Shown here piece after piece: positions 1 through 64,000 of a stretch of 64,000 bases of DNA. A program made the translations under genes and the position numbers. The first letter of the stretch is position 1. Every line of letters starts with the position of its first letter. The notes beneath the pieces are model-generated. The model had not been told where the DNA came from, did not search any database, and saw only the letters and a program-made list of their open reading frames with translations. Origin of the DNA: Hysterangium stoloniferum (lineage: Eukaryota > Basidiomycota > Agaricomycetes > Hysterangiales > Hysterangiaceae); assembly GCA_015178975.1 (NCBI GenBank), contig WHVD01000106.1, positions 124,001 through 188,000 of the forward strand. Direction: 5' to 3'.

Positions 1-60
1 TCCCTGCTAGGCTTCAGAATCACCAACTATACAAGGAGCCTATTCCATGGTATTAGAAAT

Positions 61-899
61 GGAGGCTGCAGCTAAGTCCACCCCACTGGGAAAGGAAGGT
101 GATGACTCTGAAAGGAAAAAAACAAGTAGTCTTTGATAGAGTTGTAGTGTTGGAAGGACTGTTGGATAGGGCCCACACAACCGTTGCACTGGAGGTGGCA
201 TCTGCGAATAATATCGAGGATAGGTTCAAGATTGGACAGATGTACTTCAACCATTACATTTGATATTGTAAGCTATGATGTCATGACTCTCCTGCTTCCA
301 AACTGGCATTTGAAACCCTCGATAGTTAGGAAATATAAAGATCATACTCCAACACCCTCAGAGCACCCTTCCAGGCCATCATTTGATGCTCTGAAGCAGG
401 TGATACCAGGTGAACTGAAGGAACCACCTAAGGACCAGTCTGTCATGAAGAAGCTTGCGAGTATTACCCCTCCCTTATTATTTCCCCAGCTTATAAACTT
501 CCTTATTTTGCATTTCTAAGGCCTTGTTACGAGATGGATACCAATGCATGATAACCCATAAATATGACTTCAACAGTGTAAGGGAAAATGAGGAGGTAAA
601 GAAGCTGATCACCCAATTCCATGAAGGCATTCTAAATACCCAATGTGCACATATTTTCCCATCATCAACAAATGCAAACACCAGTGATAGTGGGGGACAT
701 GGGGTTGGGGTAAGGTCATACCATCATTTCACAAACACATCTAACTATATATCTACAAATATAGAAAGAGTACACTGCTACAATTTGGACAATAATTGAG
801 CATATATGTGACCCTCCTTAAGGACCTCAATGATGCAAATATCCACCATCTCAAGAACATTATGACACTGGAGCCTATCTTTCATGATTGGTTTGACAC
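61..899 (+). pseudogene. HNH_2-type nuclease gene remnant, 3' end cut by Ty3-B
   Basis: The plus strand carries scattered blocks of a fungal HNH endonuclease-domain protein: RPSFDALKQVI near 380-415, LRDGYQCMIT near 525-555, TQCAHIFP near 638-662 and NIMTLEPIFHDWFD near 857-898. The Cys of the YQC block, the AHI histidine and the H..FD block are the HNH_2 pattern of many Agaricomycete proteins of unknown role. The blocks lie in different frames. Some breaks look like introns: about 456-520 with a GC donor, and 710-822 with GTAAGG and an AAG acceptor. The protein stops at the FD block because an LTR begins at base 900, so the C-terminus is lost. The earliest plausible start is the ATG at 61, and part of the N-terminal region contains stops. 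The family match is by eye. Whether the locus was already dead before the insertion is unclear. Confidence 0.6.
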
Positions 900-1674
900 T
901 GTTAAGGTGCATGCCAGGCTTAGTGGAGGGTTTCTGGAGAAACCTGCAGATAATCCAGTAGGACTTGGCTTCAGCTTATAGGCTGTGCCCTCGCAAGATT
1001 GTGGTGTCCAATTTCAGACAGGCAGATGGGAATCCCATGGAGGCCGAGGGGTCAGGTGGTGATGGGTCGGAGGTCGAGCGATAAATAGGTCAGAGCCCAT
1101 GCCAATGAGGTAAATAGTGGTGTGTTTCAAAGAGAGGAATAGAGTGGAAAATATACTGAGATTACTGGGAAGATCTAAGCTGATTTCCTGACTGGATTGT
1201 ATGTACAATGTCTGCCAGACTATATAGACTGTGGAATGTATGTTATACCAAATCCAGTAATAATAAAATCCTAAACAAGTAATCATGAAACAAGATGAGT
1301 AAACACCAAACTAGGTATTAGGAACAGAACAGAACAGAGGCAGAGTCTGAAACATGACAGGTCATTAGACCATAACAGGAATGGGGCTCAGTTAGAGAGC
1401 TGTTGGGTTATCCAGGTGGAGCCCAGTGACTGGTTTGTGGAATGGGGTCAGACATAGACAGGCTTTGATGTGCATGGGTCCCAGTGGGGTCCAGGGACTG
1501 ATGCGTGGGTCCCAGTGGGGTCCAGTGACTGATGTGTGAGACACAGAGGGTCAGGCATAGACAGGCTTGATGTCTGGGTCCCAGTGGGTTATTTGGTTTA
1601 GCTGTAACTTGATATAGCGAGTTGGGTGCATGTAGGATAGGGTCCAGATCCCGGTGGGCTTTCTGGTCCTAACA
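900..1674 (-). repeat. Ty3-B LTR (3' LTR), 775 bp
   Basis: It begins TGTTAAGG and ends CCTAACA on the plus strand, so it has TG...CA ends in element orientation. It is homologous to the LTR copies at 5669-6595, 15849-16732, 16733-17376 and 18151-18285. Near its left end it contains the conserved U5 block with CATAAGCTGAAGCC-type sequence (960-985). The 15-bp minisatellite expanded in the other copies is reduced to one or two units at about 1060-1085. A TATATAGAC-type core promoter is present near 1218-1230 on the minus strand. Confidence 0.85.
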
Positions 1675-1690
1675 GTACCCTCCCTTTATG
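1675..1690 (-). other. Polypurine tract of Ty3-B
   Basis: The plus strand reads GTACCCTCCCTTTATG directly next to the LTR end at 1674. On the element strand this is a purine run, AAAGGGAGGG, then TAC and the LTR TG. This is the plus-strand primer position of LTR retrotransposons. The same arrangement occurs at 8824-8840, 44338-44350 and 54242-54255. Confidence 0.8.
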
Positions 1691-1737
1691 CCAAAGTCCC
1701 AAAGAGGCTCTAGAACATGATAAAGTTTGTTGGCTCC

Positions 1738-1833
1738 ACATATGTGTCAAAGAATCATATCAGTTACACATATGTGTCAAAAGGTCATGTGATCTGGAAG
1801 GTAAGGGTCAAACATGATGAGCCTATATAAAAA
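1738..1833 (+). promoter_or_regulatory. Promoter of the antisense gene, Ty3-B copy
   Basis: Two copies of the palindrome CACATATGTG, each followed by TCAAA, lie at about 1738 and 1766. Next come TCATGTGATCTGG and a TATA box, TATATAAAAA, at 1824-1833, about 50 bases before the ATG at 1881. The same order of sites recurs before the antisense gene of Ty3-D and, in shorter form, of Ty3-E and Ty3-A. Its position between the polypurine tract and the ATG, pointing away from the LTR, indicates a dedicated promoter for opposite-strand transcription. Confidence 0.65.
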
Positions 1834-1880
1834 TTTGAAATAATAAAATTTCTTCTTCTTTTTATTCCCCCATCATCTAA

Positions 1881-2935
1881 ATGGGTCCAAAACCCATGCC
1901 TCACAGACCAACTACAACACCTGGGCCTTCCATGGGTTCTCCTTATTGGGCCCTGCTCACTGCTGCCCAAATTTTGGTGCAGTGGGAGGGGCAATGCCAA
2001 CAATGGGAGGAAGCAGAGAGGATGGCCAAAGAGGCCAAGGAGGAGTTGGAGAGGGAGTACAAGGTGGCACTGGCCACAGAGAAAGAGGCTGAGGAGCAGA
2101 GAAAGAGAGATGAGGAGGTGGTGTGGGTTGCTGCGGAATGAGCCAGGGCAGCCACAGAGAGGGCCACAATCACCATGGGGAAGGTAAGTACCAACAATTC
2201 TCACATTTGACTTCACTAACTTTGTTTTTTAAAGTGGTAGGCAAAGTGGTAGAGGCCAAGTTGGAGTTGGAGGGGAGCTGGAGAGCCCACAAAAGGCAAG
2301 CCTTGGGTCCATCCATGGAGGTTTCTGGATACTGACCACATCAACAGAAAGCAAGGAGAACAGCTCCAGTCTGCTTGGAGGCAAAGAATGATCTACAGTG
2401 TTCCAGTTGCAATGACCAGAACACAGACTGTTACTGGAAGTCTGGGTGGGGTCTGCACCATAAAGCGAGGTGCTCACTGGTTTATGAGCCTATGGGGTCT
2501 GTGGGATGGGAAGCAGGTGGTCTAGCAGAAAGGCCTGGGGTGTTGGGATAACACCGTGAAAACCTTATCATCACATGTAAGGCACATAGACGGTCATCGT
2601 TCCCCGTGTGGTATTTAAACTGCGTAGTTACAACATTTACACCTCAGTCCATTACACACTAATACGAGACTGAGGTGAGTGTTGCTCTGTGTAGTATCTC
2701 TTTTACCTTTATATTAATTGTATATATCAGATACATATAGGTATATACATTAGTCCGTTACACACTAATACGAGACTGAGATACATATAGAGTTACCTTT
2801 CAACATGGGGCCCTGAAGGAGATTTTGGGGTGGATAGCATGGGCATAGAGGCCCAGAACCAGCTGCTTGAAGAGAGCAACTGGATGCAGGGGACTGTAGG
2901 GTACCAGGACAGGGTACCCGAGGAAGTGGTAGAAT
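1881..2935 (+). pseudogene. Antisense coiled-coil/Cys-cluster gene, Ty3-B copy
   Basis: The gene lies on the strand opposite to gag-pol. Exon 1 (1881-2183, 101 codons) starts MGPKPMPHRP and becomes a Glu/Lys/Arg-rich coiled coil, with one TGA at codon 87. It ends Gly-Lys before GTAAGT. A short acidic exon 2 (about 2241-2295) follows, with an eroded acceptor and a GC donor. Exon 3 starts at 2348 after AACAG and contains CSSCNDQNTDCYWKSGWG, then an Arg-Cys-Ser motif. The middle Cys-X2-Cys pair seen in Ty3-D is deleted here. A copia solo LTR interrupts exon 3, and the acidic tail resumes at 2816. Exon 1 has the same length as in Ty3-D. The function is unknown. The domain order of coiled coil, cysteine cluster and acidic tail would fit a nucleic-acid-binding regulator, but that is inference. 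Confidence 0.7.
2541..2815 (+). repeat. Copia-type solo LTR, TSD TGGGG
   Basis: A 275-bp sequence runs from TGTTGGGATAACACC to TTTCAACA and is flanked on both sides by TGGGG (2536-2540 and 2816-2820). The perfect 5-bp duplication and absence of internal coding sequence mark a solo LTR left by LTR-LTR recombination. It is related to the copia LTR at 54811-55196: both have TGTTGG.ATAACACC starts and CTCAGTCCATTA blocks. It disrupts the Ty3-B antisense gene. Confidence 0.88.
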
Positions 2936-4770
2936 GTTAAGTGCTGTGTCGGAACTTATTCCAGAACTATTGGAAAGTCACTGTCTGGGATGTTCCACAT
3001 GGGAACCAGATAGACACGTTGTAGGCTTGAGTAATTCCCATATTGCTAGTACCATCAAACAGATGCAAAGAAATTGTGGGAACAGAATGGAGTTTCAGAT
3101 TATGTTTCATGGAAAAGGTGGTATCTACAAAACAGTGTGTGGAGCGAGAATCTATCAGAGCTCGGAACACTAAATTTCCAAGAAGGTCAGAAACGAGTTT
3201 TACAAATAGTGAGTTGGGATTAGAGAGAGTGGATGCATTGAGATGGATAATTTCAGAAACACGGAGAGAGTCAATGCAACCCTCTGTCCATGCAGATTCT
3301 GGAGGATTGCTTACTCTTTTTTTGACTCCGTGGTGGGTTTTTCTTGGATGTTGTAGTTGTAGTGGAAGTTACTGTGCAGGCCTTGGAAGAGTTAGACTTA
3401 ACGGTACAATCGGAAACCTTGTGTCCACCTTACCCACAGAAAAGGCAGAGATCGTTATCCTTGCATCATTGTTTCTCCTTTGGGGTGAGTTTACTGTCGG
3501 TACCCAACAAATGGAAATGTTGGGTTTGTTGGAAGTTGACTGTTTTTCCTTATTGGATGTCTTGTCTTTTTTCTGATCAGAATTTGATTTGCCAGTATTA
3601 GTGCCAGAGTTGCTGGTGTTATTGCCTGAGTTATTGCTGGAAGACTTGCTAGTCAATGCCTTGTTGCTTTGAGAACGTTCCGTTGGATTCTCTCGGGAAA
3701 CCTCGGCTTTTCATTCCCAATAATGGGCATCGGATGTCTGAGCTTTAATCCGCATGACTTGAAGAGTTTTCAGCTTCCCATCTTTACAGATCTCGTCTTT
3801 AAGATGTGCCTGAGGGTGGAATCATCCCAACCACATTGTGTGGCGAGGGTATTGAACTTGACAAGATAATTGGAAACTTGTTGATTGTCCTTCATCTTAA
3901 GCATCATTAATTCATTTTCTGCTTTGCCAGATTGATCGTAAGGTCTGAAATTAGTTTCCAGTTCTTCCACAAATGGATCCCAGTCATCGAGCCATATGGG
4001 TGTCTCATCAGATATTCCAGATAGTCTGGGTTCAAATCAATCCTGAGCGGTCTCCTTGAGATAAGAGAGTGTGAAATTGACTTTTTGACTGTCAGATTTA
4101 AATGCAGCAGGTTGATCATGGAAACTGAAGTGGCATTGGAGAAGGAAATTCTTCAATTTTTTCAGATCCTTGCTGGTAAATGGTTTGAGTTCTTTAACTC
4201 TGGTGTGGGATGATTCTTTGCTTTCCTCAGCGGTTTTCAAATAGTCAGCGAATTTTACAATGGAGTTAACAAACAACATTTCAGTCGGTTCATATCAGAA
4301 GATTTCCTTTTCGATGTTTCTGGCTGTTCTTCTACTTCATTGTCAGAAGTGTTGGGAGCATTGGGATCCTTTGCTACCTCAGTAACTTCTTCCATGGAAG
4401 CTGATGCTGTTGGCTGAATTGGGGTTTCAGGTTGGGTGGTATAAAGTTGCAATGGGGATTGAAGTTGAGATGGTCCTTCAGCAGCTTTGCATTTGGGACC
4501 CATGATGAATAAGTTGCAGAATTGAGATCTGATATACAGTACTGTTAAGTGCCATGTTGGAACTTATTCCACAACTATTGGAAAGTCACCAGGAATTCGG
4601 AAACTATTGGATAGGGTCAGGATGTTGGCTTCAGCTTATGTGCTGCGCCTCTACGCAAATGCTCGGAAGTCCTTAATTTCAAAGGTGGGACTTATGCTGG
4701 AAGATACAGATATTCAGAGTTCTGAAGAGTTCTGAATATTGAGCGTACAGAAAGATGGGAGGATATCTGA
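2936..4770 (-). mobile_element. Ty3-A internally deleted derivative (pol removed)
   Basis: In minus orientation this contains part of the 5' LTR (4770-4543), gag (4503 to about 3305), the protease region (3290-2986) and then directly a 50-bp LTR fragment (2985-2936) that starts TGTTAAGTGC on the plus strand. Reverse transcriptase, RNase H, integrase and the antisense-gene region are all missing. The join near 2985 lies between an LTR GTCACTGTC end and the protease block TGGGATGTTCC. The 5' LTR piece matches 47200-47400 of the complete Ty3-A in reverse complement. This is a large internal deletion, or a template-switch product, rather than simple truncation. Confidence 0.8.
2967..4503 (-). pseudogene. 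Ty3-A gag and protease fragment
   Basis: The gag start MGPKCKAAEGPSQLQSPLQL (4503) is nearly identical to the gag start of the complete Ty3-A at 47435. Gag then continues in several frames: a NFLLQCHFSFHDQPAAF block (about 4110-4160), a KDNQQVSNYLV block (3890-3860) and a Ser/Asn-rich linker (3650-3560). The protease block FRALIDSRSTHCFVDTTF follows at about 3165-3115. Gag would form the capsid-like particle and protease would process it. Several frameshifts make it non-coding now. It is useful as an out-group: it keeps Gln-Gln where the complete Ty3-A gag has a TGA stop. Confidence 0.85.
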
Positions 4771-5390
4771 AAATTATTAAATATACCAAATTCTAATATA
4801 CTCTAAAAGTCATTTAAACATCTGGGATGTGATTCAAACATAATTTGGTTTTTAAAACTTTTTGAAAGTTTTAAACTCTCTCGTACATTACAAACTAAAG
4901 AATCTTTCCATACGTGAATAGACAATAAAAAAAATTAGTAGTTTGAAACACAAATACTTTTAAAAAATAGATACCTTTAGATAGTCCATTCCATGTATAT
5001 GTATATCATTGGCACCTCTAAATACATATGTATTACTTCGGAATGGATCTGTCAATCTGAACAGATTTCTACTTGATTCAACGTACCCAGAATTTATAGG
5101 TGGTTTCACTTAATCAAGAAAGCCATAAGATGAAAAATCTCCAATGATATTTCACATATTTTACTAGGAAATAACTACAGTTTAGCTTTTAAAAAACAAA
5201 TTATGTAACAACAAAAGTATTAGCAAGTATTTACATAACTTCGAAAACCATATACAATAGGTTCTATTAATTGACTCTGAATTGTTTAGGATGCAATATG
5301 GAGAATTGTTTCTTATGGTTGGTGGTTAACAATATAATAGTCTCAGAGGATATATCACTATTTAAAGATGGAGTTTTGTAGAAATATAAA
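4771..5390. other. AT-rich spacer, no gene seen
   Basis: This is about 620 bases of AT-rich sequence between the truncated Ty3-A LTR and the start of the next Ty3 fragment. I see no LTR ends, no recognised protein and no long frame. Direct runs such as TATGTATATCATTGG hint at decayed repeat or original flanking DNA. Confidence 0.5.
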
Positions 5391-5668
5391 TTTCACCAGT
5401 AAACATCTGATATTATAATGATTACGGACAACCTCCCAGGAAATCCCAGATTGTGGAAAGTTCCATGGAGGACAGTGGACAGATACAGTATGTCCAAGGA
5501 GTGGCTGGGCACCTTCTTTGAGGTTAATTTTTAAGTCATAATCTCTGTGGAGTGGAAGCTGGTCAGCTTTATGCTTACTAAAAACATTTCCAAAATCATG
5601 ATATTCCTTGGGGATGCCTTCTAGATCTGCAATTTGCTCAGATGCTGGAGTTGAAAAATGACCAGTTG

Positions 5669-6595
5669 TGTTACGACTGGACAATGTACATCATCACGCC
5701 CTACATGCACCAAATGTCTGTTTATAGGATTTCCCGCCTGGACTCCGTTACGTCAAGACTTGTTACATTTGACCTCATTATGACACATATCAGTCACCAG
5801 ACTTCCCCCAGACTCCGTCTCTGTCTATGTCCATCTCCGTCCCACGCATCAGTCACCGGACCCCACTCAGAATCCCGTCACCGCTCTAATCGAGCCCCAT
5901 TCCCATTTTAGTCAAATGACCTGTCACAATTTAGGACTCCGCTCCCGCTCCATTTCCCATTATGGGTTATGCTTTGTCACAATTCAGACTCTGCACCATT
6001 CCGTCCAGTTCCTAACACCAATTTGGTGTTTACTATTCCCGTTTTATGTTTTGTTAGTTTCGTTTCATTATTACTGGATTTGGTATGTCATTCACTCCAT
6101 GGTCTATATAAACTGGCAGATGTTGTACATACAATCCAGTAAGAAAATTAGCTTAGATTCCCCCCAGTAATCTAATAACATTTTCCACTCTAAAACCCTA
6201 CTTGATTTACACCGCTCGCACTAGTCGGAGCCCACAGGCTCCGGCACATCTATCTCTCTCAACTATCTCGACTCACAACCCACGACCCATGACCTCCAAC
6301 CCATGACCTCCAACCCACGACCTCCAACCCACGACCTCCAACCCACGACCTCCAACCCACGACCTCCAACCCACGACCTCCAACCCACGACCTCCAACCC
6401 ACGACCTCCAACCCACGACCTCCGACCTACGACCTATGACTCACGAACCCTGCCTGGACTCCCCGGGATTCCCGTCCGCCTGTTTGAAATTGGACAACAT
6501 GATCTAGTGAGGGCACAGCCTATAAGCTGAAGCCAAGTCCTACCAGATATCCTGTGGGTTTCTCTGGAGACCTGCCATGTGTGTGTATCCTAATA
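5669..6595 (+). repeat. Ty3-B solo LTR, 927 bp, TSD AGTTG
   Basis: It starts TGTTACGACTGG and ends TCCTAATA (a probable CA to TA change) and is flanked by AGTTG at 5664-5668 and 6596-6600. It lies opposite to the Ty3 fragment it interrupts. It contains a TATA box (TATATAAA, 6105-6112), an expanded 15-bp minisatellite (6275-6440) and the conserved U5 block at 6515-6542. It is the longest complete copy of this LTR in the window, so it is the best reference for the family. Confidence 0.9.
6275..6440 (+). repeat. 15-bp minisatellite inside the Ty3-B LTR
   Basis: About ten to eleven head-to-tail copies of a 15-base unit, ACCCACGACCTCCAA and close variants, lie downstream of the LTR TATA box and upstream of the U5 block. 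Because 15 is a multiple of three, the array gives open frames with a five-residue period on both strands. These are not genes. The same array, with a variant unit, is present at 15945-16108 and almost absent at 1060-1085 and 17198-17230, so the copy number is variable between LTRs. Confidence 0.9.
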
Positions 6596-7262
6596 AGTTG
6601 CTTCATAGATTTCAAATTGATAGTGAATGCCTGGGATCCATCCATTTTTGTAGCCCTAATAAACGCTGCAGTATTAATGAGAGAAATAGATGGAGGTGCC
6701 ATGGGGGAAGCCATGGGTGCTGTAGGGATCACAGGGGCCACAAGGCCACAGGTGCTAGGAAGGCCATAGGTGCCATGGAGGCTGTGTCAGATACAGTTGT
6801 CTCAGGTGCTGTGGGTGTCTGGAAAGTTATACTGTTTGATACCCAGTCAATCAATGCATTGGATCAGGTAAGTCAGTTATGTCCTAGGACAACCAAGCAA
6901 CTTGAGTCTAACTGGGTCACATAGAAAGTGACCAAATGAGATGTTCCACATGGGAACTGGATAGATAGGTTGCAAGATTAGGTGGTAACTGAATTACTTG
7001 TGTCATCAAAAAGTCAAAGTCCAACTGGATTTATTGGATAAGTTGCCAACAGATTTTTTTGGATGACTTTTGTATCTAAAAAACAATGAGTTGAGCTGGA
7101 ATCTATGAGTGCTGAAAAAATGAATTTTGGGGTCATATTAGACATAAGTTTAATAAAAAAACAAGTCAGAGTTCAAAAGAGCAGATGCATTAAGACAGGC
7201 AAACTCATGAATGTGCAGAGAGGTAATGCAACCCCCAACCCATGTGGAGTCCATGTGGTTGC

Positions 7263-8201
7263 TTACTCTTTTTTTGGGTCAGAAGCTGGTTTGTCCTTCA
7301 ATGGGGAGTCTGTGGAGGAAATCTTGGCTGTATGACCTTTTTTAGAGTTTGCTTTTGCCAATAGACATTCCAGAACTTGATGACCAGGTTTTCCACACAA
7401 GAGACAAAGGCTATTGTCCATATGCTCTGAGCTTGCCTGTAAGGTTGGGTTTTCCAGTTTACTTGCTGAACTGCTGACCTTTGTTGTTGTTGTTGTTGTT
7501 GTTGGAAGACTTTTTGTCATTCTTCCAATCAGATTGTGTGGAGTTTTGGTTGCTGGTGGATGGGGTGTTGTTGTTGGGCTTGTTGGCCATGTACTTGTTA
7601 ACCTTGTCCACAGAGGTCTTGTGGGCAACTTCTGTGCGATGCTTTCAATAGCATGCATCTGTGTTTGAGCCTTGAGGTGCATATGGGACAGTATTTTTGG
7701 TTTGCCATCTTCTCCTTTTGAGACTTTGTCCTTCAGGTGGGATGGCAGACTGGCATAGAACTGGTGGCAGAGAGCAGGATTGCCCCACTGACACCAAGCT
7801 GCAAGATTGTTGAATTGGACAATATAGTCTGTGATGTGCTGGCTGTCCTTCATACAAAGATTGGTAAGGCTGTTCTCAGCTTCTCCGGTCAGGTCATATG
7901 GGCCAAAGTTTGTTTCTAGCTCTTCAACAAATGCATTCCAATCTTCTAGCCAGAGCAGCTCTTCCTCAGAAAGTCTGCTAAAAGCCAGTTCGAACCATTT
8001 CAACATGGATCCTGAGAGGTATGAGAGTGCATAATTGACTTTTTGGGAGTCTGTGGAGAATGCACCAGATCGATTGTGGAAATTGAAGTGACATTGCATG
8101 AGGAAGGTGGAAGGTTTGTTGGGATTGGAACCTGTGAAGGGTTTCAGAGCATTGAATGTCAACCATGGCTTTTTGATGACAAATGCTGCTCTGCCTTTCA
8201 C
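7263..8201 (-). pseudogene. Ty3-B gag fragment
   Basis: A 312-codon frame shows the gag order of this family: FTGSNPNKPS and FLMQCHFNFHNR near the start, the conserved YALSYLSGSMLKWFE and WNAFVEELETNFGPYD blocks in the capsid-like region, HITDYIVQFNNLA, then a Thr/Ser/Asn linker and a CCHC zinc knuckle near 7440-7390 (CLLCGKPGHQVLEC, spacing C-X2-C-X4-H-X4-C). It aligns with the Ty3-D gag at 14516-15813. The first 15 codons belong to a chimeric junction at about 8160, so the native N-terminus is missing. Gag would bind the element RNA and form particles. With no pol attached, this copy could only act in trans, if at all. Confidence 0.85.
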
Positions 8202-8640
8202 ACTTTAAAAAATGTCTTCACTTCCACTACAATTCTGTCTCATTGCAAGATTCTGATGGCAAAATTCACCTGGTTGCATTTCTTTCCTGGACACTTTCAA
8301 TTTCCAAATTCAATTACAAATGTTCATAATAAGGAACTTTTGGCAATCTTTGAGGCTTTCAAAAATTGGTGGTATTATCTTGAAGGTTCTGTAATTCCAG
8401 TCAATGTTGTTACTGATCACAAAAAATTGGAATATTTTCCAACTACCAAGTTTTTGAGTCAGATGGTCTGAGTTTCTTTCTGCCTTCAATGTGATTATCT
8501 TTTTTCAACTCAGATGTCTTGGTGGAAAACCAGATGCCATGACTCAATGATGGGACATCTATCCTAAAGAGGGGGAAAGTAACTCCATCATTGTTAATCC
8601 ACATAACGAAAAACTAATTTTTACAATGCAACAACTTGAC
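8160..8640 (+). mobile_element. Ty3-A RNase H fragment, inverted between two Ty3-B pieces
   Basis: The plus strand matches 50265-50820 of the complete Ty3-A. Shared blocks include the CTTTAAAAAATG context, GGAACTTTTGGCAATCTTTG, the CATGACTC and GGGATGTCTATCC-type blocks and CAATGCAACAACTT. Translated, it is the end of reverse transcriptase and the RNase H domain (LEGSVIPVNVVTDHKKLEYF), with stops. On the left it joins minus-strand Ty3-B gag, and on the right minus-strand Ty3-B LTR sequence beginning at GACATAGACAGGG. A pol piece in opposite orientation with no LTR or target duplication suggests a recombinant reverse transcript or a repair patch. Confidence 0.8.
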
Positions 8641-8823
8641 ATAGACAGGGATGGAGTCCAGTGGGTATTCCGGTGACTGAAACACAATGTAATGAAGTCG
8701 AACGTAGACAAGTCTGATGTACGGAGTCCGGCGGGAATTCCAGTAAACTGACAATTGGTGCATATAGGGCATGGGTGCGTATAAGTTAGTGCCCGGAGTC
8801 CAGTGGGAATTCTAGTCATAACA
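8640..8823 (-). repeat. Ty3-D 3' LTR, truncated
   Basis: The first 184 bases of the LTR in element orientation, ending GTCATAACA on the plus strand, match 16545-16732 closely. The polypurine tract follows at 8824-8840 as GTACCCTCCCTTTATCC on the plus strand. The rest of the LTR is replaced by the inverted Ty3-A RNase H fragment, so target-site duplication cannot be checked. Confidence 0.85.
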
Positions 8824-8894
8824 GTACCCTCCCTTTATCCAAAGTCCCAAAGAGGCTCTAGGTTCTTGTTGGCTATGTGCATGTGTCAAAAGTC

Positions 8895-8969
8895 ATGTCG
8901 GTTACACATATGTGTCAAAGAGTCATGTGATCTGGAAGGTAAGGTTCAGATGCAATGAACCTATAAAAA
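8895..8969 (+). promoter_or_regulatory. Promoter of the antisense gene, Ty3-D copy
   Basis: A CACATATGTGTCAAA element at about 8908, TCATGTGATCTGG at about 8924 and a TATA box TATAAAAA at 8962-8969 precede the ATG at 9021 by about 52 bases. The block is clearly homologous to the Ty3-B copy at 1738-1833, including the pyrimidine-rich TTTCTTCTTCTTT leader after the TATA box. Confidence 0.65.
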
Positions 8970-9020
8970 TTTGAAAAAAATGAAATTTCTTCTTCTTTAC
9001 TTCTCCCATCATCGACGAAT

Positions 9021-9970
9021 ATGGGTCCAAAGCCAACACCGTGAAGGCCTTTACCAACCGCCAGGCCCTCCACGGGCAACATTTACCGGGTGCCACTCAC
9101 TGCTGCCCAAAATTTGGCGCAGTGGGAGGAACAGTGATGACAATGAGAGGTGGAAAAGGAGGCCAGGGAGGTCGAGGAGGCCCTGGATAGTGAATACCAG
9201 GTGGCTTTGGCCATGGAGAAAGTGGCAGAGGAGAAAAGGAAGAGGGATGAGGAAGAGGCTGCATGGGTTGCCACGGAGAAAGCCCAGGTGGCTACAGAGA
9301 GGACCGCAGTAGTTGTGGGCAAGGTAAGTCCCTTATTTCAACTTGTCGTTTTTTTTTTTTGACTGACTTGGTGTTTTCAGTGCAAGGTGACAGAGGTCGA
9401 GTCAGAATCTGAGGGGGAGCCGGAGAGCCCCCAGAAGGTGAGCCTCGGGTCCATGGGAGTACCATGGAACTAACCATATCAACAGAAGGCAAGGAAGGCG
9501 GTACCAATCCACCTACCAGCTCGGAACAACCTGTGTTCCAGTTGTAATGACCAGAACACTGAGTGTAATTGGAAGTCCAGCTGGGGCCCAGGGTGCTATC
9601 AGTGCGTGCACCTCAAAGTGAGGTGCTCACTCATTCACGAGCAGCCCATGGGGTCCATGGCACAGGACAACAGTGGGTCGGATGGGTATTCCAGTCTGGA
9701 GGAGGTTTTGACATGGATCACCAAGGGCATTGAGGCCAGAACGAGTTGCTCCGGAAGAGCAACAAAGTACATGTGGTGATGGCCAATGATCTCCATGTAC
9801 TCCGCTTGGAAAATTACAAGTTCCTAGTGGAGCATGCCGGTTTTGTTTATGAGGAGCCGGAGGCTGGGAGTTCTGAGGATGCCAGGTCAGATGAGGATGG
9901 GGTGCCTACGGAAATAGTGGAGCTACCCGAGGAGATGGCTGAGGCGGGAAAAAAGGAGGTGGGGAAATAA
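9021..9970 (+). pseudogene. Antisense gene with coiled coil and Zn2Cys6-like cluster, Ty3-D copy
   Basis: Exon 1 (9021-9323, 101 codons) starts Met-Gly-Pro-Lys and continues as a charged coiled coil (EEKRKRDEEEAAWV), with a few TGA stops near its start. Intron 1 is 9324-9380 (GTAAGT...TTTTCAG). Exon 2 (9381-9437, 19 codons) reads CKVTEVESESEGEPESPQK. Intron 2 is 9438-9485 (GTGAGC...AACAG). Exon 3 starts KARKAV and then carries six cysteines spaced C-X2-C-X6-C-X9-C-X2-C-X6-C (9530-9605), which is the spacing of fungal Zn(II)2Cys6 binuclear clusters. A Leu-rich stretch and an acidic tail ending GKKEVGK follow. All splice phases are 0, as in Ty3-A. One frameshift lies near 9740. Expression and function are unknown; a DNA-binding or capsid-modulating role is only a hypothesis. 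Confidence 0.72.
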
Positions 9971-10187
9971 GATAGCCCCATAAATGTAGACTGAACATAA
10001 AAATAAAACTTGATAATAATTTTTTTTTAGCATATAAAAGTAAAGTGTGAAAAGCATGAGAATCAAAGTCCGTGGAAGGTCCACTTAAGGGCTTGAAAGA
10101 CATGTCAGAACCTGTAAAAGCAAAGAGAGACATAGGGCGACAGGGAATAATGAAAATGAGTCCAAACATAACACAGGGTCCATGGAG

Positions 10188-13100
10188 TGCAGTCAGAGAG
10201 GCGATAGTGGTCCAGGTTTGAGTGGGTAAGCTGCATGAAAGTCAGTAACAATTTCCATGGCATTACTGAGTTCCGTGGCCAAAATCCATGAAGTTTCTTC
10301 ATTGGTGCCCTTATAACCCGCCCACTTGACCAAGTAGAGCAGTTTACAAGTGCGTCAACGCTTGTCAATTTTCAAATCTAAAATTTGTGAGATTTCAAAC
10401 TTGGGTTCTCCATCAATAATGACTGGAGGGGGTGGAGATTGCACACAATCCGAGATAGTGTTAGCAGTACAAGGTTCTAACATAGAAACATGACATACCA
10501 AGTGGTAGTACCACACACATGCTATCCAGAAGCTGTAGGGTCCAAGAGACTGAACCTACTTGTGCGATTATTTCAAATGGACCTAAATATTTTCAGCAAG
10601 CTTTTTTGATGGACAGGTAGTCCGGATGAATTGAGCTTTGACAAAAACATGATTTCCAATTTTGAAGTTGGGTGGTGGGATCCGGTGTCTGTCCGCTGAA
10701 AGTTGGTATTGCTCTTAGGCGGACTTTATTGCAGTCCAGAGTTCCTCATGGAGCTCGTGGAGGTCCATGGTGAACTCTTGAGCATGAGCAGAGGCAAGAT
10801 TTTGTTCTGGATGTACTGTAATATTTGGATTATATCCTTTATTTGCAAAGAATGGGGAAACACCAGTAGTGGCCAAGGGTGCATTGTTGTAAGCAAATTC
10901 TGCAAGTGGTAACAAGGATTTCCAATTGTCCTGTTGATAATTGCAATATATGCAGAGGTATTGTTCCAATGTGTGAGAGGTATGGTGAAATACGCTCAGG
11001 AAATATAGTCTGGATAAGCCCATACTATATTCTCTTGATTATTTCTTCTTCTCTCTATTCTATTATACACTTATATTAGTTTGACGACCTATGTATGCAG
11101 TACATTGACTCTTGTGGGCACATACACGCCAGACTCATGTATTATAGCGCCCATAATTAGAACTCAGACACTTTTTTACCCCACAACCACGACTTACCCA
11201 GACACACAGTTAGTGTCCTGTAAGTCGTGATTGGGGTATTGTCTCGACCATCACAGACGGGCTTCAACTATCTACACAATCATAGTTTCGAACTGTGCCA
11301 GTCGAAACTCCATTTATATCTCAATCTGCACAGACAACATCCATGCTACTCTATCATCCAACTCTTGTTACTCTTTTCTACACTCGAGCAGTCATTCAGA
11401 ATCGCACCTAACGGTCAATTCCCTTTATTCATTTTAGCTATCTACTCTACCTTAGATAGTTACTTCCCTCAGACGTATTGAACTAGACAGTCAATATTTG
11501 TTCAGAGTGTATTGAACTTAGACAGTCAATACAACTACGTGTTGTACCTAAACGGTTGATATTCTTCATATATAGAACGGTTAGAACTTCCACTACTCTT
11601 CACACAATGTCTGATTGACGCGTTTGGTTTGTCCGTCACCTTCCGGGTGATGTCCGGATGTGAAATGTAGTTTCATGTCCAAGGATTTCCTGAGGGATCT
11701 AAAGAAGTGAGACACAAACTCTGATCCTCGATCGGAAGTTATGTGGGACGGAACTCCATGCTTGGAAAATATGTGGATAATAAAAAGTTCCACTAACTGC
11801 ACAGACATAATTGTATCATATGTAGGGATGAATATACCTTGTTTTGAGAGTCTATCAACAATAACTAGAATGACAGAAAAACCTTCAGAGTCTGGTAGGT
11901 GTTCAATGAAATCCATAGAGATAGAATTCCACAGGTGTTCCGGTACCAGGAGTTGTTTCAAAAGGAGTGGGGACAAGTAGTGCAAGATTTGCAATAGTGC
12001 TTAATGAATCCACAGAGTCCGGGCCAAGTATATTCTCTTCTTATTAATGATTGAGTTTTGTTGTACCCAAAATGTCCTGAGAGTGGATGATCATGTTTGT
12101 ACTGAAGGATCCTGAGGCGGAGGCCGCTGGAGTCCGGTACATAGATCTGATTGTCAAGTCTAATGAAACCATGCTGATCAAGAGACCACTGGGGTTGATC
12201 AGGGTCCACAGGATTGTCAAGGTGAGCTTTAGTAATCGGGGCCAGCAGAATTGCCGATAGAATATCTTGATGTAACTTCTCAATATCCATAATGATAATT
12301 CCATGGACAATGGGGTTGATGAGGAAAGTTGCATGGACCGATGCGGTAAGTTGCTGATTCATGAAAATAGGTTTCAGGTTGTGGGGGTTTACCGTGGCAT
12401 AGTCATTGCTCCCCTCTTTAGGATAGATGTCCCATCCTCTAGTTAAAGCATTGGGTTTGCCACTGAGACGGCCGGGTTGAAAACAGATAGTCATATTGAA
12501 AGCAGATAGATATTCAGACCAGTGGGCCTGCTGACGGGTCAAAAGTTTTGTGGTAGAAAAGTATTCCAGGTTTTTGTGATCTGTTACAACATCAATCGGA
12601 GTTCCCAAGCCTTCCAAATAGTGTCACCATGTTTTGAAAGCTGAAGAAATTGCCAGGAGTTCCTTATCATGAACGTCGTAGTTGAGCTCTGCTCCGGTAA
12701 AAGTCCAGGACAGAAAAGCCACGGGGTATACTTCTCCGTCAGAGTCCTGGGTAGACAGAATGGCTCCAAGTGCATAGTCCGAGGTGTCTGTTTCAACAAT
12801 GAGCAGGAGGTCCGGTTTCCAATGCGACAGAATAGGAGCTGAAGAAAAAGAATTTTTTAAAAGATTGAAAGCTTTTTGACATTTATCGTTAAAATTCCAT
12901 GGAGTAACCTTATGTGTAAGACAGGTAAGGGGAACTGTGATGTTGGAATATCCATGGATAAACCATCTGTAAAAATTGGCAAAGCTGAGGAAGGATTGTA
13001 TATCTTGAACCTTTCGGGGTTCAGGCCAATCTTTAATGACTTGCACTTTAGTTTCATCCATGCAGAGTCCGTCGGGTCCCATTATGAAGCCCAGGTATTC

Positions 13101-14507
13101 CACAGTGTCCGTGTCAAAAGTACATTTTTTACCATTCACAAATAAACCATGTTGTCTGAGTCTCCAGAGAACTTCATGGACTTGTTTGTCATGTTCCGTG
13201 GGATCCTCAGAGTAGATAAGAATGTCATCCAAGTAAGCAATAACACATACATCGAGCATGTTGGAGAAAGTGTCGTTGATAAAACACTGAAAAATAGATG
13301 GAGCATTGGTAAGTCCAAAGGGCATCATCGACCACTCAAAGGCCCCATAGCAGGTTCTAAAAGTGGATTTCCATTTGTCACCCACAGCGATCCAGACCAA
13401 ATGATAGGCATGTTTGAGATCTATTTTGGTGTAAATCCAGGCATTCTGTGGAGCATCGAGCAGATCAGATATAAGTGGAAGTGGATACTTATCCTTTTTG
13501 GTGACAGCATTGAGTCCTCTAAAATCAACACATAGTCTAAGGGATCCCAGAACAGGTGCTCCAAAAGGAGACTTTGAGGGTCAGATAAAATCTATAAACA
13601 AATGTTCATCCAGGAAATCACAGATTGTGGAACGTTCCATGGACAAGAGCAGGTAAATATGTCCTAGGGGTGGCTGGGTGCCATCTTCGAGATTGATTTT
13701 TAAGTTGTATTCTCTGTGGGGTGGAAGCCAGTCAACTTTTCGCTTGCTAAAAACATCCGTGAAGTCATGATATTTCTCTGGGACACCTTCTAGGTCAGTG
13801 GCTTGCTCAGATTCAGATACCAGAGTTGAAGAATGTCCAGTTGCTTCATCGATTTTTAAGTTGATAGTGAATGCCTGGGACCTGTCCATTTTTGTAGCCC
13901 TAATAAAAGCTGCAGCATTAATCAGAGAAATAGATGGAGGTGCCATGGGTTCTGGGGAAGCCATAGGTGCCGTAGGGATCACAGGAGTCCTCGAGACTGC
14001 AGGTGTTGGGAAGGCCATGGGTGGCATGGAGGCCATGTTGGGTGTAGTTTCCTCAGCTACTACAGGGGTCCAGAATGTTATACTGTTAGCTATCCAGTCA
14101 ATGAACAGATTGTAGCGGGTAAGCCAGTTGTGTCCAAGGACCACCAAGCAACTTGAGTGTAACTTGGTCACATAGAAAGTGACCAATTGAGATGTTCCAA
14201 ATGGGAAACAGATGGATTGTAAATCACAAGCTTGGGTGACAACCAAATTACTTGTGCCATCGAAGAGGCAGAGGCCGATGGAATTTATCGGGTAAGTTGA
14301 CAACAAATTTTTTTGCATGAATTTTGTATCTAAAAAACAATGAGTCGAGCTGGAATCTATGAGAGCTGAAAAAATGAATTTCGGAATCATATTAGACATA
14401 AGTTTAACGAAAAATGAATCAGAATGCAAAAGAGCGGATGCGTTGAGGTGGGTAAACTCTTGAATGTGCAGAGAGGCAATGCAACCCCCAACCTGCGTGG
14501 AGTCCAC
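10188..14507 (-). pseudogene. Ty3-D pol: protease, RT, RNase H, integrase, chromodomain
   Basis: Read from 14507 downward. Protease: ALIDSSSTHCFLD, where the usual Gly of the DSG/DTG motif is Ser. Then the linker DLEGVPEKYHDF and reverse transcriptase: MMPFGLTNAPSIFQ, YLDDILIYSEDP, with DKYPLPL before it. RNase H follows (ETDTSDYALGAIL). Integrase has HHCC zinc (12150-11980) and the core at 11994-11593 with MDFIEHLPDS and TSDRGSEF, so the catalytic Asp and its neighbours are intact. An LTR-T solo LTR sits between VNQTL and EQY. The chromodomain at about 10335-10190 has LVKWAGYKGTNEETSWILA. The polyprotein would copy element RNA and integrate the DNA; chromodomains direct integration to heterochromatin in chromoviruses. 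Frameshifts near 12620, 10710 and 13590 make this copy inactive. Confidence 0.88.
10972..11604 (-). repeat. LTR-T solo LTR, 633 bp, TSD CAATG
   Basis: In minus orientation it runs TGTGAAGAGT...TCTCACA and is flanked on the plus strand by CAATG at 10967-10971 and 11605-11609. It is homologous to 51532-52006 and 33047-33670. No internal element of this family is visible in the window. Removing it restores the VNQTL-EQYL integrase sequence of Ty3-D, which confirms the borders. Confidence 0.92.
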
Positions 14508-14515
14508 AGGGTTGC

Positions 14516-14762
14516 TTACTCTTTTTTCAAGTCAGAAGGTGGTTTGTCCTTCGACAGGGTTTCTGTGGAGGTCTTGGCTGTTCGACCCTTTGCAGAGTTT
14601 GCTTTTCCCAGTGGACATTCCGGGACTCGATGACCGGGTTTCCTGCACAAGAGACAGAGGTTATTGTCCATACGATGTTTTTCCTGTGGGGTCAATTTGC
14701 CATTGGGTCCAAGTTTGCCTGTGAGGTTGGGTTTTCCGGCTTGCTTGCTGGACTGTTGACCC

Positions 14763-14821
<59 letters not shown>

Positions 14822-15813
14822 AGAAGACTTTTTATTGTTCTTCTTGTCAGATTGTGTGGAGTTCTGGTTGCTGGTTAATGAGTTGTTGTTGTTGGTTTTA
14901 TTGGCCGTGGACTTGTTCACTTTGTCCGTGAAGGTCTCATGGGCAACTTCCACACGACGTTCCCAATAATGTGCGTCCACATTTTGAGCTTTGAGGCGCA
15001 TACGGGACAGGGTTTTTGGCTTGCCATCTCCTCCTTTTGAGTCTTCGTCTTTAAGGCATGATGGCAGACTGGCATAGAATTGGTGGCGGAGAGTGGGATC
15101 GCCCCACCGACAATGAGCTGCAAGATTATTGAATTGGATGATGTAGTCCATGATGTGCTGCGTGTCCTTCATACGAAGATTTGTGAGGCTGTTCTTGGCT
15201 TCTCCTGTCGGGTCATATGGGCCAAAGTTGGTTTTAAGCTCCTCAACAAAAGCATCCCAATCTTCAAGCCAAAGCAGCTCTTCCTTGGAAAGTCCACTAA
15301 AAGCCAGTTCGAACCATTTCAACGTGGATCCCGACAAGTACCAAAGTGCGTAGTTGACTTTTTGGGAGTCTGTGGAGAATGTGGTGGATCGATTGCAGAA
15401 ATTGAAGTGACATTGCATGAGGAAGGTAGAGAGTTTGTTTGGGTTGGAACCCATGAAGGGTTCCGGAGCATTGACTTTTGACCGTGGGGGTTCCAGATCT
15501 TTCTTTTTGCCTTCTCCGAGCATATGATTCGTCAACCTTTCTAAAGTGATTGCTAAATACTCAGAGGCGGGATCTGAAAGTGGTGGTCAATCGCTGGATA
15601 GAGGATTTTCAACACCTTTGCCCTTGTCGGGGGCCACGGACTCATCCTCATGCTCGGATTCATCCTGGTTTTCCGGGACTTCTTGATACGGGCTTCTTCC
15701 ATGGCTTCCGACTGGTTCACAAGCATCTGGCTGGTATACAAAGTTAACAGGGAATGAAGAGTCAACAGTCCAGGAAATGATGCCTGTGCATGCGCTTTTC
15801 TTCTTGGTGGCAT
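14516..15813 (-). pseudogene. Ty3-D gag
   Basis: An upstream segment (15813-15553) starts MPPRRKAHAQASFPGLL and contains EEARIKKSRKTR. The main frame (15535-14516) carries SKVNAPEPFMGSNPNKL, the capsid-like WDAFVEELKTNFGPYDPTGE and a long Asn/Lys linker. This includes about twenty consecutive Asn codons made by a GTT/AAC trinucleotide run at 14763-14820. A CCHC knuckle, CLLCRKPGHRVPEC, follows near 14665-14620. The two segments are in different frames, so a frameshift lies near 15540. The poly-Asn tract is probably length-variable by slippage. Confidence 0.85.
14763..14820. repeat. (GTT)n trinucleotide repeat encoding poly-Asn in gag
   Basis: About nineteen uninterrupted GTT units on the plus strand encode Asn repeats in the minus-strand Ty3-D gag. 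A shorter run of the same repeat is at 7480-7503 in the related gag. The plus-strand poly-Val and poly-Leu frames across it are artefacts. Confidence 0.95.
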
Positions 15814-15848
15814 ATTGAAACAATCTGCGAGTCTTAGTCAGAAAACAC

Positions 15849-16732
15849 TGTTAGGGTACATACACAGTGGGTTCCAATTTCAGACAGGTGGACAGGAATC
15901 CTGGGGAGTCCGGGCAGGGTTCGTGGGTTGGGGGGTCATAGGTTGGAGGTCGTGGGTCGAGAGGTCGTGGGTCGAGAGGTTGTGGGTCGAGAGGTTGTGG
16001 GTCGAGAGGTTGTGGGTCGAGAGGTTGTGGGTCGAGAGGTTGTGGGTCGAGAGGTTGTGGGTCGAGAGGTTGTGGGTCGAGAGGTTGTGGGTCGAGAGGT
16101 CGTGAGTTGAGATAAATAAGAGAGATAGATGCATCGGAGCCCATGGGCTCTGACTACCATGAGCAGTGTAATTCAAGTAGGAGTTTAGAGCAGAAAATGT
16201 ATTAGATTACTGGGGGGAATCTAAGCCGATTTTCTGACTGGATTGTATGTACAACATCTGCCAGATTATATAGACCGTGGAATGAATGTCATACCAAATC
16301 CAGTAATAATGAAATAAAACTAGCAAAACATAAAATGAGAATAGTAAACACCAAATTTGGTGTTAGGAATGGGACAGAATGGAGCAGAGTCTGAATTGTG
16401 ACAAATCATAAACCATAACAGGCAATGGAGTGGGAGCAGAGTCCAAATTGTGACAGGTCATTTGACTAAAACAGGAATGGGGCTCTGTTAGAGAGATGAC
16501 GGGTTTTCCGAGTGGGGTCCAGTGACTGATGCATGGGACGGGGTCAGACATAGACAGGGACGGAGTCCAGTGGGTATTCCGGTGACTGAAACACAATGTA
16601 ATGAAGTCAAATGTAGACAAGTCTGATGTATGGAGTCCAGCAGGAATTCTGGTAAACTGACAATTGGTGTGTATAGGGTGTGGGTGTGCATAAGTTAGTG
16701 CCCGGAGTCCAGCGGGAATTCCCGTCATAACA
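15849..16732 (-). repeat. Ty3-D 5' LTR, 884 bp
   Basis: It starts TGTTAGGGTACATAC and ends GTCATAACA on the plus strand. It contains a TATATAGACCG-type core promoter (about 16268-16280, minus strand) and a 15-bp minisatellite of about eleven GTGGGTCGAGAGGTT units at 15945-16108. It lacks the U5 block with CATAAGCTGAAGCC that the other LTRs of the family keep, so the last part of U5 is deleted or replaced. Confidence 0.88.
15945..16108. repeat. 15-bp minisatellite in the Ty3-D LTR
   Basis: About eleven tandem units of GGTCGTGGGTCGAGA type. It sits at the same LTR position as the array at 6275-6440, but its unit differs at several bases, so the two arrays have been homogenised separately. It produces false ORFs rich in Val-Gly-Arg-Glu on one strand and Ser-Thr-His-Asp/Asn-Leu on the other. 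Confidence 0.93.
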
Positions 16733-17376
16733 ACTTGTCCACATTTGACTTCATCACTTCATGTATCAGTCACCAGCAAACCCACCTGACTCTGTCCCTG
16801 TCTATGTCTGACTCTGTCCCATGCATCAGTCACCAAACCCTGCTCGGAAAACCCATCATCCCTCTAACTGAGCCCCATTCCCGTTATAGTCAAATGACCT
16901 GTCACGATTTGGACTCTGCTCCATTCCATTCCATTCCTAACACCAAGTTTGGTGTTTACGTATCTTGTTTTATGTTTGTTAGTTTCGTTTTCATTATTAC
17001 TGGATTTGGTATGTTATTCATTCCACAGTCTATATAGTCTGGCAGATGTTGTACATAAAATCCAGTCAGAAAATCAGCTTATATTCTCCCCAGTAATCTA
17101 GTACATTTTCCACTCTAAACTCCTCTTTGAATTACACCGCTCTTGCTAGTCAGAGCCCACGGGCTCTGACACATCTATCACTCAACCTCCAACTTATCTA
17201 TCTCGACCCACGACCTCTCGACCTATGACCTCTGCCTGGACTCCCCAGGATTCCCATCCACCCATTTGAGATTGGACAACATAATCTTGTGAGGGTGCAG
17301 CCTATAAGCTGAAGCCAAGTCCTACTGGATTTCCTGCAGGTTTCTCTGGAAACCCTCCATGTACGCACCCTTAACA
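16733..17376 (+). repeat. Ty3-B LTR fragment, head-to-head with the Ty3-D LTR
   Basis: It is homologous to the Ty3-B LTR from about base 125 to the end and finishes CACCCTTAACA. It includes TATATAGTCTGG at about 17031 and the U5 block at 17297-17325. Only about two minisatellite units remain (17198-17230). Its missing first part matches the idea that Ty3-D integrated inside this LTR after CATCAG. The sequence immediately following is Ty3-A 3' untranslated DNA. Confidence 0.85.
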
Positions 17377-17505
17377 GTATTTATACTCAGATCAGCAGCC
17401 AAAACTCTCCACTTCCAGGGATGCATTTTTTTCATGACACATAATGGCTAACTGGTGGTTCAACACTCAGTACATAATCACCTCTATAGGACTTTGGCCT
17501 AACAG
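17377..17505 (+). mobile_element. Ty3-A 3' untranslated fragment
   Basis: It matches 54118-54250 of the complete Ty3-A: TTTATACTCAG, TTTCATGACACATAATGG, ACTCAGTACATAATC and CTCTATAGGACTTTGGCC. This is the antisense-promoter region up to the polypurine tract. The LTR that should follow is absent, because the similarity stops at TAACAGGGATG. Confidence 0.8.
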
Positions 17506-18150
17506 GGATGTAATGTATTAGTCTTATTTTAATACTATTTTCTGAAAAAGGAGTCTAGTGCTCTATCAAATATGCAAATACTCAATTCACTGCAATGTAA
17601 AATATTTTAAGTATTTGATATTAATCAGTGGCAGCCTGAATAGACTTAGAACCCCTGAAGTCAAGAGTTTACTTGAATACAGTATATGCACCTGTCACAA
17701 ATTGATTATTCTTCAATAAAGTTGAATAATATTCTACTGATCGAACTTGAAAGCCTCATTCGACGAAGTATATATTCACCCTGTCCATGAAGTAAGAGGC
17801 TATTACCAGTCGTGAGAACTCATGGAAGAATTTGTCAAAGAAGTTACGACAAGTTAGATTATTAATATCACTAATTTACAGATATTTCGACTGACTTCCC
17901 TCACTCCTTTCATGGCCCTTTTATGCTTTTCTTTGTATCATTATGACTTTATTATGATCTAATAATGAAATCATTTGTGATGTCGAAATGAGACATGTTG
18001 AAAGAGATTCGATGTTGTCGAATAATGTTCAGGTTCGTCGAGTTGAATTCGACAGGTTGCAAAGTTGTTGAATATTACCTTTGAATGTTTGTGACGCTTG
18101 TGACAGCACCCTACTTTGCAAAGAAGGTTTTGAGAGCTGCTTTTTGCAAG
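17506..18150. other. No gene seen
   Basis: About 640 bases of AT-rich DNA without LTR ends, recognised protein blocks or long frames. A GTCGAA/TTCGAC motif recurs loosely between 17975 and 18065, but I cannot call it a repeat array. Confidence 0.5.
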
Positions 18151-18285
18151 TGTTAAGGGACATGCAGGCTTAAATGGGAGGTCTCCAGAGAATCCCATGG
18201 AGAATCCAGTAGGACTTGGCTTCAGCTTATAGGCTGCACCCTCACGAGATTGTGATGTCCAATTTCAAGCAGGCAGACAGGGACA
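18151..18285 (-). repeat. Ty3-B LTR end fragment
   Basis: It begins TGTTAAGGGACATGC and includes the U5 block (18204-18235) and the TTTCAAGCAGGCAGAC block. Similarity to the family stops at about 18285, where LYS9-like sequence starts soon after. Only the U5 end of an LTR remains. Confidence 0.8.
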
Positions 18286-18319
18286 GGGAAGAACATCCTC
18301 CCTGTTCTCAAGCTGCAGC

Positions 18320-18540
18320 CCCCTGTGAATGCAATGTCATGCAAGGTCCTGCTACTTGGGAGTGGATACATCGGCCATCCAGCCACAAAGTACATCACCT
18401 GCAGCACACTCAACTGCCTCACCATCACATGCTGCACCCTCACCACTGTTGAATCCCTCCCTGAGTCCCTCCCCCACACTGCCACATGTATGCTTGATGT
18501 CACTGTGGAGAGATACTGCATTACATGATGTCTGACAAGA
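18320..18540 (+). pseudogene. LYS9: Saccharopine dehydrogenase (LYS9-type) N-terminal fragment
   Basis: The frame from 18325 reads KVLLLGSGYIGHPATKYI, then CLTITCCTLTTVESL and a MLDVTVER block. This is the Rossmann-fold start of saccharopine reductase of the fungal lysine pathway: VLLLGSG nucleotide-binding loop, VACRTL and SLDVT blocks. Only about 65 residues remain. The frame ends at 18528 with TGA, and the catalytic domain is absent. It lies between an LTR fragment and a copia element. I infer a gene fragment captured or stranded by retroelement activity. It is not a functional LYS9. Confidence 0.7.
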
Positions 18541-18863
18541 AGTAATATCCCTTCTGGTGGCAGAAACCACTGAAGAATTGGAAAGGTGATGGACTGAGAT
18601 TCAAGAGGCATGGGTGGAACAGAAAGTTTGGCTCAAAATATGGCAAATGAATGGATCCCACATAGGGAATGTTGGTGTCATGCTTGGTGCAAAGTCAGAG
18701 ACCCCTGAGAGTATTGTTGCAAGCTATGCTTCCCCCAAACATGACTTCTTCATCTTATTGAAGCCCCCCCTGAGTCCACAGTCCAACCCCTTGCTTTTCA
18801 AGTCCTGGGGTCCCTTTCCATTTTAGGTCCAATTCTGGGCATTACTGTTCCTTCCCATCACCT
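18541..18863 (+). other. Unassigned segment after the LYS9 scrap
   Basis: A 70-codon frame at 18614-18826 (EQKVWLKIWQMNGSHIGN at its start) has protein-like composition, and an upstream frame seems to join it, but I do not recognise a family. It could be part of the same captured transcript as the LYS9 fragment. No LTR or repeat borders are visible here. Confidence 0.3.
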
Positions 18864-19210
18864 TATTAGAATGAAGAAGGGAGGTGGATGCAAAACACAA
18901 AAAGTGTGAGAGCTCAGACACAGACACAGACACAAATGAGCGAATGTAAATTTCACCAGCATGCAATATGGACCCACAACAGTACACAAGTTCTAGCTAA
19001 TGTGCCAAGTCACTAAATCTAACACTCCCACCAGAAAAAATAATCAAATCCTAATAAGAACTTTAGGAGGACTGGAAGAAGGAGATGATGGTGGTGAAGA
19101 CCTGTATGAATATTTATTAAGAATGGTGGAAGGTAAAACTTGTTCTGTTTGATAAGCAGTGTTGGCAGAGGAGGAAGAAAAATAGTGGCTTTGGAGGTCC
19201 ACTTATGACC

Positions 19211-20058
19211 TATTCCCTGACTTCTCAGGGCATGTTATAGACACAAAATGCAGCAATATGACCTAGGTGACCACAATGGTGACAATGACCTGCATTGGTA
19301 GGATCACACCAATAAAAACCTTTATCATCTTCTAAAATAGATAGTGGAGTAGTGCCTGACCCAGAGAATTGGCCAGATTGTTTCCAAACATTCCCATGCT
19401 TTGGACCAGCTGCATATGCAACATCAACTGGCTCAGATTTGATGGCAATGGCAGAGGAAGCTGAACCAATGAGAATTCCTTTGACATCAGAAAGAGAGGG
19501 TCCAGATTTGGCAGTGAGTATGAATGGTGTGATAGGAAAGGTGAAGGTTCATGAGGAGATCCAACATTTGACAATCATCAATAGTGCAACCCAAAGATAT
19601 GAGATTCTGGCAAGCACTTTCAATAGCATGGATGTAAATGTCAATGGATTTAAAAGGATCATGCTCAATATGATAAACATCCTCATGACATTTGAAATGA
19701 CAAGCCATTGTAGGGCTCTGGAAGCATTCCCTCACTGCTTTCCAAGTAGCTAAACCTGAAGTCTTCCCGATAACCAAATACTGCAATTCATCACTAATAG
19801 CAGACCAGATGATGGCTGCCATTTGCTTATCTGTTTGCACAGATGTAGCAGGAGAAGTGGAGCAACAGTATCATCATCATCTGTAATCCAAAAGGCACCA
19901 GCATTTAAAAAGACTATGGACATTGCATCTCTCCATTTGGAATAATTGTCTTCCATGAGAAGAGGTATCTTGGCTATGATAAGAGTGAGGAAGTTGGGCA
20001 AAGACATGATGTTGGTGGAATGATACTGCAGGTGATAGAAAATTGATAGAGCTAACAA
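19211..20058 (-). pseudogene. Copia gag of the 1.4-kb element
   Basis: From 20058 downward it has LLMEDNYSKWRDAMSIVFLN, the N-terminal copia gag block, then MAAIIWSAISDELQYLV and TWKAVRECF, the UBN2-like body. A CCHC knuckle follows at about 19290-19230, with CHHCGHLGHIAAFC (C-X2-C-X4-H-X4-C). A frameshift lies near 19840 and another near 19500. The blocks are in the usual copia order and span the full gag, so the element kept a whole gag gene rather than a random piece. As written it is broken. Confidence 0.82.
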
Positions 20059-20113
20059 GAAGAAAATTGATGGTAAATTTGGTGTTATCTAGTTAGATCT
20101 GGGGCCCATAACC

Positions 20114-20264
20114 TATTAGAATGAAGAAGGGAGGTGGATGAGAAACAAAAGAAGTGTGAGAGCTTAGACAGACACAGACACGAATGAGCAAATGCAAATT
20201 TCACCAGTGTGCACTACAACAGTACACAAGTTCTAGCTAATGTGCTGAGTCACTAAATCTAACA
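20114..20264 (-). repeat. 5' LTR of the gag-only copia, with adjacent tRNA-iMet-type primer site
   Basis: A 151-bp LTR, TGTTAGATTTAGTGA... to ...TTCTAATA in minus orientation. The next bases on that strand (20113 downward) are GGTTATGGGCCCCAGATC. This is complementary to the anticodon arm of initiator tRNA-Met (GGGCCCATAACC), the internal half-tRNA primer site known from Drosophila copia. The partner LTR is at 18864-19024. Confidence 0.8.
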
Positions 20265-20338
20265 CACCTTCCCTCTCATTATGTCCATCAGCTGCTCCTG
20301 CTAATACTTCCAAGTAGTGGGTGACTAACACTAGAATC

Positions 20339-20514
20339 TATTAGATTTTTTGGGTTTGCGAACAATGTAGCATGTGATTGATGGGTAACCGGGTATAGTA
20401 TTACCAGTAGTAGGTACTTAAACTAGGTTCTTGTACTCTACACTTCATACGTTTGCAACACGTTCTTTGTACCCAAACTGAGTCAAGCGTATTATGAACC
20501 TGCAAATTCTAACA
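20339..20514 (-). repeat. Short copia-type solo LTR, TSD GAATC
   Basis: A 176-bp sequence, TATTAGATTTTTTGG...AAATTCTAACA on the plus strand, is flanked by GAATC at 20334-20338 and 20515-20519. It has the same TGTTAG...CTAATA ends as the gag-only copia, 70 bases away, but its interior differs, so it belongs to a related family. Confidence 0.85.
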
Positions 20515-20519
20515 GAATC

Positions 20520-21500
20520 ATGCTTTAGCAGCCTGATACTGGGGAGCCTCCAGAAACTTGCAGTGCTGGCATTCCTTTTGTGGAAGGGTCCTTGTTCCCT
20601 AGTAGATAGAGTTGTTTTTAGACTACTGGGTGCCTATGGGCTACACCTTGCAAGGGGGATTCCTTAGACAATTTCTCTTTGGATTCCCTCTTACTAGGTG
20701 AATTAGATAACTGTTTGTATATATATCATTTCTAATCTAAATTTGGATTCCTCCCTGCTAGCCTAGTATGAGTACCACAGGCAGCAAGATGGGGAAAATT
20801 GAGATCGATGTCACTTCAGATTAGAGGCCCAAATTTCAGGGGGCAGCTGTGGGGGTGGAATTGGATGTAGTGACTCAATGATTTTTTCAGATTGGAAAGT
20901 ATAAAAATATTTCATAATGTAGCAGTAGTACACTACTGGTGGTACTAATGCTTGATAATAATAATAATCAATTTCCAAATCACAATTGTGTTTGAATTAT
21001 TCAAATTTATTTTTCTACATGAATATTTATGGAAAATATTATAAATAAGGTAGAGTGACTAAAGTACTAAGAGAAGTGAGAGAAAAATATTTGCATGAGA
21101 TGTTGTGAGCATTTTCCATCTCTATAGTGTGCTGAGAGCATTTGAGGCAATGTTCTCTGCATATTCCAAAGCCACTGGTGCTGCCCTGAGGCTCTAGAGC
21201 ACATGCACATTTTACTGGTACAATTGTATTAAAAATAGTATGAGTTGACTTATTGTAATATACAATCTACAAGGGGGTAATAGACTTGTAATAAAAGTAC
21301 TTGTTTGTCAATGTGTCAGTTAGTGAATCACCTTCTGACAGGATAGGTTAGGTGCTAGTCTAGGTGTACACTGGTTCTGTCATGCATTAACCTCAGAATG
21401 CACAGTCCACAATTAGCATCTTCATATGAAAAAGTGAAGAAATGGGTGAACCGCCCCAAGGAAAAGGGTGTTTTCATCATCAATTCCAACAAATCGATGG
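20520..21500. other. No gene seen
   Basis: About 980 bases, increasingly AT-rich to the right (20930-21060). A start-like ATGAGTACCACAGGCAGC lies at 20767, followed by a 20-codon frame that ends at TAG. I do not recognise it. No LTR ends or terminal inverted repeats are visible. Confidence 0.45.
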
Positions 21501-22690
21501 AAATATTGAACCGGAGCCGACTGTATTGCCTCTATTGAGTGTAAAAAGCAGAGAAGTCCTTTTAAAATGGGCCGAACCAAGGCAATAAAATTAAGGGAAT
21601 TGCTACTTATGGTCCTTGTCAGCCCGATGGAAACTATGAGTTTTGATAGCAAACACTATATGATTATATTCATCTCTGGAGCTGTATGGATTGAAATGCT
21701 ATCAAGCAAGCTGGTGGCGGCGCAGAAAATACGTGAATATATCTTACAATTGGAAACTATATACAATGCCCAAATCCCACGGGTAATGGTAGATAATGGT
21801 ACTGAGTTTATTAACTCCGAATTCAAATGTTATTTATCGTCAAAGGGGATGGCATTGTCACTTTGGTGCATTATACCCCATAGCAAATTCGAACCGCAGA
21901 GAGAGGAATTCGCATGGTAACTGAAGGGGCACGATCTATGGTATGTGCAACAAAACTTCCTAAATTTCTCTGGTCCATTGCAGTAAAAACAATGACATAC
22001 CTAAGAATGGAAGCATTTCCCATGCGAATGTCGGACAAACGCCTCTTTAATGCATTACTGGAGAGAAACCAAATTTGTCCCATTTGCGTGTATTCAGAAG
22101 TCTTGTTAGTGTAGCAATTTCTGACCAAAAGCATCAACAACAACAAAAATGGGATTCACGTTCCAAATGGGCTTTATGGTAGGAGATGAAAATTACTTTT
22201 CGGCCTATTTGGTTTGGTATCCCGGAGCTGGTACTATACGAAGATGAAGGTTAGTTCAAGGCTATATTGAGAGAACCCCGATACAAACTACAATAAGTGT
22301 GCCTCAGTCTATGCTTACAATTCTTATTCCACTTCACCTATGACCTAATGAAGAACCAGGAAAAGAAAGTGAATCAATGAAAGAATCTCAATTAGCATCA
22401 CACATACCTGATTATCCCCGTGGAAGAACGAGATCTGTGAAATTGCGTGAAGGAATTCGAAGTCCCATATCAGTCAAAGAAAAGGAATTAGAAAATCAAA
22501 ACAACGAATCTTGTTTTCTTGGTCTTGGGAGTGCCCGAAGAACCACGGGCGAAGACGCCAGTTTTGAACACCGGGACGGTATCTCAAGGAACGTACAGCA
22601 TCATGTCTGAGAGCAGATCTTGTCATGCCTCGCATACCCACTCCACCACCTCATCTCACTGGTCTTCCGGTCTTATGAAATTTTCGGGGC
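21500..22690 (+). pseudogene. Decayed copia integrase and linker region
   Basis: Copia integrase blocks are readable in plus frames: CIECKKQRSPF (zinc-binding pair, about 21532), VMVDNGTEFINSEFKCYLSS (catalytic Asp and Glu region, about 21787-21846), IPHSKFEPQ, then ARSMVCATKLPKFLW and MTYLRMEAFP (21925-22010). A charged linker follows (RGRTRSVKLREGIRSPIS, about 22410-22460). Frameshifts and stops separate the blocks, and no RT follows. The DNA is richer in CpG than the Ty3 copies. It has diverged far from the copia pol at 45 kb. Confidence 0.7.
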
Positions 22691-23265
22691 ACACAGGGTG
22701 ACCTCCACAATTATATCTGAATACCTTTTTCTTGGTCATCAACCCCAAGTTAAACGGTGTCAATGAAGTCTTCTGATCAGCACAATCGAAAAATATCACA
22801 TACCAATTTACAATATGGGCATGTGACCGTGGTATGATGATATGGGTACTGTCCAAGCACCGCCTGTTTGGGTATTCACGGTGTGGGAACCTTTGGCAGA
22901 CTATGTTTTACGGTGAGAAAGAAATCGGATGTAAATTCACTTGAAATGACATGGGTGAATTCCATCCTCAGATCTGAAGAGATAAATATATCATATTAGG
23001 GAGCTAACTAATGAGACAAACTGTTGCTTACCCCAGAATCACTGAATATTGTCGGAAAAATCCGAAAATCCTGATCAAGCCTGTCGGCCGGGCTGGATGC
23101 CGGCTGCTCAGCTCCTGAATAGGTATCAAGCCGGCTGATCGTGCCTGGTGCACCCAAGCATCAGGGCGGCGGTGCTCGGCACACAGCCCGCCACCCTGGT
23201 CACACAGCTTGGCCAGAAAGTCACGCAGCCTGACGACTAAGATCTGCGCAGACGCTTGCTACTTA
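22691..23265. other. Non-coding stretch with a GC-rich patch
   Basis: 22691-23040 shows nothing recognisable. From about 23055 a GC-rich patch starts TGTCGGAAAAATCCG followed by CCTGATCAAGCC. A similar block occurs in reverse complement near 28060-28143, so this may be the end of a shared repeat. It lies where upstream exons of the GH3 pseudogene would be expected, so an insertion there is possible. Confidence 0.4.
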
Positions 23266-23269
23266 CGAC

Positions 23270-24060
23270 CCCCCGGCCAGGCTTCATGGCGTACGGCCAA
23301 GGTCCGCAAGGTTTTGTTCCCACCAACACAACTAACTCTTGGTGGGGTAGCAACCTGATGGAAGCAGGATGTTCCCCATTTAAACTATTGACGGGTTCTC
23401 ACTCCTTAACAGGTCAACAACGGCAGTGTCTCCATCGAGCATCTCGAAGACGTGGTAACCCGTTCCATGGCCGCATTCTTTGAACTTGGTCAGGATAATG
23501 GCTACCCTGCCCTCAATTTTGATTACAGTACCGAGGACACATTCTCTGACGGGTTGCTTGTTAATGAGCATATTAAGTAGGTTTTCTCTTCTACGGTTGA
23601 GGCGCTTCCCTAATCTGGTGTGTTTATTGTGCAGGCAGATCATTACAAGTTGATTAGGGATTGACTCAGCGAGTAATATCTTGCTGAAAAATACTAATAA
23701 CGCTCTCCCCTTGAGCACCAAGAATATCAAATGTGTGTATCAACCGTCCTTGTCGTTACAGCATGCTAATTGCACCTTCCAGGTAATGCCATTCTCGGTT
23801 CGGATACTGGCCCAAATCTTGATGGCCCCAATGGTTGTGGCGACCATGGATGCGATCAAGGAACTTTAGTGATGGGATGGTGATCCGGCACCGCAACTGT
23901 ATATTGTATTCCGGCAGTTCCACCATGGACAAAGTTCACACCGTGGTTATGGGCTTTGAATTTATGTGTCACTGTTGGGATCAACACTGCATTCCCCCTA
24001 CTGGCCCGGCGCTCCATCCTAGGGCACAGCCAACAGCAAATACAGTGCCTCGACGTGCCA
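23270..24060 (+). pseudogene. GH3 beta-glucosidase pseudogene (3'-middle exons)
   Basis: Clear glycoside hydrolase family 3 beta-glucosidase blocks occur in order: GPQGFVPTNTTNSWWGSNL (about 23300-23350), NNGSVSIEHLEDVVTRSMAA with LGQDNGYP (23415-23500), ADHYKLIR and NILLKNTNNALPLSTKNI (23635-23710), and GSDTGPNLDGPNGCGDHG with GCDQGTLVMGW (23790-23882). Intron-like breaks lie at about 23362-23411 (GT donor lost) and about 23576-23634. Damage: a frameshift after LIRD near 23660 and a TGA after MGW where the family has Gly-Ser-Gly. The N-terminal catalytic half is missing. The intact enzyme would hydrolyse beta-glucosides and cellobiose, typical of plant-biomass-degrading fungi. Confidence 0.78.
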
Positions 24061-24106
24061 AAGAGCAACTATCCCTCATCATATACTAACTCATCGACCA
24101 TCGCTC

Positions 24107-24821
24107 ATGGACATTGCAGCCATTGTTGTCAAAGTCGCTGGCGATGCCGTTCCATTACCTGGCTTAAAGAGTGCAGCAACCCTTGTTTTGGAGATTATGA
24201 ACGTTATAAAGGTAGGTCGTCTGCATTAACCCCAGTTTAAGAGCTGATGTGGATGATGATTCACAATCATCAGGCAAGCGAGGAACAAACAGAGAGATTG
24301 AATAACCTTGTCCAGACCACTGGACGTCGCCTCGTCGCTTCCACGATCAGCCGAGGGGGAAGTGGGAGAATATCCCAGAAAATTTCAAAGCTATATTGGA
24401 CGATTATTAGAAGTGAGAACTTGAGGCTCACTGGGTAACCGTACTTGACGAATAAATCGATTGTTTTCAGTGCACTTGAAGATGTTCTTACGCTTGCACA
24501 GTCAAACAATCCAAGCCATGGTCTTAAAGCACATGTGTCTTGGATGCGACAACGAGATAAGTCTATCGCCAAACTGGAAAAGCGATTGGAAGAAGCGGAG
24601 AAAGAAGCAATGGTGCGTGCTGAAAGTGACACTCAGAGTCGTTCATTATACATACCGGCTCTCAGATGTATTTTTCGCTGGATACTTCATTAGCCGTCGC
24701 TCAACTCGTAGCCGTCGATGATACCAGAATGGACGATATCATACGTCAATTACGCGATATCCTTGAATCGTTTTCGTGGGTTACGGTTAGAGGCGAAGCC
24801 GCGCATCTCGGTCTTCTGTAG
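24107..24821 (+). CDS. MLKL-like N-terminal-domain protein, four exons
   Basis: Exon 1 (24107-24211) starts MDIAAIVVKVAGDAVPLPGL, a sequence typical of the helical N-terminal domain that begins many Agaricomycete signalling and NLR-like proteins (MLKL NTD-like). Exon 2 is 24274-24434, exon 3 is 24471-24612 (LEKRLEEAEKEA, helical) and exon 4 is 24666-24821 (DDTRMDDIIRQLRDILESF). All four exons join in frame and give about 187 residues. Introns are 62, 36 and 53 nt, with GTAGGT, GTAACC and GTGCGT donors. The 36-nt intron is short and is the weakest call. No effector domain (NACHT, kinase) follows, so this is a stand-alone domain, or exon 4 is spliced further at 24769. The family domain forms a four-helix bundle linked to membrane-acting or adaptor roles in immunity-type signalling. 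Confidence 0.6.
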
Positions 24822-25181
24822 CTTCCGGCTCCTCTTCACCTTTCGACCCGGTGGATTCATGCGTCTGTGCGCCAGATAGCTTACGGGCACTTCAGCCGGG
24901 AGAAGAAACGCCACGAGGGGGAAGTCCATACTAATTTGGTTTGAGTGAGTCGTCATGGGTGGTAGGATAGGACGGAACAAGCGCAGCATAAGTGGAGGAA
25001 GAATGCATGATCTTAGCGATGATGAAAGGGAGGATGTAGGTTGTGAGCAGCACGTCGTCCAAAGCAGTGTAGAAACTTCGTTGACTTCGCCTTTGACATG
25101 CAGCGAATCAGCATTCTCTTTGACACCAGTGAACCCTGTCCAATTTCTATTTTTCCAAGAAGCGACTCCGCGATCGACGTC

Positions 25182-25805
25182 TCAAGCACAAAGACACCAG
25201 GAGCCTAATGCATGCGATATTTGGTCCTCCGATCCTATTTCGCGAACAAATGTGACAATGGCTGCTTGGCATCGTGACAGGATAACCTCAGCGATTCTCG
25301 CGACGACCGACTTCAGAGCGTGCTTAATAGTATCCGAAGTAGAATGTTCGAGTAACGCAACTAGAAACAGTATCGCATACCGCCTTCGCGCCTCATCATT
25401 GGCTTCTGCTACTGCTGCTCTTGCATATTTCGAAAGATGATCCAGCGAATCAGTCAATAAATCTTGAACCCGGCTGTTAGCATGAAGAAACAGAAGTATT
25501 TTACACCCTAGTTCACTTACCTGACGCAATCGCCCCTAACTTATCAAGAACGACAGCAACTTTAGCACCAATACGGCCAGGCCAATGTCACCACCGAAAT
25601 CTCCGAGAGCCAATTGTGAGATGTTCCATGATACTTTGCGACTCAAAATGGCACAGCAATGAACCTTGTCGACTTCGAGGGTTTCCAAGGTCCACTCGAG
25701 CAACGTCGGGTTCCACGCGAAGTGCTCCACCCAATTCACCAGTGAGCTTCTCAAAGAAACGATATTAGTGAACGCGTACGCCCGTTCTGTCATCTCAGAG
25801 ATCAT
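25182..25805 (-). CDS. Hypothetical helical protein, two exons
   Basis: Two minus-strand frames (25805-25536 and 25529-25182) join if an intron runs from a GTTAGG donor near 25545 to a TTCAAG acceptor near 25468. This gives about 180 residues. Exon 1 contains NWVEHFAWNPTLLEWTLETL; exon 2 contains LLTDSLDHLSKYARAAVAEA and RRRYAILFLVALLEH. The composition is helical and protein-like, but I recognise no family. A plus-strand frame (24955-25440) overlaps it and is the alternative. It neighbours the MLKL-like gene. Confidence 0.35.
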
Positions 25806-25918
25806 GCCCGTGGGCTTATCGTAATGAGACAGTACTTGGTCGATCGAAGGGAATTATCGTTAGTATGTTTGTAGTAGTCGCCATTTTGCCGACTTTTTCT
25901 GAATGTGAATTGTCTACA

Positions 25919-26262
25919 GGTGTCAATCACATTCCAAGACCTGAAGACTGGCCAGTGTATGTTGAGATTCATTTCATCGGGCGGATTCAACTGATGTATC
26001 TTTGCAGCATGCCTGTTGGACAAGTGCGATTGACGTTGAAGCCTGTAGATTTCTTCGATGCGAATCCGGACTGAAGGACTCAGTAAGTGCTGTGGCTTTT
26101 GAGAATGGGACTTCCAAATCTTCCAGTAATGGGATTCCAACGACCCGGCTAATGGGACTCCGAATCATTCTACTAATGGGACCTCGAATCCTACTTGTAA
26201 TGGACCTTCCGAGCATTCAAGTGATGGGACTTCGGGTCATTCAATAATGAAACTGTTAATCA
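25919..26262 (+). CDS. Hypothetical gene piece ending in an octapeptide-repeat region
   Basis: A plus-strand frame after a CTACAG acceptor at 25918 is followed by another after TTTGCAG near 26008. The second contains CESGLKDSVSAVAFENGT and enters a 24-bp tandem repeat that codes for eight-residue units of Asn-Gly-Thr-Ser type. Single-base deletions in two repeat units shift the frame. No domain is recognised. It may be the C-terminal part of a broken gene. Confidence 0.3.
26104..26262 (+). repeat. Degenerate 24-bp minisatellite
   Basis: About six to seven diverged units start AATGGGACTTCC or similar (AATGGGACTCCGAATCAT, AATGGGACCTCGAATCCT and so on). Most are 24 bases and two are 23. In one frame each unit codes for Asn-Gly-Thr-Ser-x-His-Ser-Thr-like peptides, rich in potential glycosylation sites. 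Confidence 0.75.
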
Positions 26263-26883
26263 TGTGAGTAATGGGACGTTGTGTTGTGCTTAATGTTGGG
26301 GTGCTAGATTTGGGCTGGCGTAGGACCTTCTGTGACTGCACAGCCATCAGCTCAGGTCCAGCTGCTTTTTCTCACGCACTTGCTGATTTTTTGTGATTTA
26401 TAGAACAAACATTGGTAAAAAAAATGAGGAGGTTGATGCTGGGTATTGGCGGTTCCAAATGGTGTCTGCAAGTCTTTGTGGATGTGATTGACCATGACGG
26501 AAAGAGAAATGACAAGAAGGGGAGTATGAAATTAGATTTAAGTGCAAGATAAAGGCCACCTTTGGGATCTCCGGCTTGGACTGGCCATTCTAAAATTGTT
26601 TACAATGTTTATTTTTATTTTTATTTTTATGTATTTTTGTGGAATAAAAAATAACATTGTCATGCTAATCCTACACAGGTGAAATTGGCATCTATGCGAG
26701 TGGCAGGTTAATAAAGAGCCAGTTGTTGATGGTTATGTGGCTTGAATGAAGGTCCGCAGTGTATAGGTTCTGTAGTGTAGTTGTAATTTTAACTTTCTTT
26801 ATGTATTTTGTATTAGTTGCAAATACTCTCTAATCTCTCTTGGTAGCGCATTCAATTCCCGTTTTAAACAATTATAATATTTA
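26263..26883. other. No gene seen
   Basis: About 620 bases with no recognised protein, LTR or repeat border. A (TTTTTA)-rich patch lies at 26605-26632. Confidence 0.5.
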
Positions 26884-27428
26884 CACATCAGGAGTTACAA
26901 CATTTAAGGTGGCACTAAAATATTATCTAAACCTGTTTACAAAACTTTAAGTCCTAAAATGGATTTGAACTCAGTTATTACCGCAATTTTAGACATGATC
27001 TGAACTTGTTGTTTAGGACACACTTTTACCAGAGTTTTTATTCTAAGTCCAGACAAATGTTTACCCCTTATAGAAACCTCAAGTCTGAACATAGGTTTAA
27101 AAATAAAATAAAACCCTAAGTTTTGCAATGACCTTAAACTAATTGCATGGGCAGGTGATGAGTGGGCAATTAGTTTAAGGTCATTGCAAAACTTAGGGTT
27201 TTATTTTATTTTTAAACCTATGTTCAGACTTGAGGTTTCTATAAGGGGTAAACATTTGTCTGGACTTAGAATAAAAACTCTGGTAAAAGTGTGTCCTAAA
27301 CAACAAGTTCAGATCATGTCTAAAATTGCAGTAATAACTGAGTTCAAATCCATTTTAGGACTTAAAGTTTTGTAAACAGGTTTAGATAATATTTTAGTGC
27401 CGCCTTAAATGTTGTAACTCCTGATGTG
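26884..27428. mobile_element. Palindromic foldback element, 545 bp, TSD TTA
   Basis: Two arms of about 263 nt (26884-27146 and 27166-27428) are inverted copies with only two mismatches noticed, around a 19-nt spacer (27147-27165). The ends are CACATCAGG...CCTGATGTG, flanked by TTA on both sides (26881-26883 and 27429-27431). The 3-bp TTA duplication resembles PIF/Harbinger-type insertion, but no transposase is present and the ends are not a family signature I recognise. Each arm carries the same 63-codon frame, which is just the palindrome read twice. Near-identity suggests recent formation. The transcript would fold into a long perfect hairpin. Confidence 0.85.
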
Positions 27429-27431
27429 TTA

Positions 27432-28326
27432 GCAACGTATTCCGCTTGGGCGCCTAAAGTACATGTATTAAGCGGAATGGGGTCTAGACCCGTTCACATG
27501 GGTGCCCGTCCACCATCACCTTGCTGTATGGTATGGACATCGGCAAATCCGGTCCAGCAGGGAAACCTGCTGGCCCCGGTACACGCTCCCAACCGTATAC
27601 TACCCACCACTGGGTCACCAAGATTCTCAGAGTTCGATGCACGCGTAGGTCGGCACGAATCGACTATCTTATCACTCCCTTTGGACCAGGCTCAGTAGTA
27701 GACCTAATCAGTAATTCTGGATGGGCGAAACGGTCGGGGTAGCGGTATCCCCCTGATGAGAGCTCTCGTCGGCTCGAAAGCGTTACTATCCCGTTTCCCC
27801 TAGCCACCCTCTACACTAGCTGACAAAGTTCAATTTTCGGAGACAACTGTTTGCGGCGAGTGATAAGGTGGTGGTCCGCCCAGCGGCGCTCTGGTGGACA
27901 CTGGTGACCTCGCGTTGTCAAGGTCACCTGGCTATAGACCAACGGCTTTCATTTTATTGGACAGCATGACCATAACCTGTCTAAGCCTGGACAGTACGTC
28001 ATGCTGATTGCCTTTATCAACCATCCAGTTCCCTGCTCAGGGCCTGCTCTAAACTCTTAACTAAATCAGGCTTGATCAGCCGTTCGGCTAACCTGAGCGC
28101 CTGATTGGCCTTGATTAGGCTTTTTAGATTTTTCTGACATAGATTGCACATTTAGCTACCGCCGAAGGACTATGTACAGCGGACCCCGTTGTATCCTAGT
28201 GGTCGTCTTTCTTTCTATATTCGAAACCGTATATGTAATTGGAATAAATTTTAGTACATAATTGTGTCATACCAAGAACTCATATACATGAACGTTTCCG
28301 TACATCGGATCATACACTACCATCAT
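27432..28326. other. Intergenic DNA with hairpin and possible repeat end
   Basis: The 9-bp inverted repeat ATTCCGCTT/AAGCGGAAT (27439-27447 and 27471-27479) lies just right of the foldback element. Near 28060-28143 the minus strand reads GTCAGAAAAATC with TAATCAAGG, resembling 23055-23085. Two short plus frames (27426-27742) do not look like genes. This may be one decayed transposon, but both ends are unclear. Confidence 0.35.
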
Positions 28327-29809
28327 TCATACTAGCATGTTGTGGCCTTTTTTAATTCCCTCAAATGACGTCGACTGCTCCTGCTGGGTACCTGCATGTG
28401 AACTTGATGATGCATACAAGGTCGAACGATCATTAATGGTATGCAGTTCACATTCTTCCGACATTAATGACCTCCGCTTCCGATCGAAATCACGCAGATT
28501 AAGAACAAGACGTGGGCCCTGAGAGACATATATGATAACGTTTAATTTAAGTATAATAACTCACCACTACGCCAAGGCAAGTATGTAACCATCTGTAGGA
28601 CCGTTGTTCAGTTCGACAGACATTGGATAAGCACGATCTACAATCAATTACTCACAATTGGGCCATAATTCCGACTCCACCAAATGAATCTATTGAAAAT
28701 TGGATTACAAACCAAAGCAATAGCGCTGAAGAGGTACGAATCAGGGCTGTTATGCTTGTAATTAAGATCACTAACCAAAAACAGTGAAAAATGCCCAAGC
28801 ACCATCCCTAACAAGAACTTGTAATAGGCCACCACCGCTCATCCCCGTCGCAAAATACTTGTGTATCCACATGCCAATGAGGAGAAAGAACAGGATACTG
28901 TCATACGCAAGACCGAGTGTCCTTTATGACACATTTTACTTGGTCAGGCCATACGGTGGGGTATATTCTACATACCAGTAATACGGAAATTCCGTGGGTA
29001 CATTGACTACAAAACAGGCAACGTTGCGGAATTTCGAAGGAACGCTCGACGGGATTGGTTTAAGCACGAATTGAGAGAGTAGAATCACCATAATGACGAC
29101 GGCTGCCCCGTTAATTGCGAAAAATAAGACACACAAGGCAATAAGTAAGCCTTTGGGTCTTCCGTAAAATGCGTACACTAAACACATCAGTAAAGATAAA
29201 CACTAATGGATTGTGACGGCTTACGTCGCAAAACGAGAAGCATTTCTACACCTAAAAATATAGAATAACCTATTATGGTCTTGAACCATACAAACACTAA
29301 ACAGCCAACAGCAGATAGAAGTATGTGGGTGGCTAGAGATGTACGAAACAGGAGTTGCATACTATAAGTTCGCATTAGCAAAGCTCGGAAGAGAGTGGAC
29401 GGCATAAAGCTCACATTGCAAGCACTAAATTCAGATATCGAACCTCAAAAAAAAGGAAAGAAGTAATACTCCATTTTCCCCTATGGTTGTAATGACAGGA
29501 TTGAGTTCGTGTGCGGATGAAGGGTTAGGATGGCAACGCACTTCCAGATTAACTCTACCTGTATGAGTGCTATTCAACAAATACTAGACAACATACAAAA
29601 TTCACGATAAGTACTTACCTCGTCTCCGAATGTAATACAGTAATCCCAGAAGAAAAAGGTGGCTGCTGCCACTATGAAGTATGGCAGCGTATTCATAATA
29701 CTTATGAATAGTAGTTCGGATTCAAGAAGGCAAGTCACTTACAAGAGCTATATTTTATTTGAGTTGTTGTCTTGACGAGCTGACCAAAGTCTGATGGTGA
29801 CGAACTCAT
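28327..29809 (-). CDS. DUF6533-type multi-pass membrane protein, about nine exons
   Basis: Exons (minus): 29743-29809?, 29619-29700, 29542-29558, 29225-29424, 28976-29177, 28776-28921, 28656-28725, 28565-28592, 28327-28518. From the third exon on, every junction keeps phase and totals 285 codons with one terminal TGA. Family hallmarks appear in order: WDYCITFGDE|VELIW, LVLRLYAFYGR, the helix LLIALCVLFFAINGAAVVIM, WTLGLAYDSILFFLLIGM, LLQVLVRDGAWAFFTVF and GPRLVLNLRD near the end, with a hydrophilic tail. Introns are mostly 46-63 nt. The first exon does not match the next in phase by one base; a start at the ATG 29696 gives about 310 residues, a normal length. DUF6533 proteins are numerous seven-TM-like proteins of unknown function in Agaricomycetes. 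This is the best intact host gene in the window. Confidence 0.85.
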
Positions 29810-31240
29810 TATCCCTTTGTAAACATGAAGGAGATGGAGATGGTATTATATGTGTAGACGTAAGACATTCGTAGAATTGTCTTGGGTTTACATCAGCCTC
29901 CCAGGGAACGTCTTGATAAAATCAAGATTTTTTTCTGGTGAGACAGATATGAGACAAAGTCAATGCGCTGCTCCCTCCAGAGTGGGCGTCTGGACTATCT
30001 TCATCATCTGCTGTGACAAACCCACGGGGGTTAAGGTTCATGTGGGGACTCAGCTAGCACAAGTCACAAGCTCACGCCGGGAGAATATCTCAAGAAATAA
30101 AAGAAAAGGAGTCTTGCTATTGAACTCACATAAGGTATATTAGACCCGTGTAAAAAATAATTTTAAACTACGAATAAAAATCCTACGGGACGGGTCCACC
30201 GTGTGACAACCGTCACGCACGCGTCCTTCCATGAATTTGTGCTTAATGAATTATCTTAGCACGGATGTAACAGGTGATTAACTGTTGAAATAGACTCTAG
30301 CGCTCTGGCATAATCAAGCTTGCATGACCATAGTAATCAGTGCCGCTTTACTCTACGTCAAGTTTACCATACCAAGCTGCACCGTACCTTAGAACACGTA
30401 TATCATCGTCACAACCTAATACTAGTCGTAACATATTTAGCTACCGTACTTACAGCACAATACCTCAGTCGAACCACTATTTCGTGTCGACGAAGGTATG
30501 TTACCATTTCCTATCTCCAGTTAAACCAGTTCACTAAATGTACCTTAGACTATTTCGTGTCGACTGAGACTATTTCTTACATTAACCGGGCTCTTGCTCT
30601 AAACCGGTGTTTTCAGGTTGGTTTTATATGTCATTTCAATCCTCGTTTGGTTCGCAGAATCTTAAATGTAAGAATGGGAGCCACTTTTCATGCCCGGCGC
30701 TTCGCAATTATCAAATGCCGACCTCGAAATCCTGCGTGGATCTGGACTAGGAATTAAGCAGATGGACTACGAGGAATTTGAACAAACGATTGTGGCTGAA
30801 GGAGAGGAGGTTGGGACAAGTATGCAAATGAGGCATCAATTTGAAGGGCCTGGGAGCGGATCGGGAGGATGCTGGGATGGTGTATGAATAGTTGGCAGCT
30901 ACCCAGGTAATGCCCCATCGTAGAGGCGATAAGGCACGGTTTTTCTGTACACTTTCGGCCCATTTCACTGATGTCTATCCACGCAGGAATTTCAACCGCT
31001 GTTTGATGATTGATATGGTGAACACGCCATATCTGTGGCATGTAGAAAATTTTCCGGGTCATTTGATCTATCTTGTTTCGTGGTCTTTGTAGAGAGCCAA
31101 CTATAGGTCCCTGCAGCTTAATCCATGATTCTCAAATTGGTGCAATCAAACTTGTGTAATTGTATGATTACTAGTAATTTGTACTTGCCATATCTCAACC
31201 ATAGACTTTACCAAAAATAATTTTCTGGACAGTTCAACAG
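29810..31240. other. Intergenic region with weak frames
   Basis: Plus frames at 29850-30143, 30320-30757 (145 codons) and 30690-30887 exist, but none shows a domain, and two overlap in different frames. The piece 30690-30887 has a protein-like stretch, MDYEEFEQTIVAEGEEVG. No LTR borders are seen. Part of this is the 5' flank of the DUF6533 gene. Confidence 0.35.
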
Positions 31241-31249
31241 CTGTTTGAA

Positions 31250-31608
31250 CCACAGGTGGATAGGAGTTGTGGCCGTCTGATGACATCTTCAAGAGAATTA
31301 GGACAAGGCAAAGGGGCTTTAGAATGAAAGAGGGTAATCTAAGTCAATATTTGAACTGAAGAACTATAGCATACATGATGTGGCTTTTATACAAAAATGT
31401 AATGGATAATCAGAAGGCCAATCAAGGAAGCAAGAAGTTGTGACAGGTCAAGGGAAGCTATAAGGGCAACCTAGGCAGATGCTCTACACTCAAGTGGAGA
31501 ACTGGTAAAGGAATCCAAAGTCAGATAGAAAACTATGTATATACATGACACAGACATACCTGGTGAAGGGGGATCCAAAGAGAAAACTCTAAGGAACCCT
31601 TTGCCAGG
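31250..31608. repeat. Diverged repeat shared with 55.26-55.56 kb
   Basis: Blocks such as AAGTCAATATTTGAACTG (31343) parallel AAATCAATGTTTGAACTG near 55278. The minus-strand translations share a loose order of residues (GFLRVF...SLDPPSP here, GVLFHLG...LPTSQ there). Both copies lie next to copia LTRs. The exact borders and class are unknown. Confidence 0.4.
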
Positions 31609-31990
31609 TGTTGGATGACACTGCAGAATCCTCATTACCATAAGCCTATCAGATGTCACTGTGGAAACCCCTGCTCAACCATTAGAGTCAATCAAGCATA
31701 AATCCAGCATTTATTACTTGGGCATAGACACCCAGTACTATTGGTACCTGGTGACACTCAGACCTGATCAATTTAACAGTATAGATACATATATAAACCA
31801 GTAGGTAGGAGCAAAGTTACCTCAGTCTGTTATAGTATACATATATGTGACTGAGGTAAGTGGAAATCCATGAATACTTGATTGTAAAGTAGCTAACAAC
31901 CTAATGTTAGATATGCTACTAAATACATAAATATAGTCCATTATAGTATATAAATGACTGAGATATGCTACTAGGTCTTACTTTCTAATA
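31609..31990 (+). repeat. Copia 5' LTR, 382 bp
   Basis: It starts TGTTGGATGACAC, contains the CTCAGTCTGTTATAG...GACTGAGGTAAG block also found in the copia LTR at 54811-55196, and ends TTACTTTCTAATA. The U3 part differs strongly from the 54811 copy, so they are different subfamilies and not a pair. A primer site follows immediately. Confidence 0.75.
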
Positions 31991-32001
31991 GGTTATGGGC
32001 C
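31991..32001 (+). other. Copia primer-binding site (initiator tRNA-Met anticodon arm)
   Basis: GGTTATGGGCC directly follows the LTR end. It is complementary to the anticodon arm of initiator tRNA-Met, the internal half-tRNA primer used by Drosophila copia. The same site occurs in minus orientation next to the LTR at 20114. Confidence 0.75.
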
Positions 32002-32400
32002 TATATTTCTAACCAGGACCAACTTCATCAATGTCTTCCTTCCTAAAATGACTACTCCTACTTCTATGGATGCCCTTGCACCCTCTATAACCCTTATTCA
32101 TACCAATGTCACCTATACAGGACCTACAAACTTAAGTCCAACTATTGTCCTTGGCTTTGTGCTGCCAACCTTTTTCTTACCGGAACTGGCCTCTCTGGTT
32201 ATGTCAATGGATGTCTATGATATGGGTACTATTTCTAAAGATCTCCTAAAATGTATCACCCTTGTAGGTTCCCTTGGCAATGATTTTGGGAACATCTGAT
32301 CCATCATCACTTGTGATATTTCTACATCTACTGACTCTAACTGTGAAGAGTCAGGTAATTAACCACTCAGTGTGCAAGCTATATTGACTTGTAACAGTGT
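32002..32400 (+). mobile_element. Copia leader and short ORF, element truncated
   Basis: After the primer site an 83-codon frame (32048-32299) starts MTTPTSMDALAPSITLIHTN and ends NDFGNI. Its place is that of a copia gag N-terminus, but I do not see the later gag blocks. No pol follows; the sequence passes into LTR-T-related DNA. The element was either never autonomous or was truncated by later insertions. Confidence 0.5.
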
Positions 32401-33046
32401 GACAGTGAGATTGACTTATTGGGATAGCAGTAAGTAAATAATATAATAACCAACTACTTAAATGATAGAAGTAGGATTGACCTTCAAGGTGTGATTGACA
32501 AGACAAAGTACTTATAAGTGAATATCAACCTCTAGGTGTGATTGAAGAGATGAAGTACTTAAGAGTGAGGATTGAACTCAAGGTGCAAATAGAGATTACT
32601 TAGTAGTAGAGAGAGAATGAGAGTAATGTCACTACTATAATAAAGGAGTGAACAGCTTGAGGGATGTGTTCCATTAGGCTAAGTTTATCTGTGGAGTCAA
32701 GTTGAGTAGTAGCAGGTGAGCTTCAACTGTTACAATGCGAAGCTTTGCTTACTGTCGAAATATAAGTATGGTAATGTTGATGTTGTTGAGATGGAACTCC
32801 AAACCAGTATTTGCATAATGCAGGTGGTGGTTGTTGGGGTTAAAAGTGTCTTGTCATTGTGACTACTATGTCACTGTTGTGGGCTTGTGGGTGCTTGTGC
32901 ACCCACAAGCATACATGGACCTTTGCACTACTAAATGTGAGATATATCTTGCATTTGGAGTAAAATTAAAATAATATAAAATATGGAAAAAATAAGGAAT
33001 TGAAGCAATACTCAGTTCCCAGAGTATTGCACTGTTTGCAGCCCAT
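32401..33046 (+). repeat. LTR-T-related sequence with long hairpin
   Basis: Blocks match the 3' half of LTR-T (51532-52006): TCAACTGTTACAATG, GTGGTGGTTGTTGGGGTTAAA, and GTGCACCCACAAGCATACA against GTGCACCCACAAGTATACA. It includes a 12-bp stem with a TTGT loop at 32883-32910 (GCTTGTGGGTGC and its complement). Left border unclear. The next LTR-T copy starts at 33047, so two copies abut. Confidence 0.5.
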
Positions 33047-33670
33047 TGTGAAGAGTGGCGGAAGTTCTAACTGTTCTATATACGAAGAATATTGACCATT
33101 TAGGTACAACATGACGATGTATTGACTATCTAAGTCTAATACAGACCAAATGTGTATTGACTGTTTAGTTCAATATGGTTGAGTGAATTAGCTATCTAAA
33201 GTAGAACAGAGAGCTAAAACGAATAAAGGAGAATCAACTGTAAATACGATTCTGAATGACTGTCGAGTGTTGAAGAGAATAATGAGAGAGTCAAATAACA
33301 GAGTAGCATGGATGTAGTCCACGCAGATTGAGATAATGGTTTGAGTTTCGACTAGTATAGTTCAAAGCTCTGATTGCACTAGTAGTTAAAGCCCATCTGT
33401 GACAGTTGAGATGATACCCCAATCACAACTTACAGGACACTAACTGGGTGTCTGCGTAAGTCGTGGTTGCGAGGTAAAAAGTGTCTGAGTTCTAACTACT
33501 GGTGCTAGAATACATAAGTCTGGTGCATATGCGCCCACAAGAGTCAATGTACCGAATGCATAGGTCATCAAACTAATTATATATGTATAATAAAATAGAG
33601 AGAAAGTAGAAATAATAATGGAAATATAGTATGGGCTTATCTAGACTATATTTCCAGAGTATATTTTGCC
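33047..33670 (+). repeat. LTR-T copy, right end degenerate
   Basis: It starts TGTGAAGAGTGGCGGAAG and follows the 10972-11604 copy (in reverse) to TTTCCAGAGTATATTTTG. The expected CTCACA end is replaced by a GTGCCCCCCCCAGG run, and the CCCAT on the left has no match on the right. It is probably truncated or recombined at its right end. Confidence 0.75.
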
Positions 33671-33689
33671 GTGCCCCCCCCAGGTCGAA

Positions 33690-36352
33690 GAGCTATGTCA
33701 AAGAAGGTGTTGAAGGATGCTTGGAACTCCTCCCCATGCATCCTGCGAACAACCTCTGAGGTGCAGGATAGTGTTTCCCCAGGTGAGATGCTTGGTGCGA
33801 AAGGAAAGGGCAATGTCTTCCCATTTCAAAACGTTGTTGGCAGATGTCAACCCATCCAGCTTCTGAATTGAAGAGACTTAATGACCGTAGGCCTTTTGGT
33901 GTGTTCGAATGATGGTGCGAACACGATCAGCAGAGGCATCTGTAATGTGGGTGATGAGAGGGGGCTGGGGGTGTAGTGATGGTGGGGTAGGAGTGGGAAG
34001 TGGTGTGCAGCTTGTGTCTCCACCAGAGGGAAGTCCTCCTGGGGTGTCAGAATCTGACAACAGATGCTCCAACAGGTCCACTAGGTCCACAGCCGAGTGG
34101 ATTGGTGCATGCTCAGGAAGGACACAAGTAGAGTTGACGAGCAGGGACCGAAACATGGAGAGCTCAACCCATTTGATGTCCTCCGCTAAATGCAGCTGTT
34201 CCTTAGGGTCGTTGACATGTAAATAAAGTGCACTCATGCGGTCTGACAGTGTGAGAGACCCGCTATACCCCTGGAGAAGCCCTTTAAGAAGGGGGTGCCG
34301 CAAGGTTGGCCCCAGTCACGTTAGCATGGGTCCACAGTGAAAATGTCGGAGGGGTAGTTAATGGACACATGCATCCACCCTGCCTGTAAGAAACGAGCCA
34401 AGTTGACCATGTCCTGAGAGTGAGGGGGAGAAGGTGGCTGCAGTGGGGGGCTGAAAACGGGGTCGGCCAGGAAGGGGTCAATTGTTAGAGTATGATACTA
34501 CAGCTCTAACATAGTCTATTATGATCTCCATATTTTTCTGATATTTGTAGTATTTTTCCCAGCACTGTAGGTGCAGTATTGAGTGAGTTACCTTAGGTCG
34601 GTACCTCCTGTATAGGTGCTTAGATAAGCACCTAGTAGTATAGTCCACTGTGGGTGTGGGAAAGTCTCCTTAGTGTTTACTTTCCAATCACACTCACAGG
34701 TATGTCTTTACAGTTGAATATACTTAGTGTTTACTTTCCAATCACACTCACAGGGGTGTTCTGCAAAGTGTTATTCAACTGTTTCAACATCAATGGCAAG
34801 GGGCTCATTGGCCCGAACATCAGCCTTCCACTTCACCTTCGCCTTTTTGCTTAAGGGGGGATGCTCCTCGAAGACTTCCATGGCTGGGGGAGGTTCCTTG
34901 AAGACCTCTGTGGCTGGGAGGGGTTCCTCGAAGACATCCATGACTGAGGGAGGCACCTCGAGGACTTCCTGGATAGGGTGATCAACATCCATCATTGTAA
35001 TATCAGGTTGATGAATGGGGCTCCCCAAGGAAACACAAGGTGAGCAGGGAGAGGTGGGCAGTGGACTCCAAGCTGGCAGGGGAACAAGGGAAGTGTCTGA
35101 CACTGTACAGAACAATGGCATCGGGGTAGAGCGGGTGGCAACAAGAGGGTCAGGTGATGTGCAGGGGGGTGGGGTTGGCTGTGGTGCTGGAGAGGGCTTG
35201 GGCGCAGGTGAGGGTGGTTGTATGAGGGAAGGTCCTGTGGAGGGAAGGGGTAAAGGTATAGGGGAAGAGGAGGTGGGTCGGTGGATGGTTCAAGACTTCC
35301 TGGCAGCTCTGAAAAGGGTGTAAAGCACTGCAGTGGGGGCGTGAAAGAAACGGGTGGAGGTGGAGAGAGGTGAGTGGAGCTGGACAGCATTGCAGGGTTG
35401 GCTGGATGATACCCCCTCCAAACTCTGATGGAAGTCGGCAATTTTCGTTCTTGGTTAGGGTCACTCGTGAAGAAGTGAATATTGTCAGGAAGTAAAAAAC
35501 CTTCATGGCAATCAGCACCGAGGTACTTGTCATTGTAGGCAGGGTAGCGTGGGCAGTCATCCTCCGAATCGGATGAGAAATCGATGGGCCCCATCCAGTA
35601 GGTTCATTCCTGGGGCCCACATTGGGAAGGAGGTCTGGGAGGTAGTGCAACTCCGTCCCCACGTCACAATGCAATGCTTTGTAGTTTGATCCTCCGTACT
35701 CTGTCCCAATTGTAGAAGGTGACCCCGTCTTTTCCTTTCTTGCTTTTCTGTCCCACACTCTGAACACATGGCGTCCCCCCATCGCTGCAATCCGTCTCAG
35801 TGAAATCCATCCACTTATGGCCGAGGGGGGGAGCAATGGTTGAAGGGTTGTTGCTTCCTTCCATTCTCCTCCATTCCTACCATGTCCGCTTTGAGGGGAC
35901 ATTATCCCTAGCACCCATCTTTTGCTGTCCTTCTAAGTACTCCTCCCTCCTCTTCCTTTTGAGCATTTTCAGTTCCTCCTGAACCTGCGCTGAGAAAGCC
36001 TCAGACTGCCATTTTTTCCTGATCTCCTCCTCGGTGGAAGGGAAGATACTATGAGTGGGTGGGGGGATTTCACTCCATGTTCCCGAGGGAGCCCCCCAAG
36101 TGTCAGAGGACAGGGGCACAGCTTTTGGAATGGGGTCCGTCTGCATAGGATATGTGGATGAAGAGGCCTCCCCCAAGCACTCGACAATCTCTGTTCGAGG
36201 TGGTGGGGAAGGAGGAACCATTGTTTGGGGTCGAGGTATCCTTGTAAAGTTGGGAAGTCAGGGTCTGGGGGAGGAGTATATGGAGTGAAAACAGTTCTGC
36301 TCCCCAAGTTGGTGGAGGTTCCTGCCGTGTTGTCCTGCATGTTGGAGTGCAT
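33690..36352 (-). pseudogene. Unidentified long Pro-rich ORF cluster
   Basis: Consecutive minus-strand frames run from 36352 to about 33690: FTPYTPPPDPDFPTLQ (36310), a charged helix EEEIRKKWQSEAFSAQVQEE (about 36020), a CSECGTEKQERKRRG patch (about 35770), SSDSEDDCPRYPAYNDKYLG (about 35570) followed by a long Pro/His/Ser region, PSVMDVFEEPLPATEVFKEP tandem blocks (about 34940), then, beyond a solo LTR, MVNLARFLQAGWMHVSINYP and LSDRMSALYLHVNDPKEQL (about 34250), then IQKLDGLTSANNVLKWEDIA after a stop at 33878. Frameshifts separate the blocks. It lies downstream of Ty3-F pol on the same strand. It could be an accessory or gag-like retroelement gene or a host gene. I do not recognise the family. 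Confidence 0.45.
34483..34789. repeat. Solo LTR, 307 bp, TSD TCAAT
   Basis: TGTTAGAGTATGATAC...CTGTTTCAACA is flanked by TCAAT at 34478-34482 and 34790-34794. Inside is a 57-base-period duplication of a block ending CAATCACACTCACAGG (34670-34701 and 34727-34757). Removing the LTR joins ANEPLAID to PFLADPVF in the surrounding ORF, which confirms the borders. Orientation and family are uncertain. Confidence 0.85.
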
Positions 36353-36720
36353 CGACGATCACATCCCAGAATTACCTGTACAGTGCTCGAATATTTTCAG
36401 CACGAGACAACATGGTAGAAGTATTGATAGGTTGGGGTCACGGTATTCTTTTGAAGTTGGGGAACTTGGGTTTGGGTTGTTGTTCCTGCGACATAGTGTA
36501 CTGACTTGTGAGGTTGACATGGAGGGAAGAGACAGGGTGATAAAAATTTCTTTAGTGGATTTACATATTTTATATTAATTTTAAGCTCTGCTCGGTTATT
36601 GAGGTGAAAGGTGGAGGGGGATGAATAGTGAAGAGTAGAGTTGGATGAATAGTGAAGAGTAGAGTTAAAAGTAAGTAAACAGTGTTGTCGTTGTGAGAAG
36701 GTAAAATGGTCATTAGATTC
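36353..36720 (-). other. Leader-like region between Ty3-F pol and the Pro-rich ORFs
   Basis: In minus orientation a pyrimidine-rich stretch with a 20-base direct repeat (ACTCTTCACTATTCATCC, twice, about 36660-36610) precedes an ATG near 36493 (MSQEQQPKPKFPNFKRI). That frame stops soon after, but a similar PNFTRIPRPQ segment recurs near 36240. This suggests a second, broken start of the downstream ORF cluster or an LTR leader. No LTR ends are identified. Confidence 0.35.
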
Positions 36721-37490
36721 TATAAATAGTTTTGTAAGCTCTGAGAAGAGTGGGGGCATTACAAAGGTCGTTGCCATTTAACCAGGTGTCCTCTTCTGGT
36801 CCATATCCTTTCCATTGAATGTGGAAAAGGAGTCAATTTCAATGCTTTTTGTGTCCTACTATAGCCTCTACTTTGTACTCCTTGTCATTACAGTCTAGTT
36901 CCCGAGGATTTTCAAGTAGCACCCTTGATCCAAATTCCTTGGGGGAGAGATGGTACTTTTTAAGATGGTCTCAGTTGATCACTGGGTGGTAGGTATGAGC
37001 CACCACCTGAGTCCATTTAGACCATTCCTCTTTCGAAGAAGCACAGTATGCTCTGAGCATTTGCTCAATGATAGCATTGGTGTTCTCCATTTGATTGTCA
37101 GTTTGAGGATGATGGGATAAGGATACTGCGAGGGCACTTCCATATACTTTGCAGACCTCTCTCCAGAACCTACAGGTCCATCTCTTGTCTCAATCACAGA
37201 TTATCCTTGAGGGTAGGCCGAAGGGAGCAGCTACTTTATTCACAAAGATTTGCGTGAATCCTTCTGCAGATAGATCCGAGGTTGTGGGCTCACAAATTAA
37301 AAAATGCATGAGTTTATCCACAGCGACAAAGATGGCTGAGTGAGCCTCTGCAGAAGGAGGCAATCCGGTAATCAGGTCCATTGAGACAAACTCAAATGGC
37401 CTTAAGGGTACATCTGTGGGTCAAAGAGCTCCTTGTCGGGTGGAATGATCAACCTTAGTTTTTTGGCATATGTCACAGCTGCGAGCATAC

Positions 37491-38090
37491 ACCATGCAGT
37501 CCTTCAACATCCTTGGGCAGAAAAACCAGTCCTTCATCAGCTGGACCAGTCTGTGACCACCTGCATGAGCTCCTTCGAAGGGGTTGTCATGTATCAATTT
37601 GAGTATGGTTGACATCATGCTGCTAGGTATGCAGATTCGACTTTTCCAGTCCAAATCTCGAAAGAACAATAGCTCATTCTTGCTGATGAAATAATGCGAA
37701 GGGGTAGCTACCATGTTTGGGGAAATGGGATCGGCAGCGTAATGATTTCTGAAAGTGGGATCTTTCTGATATCCATTGTGAAGTTTTCACAGTTGCGAGC
37801 ATACACCATGCAGTCCTTCAACATCCTCGGGCAGAAAAACCGGTCCTTCATCAGTTGGAAAAGTCTGTGACCACCTGCATGAGCTCCTTTGAAGGGGTTG
37901 TCATGTATCAATTTGAGTATGGTTGACATCATGCTGCTAGGTATGCAGATTCGACTTTTCCAGTCCAAATCTCGAAAGAACAATAGCTTATTCTTGCCAA
38001 TGAAATAGTGTGAAGGGGTGGCTACCATATTTGGGGAAATGGGATCAGTGGCATAATGATTTCTGATATCCATTGCGAAGTTCCTTAGCA
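37491..38090 (-). repeat. 304-bp tandem duplication inside Ty3-F integrase
   Basis: The block starting GCGAGCATACACCATGCAGT at 37491 recurs from 37795 with scattered substitutions. Both copies encode the same zinc-domain segment (LDWKSRICIPSSMMSTILKL). Because 304 is not a multiple of three, the duplication shifts the frame. The divergence shows that it is not recent. Confidence 0.88.
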
Positions 38091-38202
38091 TAATTCTCAT
38101 CGATTTCCATAAGCAATTGGGGGTTCAAGAGAGTAAAGTTTGCCTTGTCAATTTCATAGTTTCTGGGGAGGTTGTGCAAATCTCATTTCATTTGGGGGAC
38201 CT

Positions 38203-39271
38203 TGTTAAGTTCCCGAACAAAGCTCCACAGATAATCCCGTGGAGGTTTCTCCGGTAACTATATTCCAAACACACTTTCCGGGTAATAGTCCCATGGGCTC
38301 CCCGGGTAATAGGTCCGGGGAGTTTCCGGGAATATTAGTAGTACAAGGTAGTGTCATATCAGAATAGTTACCAGAGAATGGGTACGACTGAGATGGACTT
38401 GGCTTCAGCTTATAGGCTGCACCCTTGTACACTCATTCGGGTGTCCATATCTCGAACTGACAGAATGCATGCAAGGAGATATAGATTCCGGAGTTCCCGT
38501 GGGAGTTCCGGGAATCGAGTGTGCAGACAGACAAGAGGACTAGAGACTGGGATTGAAGGGAAACTTGTTCAAGGGTCAAACTTGTTTGTGGGAAAACTTG
38601 TTCGAGATTGAAACTGGATTCTAAGTACATGAATATAGCAGACTTATATAGACTGTGAAATGTAATAATACCAAATCCGGTATTAATGAGAGGCAGAACT
38701 ATTAAACATAAAACAAAACAAGTAAATACTAAACTGGGAATTAGGGACGGAATGGAACAGGAGCGGAGAATGAATCATGACAGGTCATTTAACCATAACT
38801 GGAGCGGGGCTCAGTTAGAGGGGTTCCGGAAGTCCGGTCAGAGTCCGGTGACTTGGTGCATTAGTGTCGGGTATAGACAGGTTTGATGTGCAGGAGGTCC
38901 AGTGGAGTCCGGTGGGTTTTCCAATGACTGGTGTGTGAGACGCAGAGACAGGTCATAACAGGAGCGGGGTTCTATGCTCTGTTAGAGGGGTTCCAGGAGT
39001 CCGGTCAGAGTCCGGTGACTGGTACATAAGACACAGTGTGTCGGGTGTATGTAGGGTGGAGTCCAGAGTCCGGAGGAGTCTGAGGACTGGTGTATGAGAC
39101 ATAGAGGGTTAGGTGCAGACAGGTGGGGTGCTTATAGAGAGTCAGGCATAAACGAGTTGATGTGCAGGCTCCAGTGGGAACTCCGGTTGTAACTATACAA
39201 TATAGAGGGTCGGGAGCATGTAGGACGGGGTCCGGGGGCCCGGAGGCCGGCGGGTTTTCCAGTTCCTGACA
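38203..39271 (-). repeat. Large solo LTR, 1,069 bp, TSD GACCT
   Basis: TGTTAAGTTCCCG...AGTTCCTGACA is flanked by GACCT at 38198-38202 and 39272-39276. It contains the conserved U5 block (38398-38430, minus) and a block resembling the Ty3-B LTR core (GACTTATATAGACTG, 38640). It interrupts Ty3-F pol between RNase H and integrase. No internal sequence of its own family is evident in the window. In U5 the conserved block lies about 200 bases from the LTR end, farther than in the other families. Confidence 0.9.
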
Positions 39272-40972
39272 GACCTCTTCCATCATTCCAATTGGTTCAA
39301 CTAACTCGTGATGAGTGAGAAAGATGGCTTTTCCACTGGTTTGTTCTCCCATAATGTCTCATTGTCATTCCAGTTGTAAGAATCCACTACGATTGGTAAG
39401 AGGTCGTCTCTTGTGGGACTAGCACAGTCAGGTGCTCAAGGGAGCCTAGACAGTGGGTCAACATTGCTGTGTATCCGTCCCACTCAATGTAGGATTTCCA
39501 GACCGGGGTATGCAGTGTATACCATCCCCCATGTGGCCAGTTGACAATTGGTATTCTTGTAAGATCTGGCCCATTGTAACGCCATATGGTCAGTGATCAG
39601 AAGGATATGTTCTCCCTCGATAAAGGGCTGGAAATGGACTAGTCCCTCCTTAGCAGCTAACACCTCTCACTCTGTGGCTGAGTAATTACATTCTGCTTTC
39701 TTGAGTATGCGGCTCCAATAGGCGATGATGCGCTCAACAGTGACACTGGTGTCATCAAAATCTGAGGCCCAGGAATCCGCCCAAGTGAATTCTGGCACCT
39801 TGGTTTTATAATGAGTGACAAAAATGGGCATGTCGTGAGATTGATTGAAGGCTGATCTTGTTTGGGTGTAGATTTTGGTATCTTTTAGATCCTTGAGCAT
39901 CATTTTCTTTATTTGTTGGAGGCAACATCCGAGCATGAAGTCCGAAGCATCCGTGTATAGCTGACAAGGCATGCCACTTGCGGGGTGTTTGAGTACTGGA
40001 GCAGAGCTCACTGCAACCTTGATGTCTTCAAAAGCTCAGATGTGTTCAGAATCCCAAGTCCAATGGACTCCTTTCTTTAAGAGGTTGAAGAGCAGAGCAA
40101 CTGTCCAGGAATAAAATGGTATGTAAGTGGAGAAGTACAGAACCATCCCAAGGAAATGTTGAAGATCTGCTATCTTGGTAGGTGTAGCTAGTTCTAGTAT
40201 GGCAGTGACCTTTTCTTGATGGGTCAAAAAACCGAGTCTAGACACCTTATGTCCTAGTAATAGAATTGAGTTATACCCAACATAGCACTTTTTGGGTGAG
40301 AGAGTGATTCCCGCTGCAATTATGGCTTGTAGGACCTGGTCTAAATGCTCTAAATGATCATCCCACGTCTTCAAAAAGATCATGATGTCGTCAATATAAA
40401 CTAGGCAGAATATCCATAACTAAGGTGCAAGTACAGTTTGCATAACTCTCTGGAATATAGAGGGTCCATTACGAAGTCCAAAGGGCATTCTCCTGAATTG
40501 CCACAGTCCTTGATGGGATCTGAAGGCAGTCTTCAGTTTGTCTTCATCTAACATTTCGAGTTGGGTAAAGCCAGCTAATGCGTCAAAGGAAAATAGGATG
40601 TTGGATCCTGAAAGCACTTGCATGATTTCAGACTGGCGTGGCAACAGGAATTCATTGGGAACTGTTAGGCTGTTCAACTTCCTATAGTCAATCACCATGG
40701 TTTGATTACTCCCTGTTGAAACCAAGTATCCATTTGTTCATCAATGACCTTCCTATTGGCTGGGGAAGTTGGAAACATTGGCATTGAAATAGGTTGTGCA
40801 CCTTCTTTCAATGGGACTTTGACTTTGACGTCTGCTTGTCCTAAACACCCGTCTACTCCAAAGGCTTGGACATTATTAGTCAATACTGACTCCAAGTGAG
40901 AGGAGACATCAGTAGGAATGTCAGGTCCTAAGTTAACCAACTTATGTAGGTCCTCCGCATGGTCGACATGGT

Positions 40973-43102
40973 TGAATATTTAGGTTTCATGATGGGACTG
41001 ACAGTCTCCACATGGATGACTCTATAATTCAAGTCATTCAAGATTGGCCAGAACCCTGAAAGGTTAAGGACATCCAGTCCTTTTAAGGCTTCACCAATTT
41101 TTATCATCATTTCATTCACAACTACTCAAAAATTGCCATTCCACTTACTCATCTTACTTGTAAAGATGCCCCATGGAATTTCTCCAAGGAATGCCACATG
41201 GCATTCTGAGAATTGAAAAGTGCATTTACATCTGCCCCTATTTTGTTGCACTGGAAGCCTGATGTTCAACTCATTGTGGAAACTGACACCTCGGATTATG
41301 CACTTGCTGCAATATTGTCCATTCTGGACACCGATGGTGAAGTCCACCTGGTAGCCTTCTTGTCTCACACCTTTTCAGCACCCGAACTCAACTATGATGT
41401 TCACAACAAGGAACTACTCATGATATTTGAAGCTTTCAAGGCATGGTGACATTATCTGGAAGGATTGGCATCTCTGATAGATGTTATAACCGACCACAAA
41501 AATTTGGTTTACTTTTCAACCACTAAATCTTGACCTGCTGACAAGCTCACTGGTCCAAATACCTTTCTACTTTTAATATGGTAATCTGCTTCCATCCCAG
41601 CCACCTTGGTGGAAAACCCAATGCTATGACTAGACGATGGGATGTCTATCCTAAAGAGGGGAGTAGCAACTATGCCACAGTTAATCTGCATAATTTTAAG
41701 CCTATGTTTTCATCCGAACAACTGTCAGGGTTTCATTAGACTTGATGACCACATCTATGTACCAGATTGCAACACCCTTTGGCTGTGAATCCTACAACAT
41801 AAGCACAACCACCCAATCTTGGGACATTTTGGCCTCAACATGACTCTTGCACTCATTAGAAGAGAATATACTGTATGTACATGGCCCAGCATCCGAGATT
41901 TCACCAAGCACTACTGCAAATCCTGTACAACCTGTTTACGCTCTAAATCACAGTGACACAAACCATATGGCCTACTCAAACAATTACCAATACTGGAAAA
42001 ACCCTGGAACTCGATTTCTATGGATTTCATTGAGCACCTACCGGCATCTGAAGGTCATACAGCAATCCTAGTTGTTGTGGATAGGCTCACAAAGCAAAGT
42101 ATTTTCATTCCAACATATGACATGATAACATCTGTACAGTTAGCTGAACTATTCATCACCCATGTATTTTCCAAGCACAGTGTTCCATCACATGTCACAT
42201 CCAATCTTGGATCCGAGTTTGTCTCTCATTTTTTTAGGTCACTTGGAAAAGCACTAGACATGAAATTACGCTTCACTTCAGGCTATCACCCAGAAGGTGA
42301 TGGCCAAACCAAACACATGAATCAAACCTTGGAACAGTACATTCATGTCTATTGTAACTATCAACAAGATAATTGGAAATTACTACTACCGCTAGCCAAA
42401 TTCACATATAACAACGTACTGAATGCCACTACTGGCATTTCGCCTTTCTTCACAAACAAAGGCTACAACCCCAACATTGCAATCCACCTGGAATGCAATC
42501 TCACATCCATCCATGCTCAAGACTTCATTACAAACCTTGACAAGCTACATCAAGAACTTCGAAAAACTATCACAATGGCCCAAGAATGATACCGACAGTC
42601 TGCAGATAAGAATCGACTTCCACCTCCTGACTTCAAGATCAGAGACTGAGTATTCATTAAAGCCAAGTTTTTCCAAATTACTAGACCTTCCAAGAAGCTC
42701 TCTGAAAAATATTTAGGTCCTTTTGAAGTTATAGCACAAGCTGGCACACTTTCATGGACTCTTTGGCTTCCCAACAACATGTGTGCAGTGCATCCGGTAT
42801 TTCATGTATCTATGTTAGAACCACATGTTGCTAACAATATACTGGATCACATACAACCACCACCACCTGTGATTATTGACAGAGAACCCAAATTCGAGAT
42901 ATTGGAAATCCTAGACTCCAAGATCAACAATCACCGACACTCATGCAAGTTACTTTATTTGGTCAAATGGGCTGGCTATGAAGGTACAGATGAAGAAACT
43001 TCATGGATCCTAGCTACAGAGCACACCAATGCATCAGAAATTGTCTTATGTAGGTTTCATCAAGCATACCTGAACAAACCCAGTCCCTTAGGCTCTCTAT
43101 AG
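40973..43102 (+). pseudogene. Ty3-E pol fragment: RT end, RNase H, integrase, chromodomain
   Basis: RT end: EYLGFMMGL region (40973 on) with SFLNFNN-type decay. RNase H: ETDTSDYALAAILSILDTDG (41280). Integrase zinc domain: HFGLNMTLALIRREYT and CKSCTTCLRSK (about 41830-41950). Core 42020-42589: MDFIEHLPASEGHTAILVVV, where the usual SDRGSEF is SNLGSEF, so the second catalytic Asp is Asn. Chromodomain at 42950-43020: LVKWAGYEGTDEETSWILA. Stops occur at about 41449, 41534 and 42588. Domain order and motifs are those of a chromovirus; the copy is dead. Confidence 0.88.
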
Positions 43103-43203
43103 ATTTCATATGGTATCTGACCCCTTTGCCGACTATGTCTTATGTTCTTCATTTTTTGTTTGTTTTGTTTAAAACCATTATATTCAACTATCTAAAGTCT
43201 CCT

Positions 43204-44181
43204 CTACAACCTCCCCTTCTTCCCGGCTTCTGAGATTTCCCCTACACTGACAGCCACTGAGACATCCTTCTCACCAACCTTCCCTGATGTCTCAACCCCT
43301 GGCCCACCTTCATCAGAACTCAACACCTTTAAATACTGTTTGAGTTGCCCTCCAAAATACTCTATGATACTGGTCTGTTTCTCCAGCCCCAAGCCCAATA
43401 ATCACAATTGTTCGGTGAATAGTGCTTGTTGTTGCAGTTGTTCATGTCAGAACCAACTTGTTTCAAAGAAATATGTGTGTAGGAGTCGGTTTTGCTCCCC
43501 CAATGTGTCTGCCTGCCACTCTTGATATGGCCCATTCCCATCAGTATCTGGGAAGACACAACTGAGTTTTTGATTCTTGGCATGTGTGGCCCCAACCACT
43601 GGCCCATGGATGGCAAATCTGACCTTGGTTAGTGCATCGATTTCACTTTAGTTGTTTTCAGACCCCACCTTGGGGGCCCATTTTTGTTTCTATAACTGAA
43701 AAATTAGAAAATTTAAAAAAAACTAAATAATAGAAGTCTGAACATACCTTAGGGCTTGAAGGCCTGGGGACTTCCTCCTTGTCCTCCCCATCCTCTTCAT
43801 CATCAAAATCTGATGGTGTTGCCACCTTGCACTGTAAAAGGATGTCAGTGAGGTTACAAGAATGAAGAATCCCCGACTTACTTTACCCTCCCATTTCTTT
43901 TTCACCTCCTCTTCTCACACCCAATCAGCCTCCCTCTGCTTCTTCTTCGCAAGCTCAGCTTCCCAATGCTTGCGAGCAGCCTCCTCCTCTGCCAACCTTT
44001 TCTCCTCTGCCTCTATCACTTTCAGCTCTTCCCTCTCCCTACATTCCTCCTCCTCATGCACCTTCTTCTTTTCTTCAAGAAGTCGTCGATGCTCTTGTGC
44101 ATTTGGGGGTCTGCTCAGATATGATATGGGGGTGATGGTTGGCCTGGATGGGAAAGGTCTTGATCCTGAACCCATGGTCAT
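43204..44181 (-). pseudogene. Antisense coiled-coil gene, Ty3-E copy (different C-terminus)
   Basis: Exon 1 (about 44175-43882) starts Met-Gly-Ser-Gly and is a Glu/Lys/Arg coiled coil (EEKKKVHEEEECREREELKV). It has a TGA at 43915 and ends Glu-Gly-Lys before GTAAGT. Exon 2 (43831-43748, 28 codons) starts CKVATPSDFDDEEDGED and ends SSPK before GTATGT. Its start CKV and end SPK match the Ty3-D exon 2. Exon 3 begins near 43670 (KQKWAPKVG), with several breaks, and ends ISEAGKKGRL at 43204; the AEAGKK-like end recalls Ty3-D. No Zn2Cys6-type cluster is visible here, so the third exon is either replaced or strongly diverged. Splice phases are 0, as in the other copies. Confidence 0.65.
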
Positions 44182-44185
44182 CGAG

Positions 44186-44300
44186 ATTGAAGGAAAAGAG
44201 TCAAAATCTCAAGCACCAGCACCCCTCAAGTTTTTATATGTAAATTTTTACCAGGTCACATGATGTCTTGACACACCCCGTACCCAACAAGTTTATGTAC
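44186..44300 (-). promoter_or_regulatory. Promoter of the antisense gene, Ty3-E copy
   Basis: On the minus strand, GTGTCAAGACATCATGTGACCTGG is followed by CATATAAAAACTTG (TATA box at about 44240-44231), roughly 55 bases before the ATG. The TCATGTGAYCTGG block is shared with Ty3-B and Ty3-D. Confidence 0.55.
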
Positions 44301-44350
44301 AAGATCCATATTTCAACCTCCTTGGGATTTCAGCCAAATGGGGGGGATAC

Positions 44351-45094
44351 TGTTACAACTGTGTCGCAACCCTGTTGCAATCTGATGGTCCCCAATGATA
44401 CTATTGTCTGCCTACATTTCAAGTCATTGGCCAAGTCATTGTATCAGCAACCATTGGTACACTGACACTGATATATACCGTCATGGCAATCAAACCCTGT
44501 TTATGCCCCTGTCAAGTTATACTCTTACTATCTGGTTATGCTTTGATACATCCCCTTTTTATTTATGATGATCCATTCAACTCTATGTTTTACATATGCC
44601 TGTATAATTCCACTCTCAGTTAATCATGGCTTCCAATATTATTGTAACCTTCCAGTTCCTAGTCAAGTTTATTTGTCACTAATTGGACATTCCTGCTCTT
44701 ATGTACCTTAGTTAGTATTTCGAGATGCTGATAACTAGTATTTAAGTCCAACTGTAATGTAGCTACAAAGAAATCAGAATATCAACTCAGAACACTCCTA
44801 AACAACTCTCATAGTCTCGCTCTAAATATCCTGCTCTCCACCTCTGCTTGCACTTGCACACCCTCAGTTTCCAACTCTCAGTTTCTGACCCTTTGACCCA
44901 ACTCTCAACTTATCCTTCAGCTTCTGATTGGTGACTTACCAAGAGGATTATTCAACAGGACTAGTTTTCTGCCCACCCCAAATTTAAGGACACTTAACGG
45001 TAACTTACAAGGGTGCAGCACATAAGCTGAAGCCAAGTCCTTCTGTTTGGTCCCCATCAGTCTACTGACATCAGTCAGTTTTCCGTTCTTAACA
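44351..45094 (+). repeat. Ty3-E 3' LTR, 744 bp
   Basis: TGTTACAACTGTGTCGC...TTCTTAACA, preceded by a polypurine tract. It contains the U5 block GGGTGCAGCACATAAGC with TGAAGCCAAGTCC (45009-45035), 60 bases before its end. Otherwise it has little similarity to the Ty3-A or Ty3-B LTRs. The five bases to the right are CCGCA; the left partner is lost. Confidence 0.85.
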
Positions 45095-46850
45095 CCGCAT
45101 CACCATCACCTACTGTTGACTATGATGAACTTAAAAATATTTTGTCATCTCTCCCATTAGATACAAACCTACTGGACATGCATTTTGGTTTTGCAACTAT
45201 GCCCAATACACTCAGTATTGATTGACCCATTAACATGAATGATGAACCAGACTTGGGCTGAAGCCCTCCATTCAGGTGATCCTCCTTGATGGTGGGCTGG
45301 ATACCAGGAGGAGTTAGACTCACTCAAACAGATGCAGGTTACAACTAGTTCCCCATACAAATGTTCCCCAGGGTTGCAAGATTAGCAAGGGGTACCCTGT
45401 CTTTTGAATCAAATGGGATGAATCCAGTAGGCAGTTCAGTGGAAAGTACAGTTGGTCTTTGAGGGTTTTGAGCAATTTTATGGTAAATATTATCACAAAA
45501 TGACCTCACCGACAGCATGCATGGAATCCTGGTGTATCTTACTCCATATTGCAGCTACTCTTGGTTGGGATGCACAGCAGATTGACATCAAGACTGCTTT
45601 TCTCTATAGCCTTCTTCCTGACGATGAAGTACAGTTTATGGCACAACCTGAAGGATTTGAGGAGCCAGGAAAAGAGGATTATGTATGGATGGTCTATACA
45701 GTATGAAGCAAAGTGGCAGAATATGGAATAAAATGATAAATGAGCAGATGCTGGCCTGGGGCTTCACTCGACTGTGAATCTTGCATTTATTATCAACAAA
45801 TGACCACTGGTATTATTATCGCCACAGTACATGTTGACTGTCTTTCTATTGCCAGTACTCCCACTGAGAATAATCTCTTCAAGGATCAAATGTGTTGTGT
45901 GTGGACAATTTCAGACCTTGGCTCTGTCAGTTTCATTGTTGGCATTGCAGTGGTATGGGATCGGCCAAATCATTCTGTATATCTCTCCCAAACTGCTCTG
46001 ATTGACAGAATTGTACAACAATTTGGCCAAAGCACTTCCTCTGCCATTTCTACACCCATGGATCACAACCTTAAACTTTGTCACTTTGACTGTACCTCCC
46101 TATCCCCATCAAAATCAATGACTTACTCAAAATACCCTTCAATCTCTCATTAGGTGTTTACTTTACTTGGCCATTTCCACATCTCCCAATATCTCCTATG
46201 CCATTCAACAGTTGTCACAATTCCTTGACAGCTATTGCACACTTCATTGGACCACCACTATTCACATTGTTCACTATCTGAAAGGCATGAGGAACCTTAA
46301 ACTTTGCCTGGGCAGTTTAAACAGTATCAAACTTACCAGATATACTGATTCTGATTGGGCAAATTCTCTTGACACCCGGTGCAGCATTAGCAGTTATGCC
46401 TTCACTTTGGGATCAGGTCTTATTTTGTGGACAACAAAGAAACAGAAGACCATTGCTGCTTCTTCTTGCAAAGCCAAATACGTCACTGCATTTGAAACCA
46501 TCAAGGAGGTAGCTGGCTCTGAGCATTATTCAGTGGAATTAATTTCCCTTGCACTGACTCCATGACCATCCTTTGTGATAATAATGCTGCCATCACTTTA
46601 TCTGAAGACCCCCTTCTGCACTCTCAAGTCAAACATATTGATATCAAGTACCACTTCCTTCGTGAACATGTTCATGCTGGGGATTTTTCCTTACACTATA
46701 TCAACACTAAAAACAATATCACTAACATATTCACCAAAGCCTTAGAGCCATTGAAATTCCTTCATCTTCATAATTTCTTAGGCCTGTATTAACAGGACTT
46801 CTGGATTTCCATGTGAGGAGTCTCTTTTTTTTTTGGGTTGTTCTATGGTG
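45095..46850 (+). pseudogene. Copia pol fragment: reverse transcriptase and RNase H
   Basis: RT blocks: LHIAATLGWDAQQIDIKTAF (45528), PEGFEEPGKEDYVW (45648), ATVHVDCLSIAST (45825), where the usual YVDD is VHVD-Cys, so the catalytic pair is damaged, and DLGSVSFIVGI (45919). Then AISTSPNISYAIQQLSQFLD (46169). RNase H: YTDSDWANSLDTRCSISSYA (46340), TIAASSCKAKYVTAFETIKE (46451), CDNNAAITLSEDPLLHSQVK (46570) and HIDIKYHFLREHV. It ends LHNFLGLY at 46792. Ty3-E cut it at 45094 and Ty3-A inserted at its 3' end in the GTGAGGAGGAG purine tract. The matching 3' LTR is at 54811-55196. Confidence 0.88.
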
Positions 46851-46852
46851 AG

Positions 46853-47400
46853 TGTTACGACCCATTCCCAGATGTTTCAATATCCGACTTCTGATCTCCG
46901 ACTACGGAACATCATAGTTACCGTATCTTCCACATTCTTCCCTTGTTCCACATTTGGTAATTTGTCCGTTGACAAGTATTCACTCGTTTGTTTATTATAT
47001 TCCCATTTCAGAATATTGTCTCCCTGATATGTCTTATTGTATTTCCATTTTAAGAATACTTCCATTTCCGTCTTATTATGGTCTTACATAGTTTGTAGTA
47101 CAATAATGAGAAGACTTATATTAGTTTCTGCGAATTTGTACTTTACCTTAGATCTGATATCGACTTAGTTTCTTATTCCTTCTTCTGTCTTTCTGTACAC
47201 TCGATATTTGGAACTCTTCAGAACTCTGAATATCCATATCTTCCATCGTAAGTCTCACTTCTGAAATTAAGGACTTTGAGTGTTTGCATAGAGGTGCAGC
47301 ACATAAGCTGAAGCCGACGTCCTGACCCTATCTGATAGTTCTTGACTTTCCGGTGACTTTCCGATAGTTCCAGAATAAGTTCCCGACACGGCACTTAACA
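46853..47400 (+). repeat. Ty3-A 5' LTR, 548 bp
   Basis: TGTTACGACC...CACTTAACA, preceded by GTGAG. It carries the U5 block (47295-47325) 75 bases before its end. The sequence after it, GTATATCAGATCTCAAC, contains TATCAGA as in the tRNA-iMet site TGGTATCAGAGC, but the match is partial, so priming is uncertain. Differences from the 3' LTR are almost all C/T or G/A changes, mostly at CpG. Confidence 0.92.
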
Positions 47401-47434
47401 GTATATCAGATCTCAACTCTGCGACTCGCTCATC

Positions 47435-48664
47435 ATGGGTCCCAAACACAAAGCTGCCGAAGGACCATCCCAACTTCAATCCCCGTTGCAACTTTACACC
47501 ACTCAACCTGAAACCCCAATTCAGCCGACAACATCAGCTTCAGTCGAAGAAGTTACCAAGGAGGTTACTGAGGTAACGAAGGACCCCAATGTTCCCCACA
47601 CTTCTGACAACGAAGCAGAAGATCAGCCGGAGACATCGAAAAAGAAATCTTCCAACGAACCGACTGAAATGTTGTTTATCAACTCCATTGTGAAATTCGC
47701 TGACTATTTGAAATCCGCTGAGGATAGTAAAGAATCATCCCACACCAGAGTCAAAGAACCCGAACCATTTACCGGCAAGGATCTGAAAAAATTGAAGAAT
47801 TTCCTTCTCCAATGCCATTTCAGTTTCTGTGATCGACCCACTGCATTTAAATCCAACAGTCTAAAAGTCAATTTCGCACTCTCTTATCTCAAGGATACCG
47901 CTCAAGATTGGTTCGAACCCAGACTATCTGGAATATCCGACGAGACACCTGTATGGCTCGATGACTGGGACGCTTTTGTGGAAGAACTGGAAACTAATTT
48001 CGGACCTTACGATCAATCTGGTGAAGTGGAAAATGAATTAATGATGCTTAAGATGAAGGACAATCAATGAGTTTCCAATTATCTCGTCACGTTCAATACC
48101 CTCACCGCACGATGTGGTTGGGACGATTCCGCCCTCAGGCACCATTTCTATATGGGACTTCCGTCACGCCTTAAAGACGAGATCTGCAAAGATGGGAAGC
48201 CGAAAACTCTCCAACTCATGCGGATTAAAGCTCAAACATTTGATGCCCATTATTGGGAATGAAAAGCCGAGGTCACTTGAGAGAACCCAATGGAACGTTC
48301 TCAGAATAACAAGGTGTCGACTAGCAAGTCTTCCGGCAATAACACCGGCAATAACACCGGCAACTCTGGCACTAATACTGGCAAATCAAACTCTGACCGG
48401 AAGAAAGACAAGAAATCCAACAAGGAAAAACAGTCAACTTCCAACAAACCCGACATTTCCCATTTGTTGGGTACCGACGGTAAACTCACCCCGAAGGAGA
48501 AACAATGACGTATGGACAACAACCTCTGCCTTTTCTGCGGGAAAGGCAGACACAAGGTTTTTGACTGTACCGTTAAATCTAACTCTTCCAAGGCCTGCGT
48601 GGCAACTTCCACTATGACTACAACGTCTAAGGAAAAACCCACCACGGAGTCAAAAAAAGAGTAA
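47435..48664 (+). pseudogene. Ty3-A gag, four in-frame TGA codons
   Basis: The frame from ATG 47435 to TAA 48662-48664 spans 409 codons plus the stop. N-terminus MGPKHKAAEGPSQLQ; then SDNEAEDQPETSKKKS; capsid-like blocks FLLQCHFSFCDRP, ALSYLKDTAQDWFEP and WDAFVEELETNFGPYD; MGLPSRLKDEIC; an Asn/Ser/Lys-rich linker; and a CCHC knuckle CLFCGKGRHKVFDC. TGA stops sit at 48068, 48260, 48278 and 48506. At 48260 a related gag has Arg at this position, consistent with CGA to TGA. Pol lies in the +1 frame and overlaps the end of gag, which ends in an A-rich run (CAAAAAAAGAGTAAG), so a +1 frameshift like that of yeast Ty3 is plausible. Gag would package element RNA. Confidence 0.9.
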
Positions 48665-51600
48665 GCAACCCTCCGGAATCTGCACAGACAGAGGTTGCAT
48701 TGACTCTCTCCATGTTTCTGAGGTTATCCATCTCAATGTGTCCACTCTCTCCAATCCTGATTCATTATTTGTAAAACTTGTCTCTGACTTTCTTGGAAAT
48801 TTAGTGTTCCGAGCTCTGATAGATTCCAGCTCCACACACTGTTTTGTAGATACCACCTTTGCCACGAAACATAATCTGAAACTCCATTCTGTTCCCGCAA
48901 TTTCCTTGTGTTTGTTTGACGGCACTAGCAATACAGCAATTACCCAAGCCTGTGACATGTCTATCCAGTTCCCTTGTGGAACATCCCAGATGGTTACTTT
49001 TTTCGTAACACAGTTGGACTCTAGCTGTTTGGTAGTTCTTGGATACAACTGGCTCACCCGATATAATCCATTGATTGACTGGGTATTGGGCAGTATTAAT
49101 TTCCAAATTCCCAACACTTCAGTTCCTCCTGCAGTGTCTCTTCCAGCCAACACCTTTTCGGCATCAACGGCATCAACGGCATCTCCGGCTTCTACTGAAA
49201 CCTCCGTGCCTCCAAAAATCTCTCTCATCAACGCTTCGGCATTTGTTAGGGTGAGTAAACTGGATGGTTCACAGTGTTTTTCGATCAGCTTAAAAGTTGA
49301 TGAAGCATCTGGACATTTTGCGACTCCAGAATTATCTGAGCTAAAAGCCGACCTGGAAGGAGTTCCTGAAAAATACCATGATTTCACGGACATTTTCAGT
49401 AAGCAAAAAGCTGACAGGCTTGCACCACATAGGCCCTACGACTTAAAAATCGATATTGAGCCCGGTTCAAACCCTCCGTTAGGACCTATTTACCCATTAT
49501 CCCAATCGGAACTTTTGTCTATTCAGGAGTTCCTGGATGAACATCTGTCGATGGGTTTTATCTGTCCCTCAAAGTCTCTGTATGGAGCACCCATCCTTTT
49601 CATCAGAAAGAAGGATGGCTCCCTTCGACTCTGTGTCGATTTCAGAGGATTAAATTCCATCACACAGAAAGATAAGTATCCACTTCCACTCGTTACCAAT
49701 TTACTCAATGCCCCACGGAAAGCTCAGATCTACACCAAAATAGACCTCAAACATGCCTATCATTTGGTCCGAATTGCCGAGGGCAATGAATGGAAAACTG
49801 CTTTTCAGACTCACTATGGATCCTTTGAATGGTTGGTTATGCCGTTCGGCCTTACCAATGCCCCTTCCACTTTTCAACGTTTTGTTAATGATATATTTTC
49901 CGACATGCTTGATGTATGTGTTATAGTCTATTTGGACGACTTTTTGGTATTTTCCGAGGATCCCACTCTTCACGATGAACAGGTCCGTGAAGTTTTCCGA
50001 AGACTCCATAAAAGCGGTCTTTTTGCCAACGGTAAAAAATGTTACTTTGACATGGATTCTATTGAATACTTAGGTTTCATTATCGGACCTGAGGGTCTCC
50101 ATATGGATGAAGCCAAGGTTCAAGTTGTCCATGATTGGCCCAAACCACGGAAAGTCAAGGACATTCAGTCATTTTTAGGTTTCGCCAACTTTGACTGTCG
50201 TTTTATTCAGAACTACTCGGATATTACAGTACCGCTCACTCATCTTACCCGTAAAACTCAACCTTGGGTCTTTGACAATAAATGCTGTTCCGCTTTTCAG
50301 ACTTTAAAAAATGCTTTCACTTCTGCCCCGATTCTTTCCCATTGGAAACCTGATGTTCCGATTATTGTGGAAACCGATGCTTCCAATTATGCAATTGCCG
50401 CAATTCTTTCCATTCAAGATTCCGACGGTGAAATTCATCCAGTCACATTCCTTTCTTGGACACTGAAAGTGTCCGAACTCAACTACAACATTCATGATAA
50501 GGAACTTTTGGCAATTTTTGAAGCTTTCAAACATTGGCGCCATTATCTCGAAGGTTCTGCAACTCCCGTTGACATTGTTACCGATCACAAGAATCTCAAA
50601 TATTTTTCTACCACTAAACTTTTGACCCGCCAGCAAGCCCACTGGTCCAAATTCCTTTCCGCTTTCAACATGATTATCCATTTCCAACCCGGACGTCTTG
50701 GTGGAAAACCAGATGCCATGACTCATAGATGGGATGTCTATCCTAAAGAGGGGGAAAGTAACTATGCCATTGTTAATCTCCATAACTTGAAACCAGTCTT
50801 TACAATGCAACAACTTTCTGCATCTATTCGAGCAACTTCCCTCTACTATCCAATTATGCGTAGCGTCATGATTATGGACATTGAGCAATTACATCAAGAT
50901 ATCCTTTCCACACTCACTTCTGATCCAGCTCTCAAGCCACACCTAGAAGTTCCTGACAATCCTGACCAACCCCAATGGTCACAAGACTCTCAAGGTTTTA
51001 TCCGTCTTGATGGACGTATCTATGTTCCAGATTCCAACAATCTCCGACTCTGCGTACTTCAGTACAAACATGATCATCCAATCTCTGGACATTACGGCAT
51101 TAACAATACTCTTGGTTTAATCCGTAGAGAATACACTTGGCCCAACCTCCGAGATTTCATAACCCAGTTCTGTAAGTCATGCACCACCTGCTTACGCTCT
51201 AAGACCCAGAGGCATAAGCTGTACGGCCTTCTCAAGCAACTCCCGATACCAGAAAAACCCTGGAACTCAATTTCCATGGATTTTATCGAACAACTCCCGA
51301 CTTCTGAAGGCTTTACATCCATTCTAGTTGTTGTGGATCAATTCTCGAAACAAGGCATTTTCATACCCACTCATGATACAATCACGTCCTTACAATTAGC
51401 GGAACTTTTCATTATTCACGTATTTTCCAAACACAGAGTTCCGTCTCACGTAACTTCCAATCGAGGCTCCAAGTTTGTCTCCCATTTCTTCCAGGCCCTC
51501 GGAAAAGCCCTCGACATGAAACTACACTTCATGTGAAGAGTGGCAGAAGTTCTGACTGTTCTATATACGAAGAAATGAGTAGAAAGGAAGAATATTGACC

Positions 51601-52815
51601 TATTCGGTGCAATATAAGAGAAAGTGAGAGAAGGAGCACGAGATGATGAAGGGGTCAACGAGTGCGATGGTTCAAGTGGAGGCCTCAACTGTTACAGTTC
51701 AAGGCCAGAAGTGTTAGATAGTTCAGATATTGCTACCTATGTAGTAGCTGACACGTTACCCTGATCACCGCTTGTAGTAGACCTAGTTTATGTCTTACGA
51801 GTGGTGGTTCTTGGGTTAAAGTGTGTCTGAGTTCTAATTGGTGCTGAGTGCACCCACAAGTATACACAATGCTTTGAACTAATGAAATGATGGAATATTC
51901 GAAGAATATAAAAGATAGATAAATATGAATAGAATGTGTAAAATATAAATAAAATAAAAGGAGTGTTTTACCACAATGAAACTGTGGTAAAAGCATACTC
52001 CTCACACTTCACCTCGGGATATCACCCAGAAGGTGATGGACAAACGGAACGTGTAAATCAAACATTGGAACAATATCTCCACATCTATTGCAATTATCAA
52101 CAGGACAACTGGAAATCCCTTCTTCCGATCGCAGAATTCGCCTACAATAACTCTCTGAATGCAACTACTGGCATACTGTATCTCCTTTTTTCGCCAACAA
52201 AGGCTATAATCTGAATCTCACTGTACATTCCAAACGAGATTTGGCTTCTGTCCATGCTCAAGAATTTATTACCGACCTCAACGGATTACATCAAGAACTT
52301 CGGAAAGCTATTTCTTCCACACAAGAATATTATCAACATTCCGCGGACAAAAACAGGATCCCGCCTCCTAATTTTAAAATCGGTGATCAGGTTTTTGTAA
52401 AAGCTCAATTCTTCCGTACTACCCGACCTTCTAAAAAACTCGCTGAGAAATTCCTAGGCCCTTTTGAAATTATAGATGGACTCTCCGACTTCCCAATAGT
52501 ATGCAAGCAGTTCACCCCATTTTCCACATTTCCATGTTAGAACCCTGTGTTCCTAACAAAATCCTGGAACATATTCAACCTCCGTCCCCTCCAGTCATCA
52601 TTGACAGAGAACCCGAATTTGAAGTTTCTGAAATTTTGGATTCTAAAATCGACAATCGCCAACGTACTTGTAAATTGCTCTATTTAGTCAAATGGGCAGG
52701 TTATGAAGGTACCGACGAGGAAACTTCATGGATATTGGCCACAGAACTTGGACACGCTATGGAAATTGTTACTGACTTCCACACAGCTTATCCAAGCAAA
52801 CCCGGACCTTTATGA
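48663..52815 (+). pseudogene. Ty3-A pol: protease, RT, RNase H, integrase, chromodomain
   Basis: A 932-codon frame (from about 48738 to 51536) includes protease FRALIDSSSTHCFVDTTF (48807), linker ADLEGVPEKYHDFTD, RT LCVDFRGLNSITQKDKYPLP and MPFGLTNAPSTFQRF with YLDDFLVFS (49928), RNase H ETDASNYAIAAIL (50370) and TDHKNLKYFSTTKLL, integrase zinc domain (ISGHYGINNTLGLIRREYTW...CKSCTTC, 51080-51190) and core ISMDFIEQLPTSEG. The catalytic stretch reads TSNRGSKF instead of TSDRGSEF (51453-51476). A solo LTR at 51532 splits the core; pol resumes at 52007 ([18 protein letters not shown]). Frameshifts follow near 52175 and 52485. The chromodomain (LVKWAGYEGTDEETSWILA, 52684-52740) ends at 52815. Intact RT but broken integrase. 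Confidence 0.92.
51532..52006 (+). repeat. LTR-T solo LTR, 475 bp, TSD CTTCA
   Basis: TGTGAAGAGTGGCAGAAG...ATACTCCTCACA is flanked by CTTCA at 51527-51531 and 52007-52011. It interrupts Ty3-A integrase. It is shorter than the copy at 10972-11604 because of internal indels. It is the innermost layer of a copia > Ty3-A > LTR-T nest, so LTR-T was active after Ty3-A. Confidence 0.93.
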
Positions 52816-52926
52816 TCACTCTAACCCTTTCCTGTTTTCTTTCTGTTCAGTCTCCGACACTTCCGACACTTCCGATATCACACTCATTTTTAGGTTTTAA
52901 AAGTCAAAAAATATATATTATTAGGA

Positions 52927-54070
52927 CTATCTTAGAGTCTCTGATACCCCAAATCCACTTTCCATCCCAACTTCCATCTCATCAGCAACCTCCGCACTTT
53001 CCACCATATCCTGCACCTCTTCATCCTCACTCTCTGATACTTCCGGCCCATTTCCTGACTCCCACCTTTTTTCAACACATTCCGCCAATGGATCATTAGG
53101 CTGTTCCCGTGCCTTATCGGAAAATCTCTTGGATACTGCGATAACACCGATGCTAACCATTACCTTCTCCAGGAATTCGTTTTGCCTCCAGAAGTTCCGG
53201 ATCAACGAACGGAAACCTTTTTCCTGGATTTCATTATGGTGATCTAGTGTATCCCGCATTTTCATGACTTCCATCCCGATAAAGACTAATGCGTCAACGG
53301 TGTCCTTGAGGAGCTCCATGCCCGTACTATCCATTTTTGGCACCTCAGTTTCCACAACTTTGGCCGCTCCTGAACTTTCCACGTCATTAGCTTTCTGAGC
53401 CTTCTCACCTTTTGGAACCCTTTTTGAGGCAAGAGTGCACGGAAGTTTGAGAACTGCGCAGGGATAGCAAGTTCCACCCCATTTTACCTTCTGTTTCCAA
53501 CACGTCATATTCCGTATGGAACATCAATAACACGGATTGTCATGGACGACTTCCATCTGTTCCGGAGCCTTGACCTTTGGCTTCTGTTTCGGAAGTTAAT
53601 CAATTACTGGCCTTTTGTAGATGCACTTACTTTAGGACTCAAAGGTCCAGCCTCTCCCTCTACCTCCACCTCCACAGCTTTGCGCTGTACCCAATAGTTA
53701 TCGGTTGGAACCACGGAAACTTATGAATTGCACTTACCTTTCCTTCCCTTATCTCCTCACATTTTTTCGCCACCTCTGACTCCCGCTGTAACTTTTCCGC
53801 CTCTTCCTTCTTCTTCTGAGCCTCCGCCATTTTCTGGATCCATGCTTCTTTTTCCACCTTCACTCGCTCCAACTCCCATTTTTCCACCTCTTCCACGTCT
53901 TTCAACTTCTGCATCAACGCCTTTTCCTCCTCCTCCTGTCGTCGCTTCAACTCCTCCATCCTTTGTCGTTTTTGTTGAAGTTCTGCGACCTTCGACATTT
54001 TTTGAAGTATGGCAATTTCAGTATCTGAATCTTCCAGGGTAGTAATGAATAAAGGCCGACGAATCGACAT
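52927..54070 (-). pseudogene. Antisense gene with coiled coil and Zn2Cys6-like cluster, Ty3-A copy
   Basis: Exon 1 (54070-53738, 111 codons) starts MSIRRPLFITTLEDSD and is a long coiled coil (QQKRQRMEELKRRQEEEEKA), ending Arg-Glu-Gly-Lys before GTAAGT. Exon 2 (53684-53631, 18 codons) reads RKAVEVEVEGEAGPLSPK. Exon 3 (53583-52927) starts KPKVKAPEQM and carries cysteines spaced C-X2-C-X6-C-X10-C-X2-C-X6-C (about 53535-53450). One TGA (53526-53524) lies between the first two cysteines. Then come KRVPKGEKAQKA (basic), a helical body (KGFRSLIRNFWRQNEFLEKV) and an acidic tail ending GVSETLR. All splice phases are 0 and, apart from the one TGA, about 347 residues stay open: the best preserved copy. 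The role is unknown. The architecture fits a nuclear regulator encoded against the element's own 3' end, but this is inference. Confidence 0.75.
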
Positions 54071-54241
54071 GCAAGTTGTGGATAAAGAAACAAAAACATT
54101 AATTCGAATATTTGGAGGTTTTTATACTCAGAACAACAGCCGAAACTCTCACCTCCAGAATTGCATAAATTTCATGACACATAATAATCAGCCGTCGCTT
54201 CAATCACTCAGTACCTAATCGCCTCTATAGGATTTCAGCCT
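54071..54241 (-). promoter_or_regulatory. Promoter region of the antisense gene, Ty3-A copy
   Basis: On the minus strand, TTATGTGTCATGAAATTT (about 54185-54168) is followed by a TATA box, GTATAAAAAC (54127-54118), about 50 bases before the ATG at 54070. The TGTGTCATG-type block and TATAAAAA spacing recur in the other Ty3 copies. Confidence 0.55.
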
Positions 54242-54255
54242 AACAGGGGGGGTAC
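54242..54255 (+). other. Polypurine tract of Ty3-A
   Basis: AACAGGGGGGGTAC immediately precedes the 3' LTR TG at 54256. It serves as plus-strand primer in reverse transcription. Confidence 0.88.
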
Positions 54256-54799
54256 TGTTATGACCCGTTCCCAGATGTTTCAATATCTGACTTCCGATAT
54301 CTGACTACGGAACATCATAGTTACCATATCTTCCGCATTCTTCCCTTGTTCTGCATTTGGTAACTTGTCTGTTGACAAGTATTCACTCGTTTGTTTATTA
54401 TATTCCCATTTCGGAATATTGTCTCCCTGATATGTCTTATTGTATTTCCATTTTAAGAATACTTCCGTTTCCATCTTATTATGGTCTTAGTTTGTAGTAC
54501 AATAATGAGAAGACTTATATTAGTTTCCGTGAATTTGTACTTTACCTTAGATCTGATATCGACTTAGTTTCTTATTCCTTCTTCCATCTTTCTGTACGCT
54601 CGATATTCGGAACTCTTCGGAACTCTGAATATCCATATCTTCCATCGTAAGTCTCACTTCTGAAATTAAGGACTTTGAGTGTTTGCGTAGAGGTGCAGCA
54701 CATAAGCTGAAGCCGACATCCTGACCCTATCCGATAGTTCCCGACTTTCTGGTGACTTTCCGATAGTTCCAGAATAAGTTCCTGACACGGCACTTAACA
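54256..54799 (+). repeat. Ty3-A 3' LTR, 544 bp
   Basis: TGTTATGACC...CACTTAACA, followed by GTGAG. It aligns end to end with 46853-47400, with one short indel (ACATAG near 47086) and scattered C/T and G/A differences. The U5 block is at 54691-54720. Confidence 0.92.
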
Positions 54800-54810
54800 G
54801 TGAGGAGGAG

Positions 54811-55196
54811 TGTTGGATAACACCATAAAACCTCTCTAGCTATATTTGGATGAACAAGAGTTGCAGGGTTGAAATAACAAAGAGACCACATGGACACATA
54901 AGGAACCAAGGTGTGGCCACATGTCTTGTTGCTCTCTTTGTCTCATGTTCCCCTTACTCCATATTACCCTTGTTCCTATCACTAATTGCTGTTCTCAGTA
55001 TACGTATATACTGTAACCAGAATGTCCCCACACCTCAGTCCATTATATCCATATATGAGACTGAGGTGAGCCGCTTTATTTTTTATGTTTTCCAGTATAC
55101 TTACATGTACTATAGTTTACTATTAGGTACTTTATATATTAGTCTGTTATATCCATATACAAGACTGAGTGTACTATTAGGTCTTACTTTCTAACA
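54811..55196 (+). repeat. Copia 3' LTR, 386 bp
   Basis: TGTTGGATAACACC...TTACTTTCTAACA directly follows a GTGAGGAGGAG purine tract in which Ty3-A inserted. It is most simply the 3' LTR of the copia pol at 45095-46792. It shares CACCTCAGTCCATTA and GACTGAGGTGAG blocks with the LTRs at 2541 and 31609. The five bases to its right are TCACA; the 5' partner is not identified. Confidence 0.85.
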
Positions 55197-55209
55197 TCAC
55201 AATGCCAGA

Positions 55210-55760
55210 GGACAGTATATGTAGGTTGAAAATACACATAGGGGCCTGAACAATGTGGTTCTTAACAGAAAGGTTCTAAATCAATGTTTGAACTGGAGAT
55301 TAGACAATAATTTATACTAAAAGATTCAATGGCAGACAGATGAGTGGAATGGAAGGAAAGTGGGGTATGAGTATGAAAGAGAATAAATGGGGATCTAGAA
55401 TCTGCAGAAGTCCCCAATATGTATGACATGGAAAGGACAATCACAGCCATCTGGGAAGTTGGTAGTCCAAGGTGGAACAAAACACCTGACACTTCAAGAG
55501 GAACAAATTGAGGAAGAATGAAAGTACTATTCTGAGCCAAATATGTAGTGTTTAAGGATGTTATTATTGATCCATGAGTAAGTATTCAGCAAGGTTCCAA
55601 AAGGAGACTGACTTATGTTTTTTAAAATAAGTCTCTGAATGAGAATAAATGGGAAGCTGGAATGTACAGAAGGTAATACAAAAGTTATGTGATCAAGTAT
55701 TTGAAATATTGTTCCAAGACAGATATTTACTGCTGATGTAGTTGTTTAAAGACATTATTA
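55210..55760. repeat. Diverged repeat shared with 31.25-31.6 kb
   Basis: It has a TTTGAACTGGAGATTAGAC block and internal near-duplicates (CATTATTATTCATCCA at about 55753 and TTATTATTGATCCATGA at about 55561; GAATAAATGGG at 55382 and 55644). Likely a decayed LTR or other repeat. No target duplication found. The minus frame 55262-55540 is not convincing as a gene. Confidence 0.4.
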
Positions 55761-55769
55761 TTCATCCAC

Positions 55770-58700
55770 CAGGTCGCGAAGCGACCGAGTAAAGCTGTAA
55801 GGTGGTAGCATGGGGGCTTGTCCCCCATGGTCACAGCCTTGTAATTGCATCCACGTATAATGCCGCCGTGTTATGTAATGAGCGGCTATGTATCACCATC
55901 GGTGATATTTAGTAACACCTACTGCGCCATTAGATACTTTTAACCGTGCACGACTTGGCATTTCGCCAATTTCGTAAGTAATAAATAATATCATTTCAAT
56001 TAAAATTGCCATTAATTTCGCCTCAAGCTCTTTTAGACAATAACCATTGCACGCAGATGCCTGTCATTCGATGTATCCACACCAGTTCTGAGCGCATTCG
56101 GCTATGAAGAATCGAAAGTTGATCGACCATTGTACGTTGTGCTATTAGGCAGGGCGGGTGCTAATGCAAGAGAAAGGCATTGGTATAACAATTATGATGA
56201 ACTCTGTCGGCAGCAGAATATCGTCTTCATAATAACCCGTTAAAGTTTCGTGACATCAAATGCAATGGTTAGGGAAAAGATCGATACCTAGTGTTGTACA
56301 TACAAGCGTTATCCACCTACGCGAACATGCGGAATTCAAGGGATTCGCACCCCGCTGAGTCGGCTTCTTCTGAGTGAATTATTCCCTAAAGACAAATGGT
56401 TCTGGACGAATCAGGCCATGATTCACGGATGCCACCAATCACACGTGCTAATTCCAGAATATATACTGGATTCCATTTGAGGAGAGACCGTGCACAATTG
56501 AGGAGTTTAGTCTCATCCCCCAAGGCGAGACTGCACAAGTACCCTAGATCAATTTCAGACAAAGACGAAATTGATAATGACGAGTTCATGTTCCGCGACT
56601 TCTCACTACATTCAGGTTACTATCGGTGTAGATGGCAGAGTCTTCCTTGAACGCATTAAAAACGGAGAGCAACAGAAGTGGGTTGCAAAATGATTAATAG
56701 GTCTCAAATCTCAACATATGTTTGACTATTGGACTATGACGTGAAAAGTCAATCATTAGATAGCATTTTTAACCCATGCAGTGTTCGATTCACACCTGCA
56801 ATGTCTCATGGATTCCCAGGTGTCCGTCTTAATTTATTATTGTACACAAATAAGTTTGCGACGAGCCCACTGCTCTTGTCGCTAAAATAAGCCTTCATGA
56901 ACTCAATTCCACCCATGTGTCCGCCTTTTTATAAAAAAAGAAAGACCCAGAAGCGACCAACCTTCAATGTCGTCAGATTCGGAGTGAGGTGCTATCTCGT
57001 CACGGTGTATCGTGTGTCGTGCATGGGTCTGTTATGGGATATGAAACAAGCAAAGAGTGTCCTCGGATTGTGTCCTCAGTGGATATTAAATCCCATGATT
57101 GTGAGAATTGCAGCTGAAGAATGAGGGTAATCTCGGTGCTTGCGCACCGGAGCGAGGCTAAGTGGCTCTGATATCTGCCGGGGTACATCAGGGATTTGGG
57201 AATGTCTACACCCATTATGTAGACTTCCTAGCCTACCTAGACTCCCTAGATCTATAGTAAGCTTTTATACCGACTAGTAAATAGGGATCTCGCGAAAGTA
57301 GTGTGTCTAACCGTGTCTAGCCGAGCTAGCTAGCTCTCCTAGATGGCTCTAGACAATATAGACGGGAGACTTACTGATCTTCCCACTTTCCGGATGTGGT
57401 GAGACAAAGAAAGTAAGGACATGACTTCACCTCGGTGTTTGAACACAGACGTGAAGCTACACGTCTGCTGCGTACTGACTACGAGGTGAAATTTTACACT
57501 ATGGGTATACTCCACACGCACGTGAGTATTGCATACTGCGACTTCCCAAAGGAGTTTTGTTCAATAATGCAGCTGAGATCCTGATTGCGGGCTGCTGAAA
57601 TTCCAAGGGGTCCTCAAAGAAATTTTGAGTTCGACGCCCGTTCTATAATTGTACTATCAACAAACTAGAAGATTAAGATAAAGCTGTCTTGCAAGCTATG
57701 GCCGGACGAGCCGCTACCGCGGGATACAAAAGCACGCTTCAATGGACAAATAACACTCAATATTTGAAGAACAACTTATTAAATACGGCAGAGAGGGCAG
57801 AATGTTCGGGAGACATTTACGAGGAGACCATCTGCAGTTGTGGGTGACAAAAAAAATTCCGAAACAAAACGCCGCCAGGGAATATCGCAGGCTTTGTTTT
57901 TTGCAGACAAACCGTAGGGCGCTCGAGAACGATTGGTCCGAAGCTCTTTCTGATTGACAAGCGAGCTCATTCCTTACTTACACCCTAGCAAGCGTTTATC
58001 GATATTCATCCAACCCCTGACGACGGTACACTTCGAAATTTTGGAAAACAACGTCAAGCACCAGGAGCACGTCCTATACACTTCACATACGGTCCGAATT
58101 TTGCCTAAAATTATATTGTCAGCGGGGTGGATATATGAAGTCGATTTTCGACAGTGACTACTCCCACCGTGACTGGAACATCATTTTGTTGCCTAACTGC
58201 CGGTTATGTCTGGGTCGCCGTCGACATGGTGGCACACTAAGAAAGAGAAACGTCTATTAGTGTGTACTAGGTTGTGTAACTGAATTTGGAGAAGGGAAAA
58301 CGAACCCTAGCTCACAAAATGGAGATGTGTCCTAGGTAACTTGGCCGGAAGAGATGACCGCAAGGCGCAAAAACTGTGAGACGCAATTAGGGTTGGAAGG
58401 GAAGAATATAGACCGTCGTAACCTCGTCTTTCAACTTTCAACAATTTTCTGAGATGGTCGGCTGCTACGGAGTATCGAAGGTGCTAAGAATTAAGGGATG
58501 CAACATGAGATGTGAGATGCTTGACTACTTGCCCACATATTCCGTATTTTATTGACCTCCTCACTGACACAGTTGACAGTCTGAGTAGGACAGCTTGGCA
58601 CAACGTTCCTAACTTGTACATAAATCTCGTTTAACACCTTGCAGGTATGTTTTATTAAGTATATATAAAGGTAAACTTAACACAGACCGAATGGATCATG

Positions 58701-58980
58701 TACCTCATCTTCAGTATTTCTAAGAAGCTCTTTGTTCCCTAGAGACACTTTGAGGGTTAAAGCTACGTTTCAGATCATGTCTAGGAGTCGAAGTAATGTT
58801 TCCTAACTGGATGCTTTGCCCTAAATTCATATCATTAATATCGGTACTCATAACATCGAAATAACAAAACTATCAGGAAATGACTGTCAGCTACATGTCT
58901 CTGAACATACAACAATCAAAACGACATTGCTTGAAAAAAAACGTTTGCCTACCTGGCATGACAGGTTAGAATCTCAATGC
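55770..58980. other. Unique, CpG-containing DNA without a confident gene
   Basis: Several short frames (56396-56650, 56897-57124, 57954-58157 plus; 56386-56589 minus) have no recognised domain and no consistent splice chain. Small hairpins occur: GGTCGCGAAGCGACC (55774), CATGGGGGCTTGTCCCCCATG (55810) and CTCGGTGCTTGCGCACCGGAG (57134). These could be termini of a transposon, but I cannot join them. Confidence 0.4.
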
Positions 58981-59480
58981 CTTGATTGCACATGGACATG
59001 GGTGCTACATCCGACATCAGACCAGCAAATCAATTCCCAGATATTTCTACATGAAGCGCCATTTTTTGTCTTCCCATCCCATTTGACGATGTAGATTATG
59101 AAGGATGCCATTCATCAGCCATAAATCCGACAGTGACCACTCAGTCCCAAAGCGATTTTGGTCTGCAAATATCTCATTGCTGATACATCTTCTTCGCTTG
59201 ACCAGATGGACAATCGTTTGGCTACATGGGCCTCATCACGGATGCCACTACTGAGTACTCAGTCTTCAAACCGCTCAAAGCGGCTACCGCCGCCTGTTCC
59301 TCCCTACGTCCTTTTGTTCACCATTTAAAATCACACTGCTGCTGATACGTGTCAAGCTCAGGGGACACATGACTACTGAAGAAGTCGAGACTTCTCTCTA
59401 GCCCCACTAAGATTGCCACAGCTGTGTGGCAGACAGATATCGGCCCAAACAACCGAGGAAGAGAAGATGCTGCGCATGCC
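58981..59480 (+). pseudogene. Copia protease/integrase remnant
   Basis: A plus frame contains HMDMGATSDIRP (about 58992-59030), resembling the copia protease D-S-G-A-T-x-H-I motif. Beyond a frame change it has GYMGLITDATTEYSVFKPLK and AATAACSSLRPFVHHLKS (about 59222-59335), resembling the start of a fungal copia integrase core (LITDDHS...PLK). Many stops. It is much more diverged than the copia at 45 kb. Confidence 0.5.
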
Positions 59481-61350
59481 CTCTTATCGACCTTAATGTA
59501 TCGACCTACTATTAGTCGGCATGAACAGCTAATAGGCTGTTTTACCGCATTAAAGGGCGATGCCGGGGGTTACGAAGTCAGTATTTAATTTCCATTACAA
59601 TACATGAATTGTTCGACAAATCTGTAACAATGGTCTAAAGCCTCGGATAACCGGATATTACTAGAAGCCGAGGGTAACATCTCTTCGGTACGGCAGAATT
59701 CTCAACAAAAGATCACATATATTGAGCTAGATCTGTCTTGTGGCGTGTTCACCGGATCTTACCTCAACAACCAGAAATCTCAACTCTCGTTTCAAGAACC
59801 CCTTTATGTTATTCTATTTTTTGTATATGATCGATACACCGATGACGGTGCATGGGGTCAAATTCCACAGGACCAAATTGCAATATTATCTGAACCAATG
59901 GAGCAATTCGGTCTAAAGTGCCTTGAATTGCCGTCCTGAAATATTCAACTCGCAACTACCGTCGGACTGAGACAGACGAATAAAACAAAAATGCCTCAAT
60001 ATGATGGTATCCTTCCTCGAAGCCAAAACACCATACCCCTTCCATCCGGGTCACTGGCGACATACTGGGTTAAAGTTTGGAGATTGGGTTTCAAGTTAAC
60101 ATTCAAGCTCTCTTCACGTCGATCTCATTCCGGGAAATTTAATTGCTGTAAAAACATGGGTTTGACTATACATCTCCCTCGCCACGCAGCTTCTCTGTTA
60201 TTGAACCCAGTCGGATCTCCAAGAAATCCCCGTTCCCCAAGCTTTCTCCCGTGCGTAGACGTCTGAACCTACTATTTCTTCCACTCTACAACAGTAAGTG
60301 GATCCTTTAAGTATCCAACACAAAATGGTCCATTTCATTTCCTTTATAGCTAGATTATGCCATCTTCTCCTGTATTTAATCGTTTCTCTACTGTGTAGTT
60401 GTGAGTATTTTTCTTGTCTTAATGGAGCTTCCTGGTGTTTCAATGTTTAGTCCAAGTTTTTAAAACATTCAAGTACATTAAACCTCAGTAATCTGAAATA
60501 AGAATCAAAATATGCGTGTAAGTTATAAGACTGCAGTATAATAGACTGAGAAATCCCGCTACGTATCTACATGAGTAGCAAAATGACTTGAAGGAAAAAT
60601 TCGGATGGTACGATAGTCATATTTCCCCATCACGACAAAAGATAAAGTCTGATATTGCCCAACCTAAGACATTAATAGGCCTGGTAGGGCTTTAACGACA
60701 TTACTGATCAGAACCGAAATCTTATTGATATCGATGGCTTTAAATGTGACGTTGCCAGTAATACACCGAGGTCCAAGCGCAACCAATATTGTGAGATCGC
60801 TATGCGAGTGAAAGATGTAAAAAACACAGACTCTTACTTGTAGAGAAATGTTTTGACTCGGAATTGCAACGCCAATTCGACCGACAGGCCGTACGAGTCG
60901 TTGGATGTGAATGTAGTGAAACGGATATCATTACTAACGGACCCTTTTGAATGACTCACAAGTCGTGAAGAGTCAAATGCAAGCGACGTGTGGAAAAGTC
61001 ATATTGGGTCGAGCTCCATCACATTATGCCCCGGTCCATCTAAAGTCTTCGAGGACCGCCCTACTAGGTTGTAATCGCTTTTAAAACAGCGAGGTGATCG
61101 ACCAAAACAGGGCATCGGCGTTTAGTGTCAGTATGGAGTTCCCAAGGTCCTACCACAGATAGACCTTCTACATCAATGGATCTGCTGGCTACTGCTTTAC
61201 TGCTACATCAGAAGAACGCCGGACTCGATACAGAACGCTTGCCTACTCCTGCTGGTTGTGAGGTTTCCCAGCCAGTATTCACGAAGAGGGTTAGTACTTA
61301 TGATTGCGGTGACACGGTATGGATGCGAGTCTTGGAGTATGTTAGGTGAT
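59481..61350. other. Unique DNA, weak frames only
   Basis: Plus frames at 59745-59939 (SFQEPLYVILFFVYDRYTDD), 59991-60266 and 61125-61349 (ending VSTYDCGDTVWMRVLEYVR) are protein-like in places, but I recognise no family and no splice chain. They may be copia remains continuing from 59 kb or broken host exons. Confidence 0.35.
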
Positions 61351-61354
61351 CAAA

Positions 61355-61548
61355 CGAGTGCTTGAATACCTAGGACAGAGGACTTCGAGGAAACTTGAGA
61401 CTGGAGTAGTATTTGAAGGAGATTTTCCACCCCGTATGTTTGATTAATCATCGAGTGCTTGGATACCTAGGACAGAGGACTTCGAGGAAACTTGAGACTG
61501 GAGCAGTATTTGAGGGAGATTTTCCACCCCGTATGTTTGATTAATCAT
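61355..61548. repeat. 97-bp tandem duplication
   Basis: The unit starting CGAGTGCTTG at 61355 repeats at 61452 with only a few substitutions and ends with GTTTGATTAATCAT in both. Near-identity suggests a recent duplication or gene conversion. Confidence 0.9.
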
Positions 61549-61770
61549 TGAACTATGTTGATAACCTTGACTATCAGCAATGTAGGCATGGATACCAGAA
61601 AAGACACCGGTGACAGCGTAACCCATTTCATATGTTGAAGGGCATGCGGAGTGACAGGGCAGTCGTCGAAGCCTGAAATGCTCGTGAAATGGAGGGGGCT
61701 TGGAGGCGTTTGGTCTTACTAACCTTCATCTCTAATTGAGCGATCCAGCCATGTCTCTGCAACAGCCGCA

Positions 61771-62397
61771 GTGGTGCATCATCCGGTCAACCAACAGACT
61801 GACCCTTGGGTACATCTTCTTTCGCGCCAATATTCCATCTCTTTTTGCCATGTATACGCAACATTGTGTTATGAGCATGGGTCAATCACATTATCCTGCC
61901 CCTCGACTCCACGGAGGCCGCAACGTGATCGGTTAATTAACATTACGTTTCGCCTACTGTACCATCTATCCATCATGGAAAAATCGTGGTCACATTCTGT
62001 GAGATTTAGAAATTCAATCCATCGAATTGACGAGGAGACCAACAGCAGTCTTCCTCCAGCGTGCTGCAAACAATACCTGTTGGTAGGACGAACCATTTTC
62101 AGTCCACATCACTCAAGACGAGAGGACTCTTCATCAATCAAAATTAACAATTCGTTGAAACATATTGGCTCAGTTTCTACTCGCCTTATTCGACATGCCA
62201 TACAACCAGCCTATTCCACATGTATTCCCAATAACACTAGGTATGACTGCTGCTCAAACCACCTGACCTTCTTAAAAAGGGGATATAGCTCAGTAACGAG
62301 GCGACACCCCTCAGCATTTCAAATTGGTTGGCGACGCGACGAAACCAAGGTAGCCCCTCTTTTCCGCGGAACCCCACTTCGCCCACGAATAACATAG
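61771..62397 (+). CDS. Unidentified 208-codon ORF, doubtful
   Basis: This is the longest uninterrupted frame outside retroelements. It is Ser/Arg/His-rich (HSRREDSSSIKINNSLKHIG near its middle, GWRRDETKVAPLFRGTPLRP near its end). I see no domain, signal peptide, membrane segment or coiled coil. The ATG context is ordinary. In intron-rich fungal DNA an open frame of this length can occur by chance, so it may not be a gene. Confidence 0.2.
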   Translation: MVHHPVNQQTDPWVHLLSRQYSISFCHVYATLCYEHGSITLSCPSTPRRPQRDRLINITFRLLYHLSIMEKSWSHSVRFRNSIHRIDEETNSSLPPACCKQYLLVGRTIFSPHHSRREDSSSIKINNSLKHIGSVSTRLIRHAIQPAYSTCIPNNTRYDCCSNHLTFLKRGYSSVTRRHPSAFQIGWRRDETKVAPLFRGTPLRPRIT

Positions 62398-64000
62398 GTT
62401 CATACCCGCTGGTGGGTCATTCCAAGTGCCACCCTCCCTTGCGAAAATGTAGTATCGATACACAAATGAAGTGAAAGGGATGTCGTTGAGCGCTCGGCTT
62501 CCAAAGAAGCAAGCGACACACGAAGCGGCTACGACCGCTGGTTCACCTAATTTACTTGATATGAAGGTAATTTTAAATTAGCCATATAAACCATTGATTC
62601 ATACGAGATTGTCCCGTATTGATGGACTAACTTGCATTCTACAACAGTGGGGAATATTTGTGACTATCCGGCCTCAACGATACGTGAATCGTTCAAAATG
62701 AGTGTCATATAGATTTATTTGGTCAGTTCAAGACAGATTACGCCTATGATCCTCGGTGCATTGGTCCACTCAATGGATGGGTTATGGTATTTGTTCACGT
62801 AGCGAAGGATATGGCCATAACATCCCCACAGGCCAGTTATTATTCAACAGAGTCCAAGATAGCGGACTAGAATCTAATATGATACATGTATTTTATTTGA
62901 ATATCAGAAGGGCCTGGACAAACGGTTGACATAGACATCCTCACAATGGAGGTGGACAATACGCTTTCTACTCTCGGATAGCCGGTGAAAACTCGGGTTA
63001 AATGTCGTTGGACACTGCAGTACAATCTCGTTCCACAAGGATCCCTAGATCTGTCTTCTGGTTTATTTGTTCACCTCACAGGACTCATCACCGATCTTGG
63101 ATTTACGCTCCGGTGCGCCTGGTTCGATATACCCAATATGTAATTCACACAAATAATAATAGACTAAATATATGTAATATACAGAAGAGGTTGGTTGGTT
63201 GATTTCAATCGATCAGCCCTGTTGCGGTGGCGCTTGACTTAACCCATGAACCAATAATATAACAGATCGATTACGACCACCTACTGAAGTCCTCATTGAA
63301 GAATGTTTTGCTTCATCAAATTGGAGTCTTTCGTCTTGATATTACTCCGACGCTTTGTCTCTTCATGTCTGTTGAGACATGAATACGGAACCAACCCAGA
63401 GCGAAAGTCCAGGTTATTCCGGTGGGTACAATCATTTCCTTGTGTAGACATGGATATCCTCATTCAGCTCCTTCCATCCCCCTATTAAGAATTATCCATG
63501 TATTATTATACATAACCGAGGTGACAACCGGAAGTAAATAATACCCCCTGGCTTTCTCAGTGCTAAGGCTTTGGACTATACGGGTTTCCGTCGTTGCGTG
63601 GGTCGGAGTCATTAACCAGATTATGTCTGCTACATTGGGAGCAGAGATAACCTTATTTTCATTAAGAGACAAAGAAGAAGCTCGCCGGGTTGATCATCCC
63701 TTGTTGGGTAGGATCGGGGCTGCTTGTTCAGTAGTGATCTGCCGGCTTTCTTGTTGGGCGCCACAGTAGTTCAAGGCAAGATTAATGTTTGATAACGGAA
63801 TCGGAGCAAGACACGAGCCGAGTTCGAAGGCATTTCGTTTGAACCATAACCTTGACGATTGCGAAGGAAATGACCTGTAAGTTCACAGGGTAATTTGAGA
63901 TATTATGGGGGGAATTATCATCAACGTACTGGATACTATTATTGAATATCGCCAAATTGACAGATTGTGGTTGTAGCATAGTTGAGTGACCATTTGTGAT
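62398..64000. other. Unique DNA without a confident gene
   Basis: One possible first exon starts at an ATG near 62480 (MSLSARLPKKQATHEAA) and ends before a GTAATT donor, with a CTACAG acceptor near 62647, but the frame closes soon after. Short frames at 63002-63202 and 63560-63769 are not recognised. No LTR, TIR or tRNA found. Confidence 0.4.

Follow-up and report, generated by a model that had tools for sequence, protein, structure and literature searches.

Sequence comparison confirms that a real gene, modelled as three exons, lies antisense between the pol chromodomain and the 3' LTR of Ty3-type retrotransposons in Hysterangium stoloniferum, and comparison of its copies shows that it is coding and under purifying selection. 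With modest confidence, we favour the interpretation that this dedicated minus-strand accessory gene encodes a nuclear regulator, which would act in trans on the LTR of its own element. The window that we analysed is a stretch of 64,000 nt with four copies of the gene, and the wider comparisons covered 111 Mb in 554 contigs, representing one genome of one species.

Organisation of the antisense gene

The interval 52927-54070 is part of a plus-strand Ty3-type element that we named family B. The three other families are designated by their window intervals, as 9k (9021-9970), 43k (43204-44181) and 1.9k (1881-2935). The features of the family-B element are as follows.

46853..47402, plus strand: 5' LTR; identity with the 3' LTR 94%
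48738..51536, plus strand: pol, open part (932 aa)
52543..52812, plus strand: pol, chromodomain end, convergent with the antisense gene; dN/dS 0.26
52927..53583, minus strand: exon 3, with zinc-cluster motif and acidic C-terminus; dN/dS 0.26
53437..53532, minus strand: Zn2Cys6-type motif C-x2-C-x6-C-x10-C-x2-C-x6-C, with an in-frame stop inside it in the window copy
53584..53630, minus strand: intron 2, GTAAGT...ACAG, 47 nt; GT in 40/40 and AG in 38/40 copies
53631..53684, minus strand: exon 2, small and acidic, ending SPK, 54 nt; dN/dS 0.17
53685..53737, minus strand: intron 1, GTAAGT...ACAG, 53 nt; GT and AG in 40/40 copies
53738..54070, minus strand: exon 1, charged N-terminal region, 333 nt; dN/dS 0.21
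54119..54126, minus strand: TATAAAAA box, 56 nt upstream of the antisense ATG
54256..54801, plus strand: 3' LTR, bearing conserved TTCCG/CGGAA words

The corresponding features of the other three families are these.

1881..2183, plus strand: 1.9k exon 1 (decayed copy)
2348..2935, plus strand: 1.9k exon 3 region; cluster partly deleted, repeat inserted at about 2537-2809
8962..8969, plus strand: 9k TATAAAAA box, 59 nt upstream of the ATG
9021..9323, plus strand: 9k exon 1, with stops in the window copy; dN/dS 0.25
9381..9437, plus strand: 9k exon 2; dN/dS 0.19
9486..9776, plus strand: 9k exon 3, open start; zinc-cluster motif at 9534-9626, six Cys in 26/28 copies
10205..10474, minus strand: 9k-family pol chromodomain
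43204..43689, minus strand: 43k exon 3 region, frameshifted in the window
43748..43831, minus strand: 43k exon 2
43882..44181, minus strand: 43k exon 1
44231..44238, minus strand: 43k TATAAAAA box, 57 nt upstream of the ATG

As the initial annotation had described, exon 1 ends in GK before GTAAGT in all four window copies, exon 3 starts with K-x-(R/K) (KPK, KAR, KQK and KAR), and the phases are 0, which we found for all three exons of family B. The pattern (C/R)K...SP(Q)K given for exon 2 is present in B, 9k and 43k, while the 1.9k exon is recognisable but frame-shifted. An exon 1 of 303 nt, presented as a shared feature, does occur at 9021-9323 and 1881-2183, but it means little since 306 nt is the commonest length among 9k copies. 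Exon 1 had also been called a charged coiled coil; it is indeed 47-60% charged, but its score on a crude heptad measure was no better than that of shuffled sequences, being equalled by 213, 383 and 276 of 500 shuffles. The location opposite pol, claimed for all four copies, applies to B, 9k and 43k. The 1.9k copy has no adjacent pol of its own, the sequence adjoining 1881-2935 being a fragment of a family-B-type element, and its antisense orientation is presumed from its likeness to the 9k relatives.

All four window copies are decayed. The family-B copy has a stop within the zinc cluster, the 43k copy an exon 1 stop and a frameshift ahead of the cluster, the 9k copy exon 1 stops and a frameshift late in exon 3, and the 1.9k copy a deletion in the cluster together with the insertion of a repeat of ∼270 nt. 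When the exon model was projected on the family-B copies, 2 of 40 carried a stop-free gene, and a further genomic copy of 43k (L088) has a motif uninterrupted by stops. The ∼270-nt repeat in the 1.9k exon 3 (window 2537-2809) has at least 23 other copies elsewhere in the genome at 90-98% identity, and is therefore probably a recent SINE- or MITE-like family.

Coding potential and selection

Family-B copies were obtained by a DNA search (41 matches at 40 places; the best 40 of 368 candidates), and the exon model was projected on all of them. Codon tests used 38 family-B copies, and dN/dS in the 9k family was calculated from 28. The codon tests exclude L009 and L049, which are identical to window copies, L042 and L048 on account of truncation or interruption, and L074 and L077, which contain long insertions; the counts of splice sites and cysteines across copies leave out L009, L049, L074 and L077 but take in L042 and L048. 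The 43k sample comprised the window copy and two pieces of 231 nt, and the 1.9k sample eight loci.

In the annotated frame, Nei-Gojobori dN/dS for family-B exons 1, 2 and 3 was 0.21, 0.17 and 0.26, against 0.58-1.06 in the two shifted frames (38 copies). The 9k family behaved similarly, with 0.25, 0.19 and 0.24 in the annotated frame and 0.77-1.27 in the shifted frames (28 copies; for exon 3, the first 270 nt). The family-B pol chromodomain in its own frame gave 0.26 (36 sequences), and the antisense gene is thus as conserved within the family as this part of pol (0.17-0.26 versus 0.26). The initial annotation had held that values near 1 between families would refute the gene; among copies within families B and 9k, the annotated frame gave 0.17-0.26. 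Since these figures mix selection during transposition with later neutral decay, the true constraint is probably stronger than they indicate.

Variation by codon position was consistent with these values. Third positions were the most variable in all three family-B exons (38 copies), and shared transversion sites at codon positions 1, 2 and 3 numbered 3, 3 and 11 in exon 1 (p 0.02) and 10, 4 and 23 in exon 3 (p 0.0005); exon 2, with 0, 0 and 1 (p 0.37), had too few variable sites. The same counts showed no codon-position pattern in the family-B introns and flanks (38 copies). In intron 1 (53 nt), transitions were commoner at the nominal third position and one pseudo-frame had a lowish dN/dS of 0.39, which tells against the gene; flank pseudo-frames gave 0.50-0.91. 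Indels in family-B exon 3 were mostly multiples of three.

We considered whether the frames might be open by composition, or mirror coding on the sense strand, in which case there would be no gene. The sense-strand frame that mirrors the annotated one has a dN/dS of 0.39 over exon 1 and 0.30 over exon 3 in family B, as would suit this explanation, but its values are low because its third positions coincide with those of the annotated frame, which is the lower of the two, and its stops per copy number 3.0 in exon 1 and 3.4 in exon 3, compared with about 1.2 and 0.45 in the annotated frame. Stop counts in exon 1 cannot alone settle the frame, given that another antisense frame of family B has 1.11 stops per copy versus 1.18 in the annotated frame, and that one sense frame of 9k has 0.29 versus 1.46. 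The annotated stops, however, are mostly of one kind: 55 of 71 in family B fall at CGA codons and 8 at CGG (63/71), as do 25 of 46 in 9k at CGA, so most of them reflect CpG decay after insertion and not the absence of a gene. GT-AG sites, a TATA box and the cysteines are, moreover, conserved between families. The codon-position pattern, frame-specific dN/dS and stop counts together confirm more than chance, and contradict the possibility, raised in the initial annotation, that the frames are open only by composition. A chance open reading frame was accordingly rejected on frame-specific dN/dS, stop counts and the conserved GT-AG, TATA and Cys features, and we regard it as barely credible.

It could also be that the selected product is the antisense RNA itself, as a trigger of dsRNA formation or through interference with the sense transcript, and that the open frames are by-products. 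Any such transcript would be complementary to the genomic RNA in its 3' region, and RNA-based antisense control is known for Ty1 (PMC12786077). An RNA function would not favour one reading frame, however, and we mark this alternative down as very improbable in view of the frame-specific dN/dS in three exons of two families, the six conserved cysteines and the predominance of three-nucleotide multiples among the exon 3 indels of family B.

Splice sites and promoter

The conservation of splice sites predicts that the antisense transcript is spliced. In addition to the family-B counts given above, GT-AG was retained in 24/28 copies of 9k for intron 1 and 26/28 for intron 2. On the genomic RNA these introns would read CT...AC and should therefore survive transposition, in agreement with the initial reading. 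Each window copy has a TATA box, TATAAAAA or TATATAAAAA, ahead of the ATG, at a distance of 56 nt in B, 59 nt in 9k and 57 nt in both 1.9k and 43k; it lies outside the 3' LTR, just on its inner side. The earlier description of a conserved, spliced antisense gene is thus upheld by selection, splice sites, promoter position and linkage to pol (below), with splicing itself being predicted from the sites.

A zinc-cluster motif in exon 3

Exon 3 contains the motif C-x2-C-x6-C-x10-C-x2-C-x6-C in families B and 43k, and a variant with x9 in 9k and 1.9k. Fungal Zn(II)2Cys6 proteins have the consensus spacing C-x2-C-x6-C-x5-12-C-x2-C-x6-8-C, which the cysteines of all four families fit. An alignment of ten natural sequences picked for open reading through the cluster (three from B, four from 9k, two from 1.9k and one from 43k) shows no variation at the six cysteines, at a Gly located three positions ahead of Cys4, at a Lys lying between Cys5 and Cys6, or at a Pro that follows the cluster. 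Among copies not picked for open reading, all six cysteines were kept in 39/40 of family B and 26/28 of 9k. Basic residues are usual in the first half of a Zn2Cys6 cluster, and the first half here is poor in them.

The Pfam family Zn_clus (PF00172) was listed for 8 of the ten exon 3 sequences at E up to 10, with a best E value of 7.5e-4 and 20.0 bits against a cutoff of 21; the curated cutoff was never reached, and several matches cover only part (half) of the motif. No PF00172 match was listed for the 43k exon 3 peptide at E up to 10. At E up to 10, a profile built from the ten sequences listed nine different PDB sequences, headed by LEU3 (E 0.095), and six of the nine are Zn2Cys6 regulators (LEU3 twice, Pho7, C27B12.11c, PPR1 and LAC9). 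A single-sequence PDB search gave no match, and an AlphaFold prediction from one window sequence in single-sequence mode was uninformative (pLDDT 41). Taking the spacing together with profile scores that are individually weak, we consider a Zn2Cys6-type fold of exon 3 likely. The motif would have been hardly visible in the initial annotation, the cluster being a site of damage in three of the four window copies.

Across the exon 2/3 junction, a final K of exon 2 is followed by K-x-(K/R) in 38/40 copies of B, 28/28 of 9k and all five 1.9k loci, of eight, that could be read by script. The sequence K(K/R)x(K/R) is a simple nuclear-import pattern, and the basic patch at the junction fits a nuclear-import-like role.

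Searches of viral contigs gave 22 pattern matches and no relative. Within the genome, PF00172 matches occur at 42 places. On contigs C56, C113, C115 and C209 they are clustered, some with equal open-frame length (C115:74673-75050), as if tandem zinc clusters lay in one protein, and these loci are possible host relatives of the antisense gene.

Linkage to pol and divergence between families

We scored the best 150 of 1291 candidates for the 9k exon 3 and the best 150 of 312 for the 43k zinc cluster, and for the chromodomains of the two types the best 150 of 1836 and the best 150 of 1580 candidates. A 9k-type chromodomain lay within 1.5 kb of 41 of the best 150 9k exon 3 matches, in all 41 cases on the opposite strand and downstream, and 90 of the best 150 43k matches had a chromodomain of their own type within that distance, 89 of them on the opposite strand. 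Over both sets, 131/300 matches had a scored chromodomain within 1.5 kb, of which 130/131 were antisense; 169/300 had none among the 150 scored per type. Pairs of exon 3 with a chromodomain of the other type numbered 0 and 1, with ∼0.6 per set expected by chance. Since same-type pairs abound and cross-type pairs are limited to these, the gene travels with its own type of pol. In family B its position is similarly constant, with the chromodomain found at 35/39 other loci and the start of the 3' LTR at 39/40.

Pol pieces of the other families are mostly 64-84% identical to those of B, compared with 21-32% for exon 3 (over the parts compared), indicating that the accessory protein evolves faster than pol. 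For 9k-type exon 3, 117 of the best-scoring 150 matches were stop-free and 19, counted by eye, had exactly the same score, which fits a young family. Among the chromodomain matches scored, seven were open over 1304 aa; five of these had a listed exon 3 match adjoining, stop-free in 5/5, so the gene was kept through what looks like a recent expansion. Several of the identical-scoring exon 3 copies are situated within a few kb of contig starts, as a result either of subtelomeric bias or of assembly breaks at a young family.

These data bear on the possibility that a host gene was captured by the element, or is nested in it, and that the element has no gene of its own here. Fungal hosts have many Zn2Cys6 genes, and the PF00172 matches at 42 places in this genome would suit such an origin. 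The gene nevertheless keeps its position and orientation across families B, 9k and 43k, and the contrast between pol (mostly 64-84%) and exon 3 (21-32%) makes it look old and inherited with the element. We therefore consider a host gene improbable; an ancient capture at the origin of the element is possible.

Short words in the LTRs

The most enriched 5-mer of the family-B 3' LTR is TTCCG/CGGAA, with 9 occurrences versus 1.0 expected, a number reached by 0/300 dinucleotide shuffles. The 5' LTR has 4 versus 0.8 expected, reached in 2/300 shuffles, and its top words, TTCTG and TTCCA, are CpG-decay products of TTCCG. In 37 of the 40 family-B LTR copies (3 were left out), 13 words that are TTCCG/CGGAA or a decay form of it occur in at least 80% of copies. 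They occupy 12 places, two of them overlapping in one TTCCGGAA palindrome. The next of the 64 NNNCG words has 5 conserved occurrences, and the sum over words is 67.

The family-B element as a whole contains 50 TTCCG in 7.9 kb, and the remaining 56 kb of the window 72. CpG numbers 269 in the element and 1306 in the rest, so the excess is partly one of CpG content, although CpG is raised 1.5-fold and TTCCG about 5-fold. TTCCG is also enriched in family-B gag-pol (24 versus 9.7 expected) and is thus not confined to regulatory DNA; in the gap between pol and LTR, 8 of 13 sites fall in exon 3. In the 9k LTR, examined in 16 of 29 copies (13 were left out), the signal is modest: CTCCG/CGGAG leads with 8 of 69, followed by 5 for each of two words, one being TTCCG. 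The CTCCG/CGGAG words lie in repeated GGACTCCG blocks, and a CGG-N3-CCG palindrome, CGGACTCCG, occurs in the 9k LTR. The 43k LTR region, represented by one decayed copy, has no prominent CpG word. A family-specific short motif has therefore accumulated in its own element in family B (TTCCG) and, modestly, in 9k. Because Zn2Cys6 proteins usually recognise CGG triplets, the CGG-containing words of the LTRs are plausible candidate binding targets.

The window contains further repeats. Minisatellites of 14 and 15 nt, of similar unit and opposite orientation, are found at 6243-6466 and 15916-16140, and the 9k LTR copies contain GACCTC/CGACC units resembling them. A near-perfect inverted repeat at 26883-27429, with two arms of 264 nt that are 99% complementary and 19 nt apart, looks like a hairpin or foldback element. 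There are direct duplications at 37473-38066 (280 nt, 94%, 314 nt apart from start to start) and 61337-61530 (97 nt, 90%, tandem).

Proposed role of the antisense protein

According to the interpretation that we favour, an antisense mRNA would start at a TATA promoter belonging to the gene itself, on the inner side of the 3' LTR, and lose two small introns. The predicted protein would comprise a charged N-terminus, a short acidic exon, the basic KKx(K/R) patch, the cluster of Zn(II)2Cys6 type and a C-terminal tail that is acidic; it would enter the nucleus and bind CGG words repeated in the LTRs of its own element (TTCCG/CGGAA in B), and would thereby alter, in trans, how the LTRs of every family member are transcribed or silenced. 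Coding, selection, splice sites, TATA box, Cys spacing, linkage to pol and the family-B LTR words are read from the DNA, and from them we infer that the gene is transcribed and spliced and that its product binds zinc and DNA, reaches the nucleus and has the LTR as its target, on which it may act as an activator, as a repressor or as a protection from silencing. The initial annotation had already proposed a trans-acting regulator, and the Zn2Cys6-type motif, the KKx(K/R) junction and the LTR words strengthen that proposal, its expression and binding being putative. The CpG-dominated decay of family B (copies L009-L048) suggests DNA methylation of the elements, and such heavy decay, suggesting as it does a methylation-like pressure, makes an anti-silencing role attractive.

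The gene may instead be coding while its protein acts elsewhere, on host transcription, chromatin, RNA packaging or particle import. All of the coding evidence fits this equally well, a Cys cluster of such spacing need not bind DNA, and the proteins of plant antisense aORFs are without known function (PMC7264820). On the other hand, the word enrichment in the family-B LTRs fits a self-target, and exon 3 types track their own type of pol. We hold a different target to be somewhat unlikely, though to be taken seriously.

Comparison with known systems

Antisense genes between pol and the 3' LTR are known already, from plant elements and from fungal Boty. The plant antisense aORFs include Grande gene23, RIRE2, Retand TRP28 and PvRetro13, and among them Grande gene23 has a promoter of its own, its product being nuclear (PMC7264820, PMC11963269). 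The gene described here has the traits of this class (aORF-3R), being placed between pol and the 3' LTR, antisense to gag-pol and conserved like the element proteins, although exon 3 diverges more than pol when families are compared, in contrast to the within-family dN/dS. It has introns, whereas the main text of PMC7264820 and of PMC11963269 mentions none for the plant aORFs. Retand belongs to a non-chromovirus lineage (PMC11963269) and has a TRP28 domain, in place of which the gene here has a Zn2Cys6-type motif. Membership of the Retand TRP28 group was rejected: with matches listed at E up to 10, Pfam gave PF04195 (Transposase_28) neither for the one complete family-B protein scanned nor for exon 3 peptides of the four families.

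The nearest fungal case is brtn, the additional antisense gene of the Boty-like chromodomain elements of Botrytis cinerea (PMC8365987, PMC4227169, PMC5987419, PMC7264820), which is counted among the antisense genes between pol and the 3' LTR (PMC7264820). Both are fungal Ty3/gypsy elements with a chromodomain and an additional antisense gene; the host of Boty, however, is an ascomycete, and the likeness is drawn from descriptions in later papers, not from sequence. The source paper for brtn is said to be Zhao et al. 2011, Virology 417:248.

HTLV-1 HBZ, to which the initial annotation had likened the gene, is a bZIP protein encoded by an antisense gene at the 3' end of a retroelement, and a nuclear regulator, which the protein here is predicted to be. 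The likeness holds for the layout and fails for the protein, which has a Zn2Cys6-type motif instead; Pfam listed no bZIP family for one full-length family-B protein. Homology with HBZ was rejected on this ground and on a heptad score no better than shuffles. The HTLV antisense promoter, furthermore, is within the 3' LTR (PMC11963269, PMC7264820), whereas the TATA box here is outside it.

With the fungal Zn(II)2Cys6 regulators (PF00172; LEU3, PPR1, LAC9) the gene shares the spacing of six cysteines and weak profile matches over the cluster. It differs from them in scoring below the Pfam cutoff, in a conserved Lys in the second half and in a first half poor in basic residues. The charged segment here is N-terminal to the cluster, which is not the usual arrangement of segments in these regulators.

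A working model is offered by the VANDAL elements, which are DNA transposons. The VANC proteins of Arabidopsis VANDAL elements are anti-silencing proteins whose short motif has accumulated in their own family and is rare elsewhere, mainly in non-coding DNA and often as tandem repeats (PMC5735166). Family B likewise combines an element-encoded protein with a family-accumulated short motif (TTCCG), although this motif is enriched in coding DNA too. By this analogy, we tentatively suggest, as a possibility short of an expectation, that each family may have a fast-evolving Zn2Cys6-type factor matched to a CGG word multiplied in that family (TTCCG in B; CGGACTCCG in 9k), which would open or close sister copies and co-evolve with its word as a counterpart of VANC.

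The initial annotation knew of no Ty3 equivalent with this make-up. Antisense genes do exist there, in plant elements and Boty; among the titles and abstract openings listed from the open-licence literature there was no mushroom or Zn2Cys6 case of an antisense element gene. As far as our searches show, the novelty consists in the three-exon structure, the zinc-cluster motif, the LTR word and the fact that a single fungus has the gene in four families of chromoviruses. The function of antisense genes at the 3' end of LTR retrotransposons is an open question (PMC7264820). The present gene has a DNA-binding-type motif, a fixed TATA position and introns, which mark it as an mRNA gene; selection on it can be measured, and the element that carries it contains a candidate target word. 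With it, the old question of what such antisense genes do becomes directly testable.
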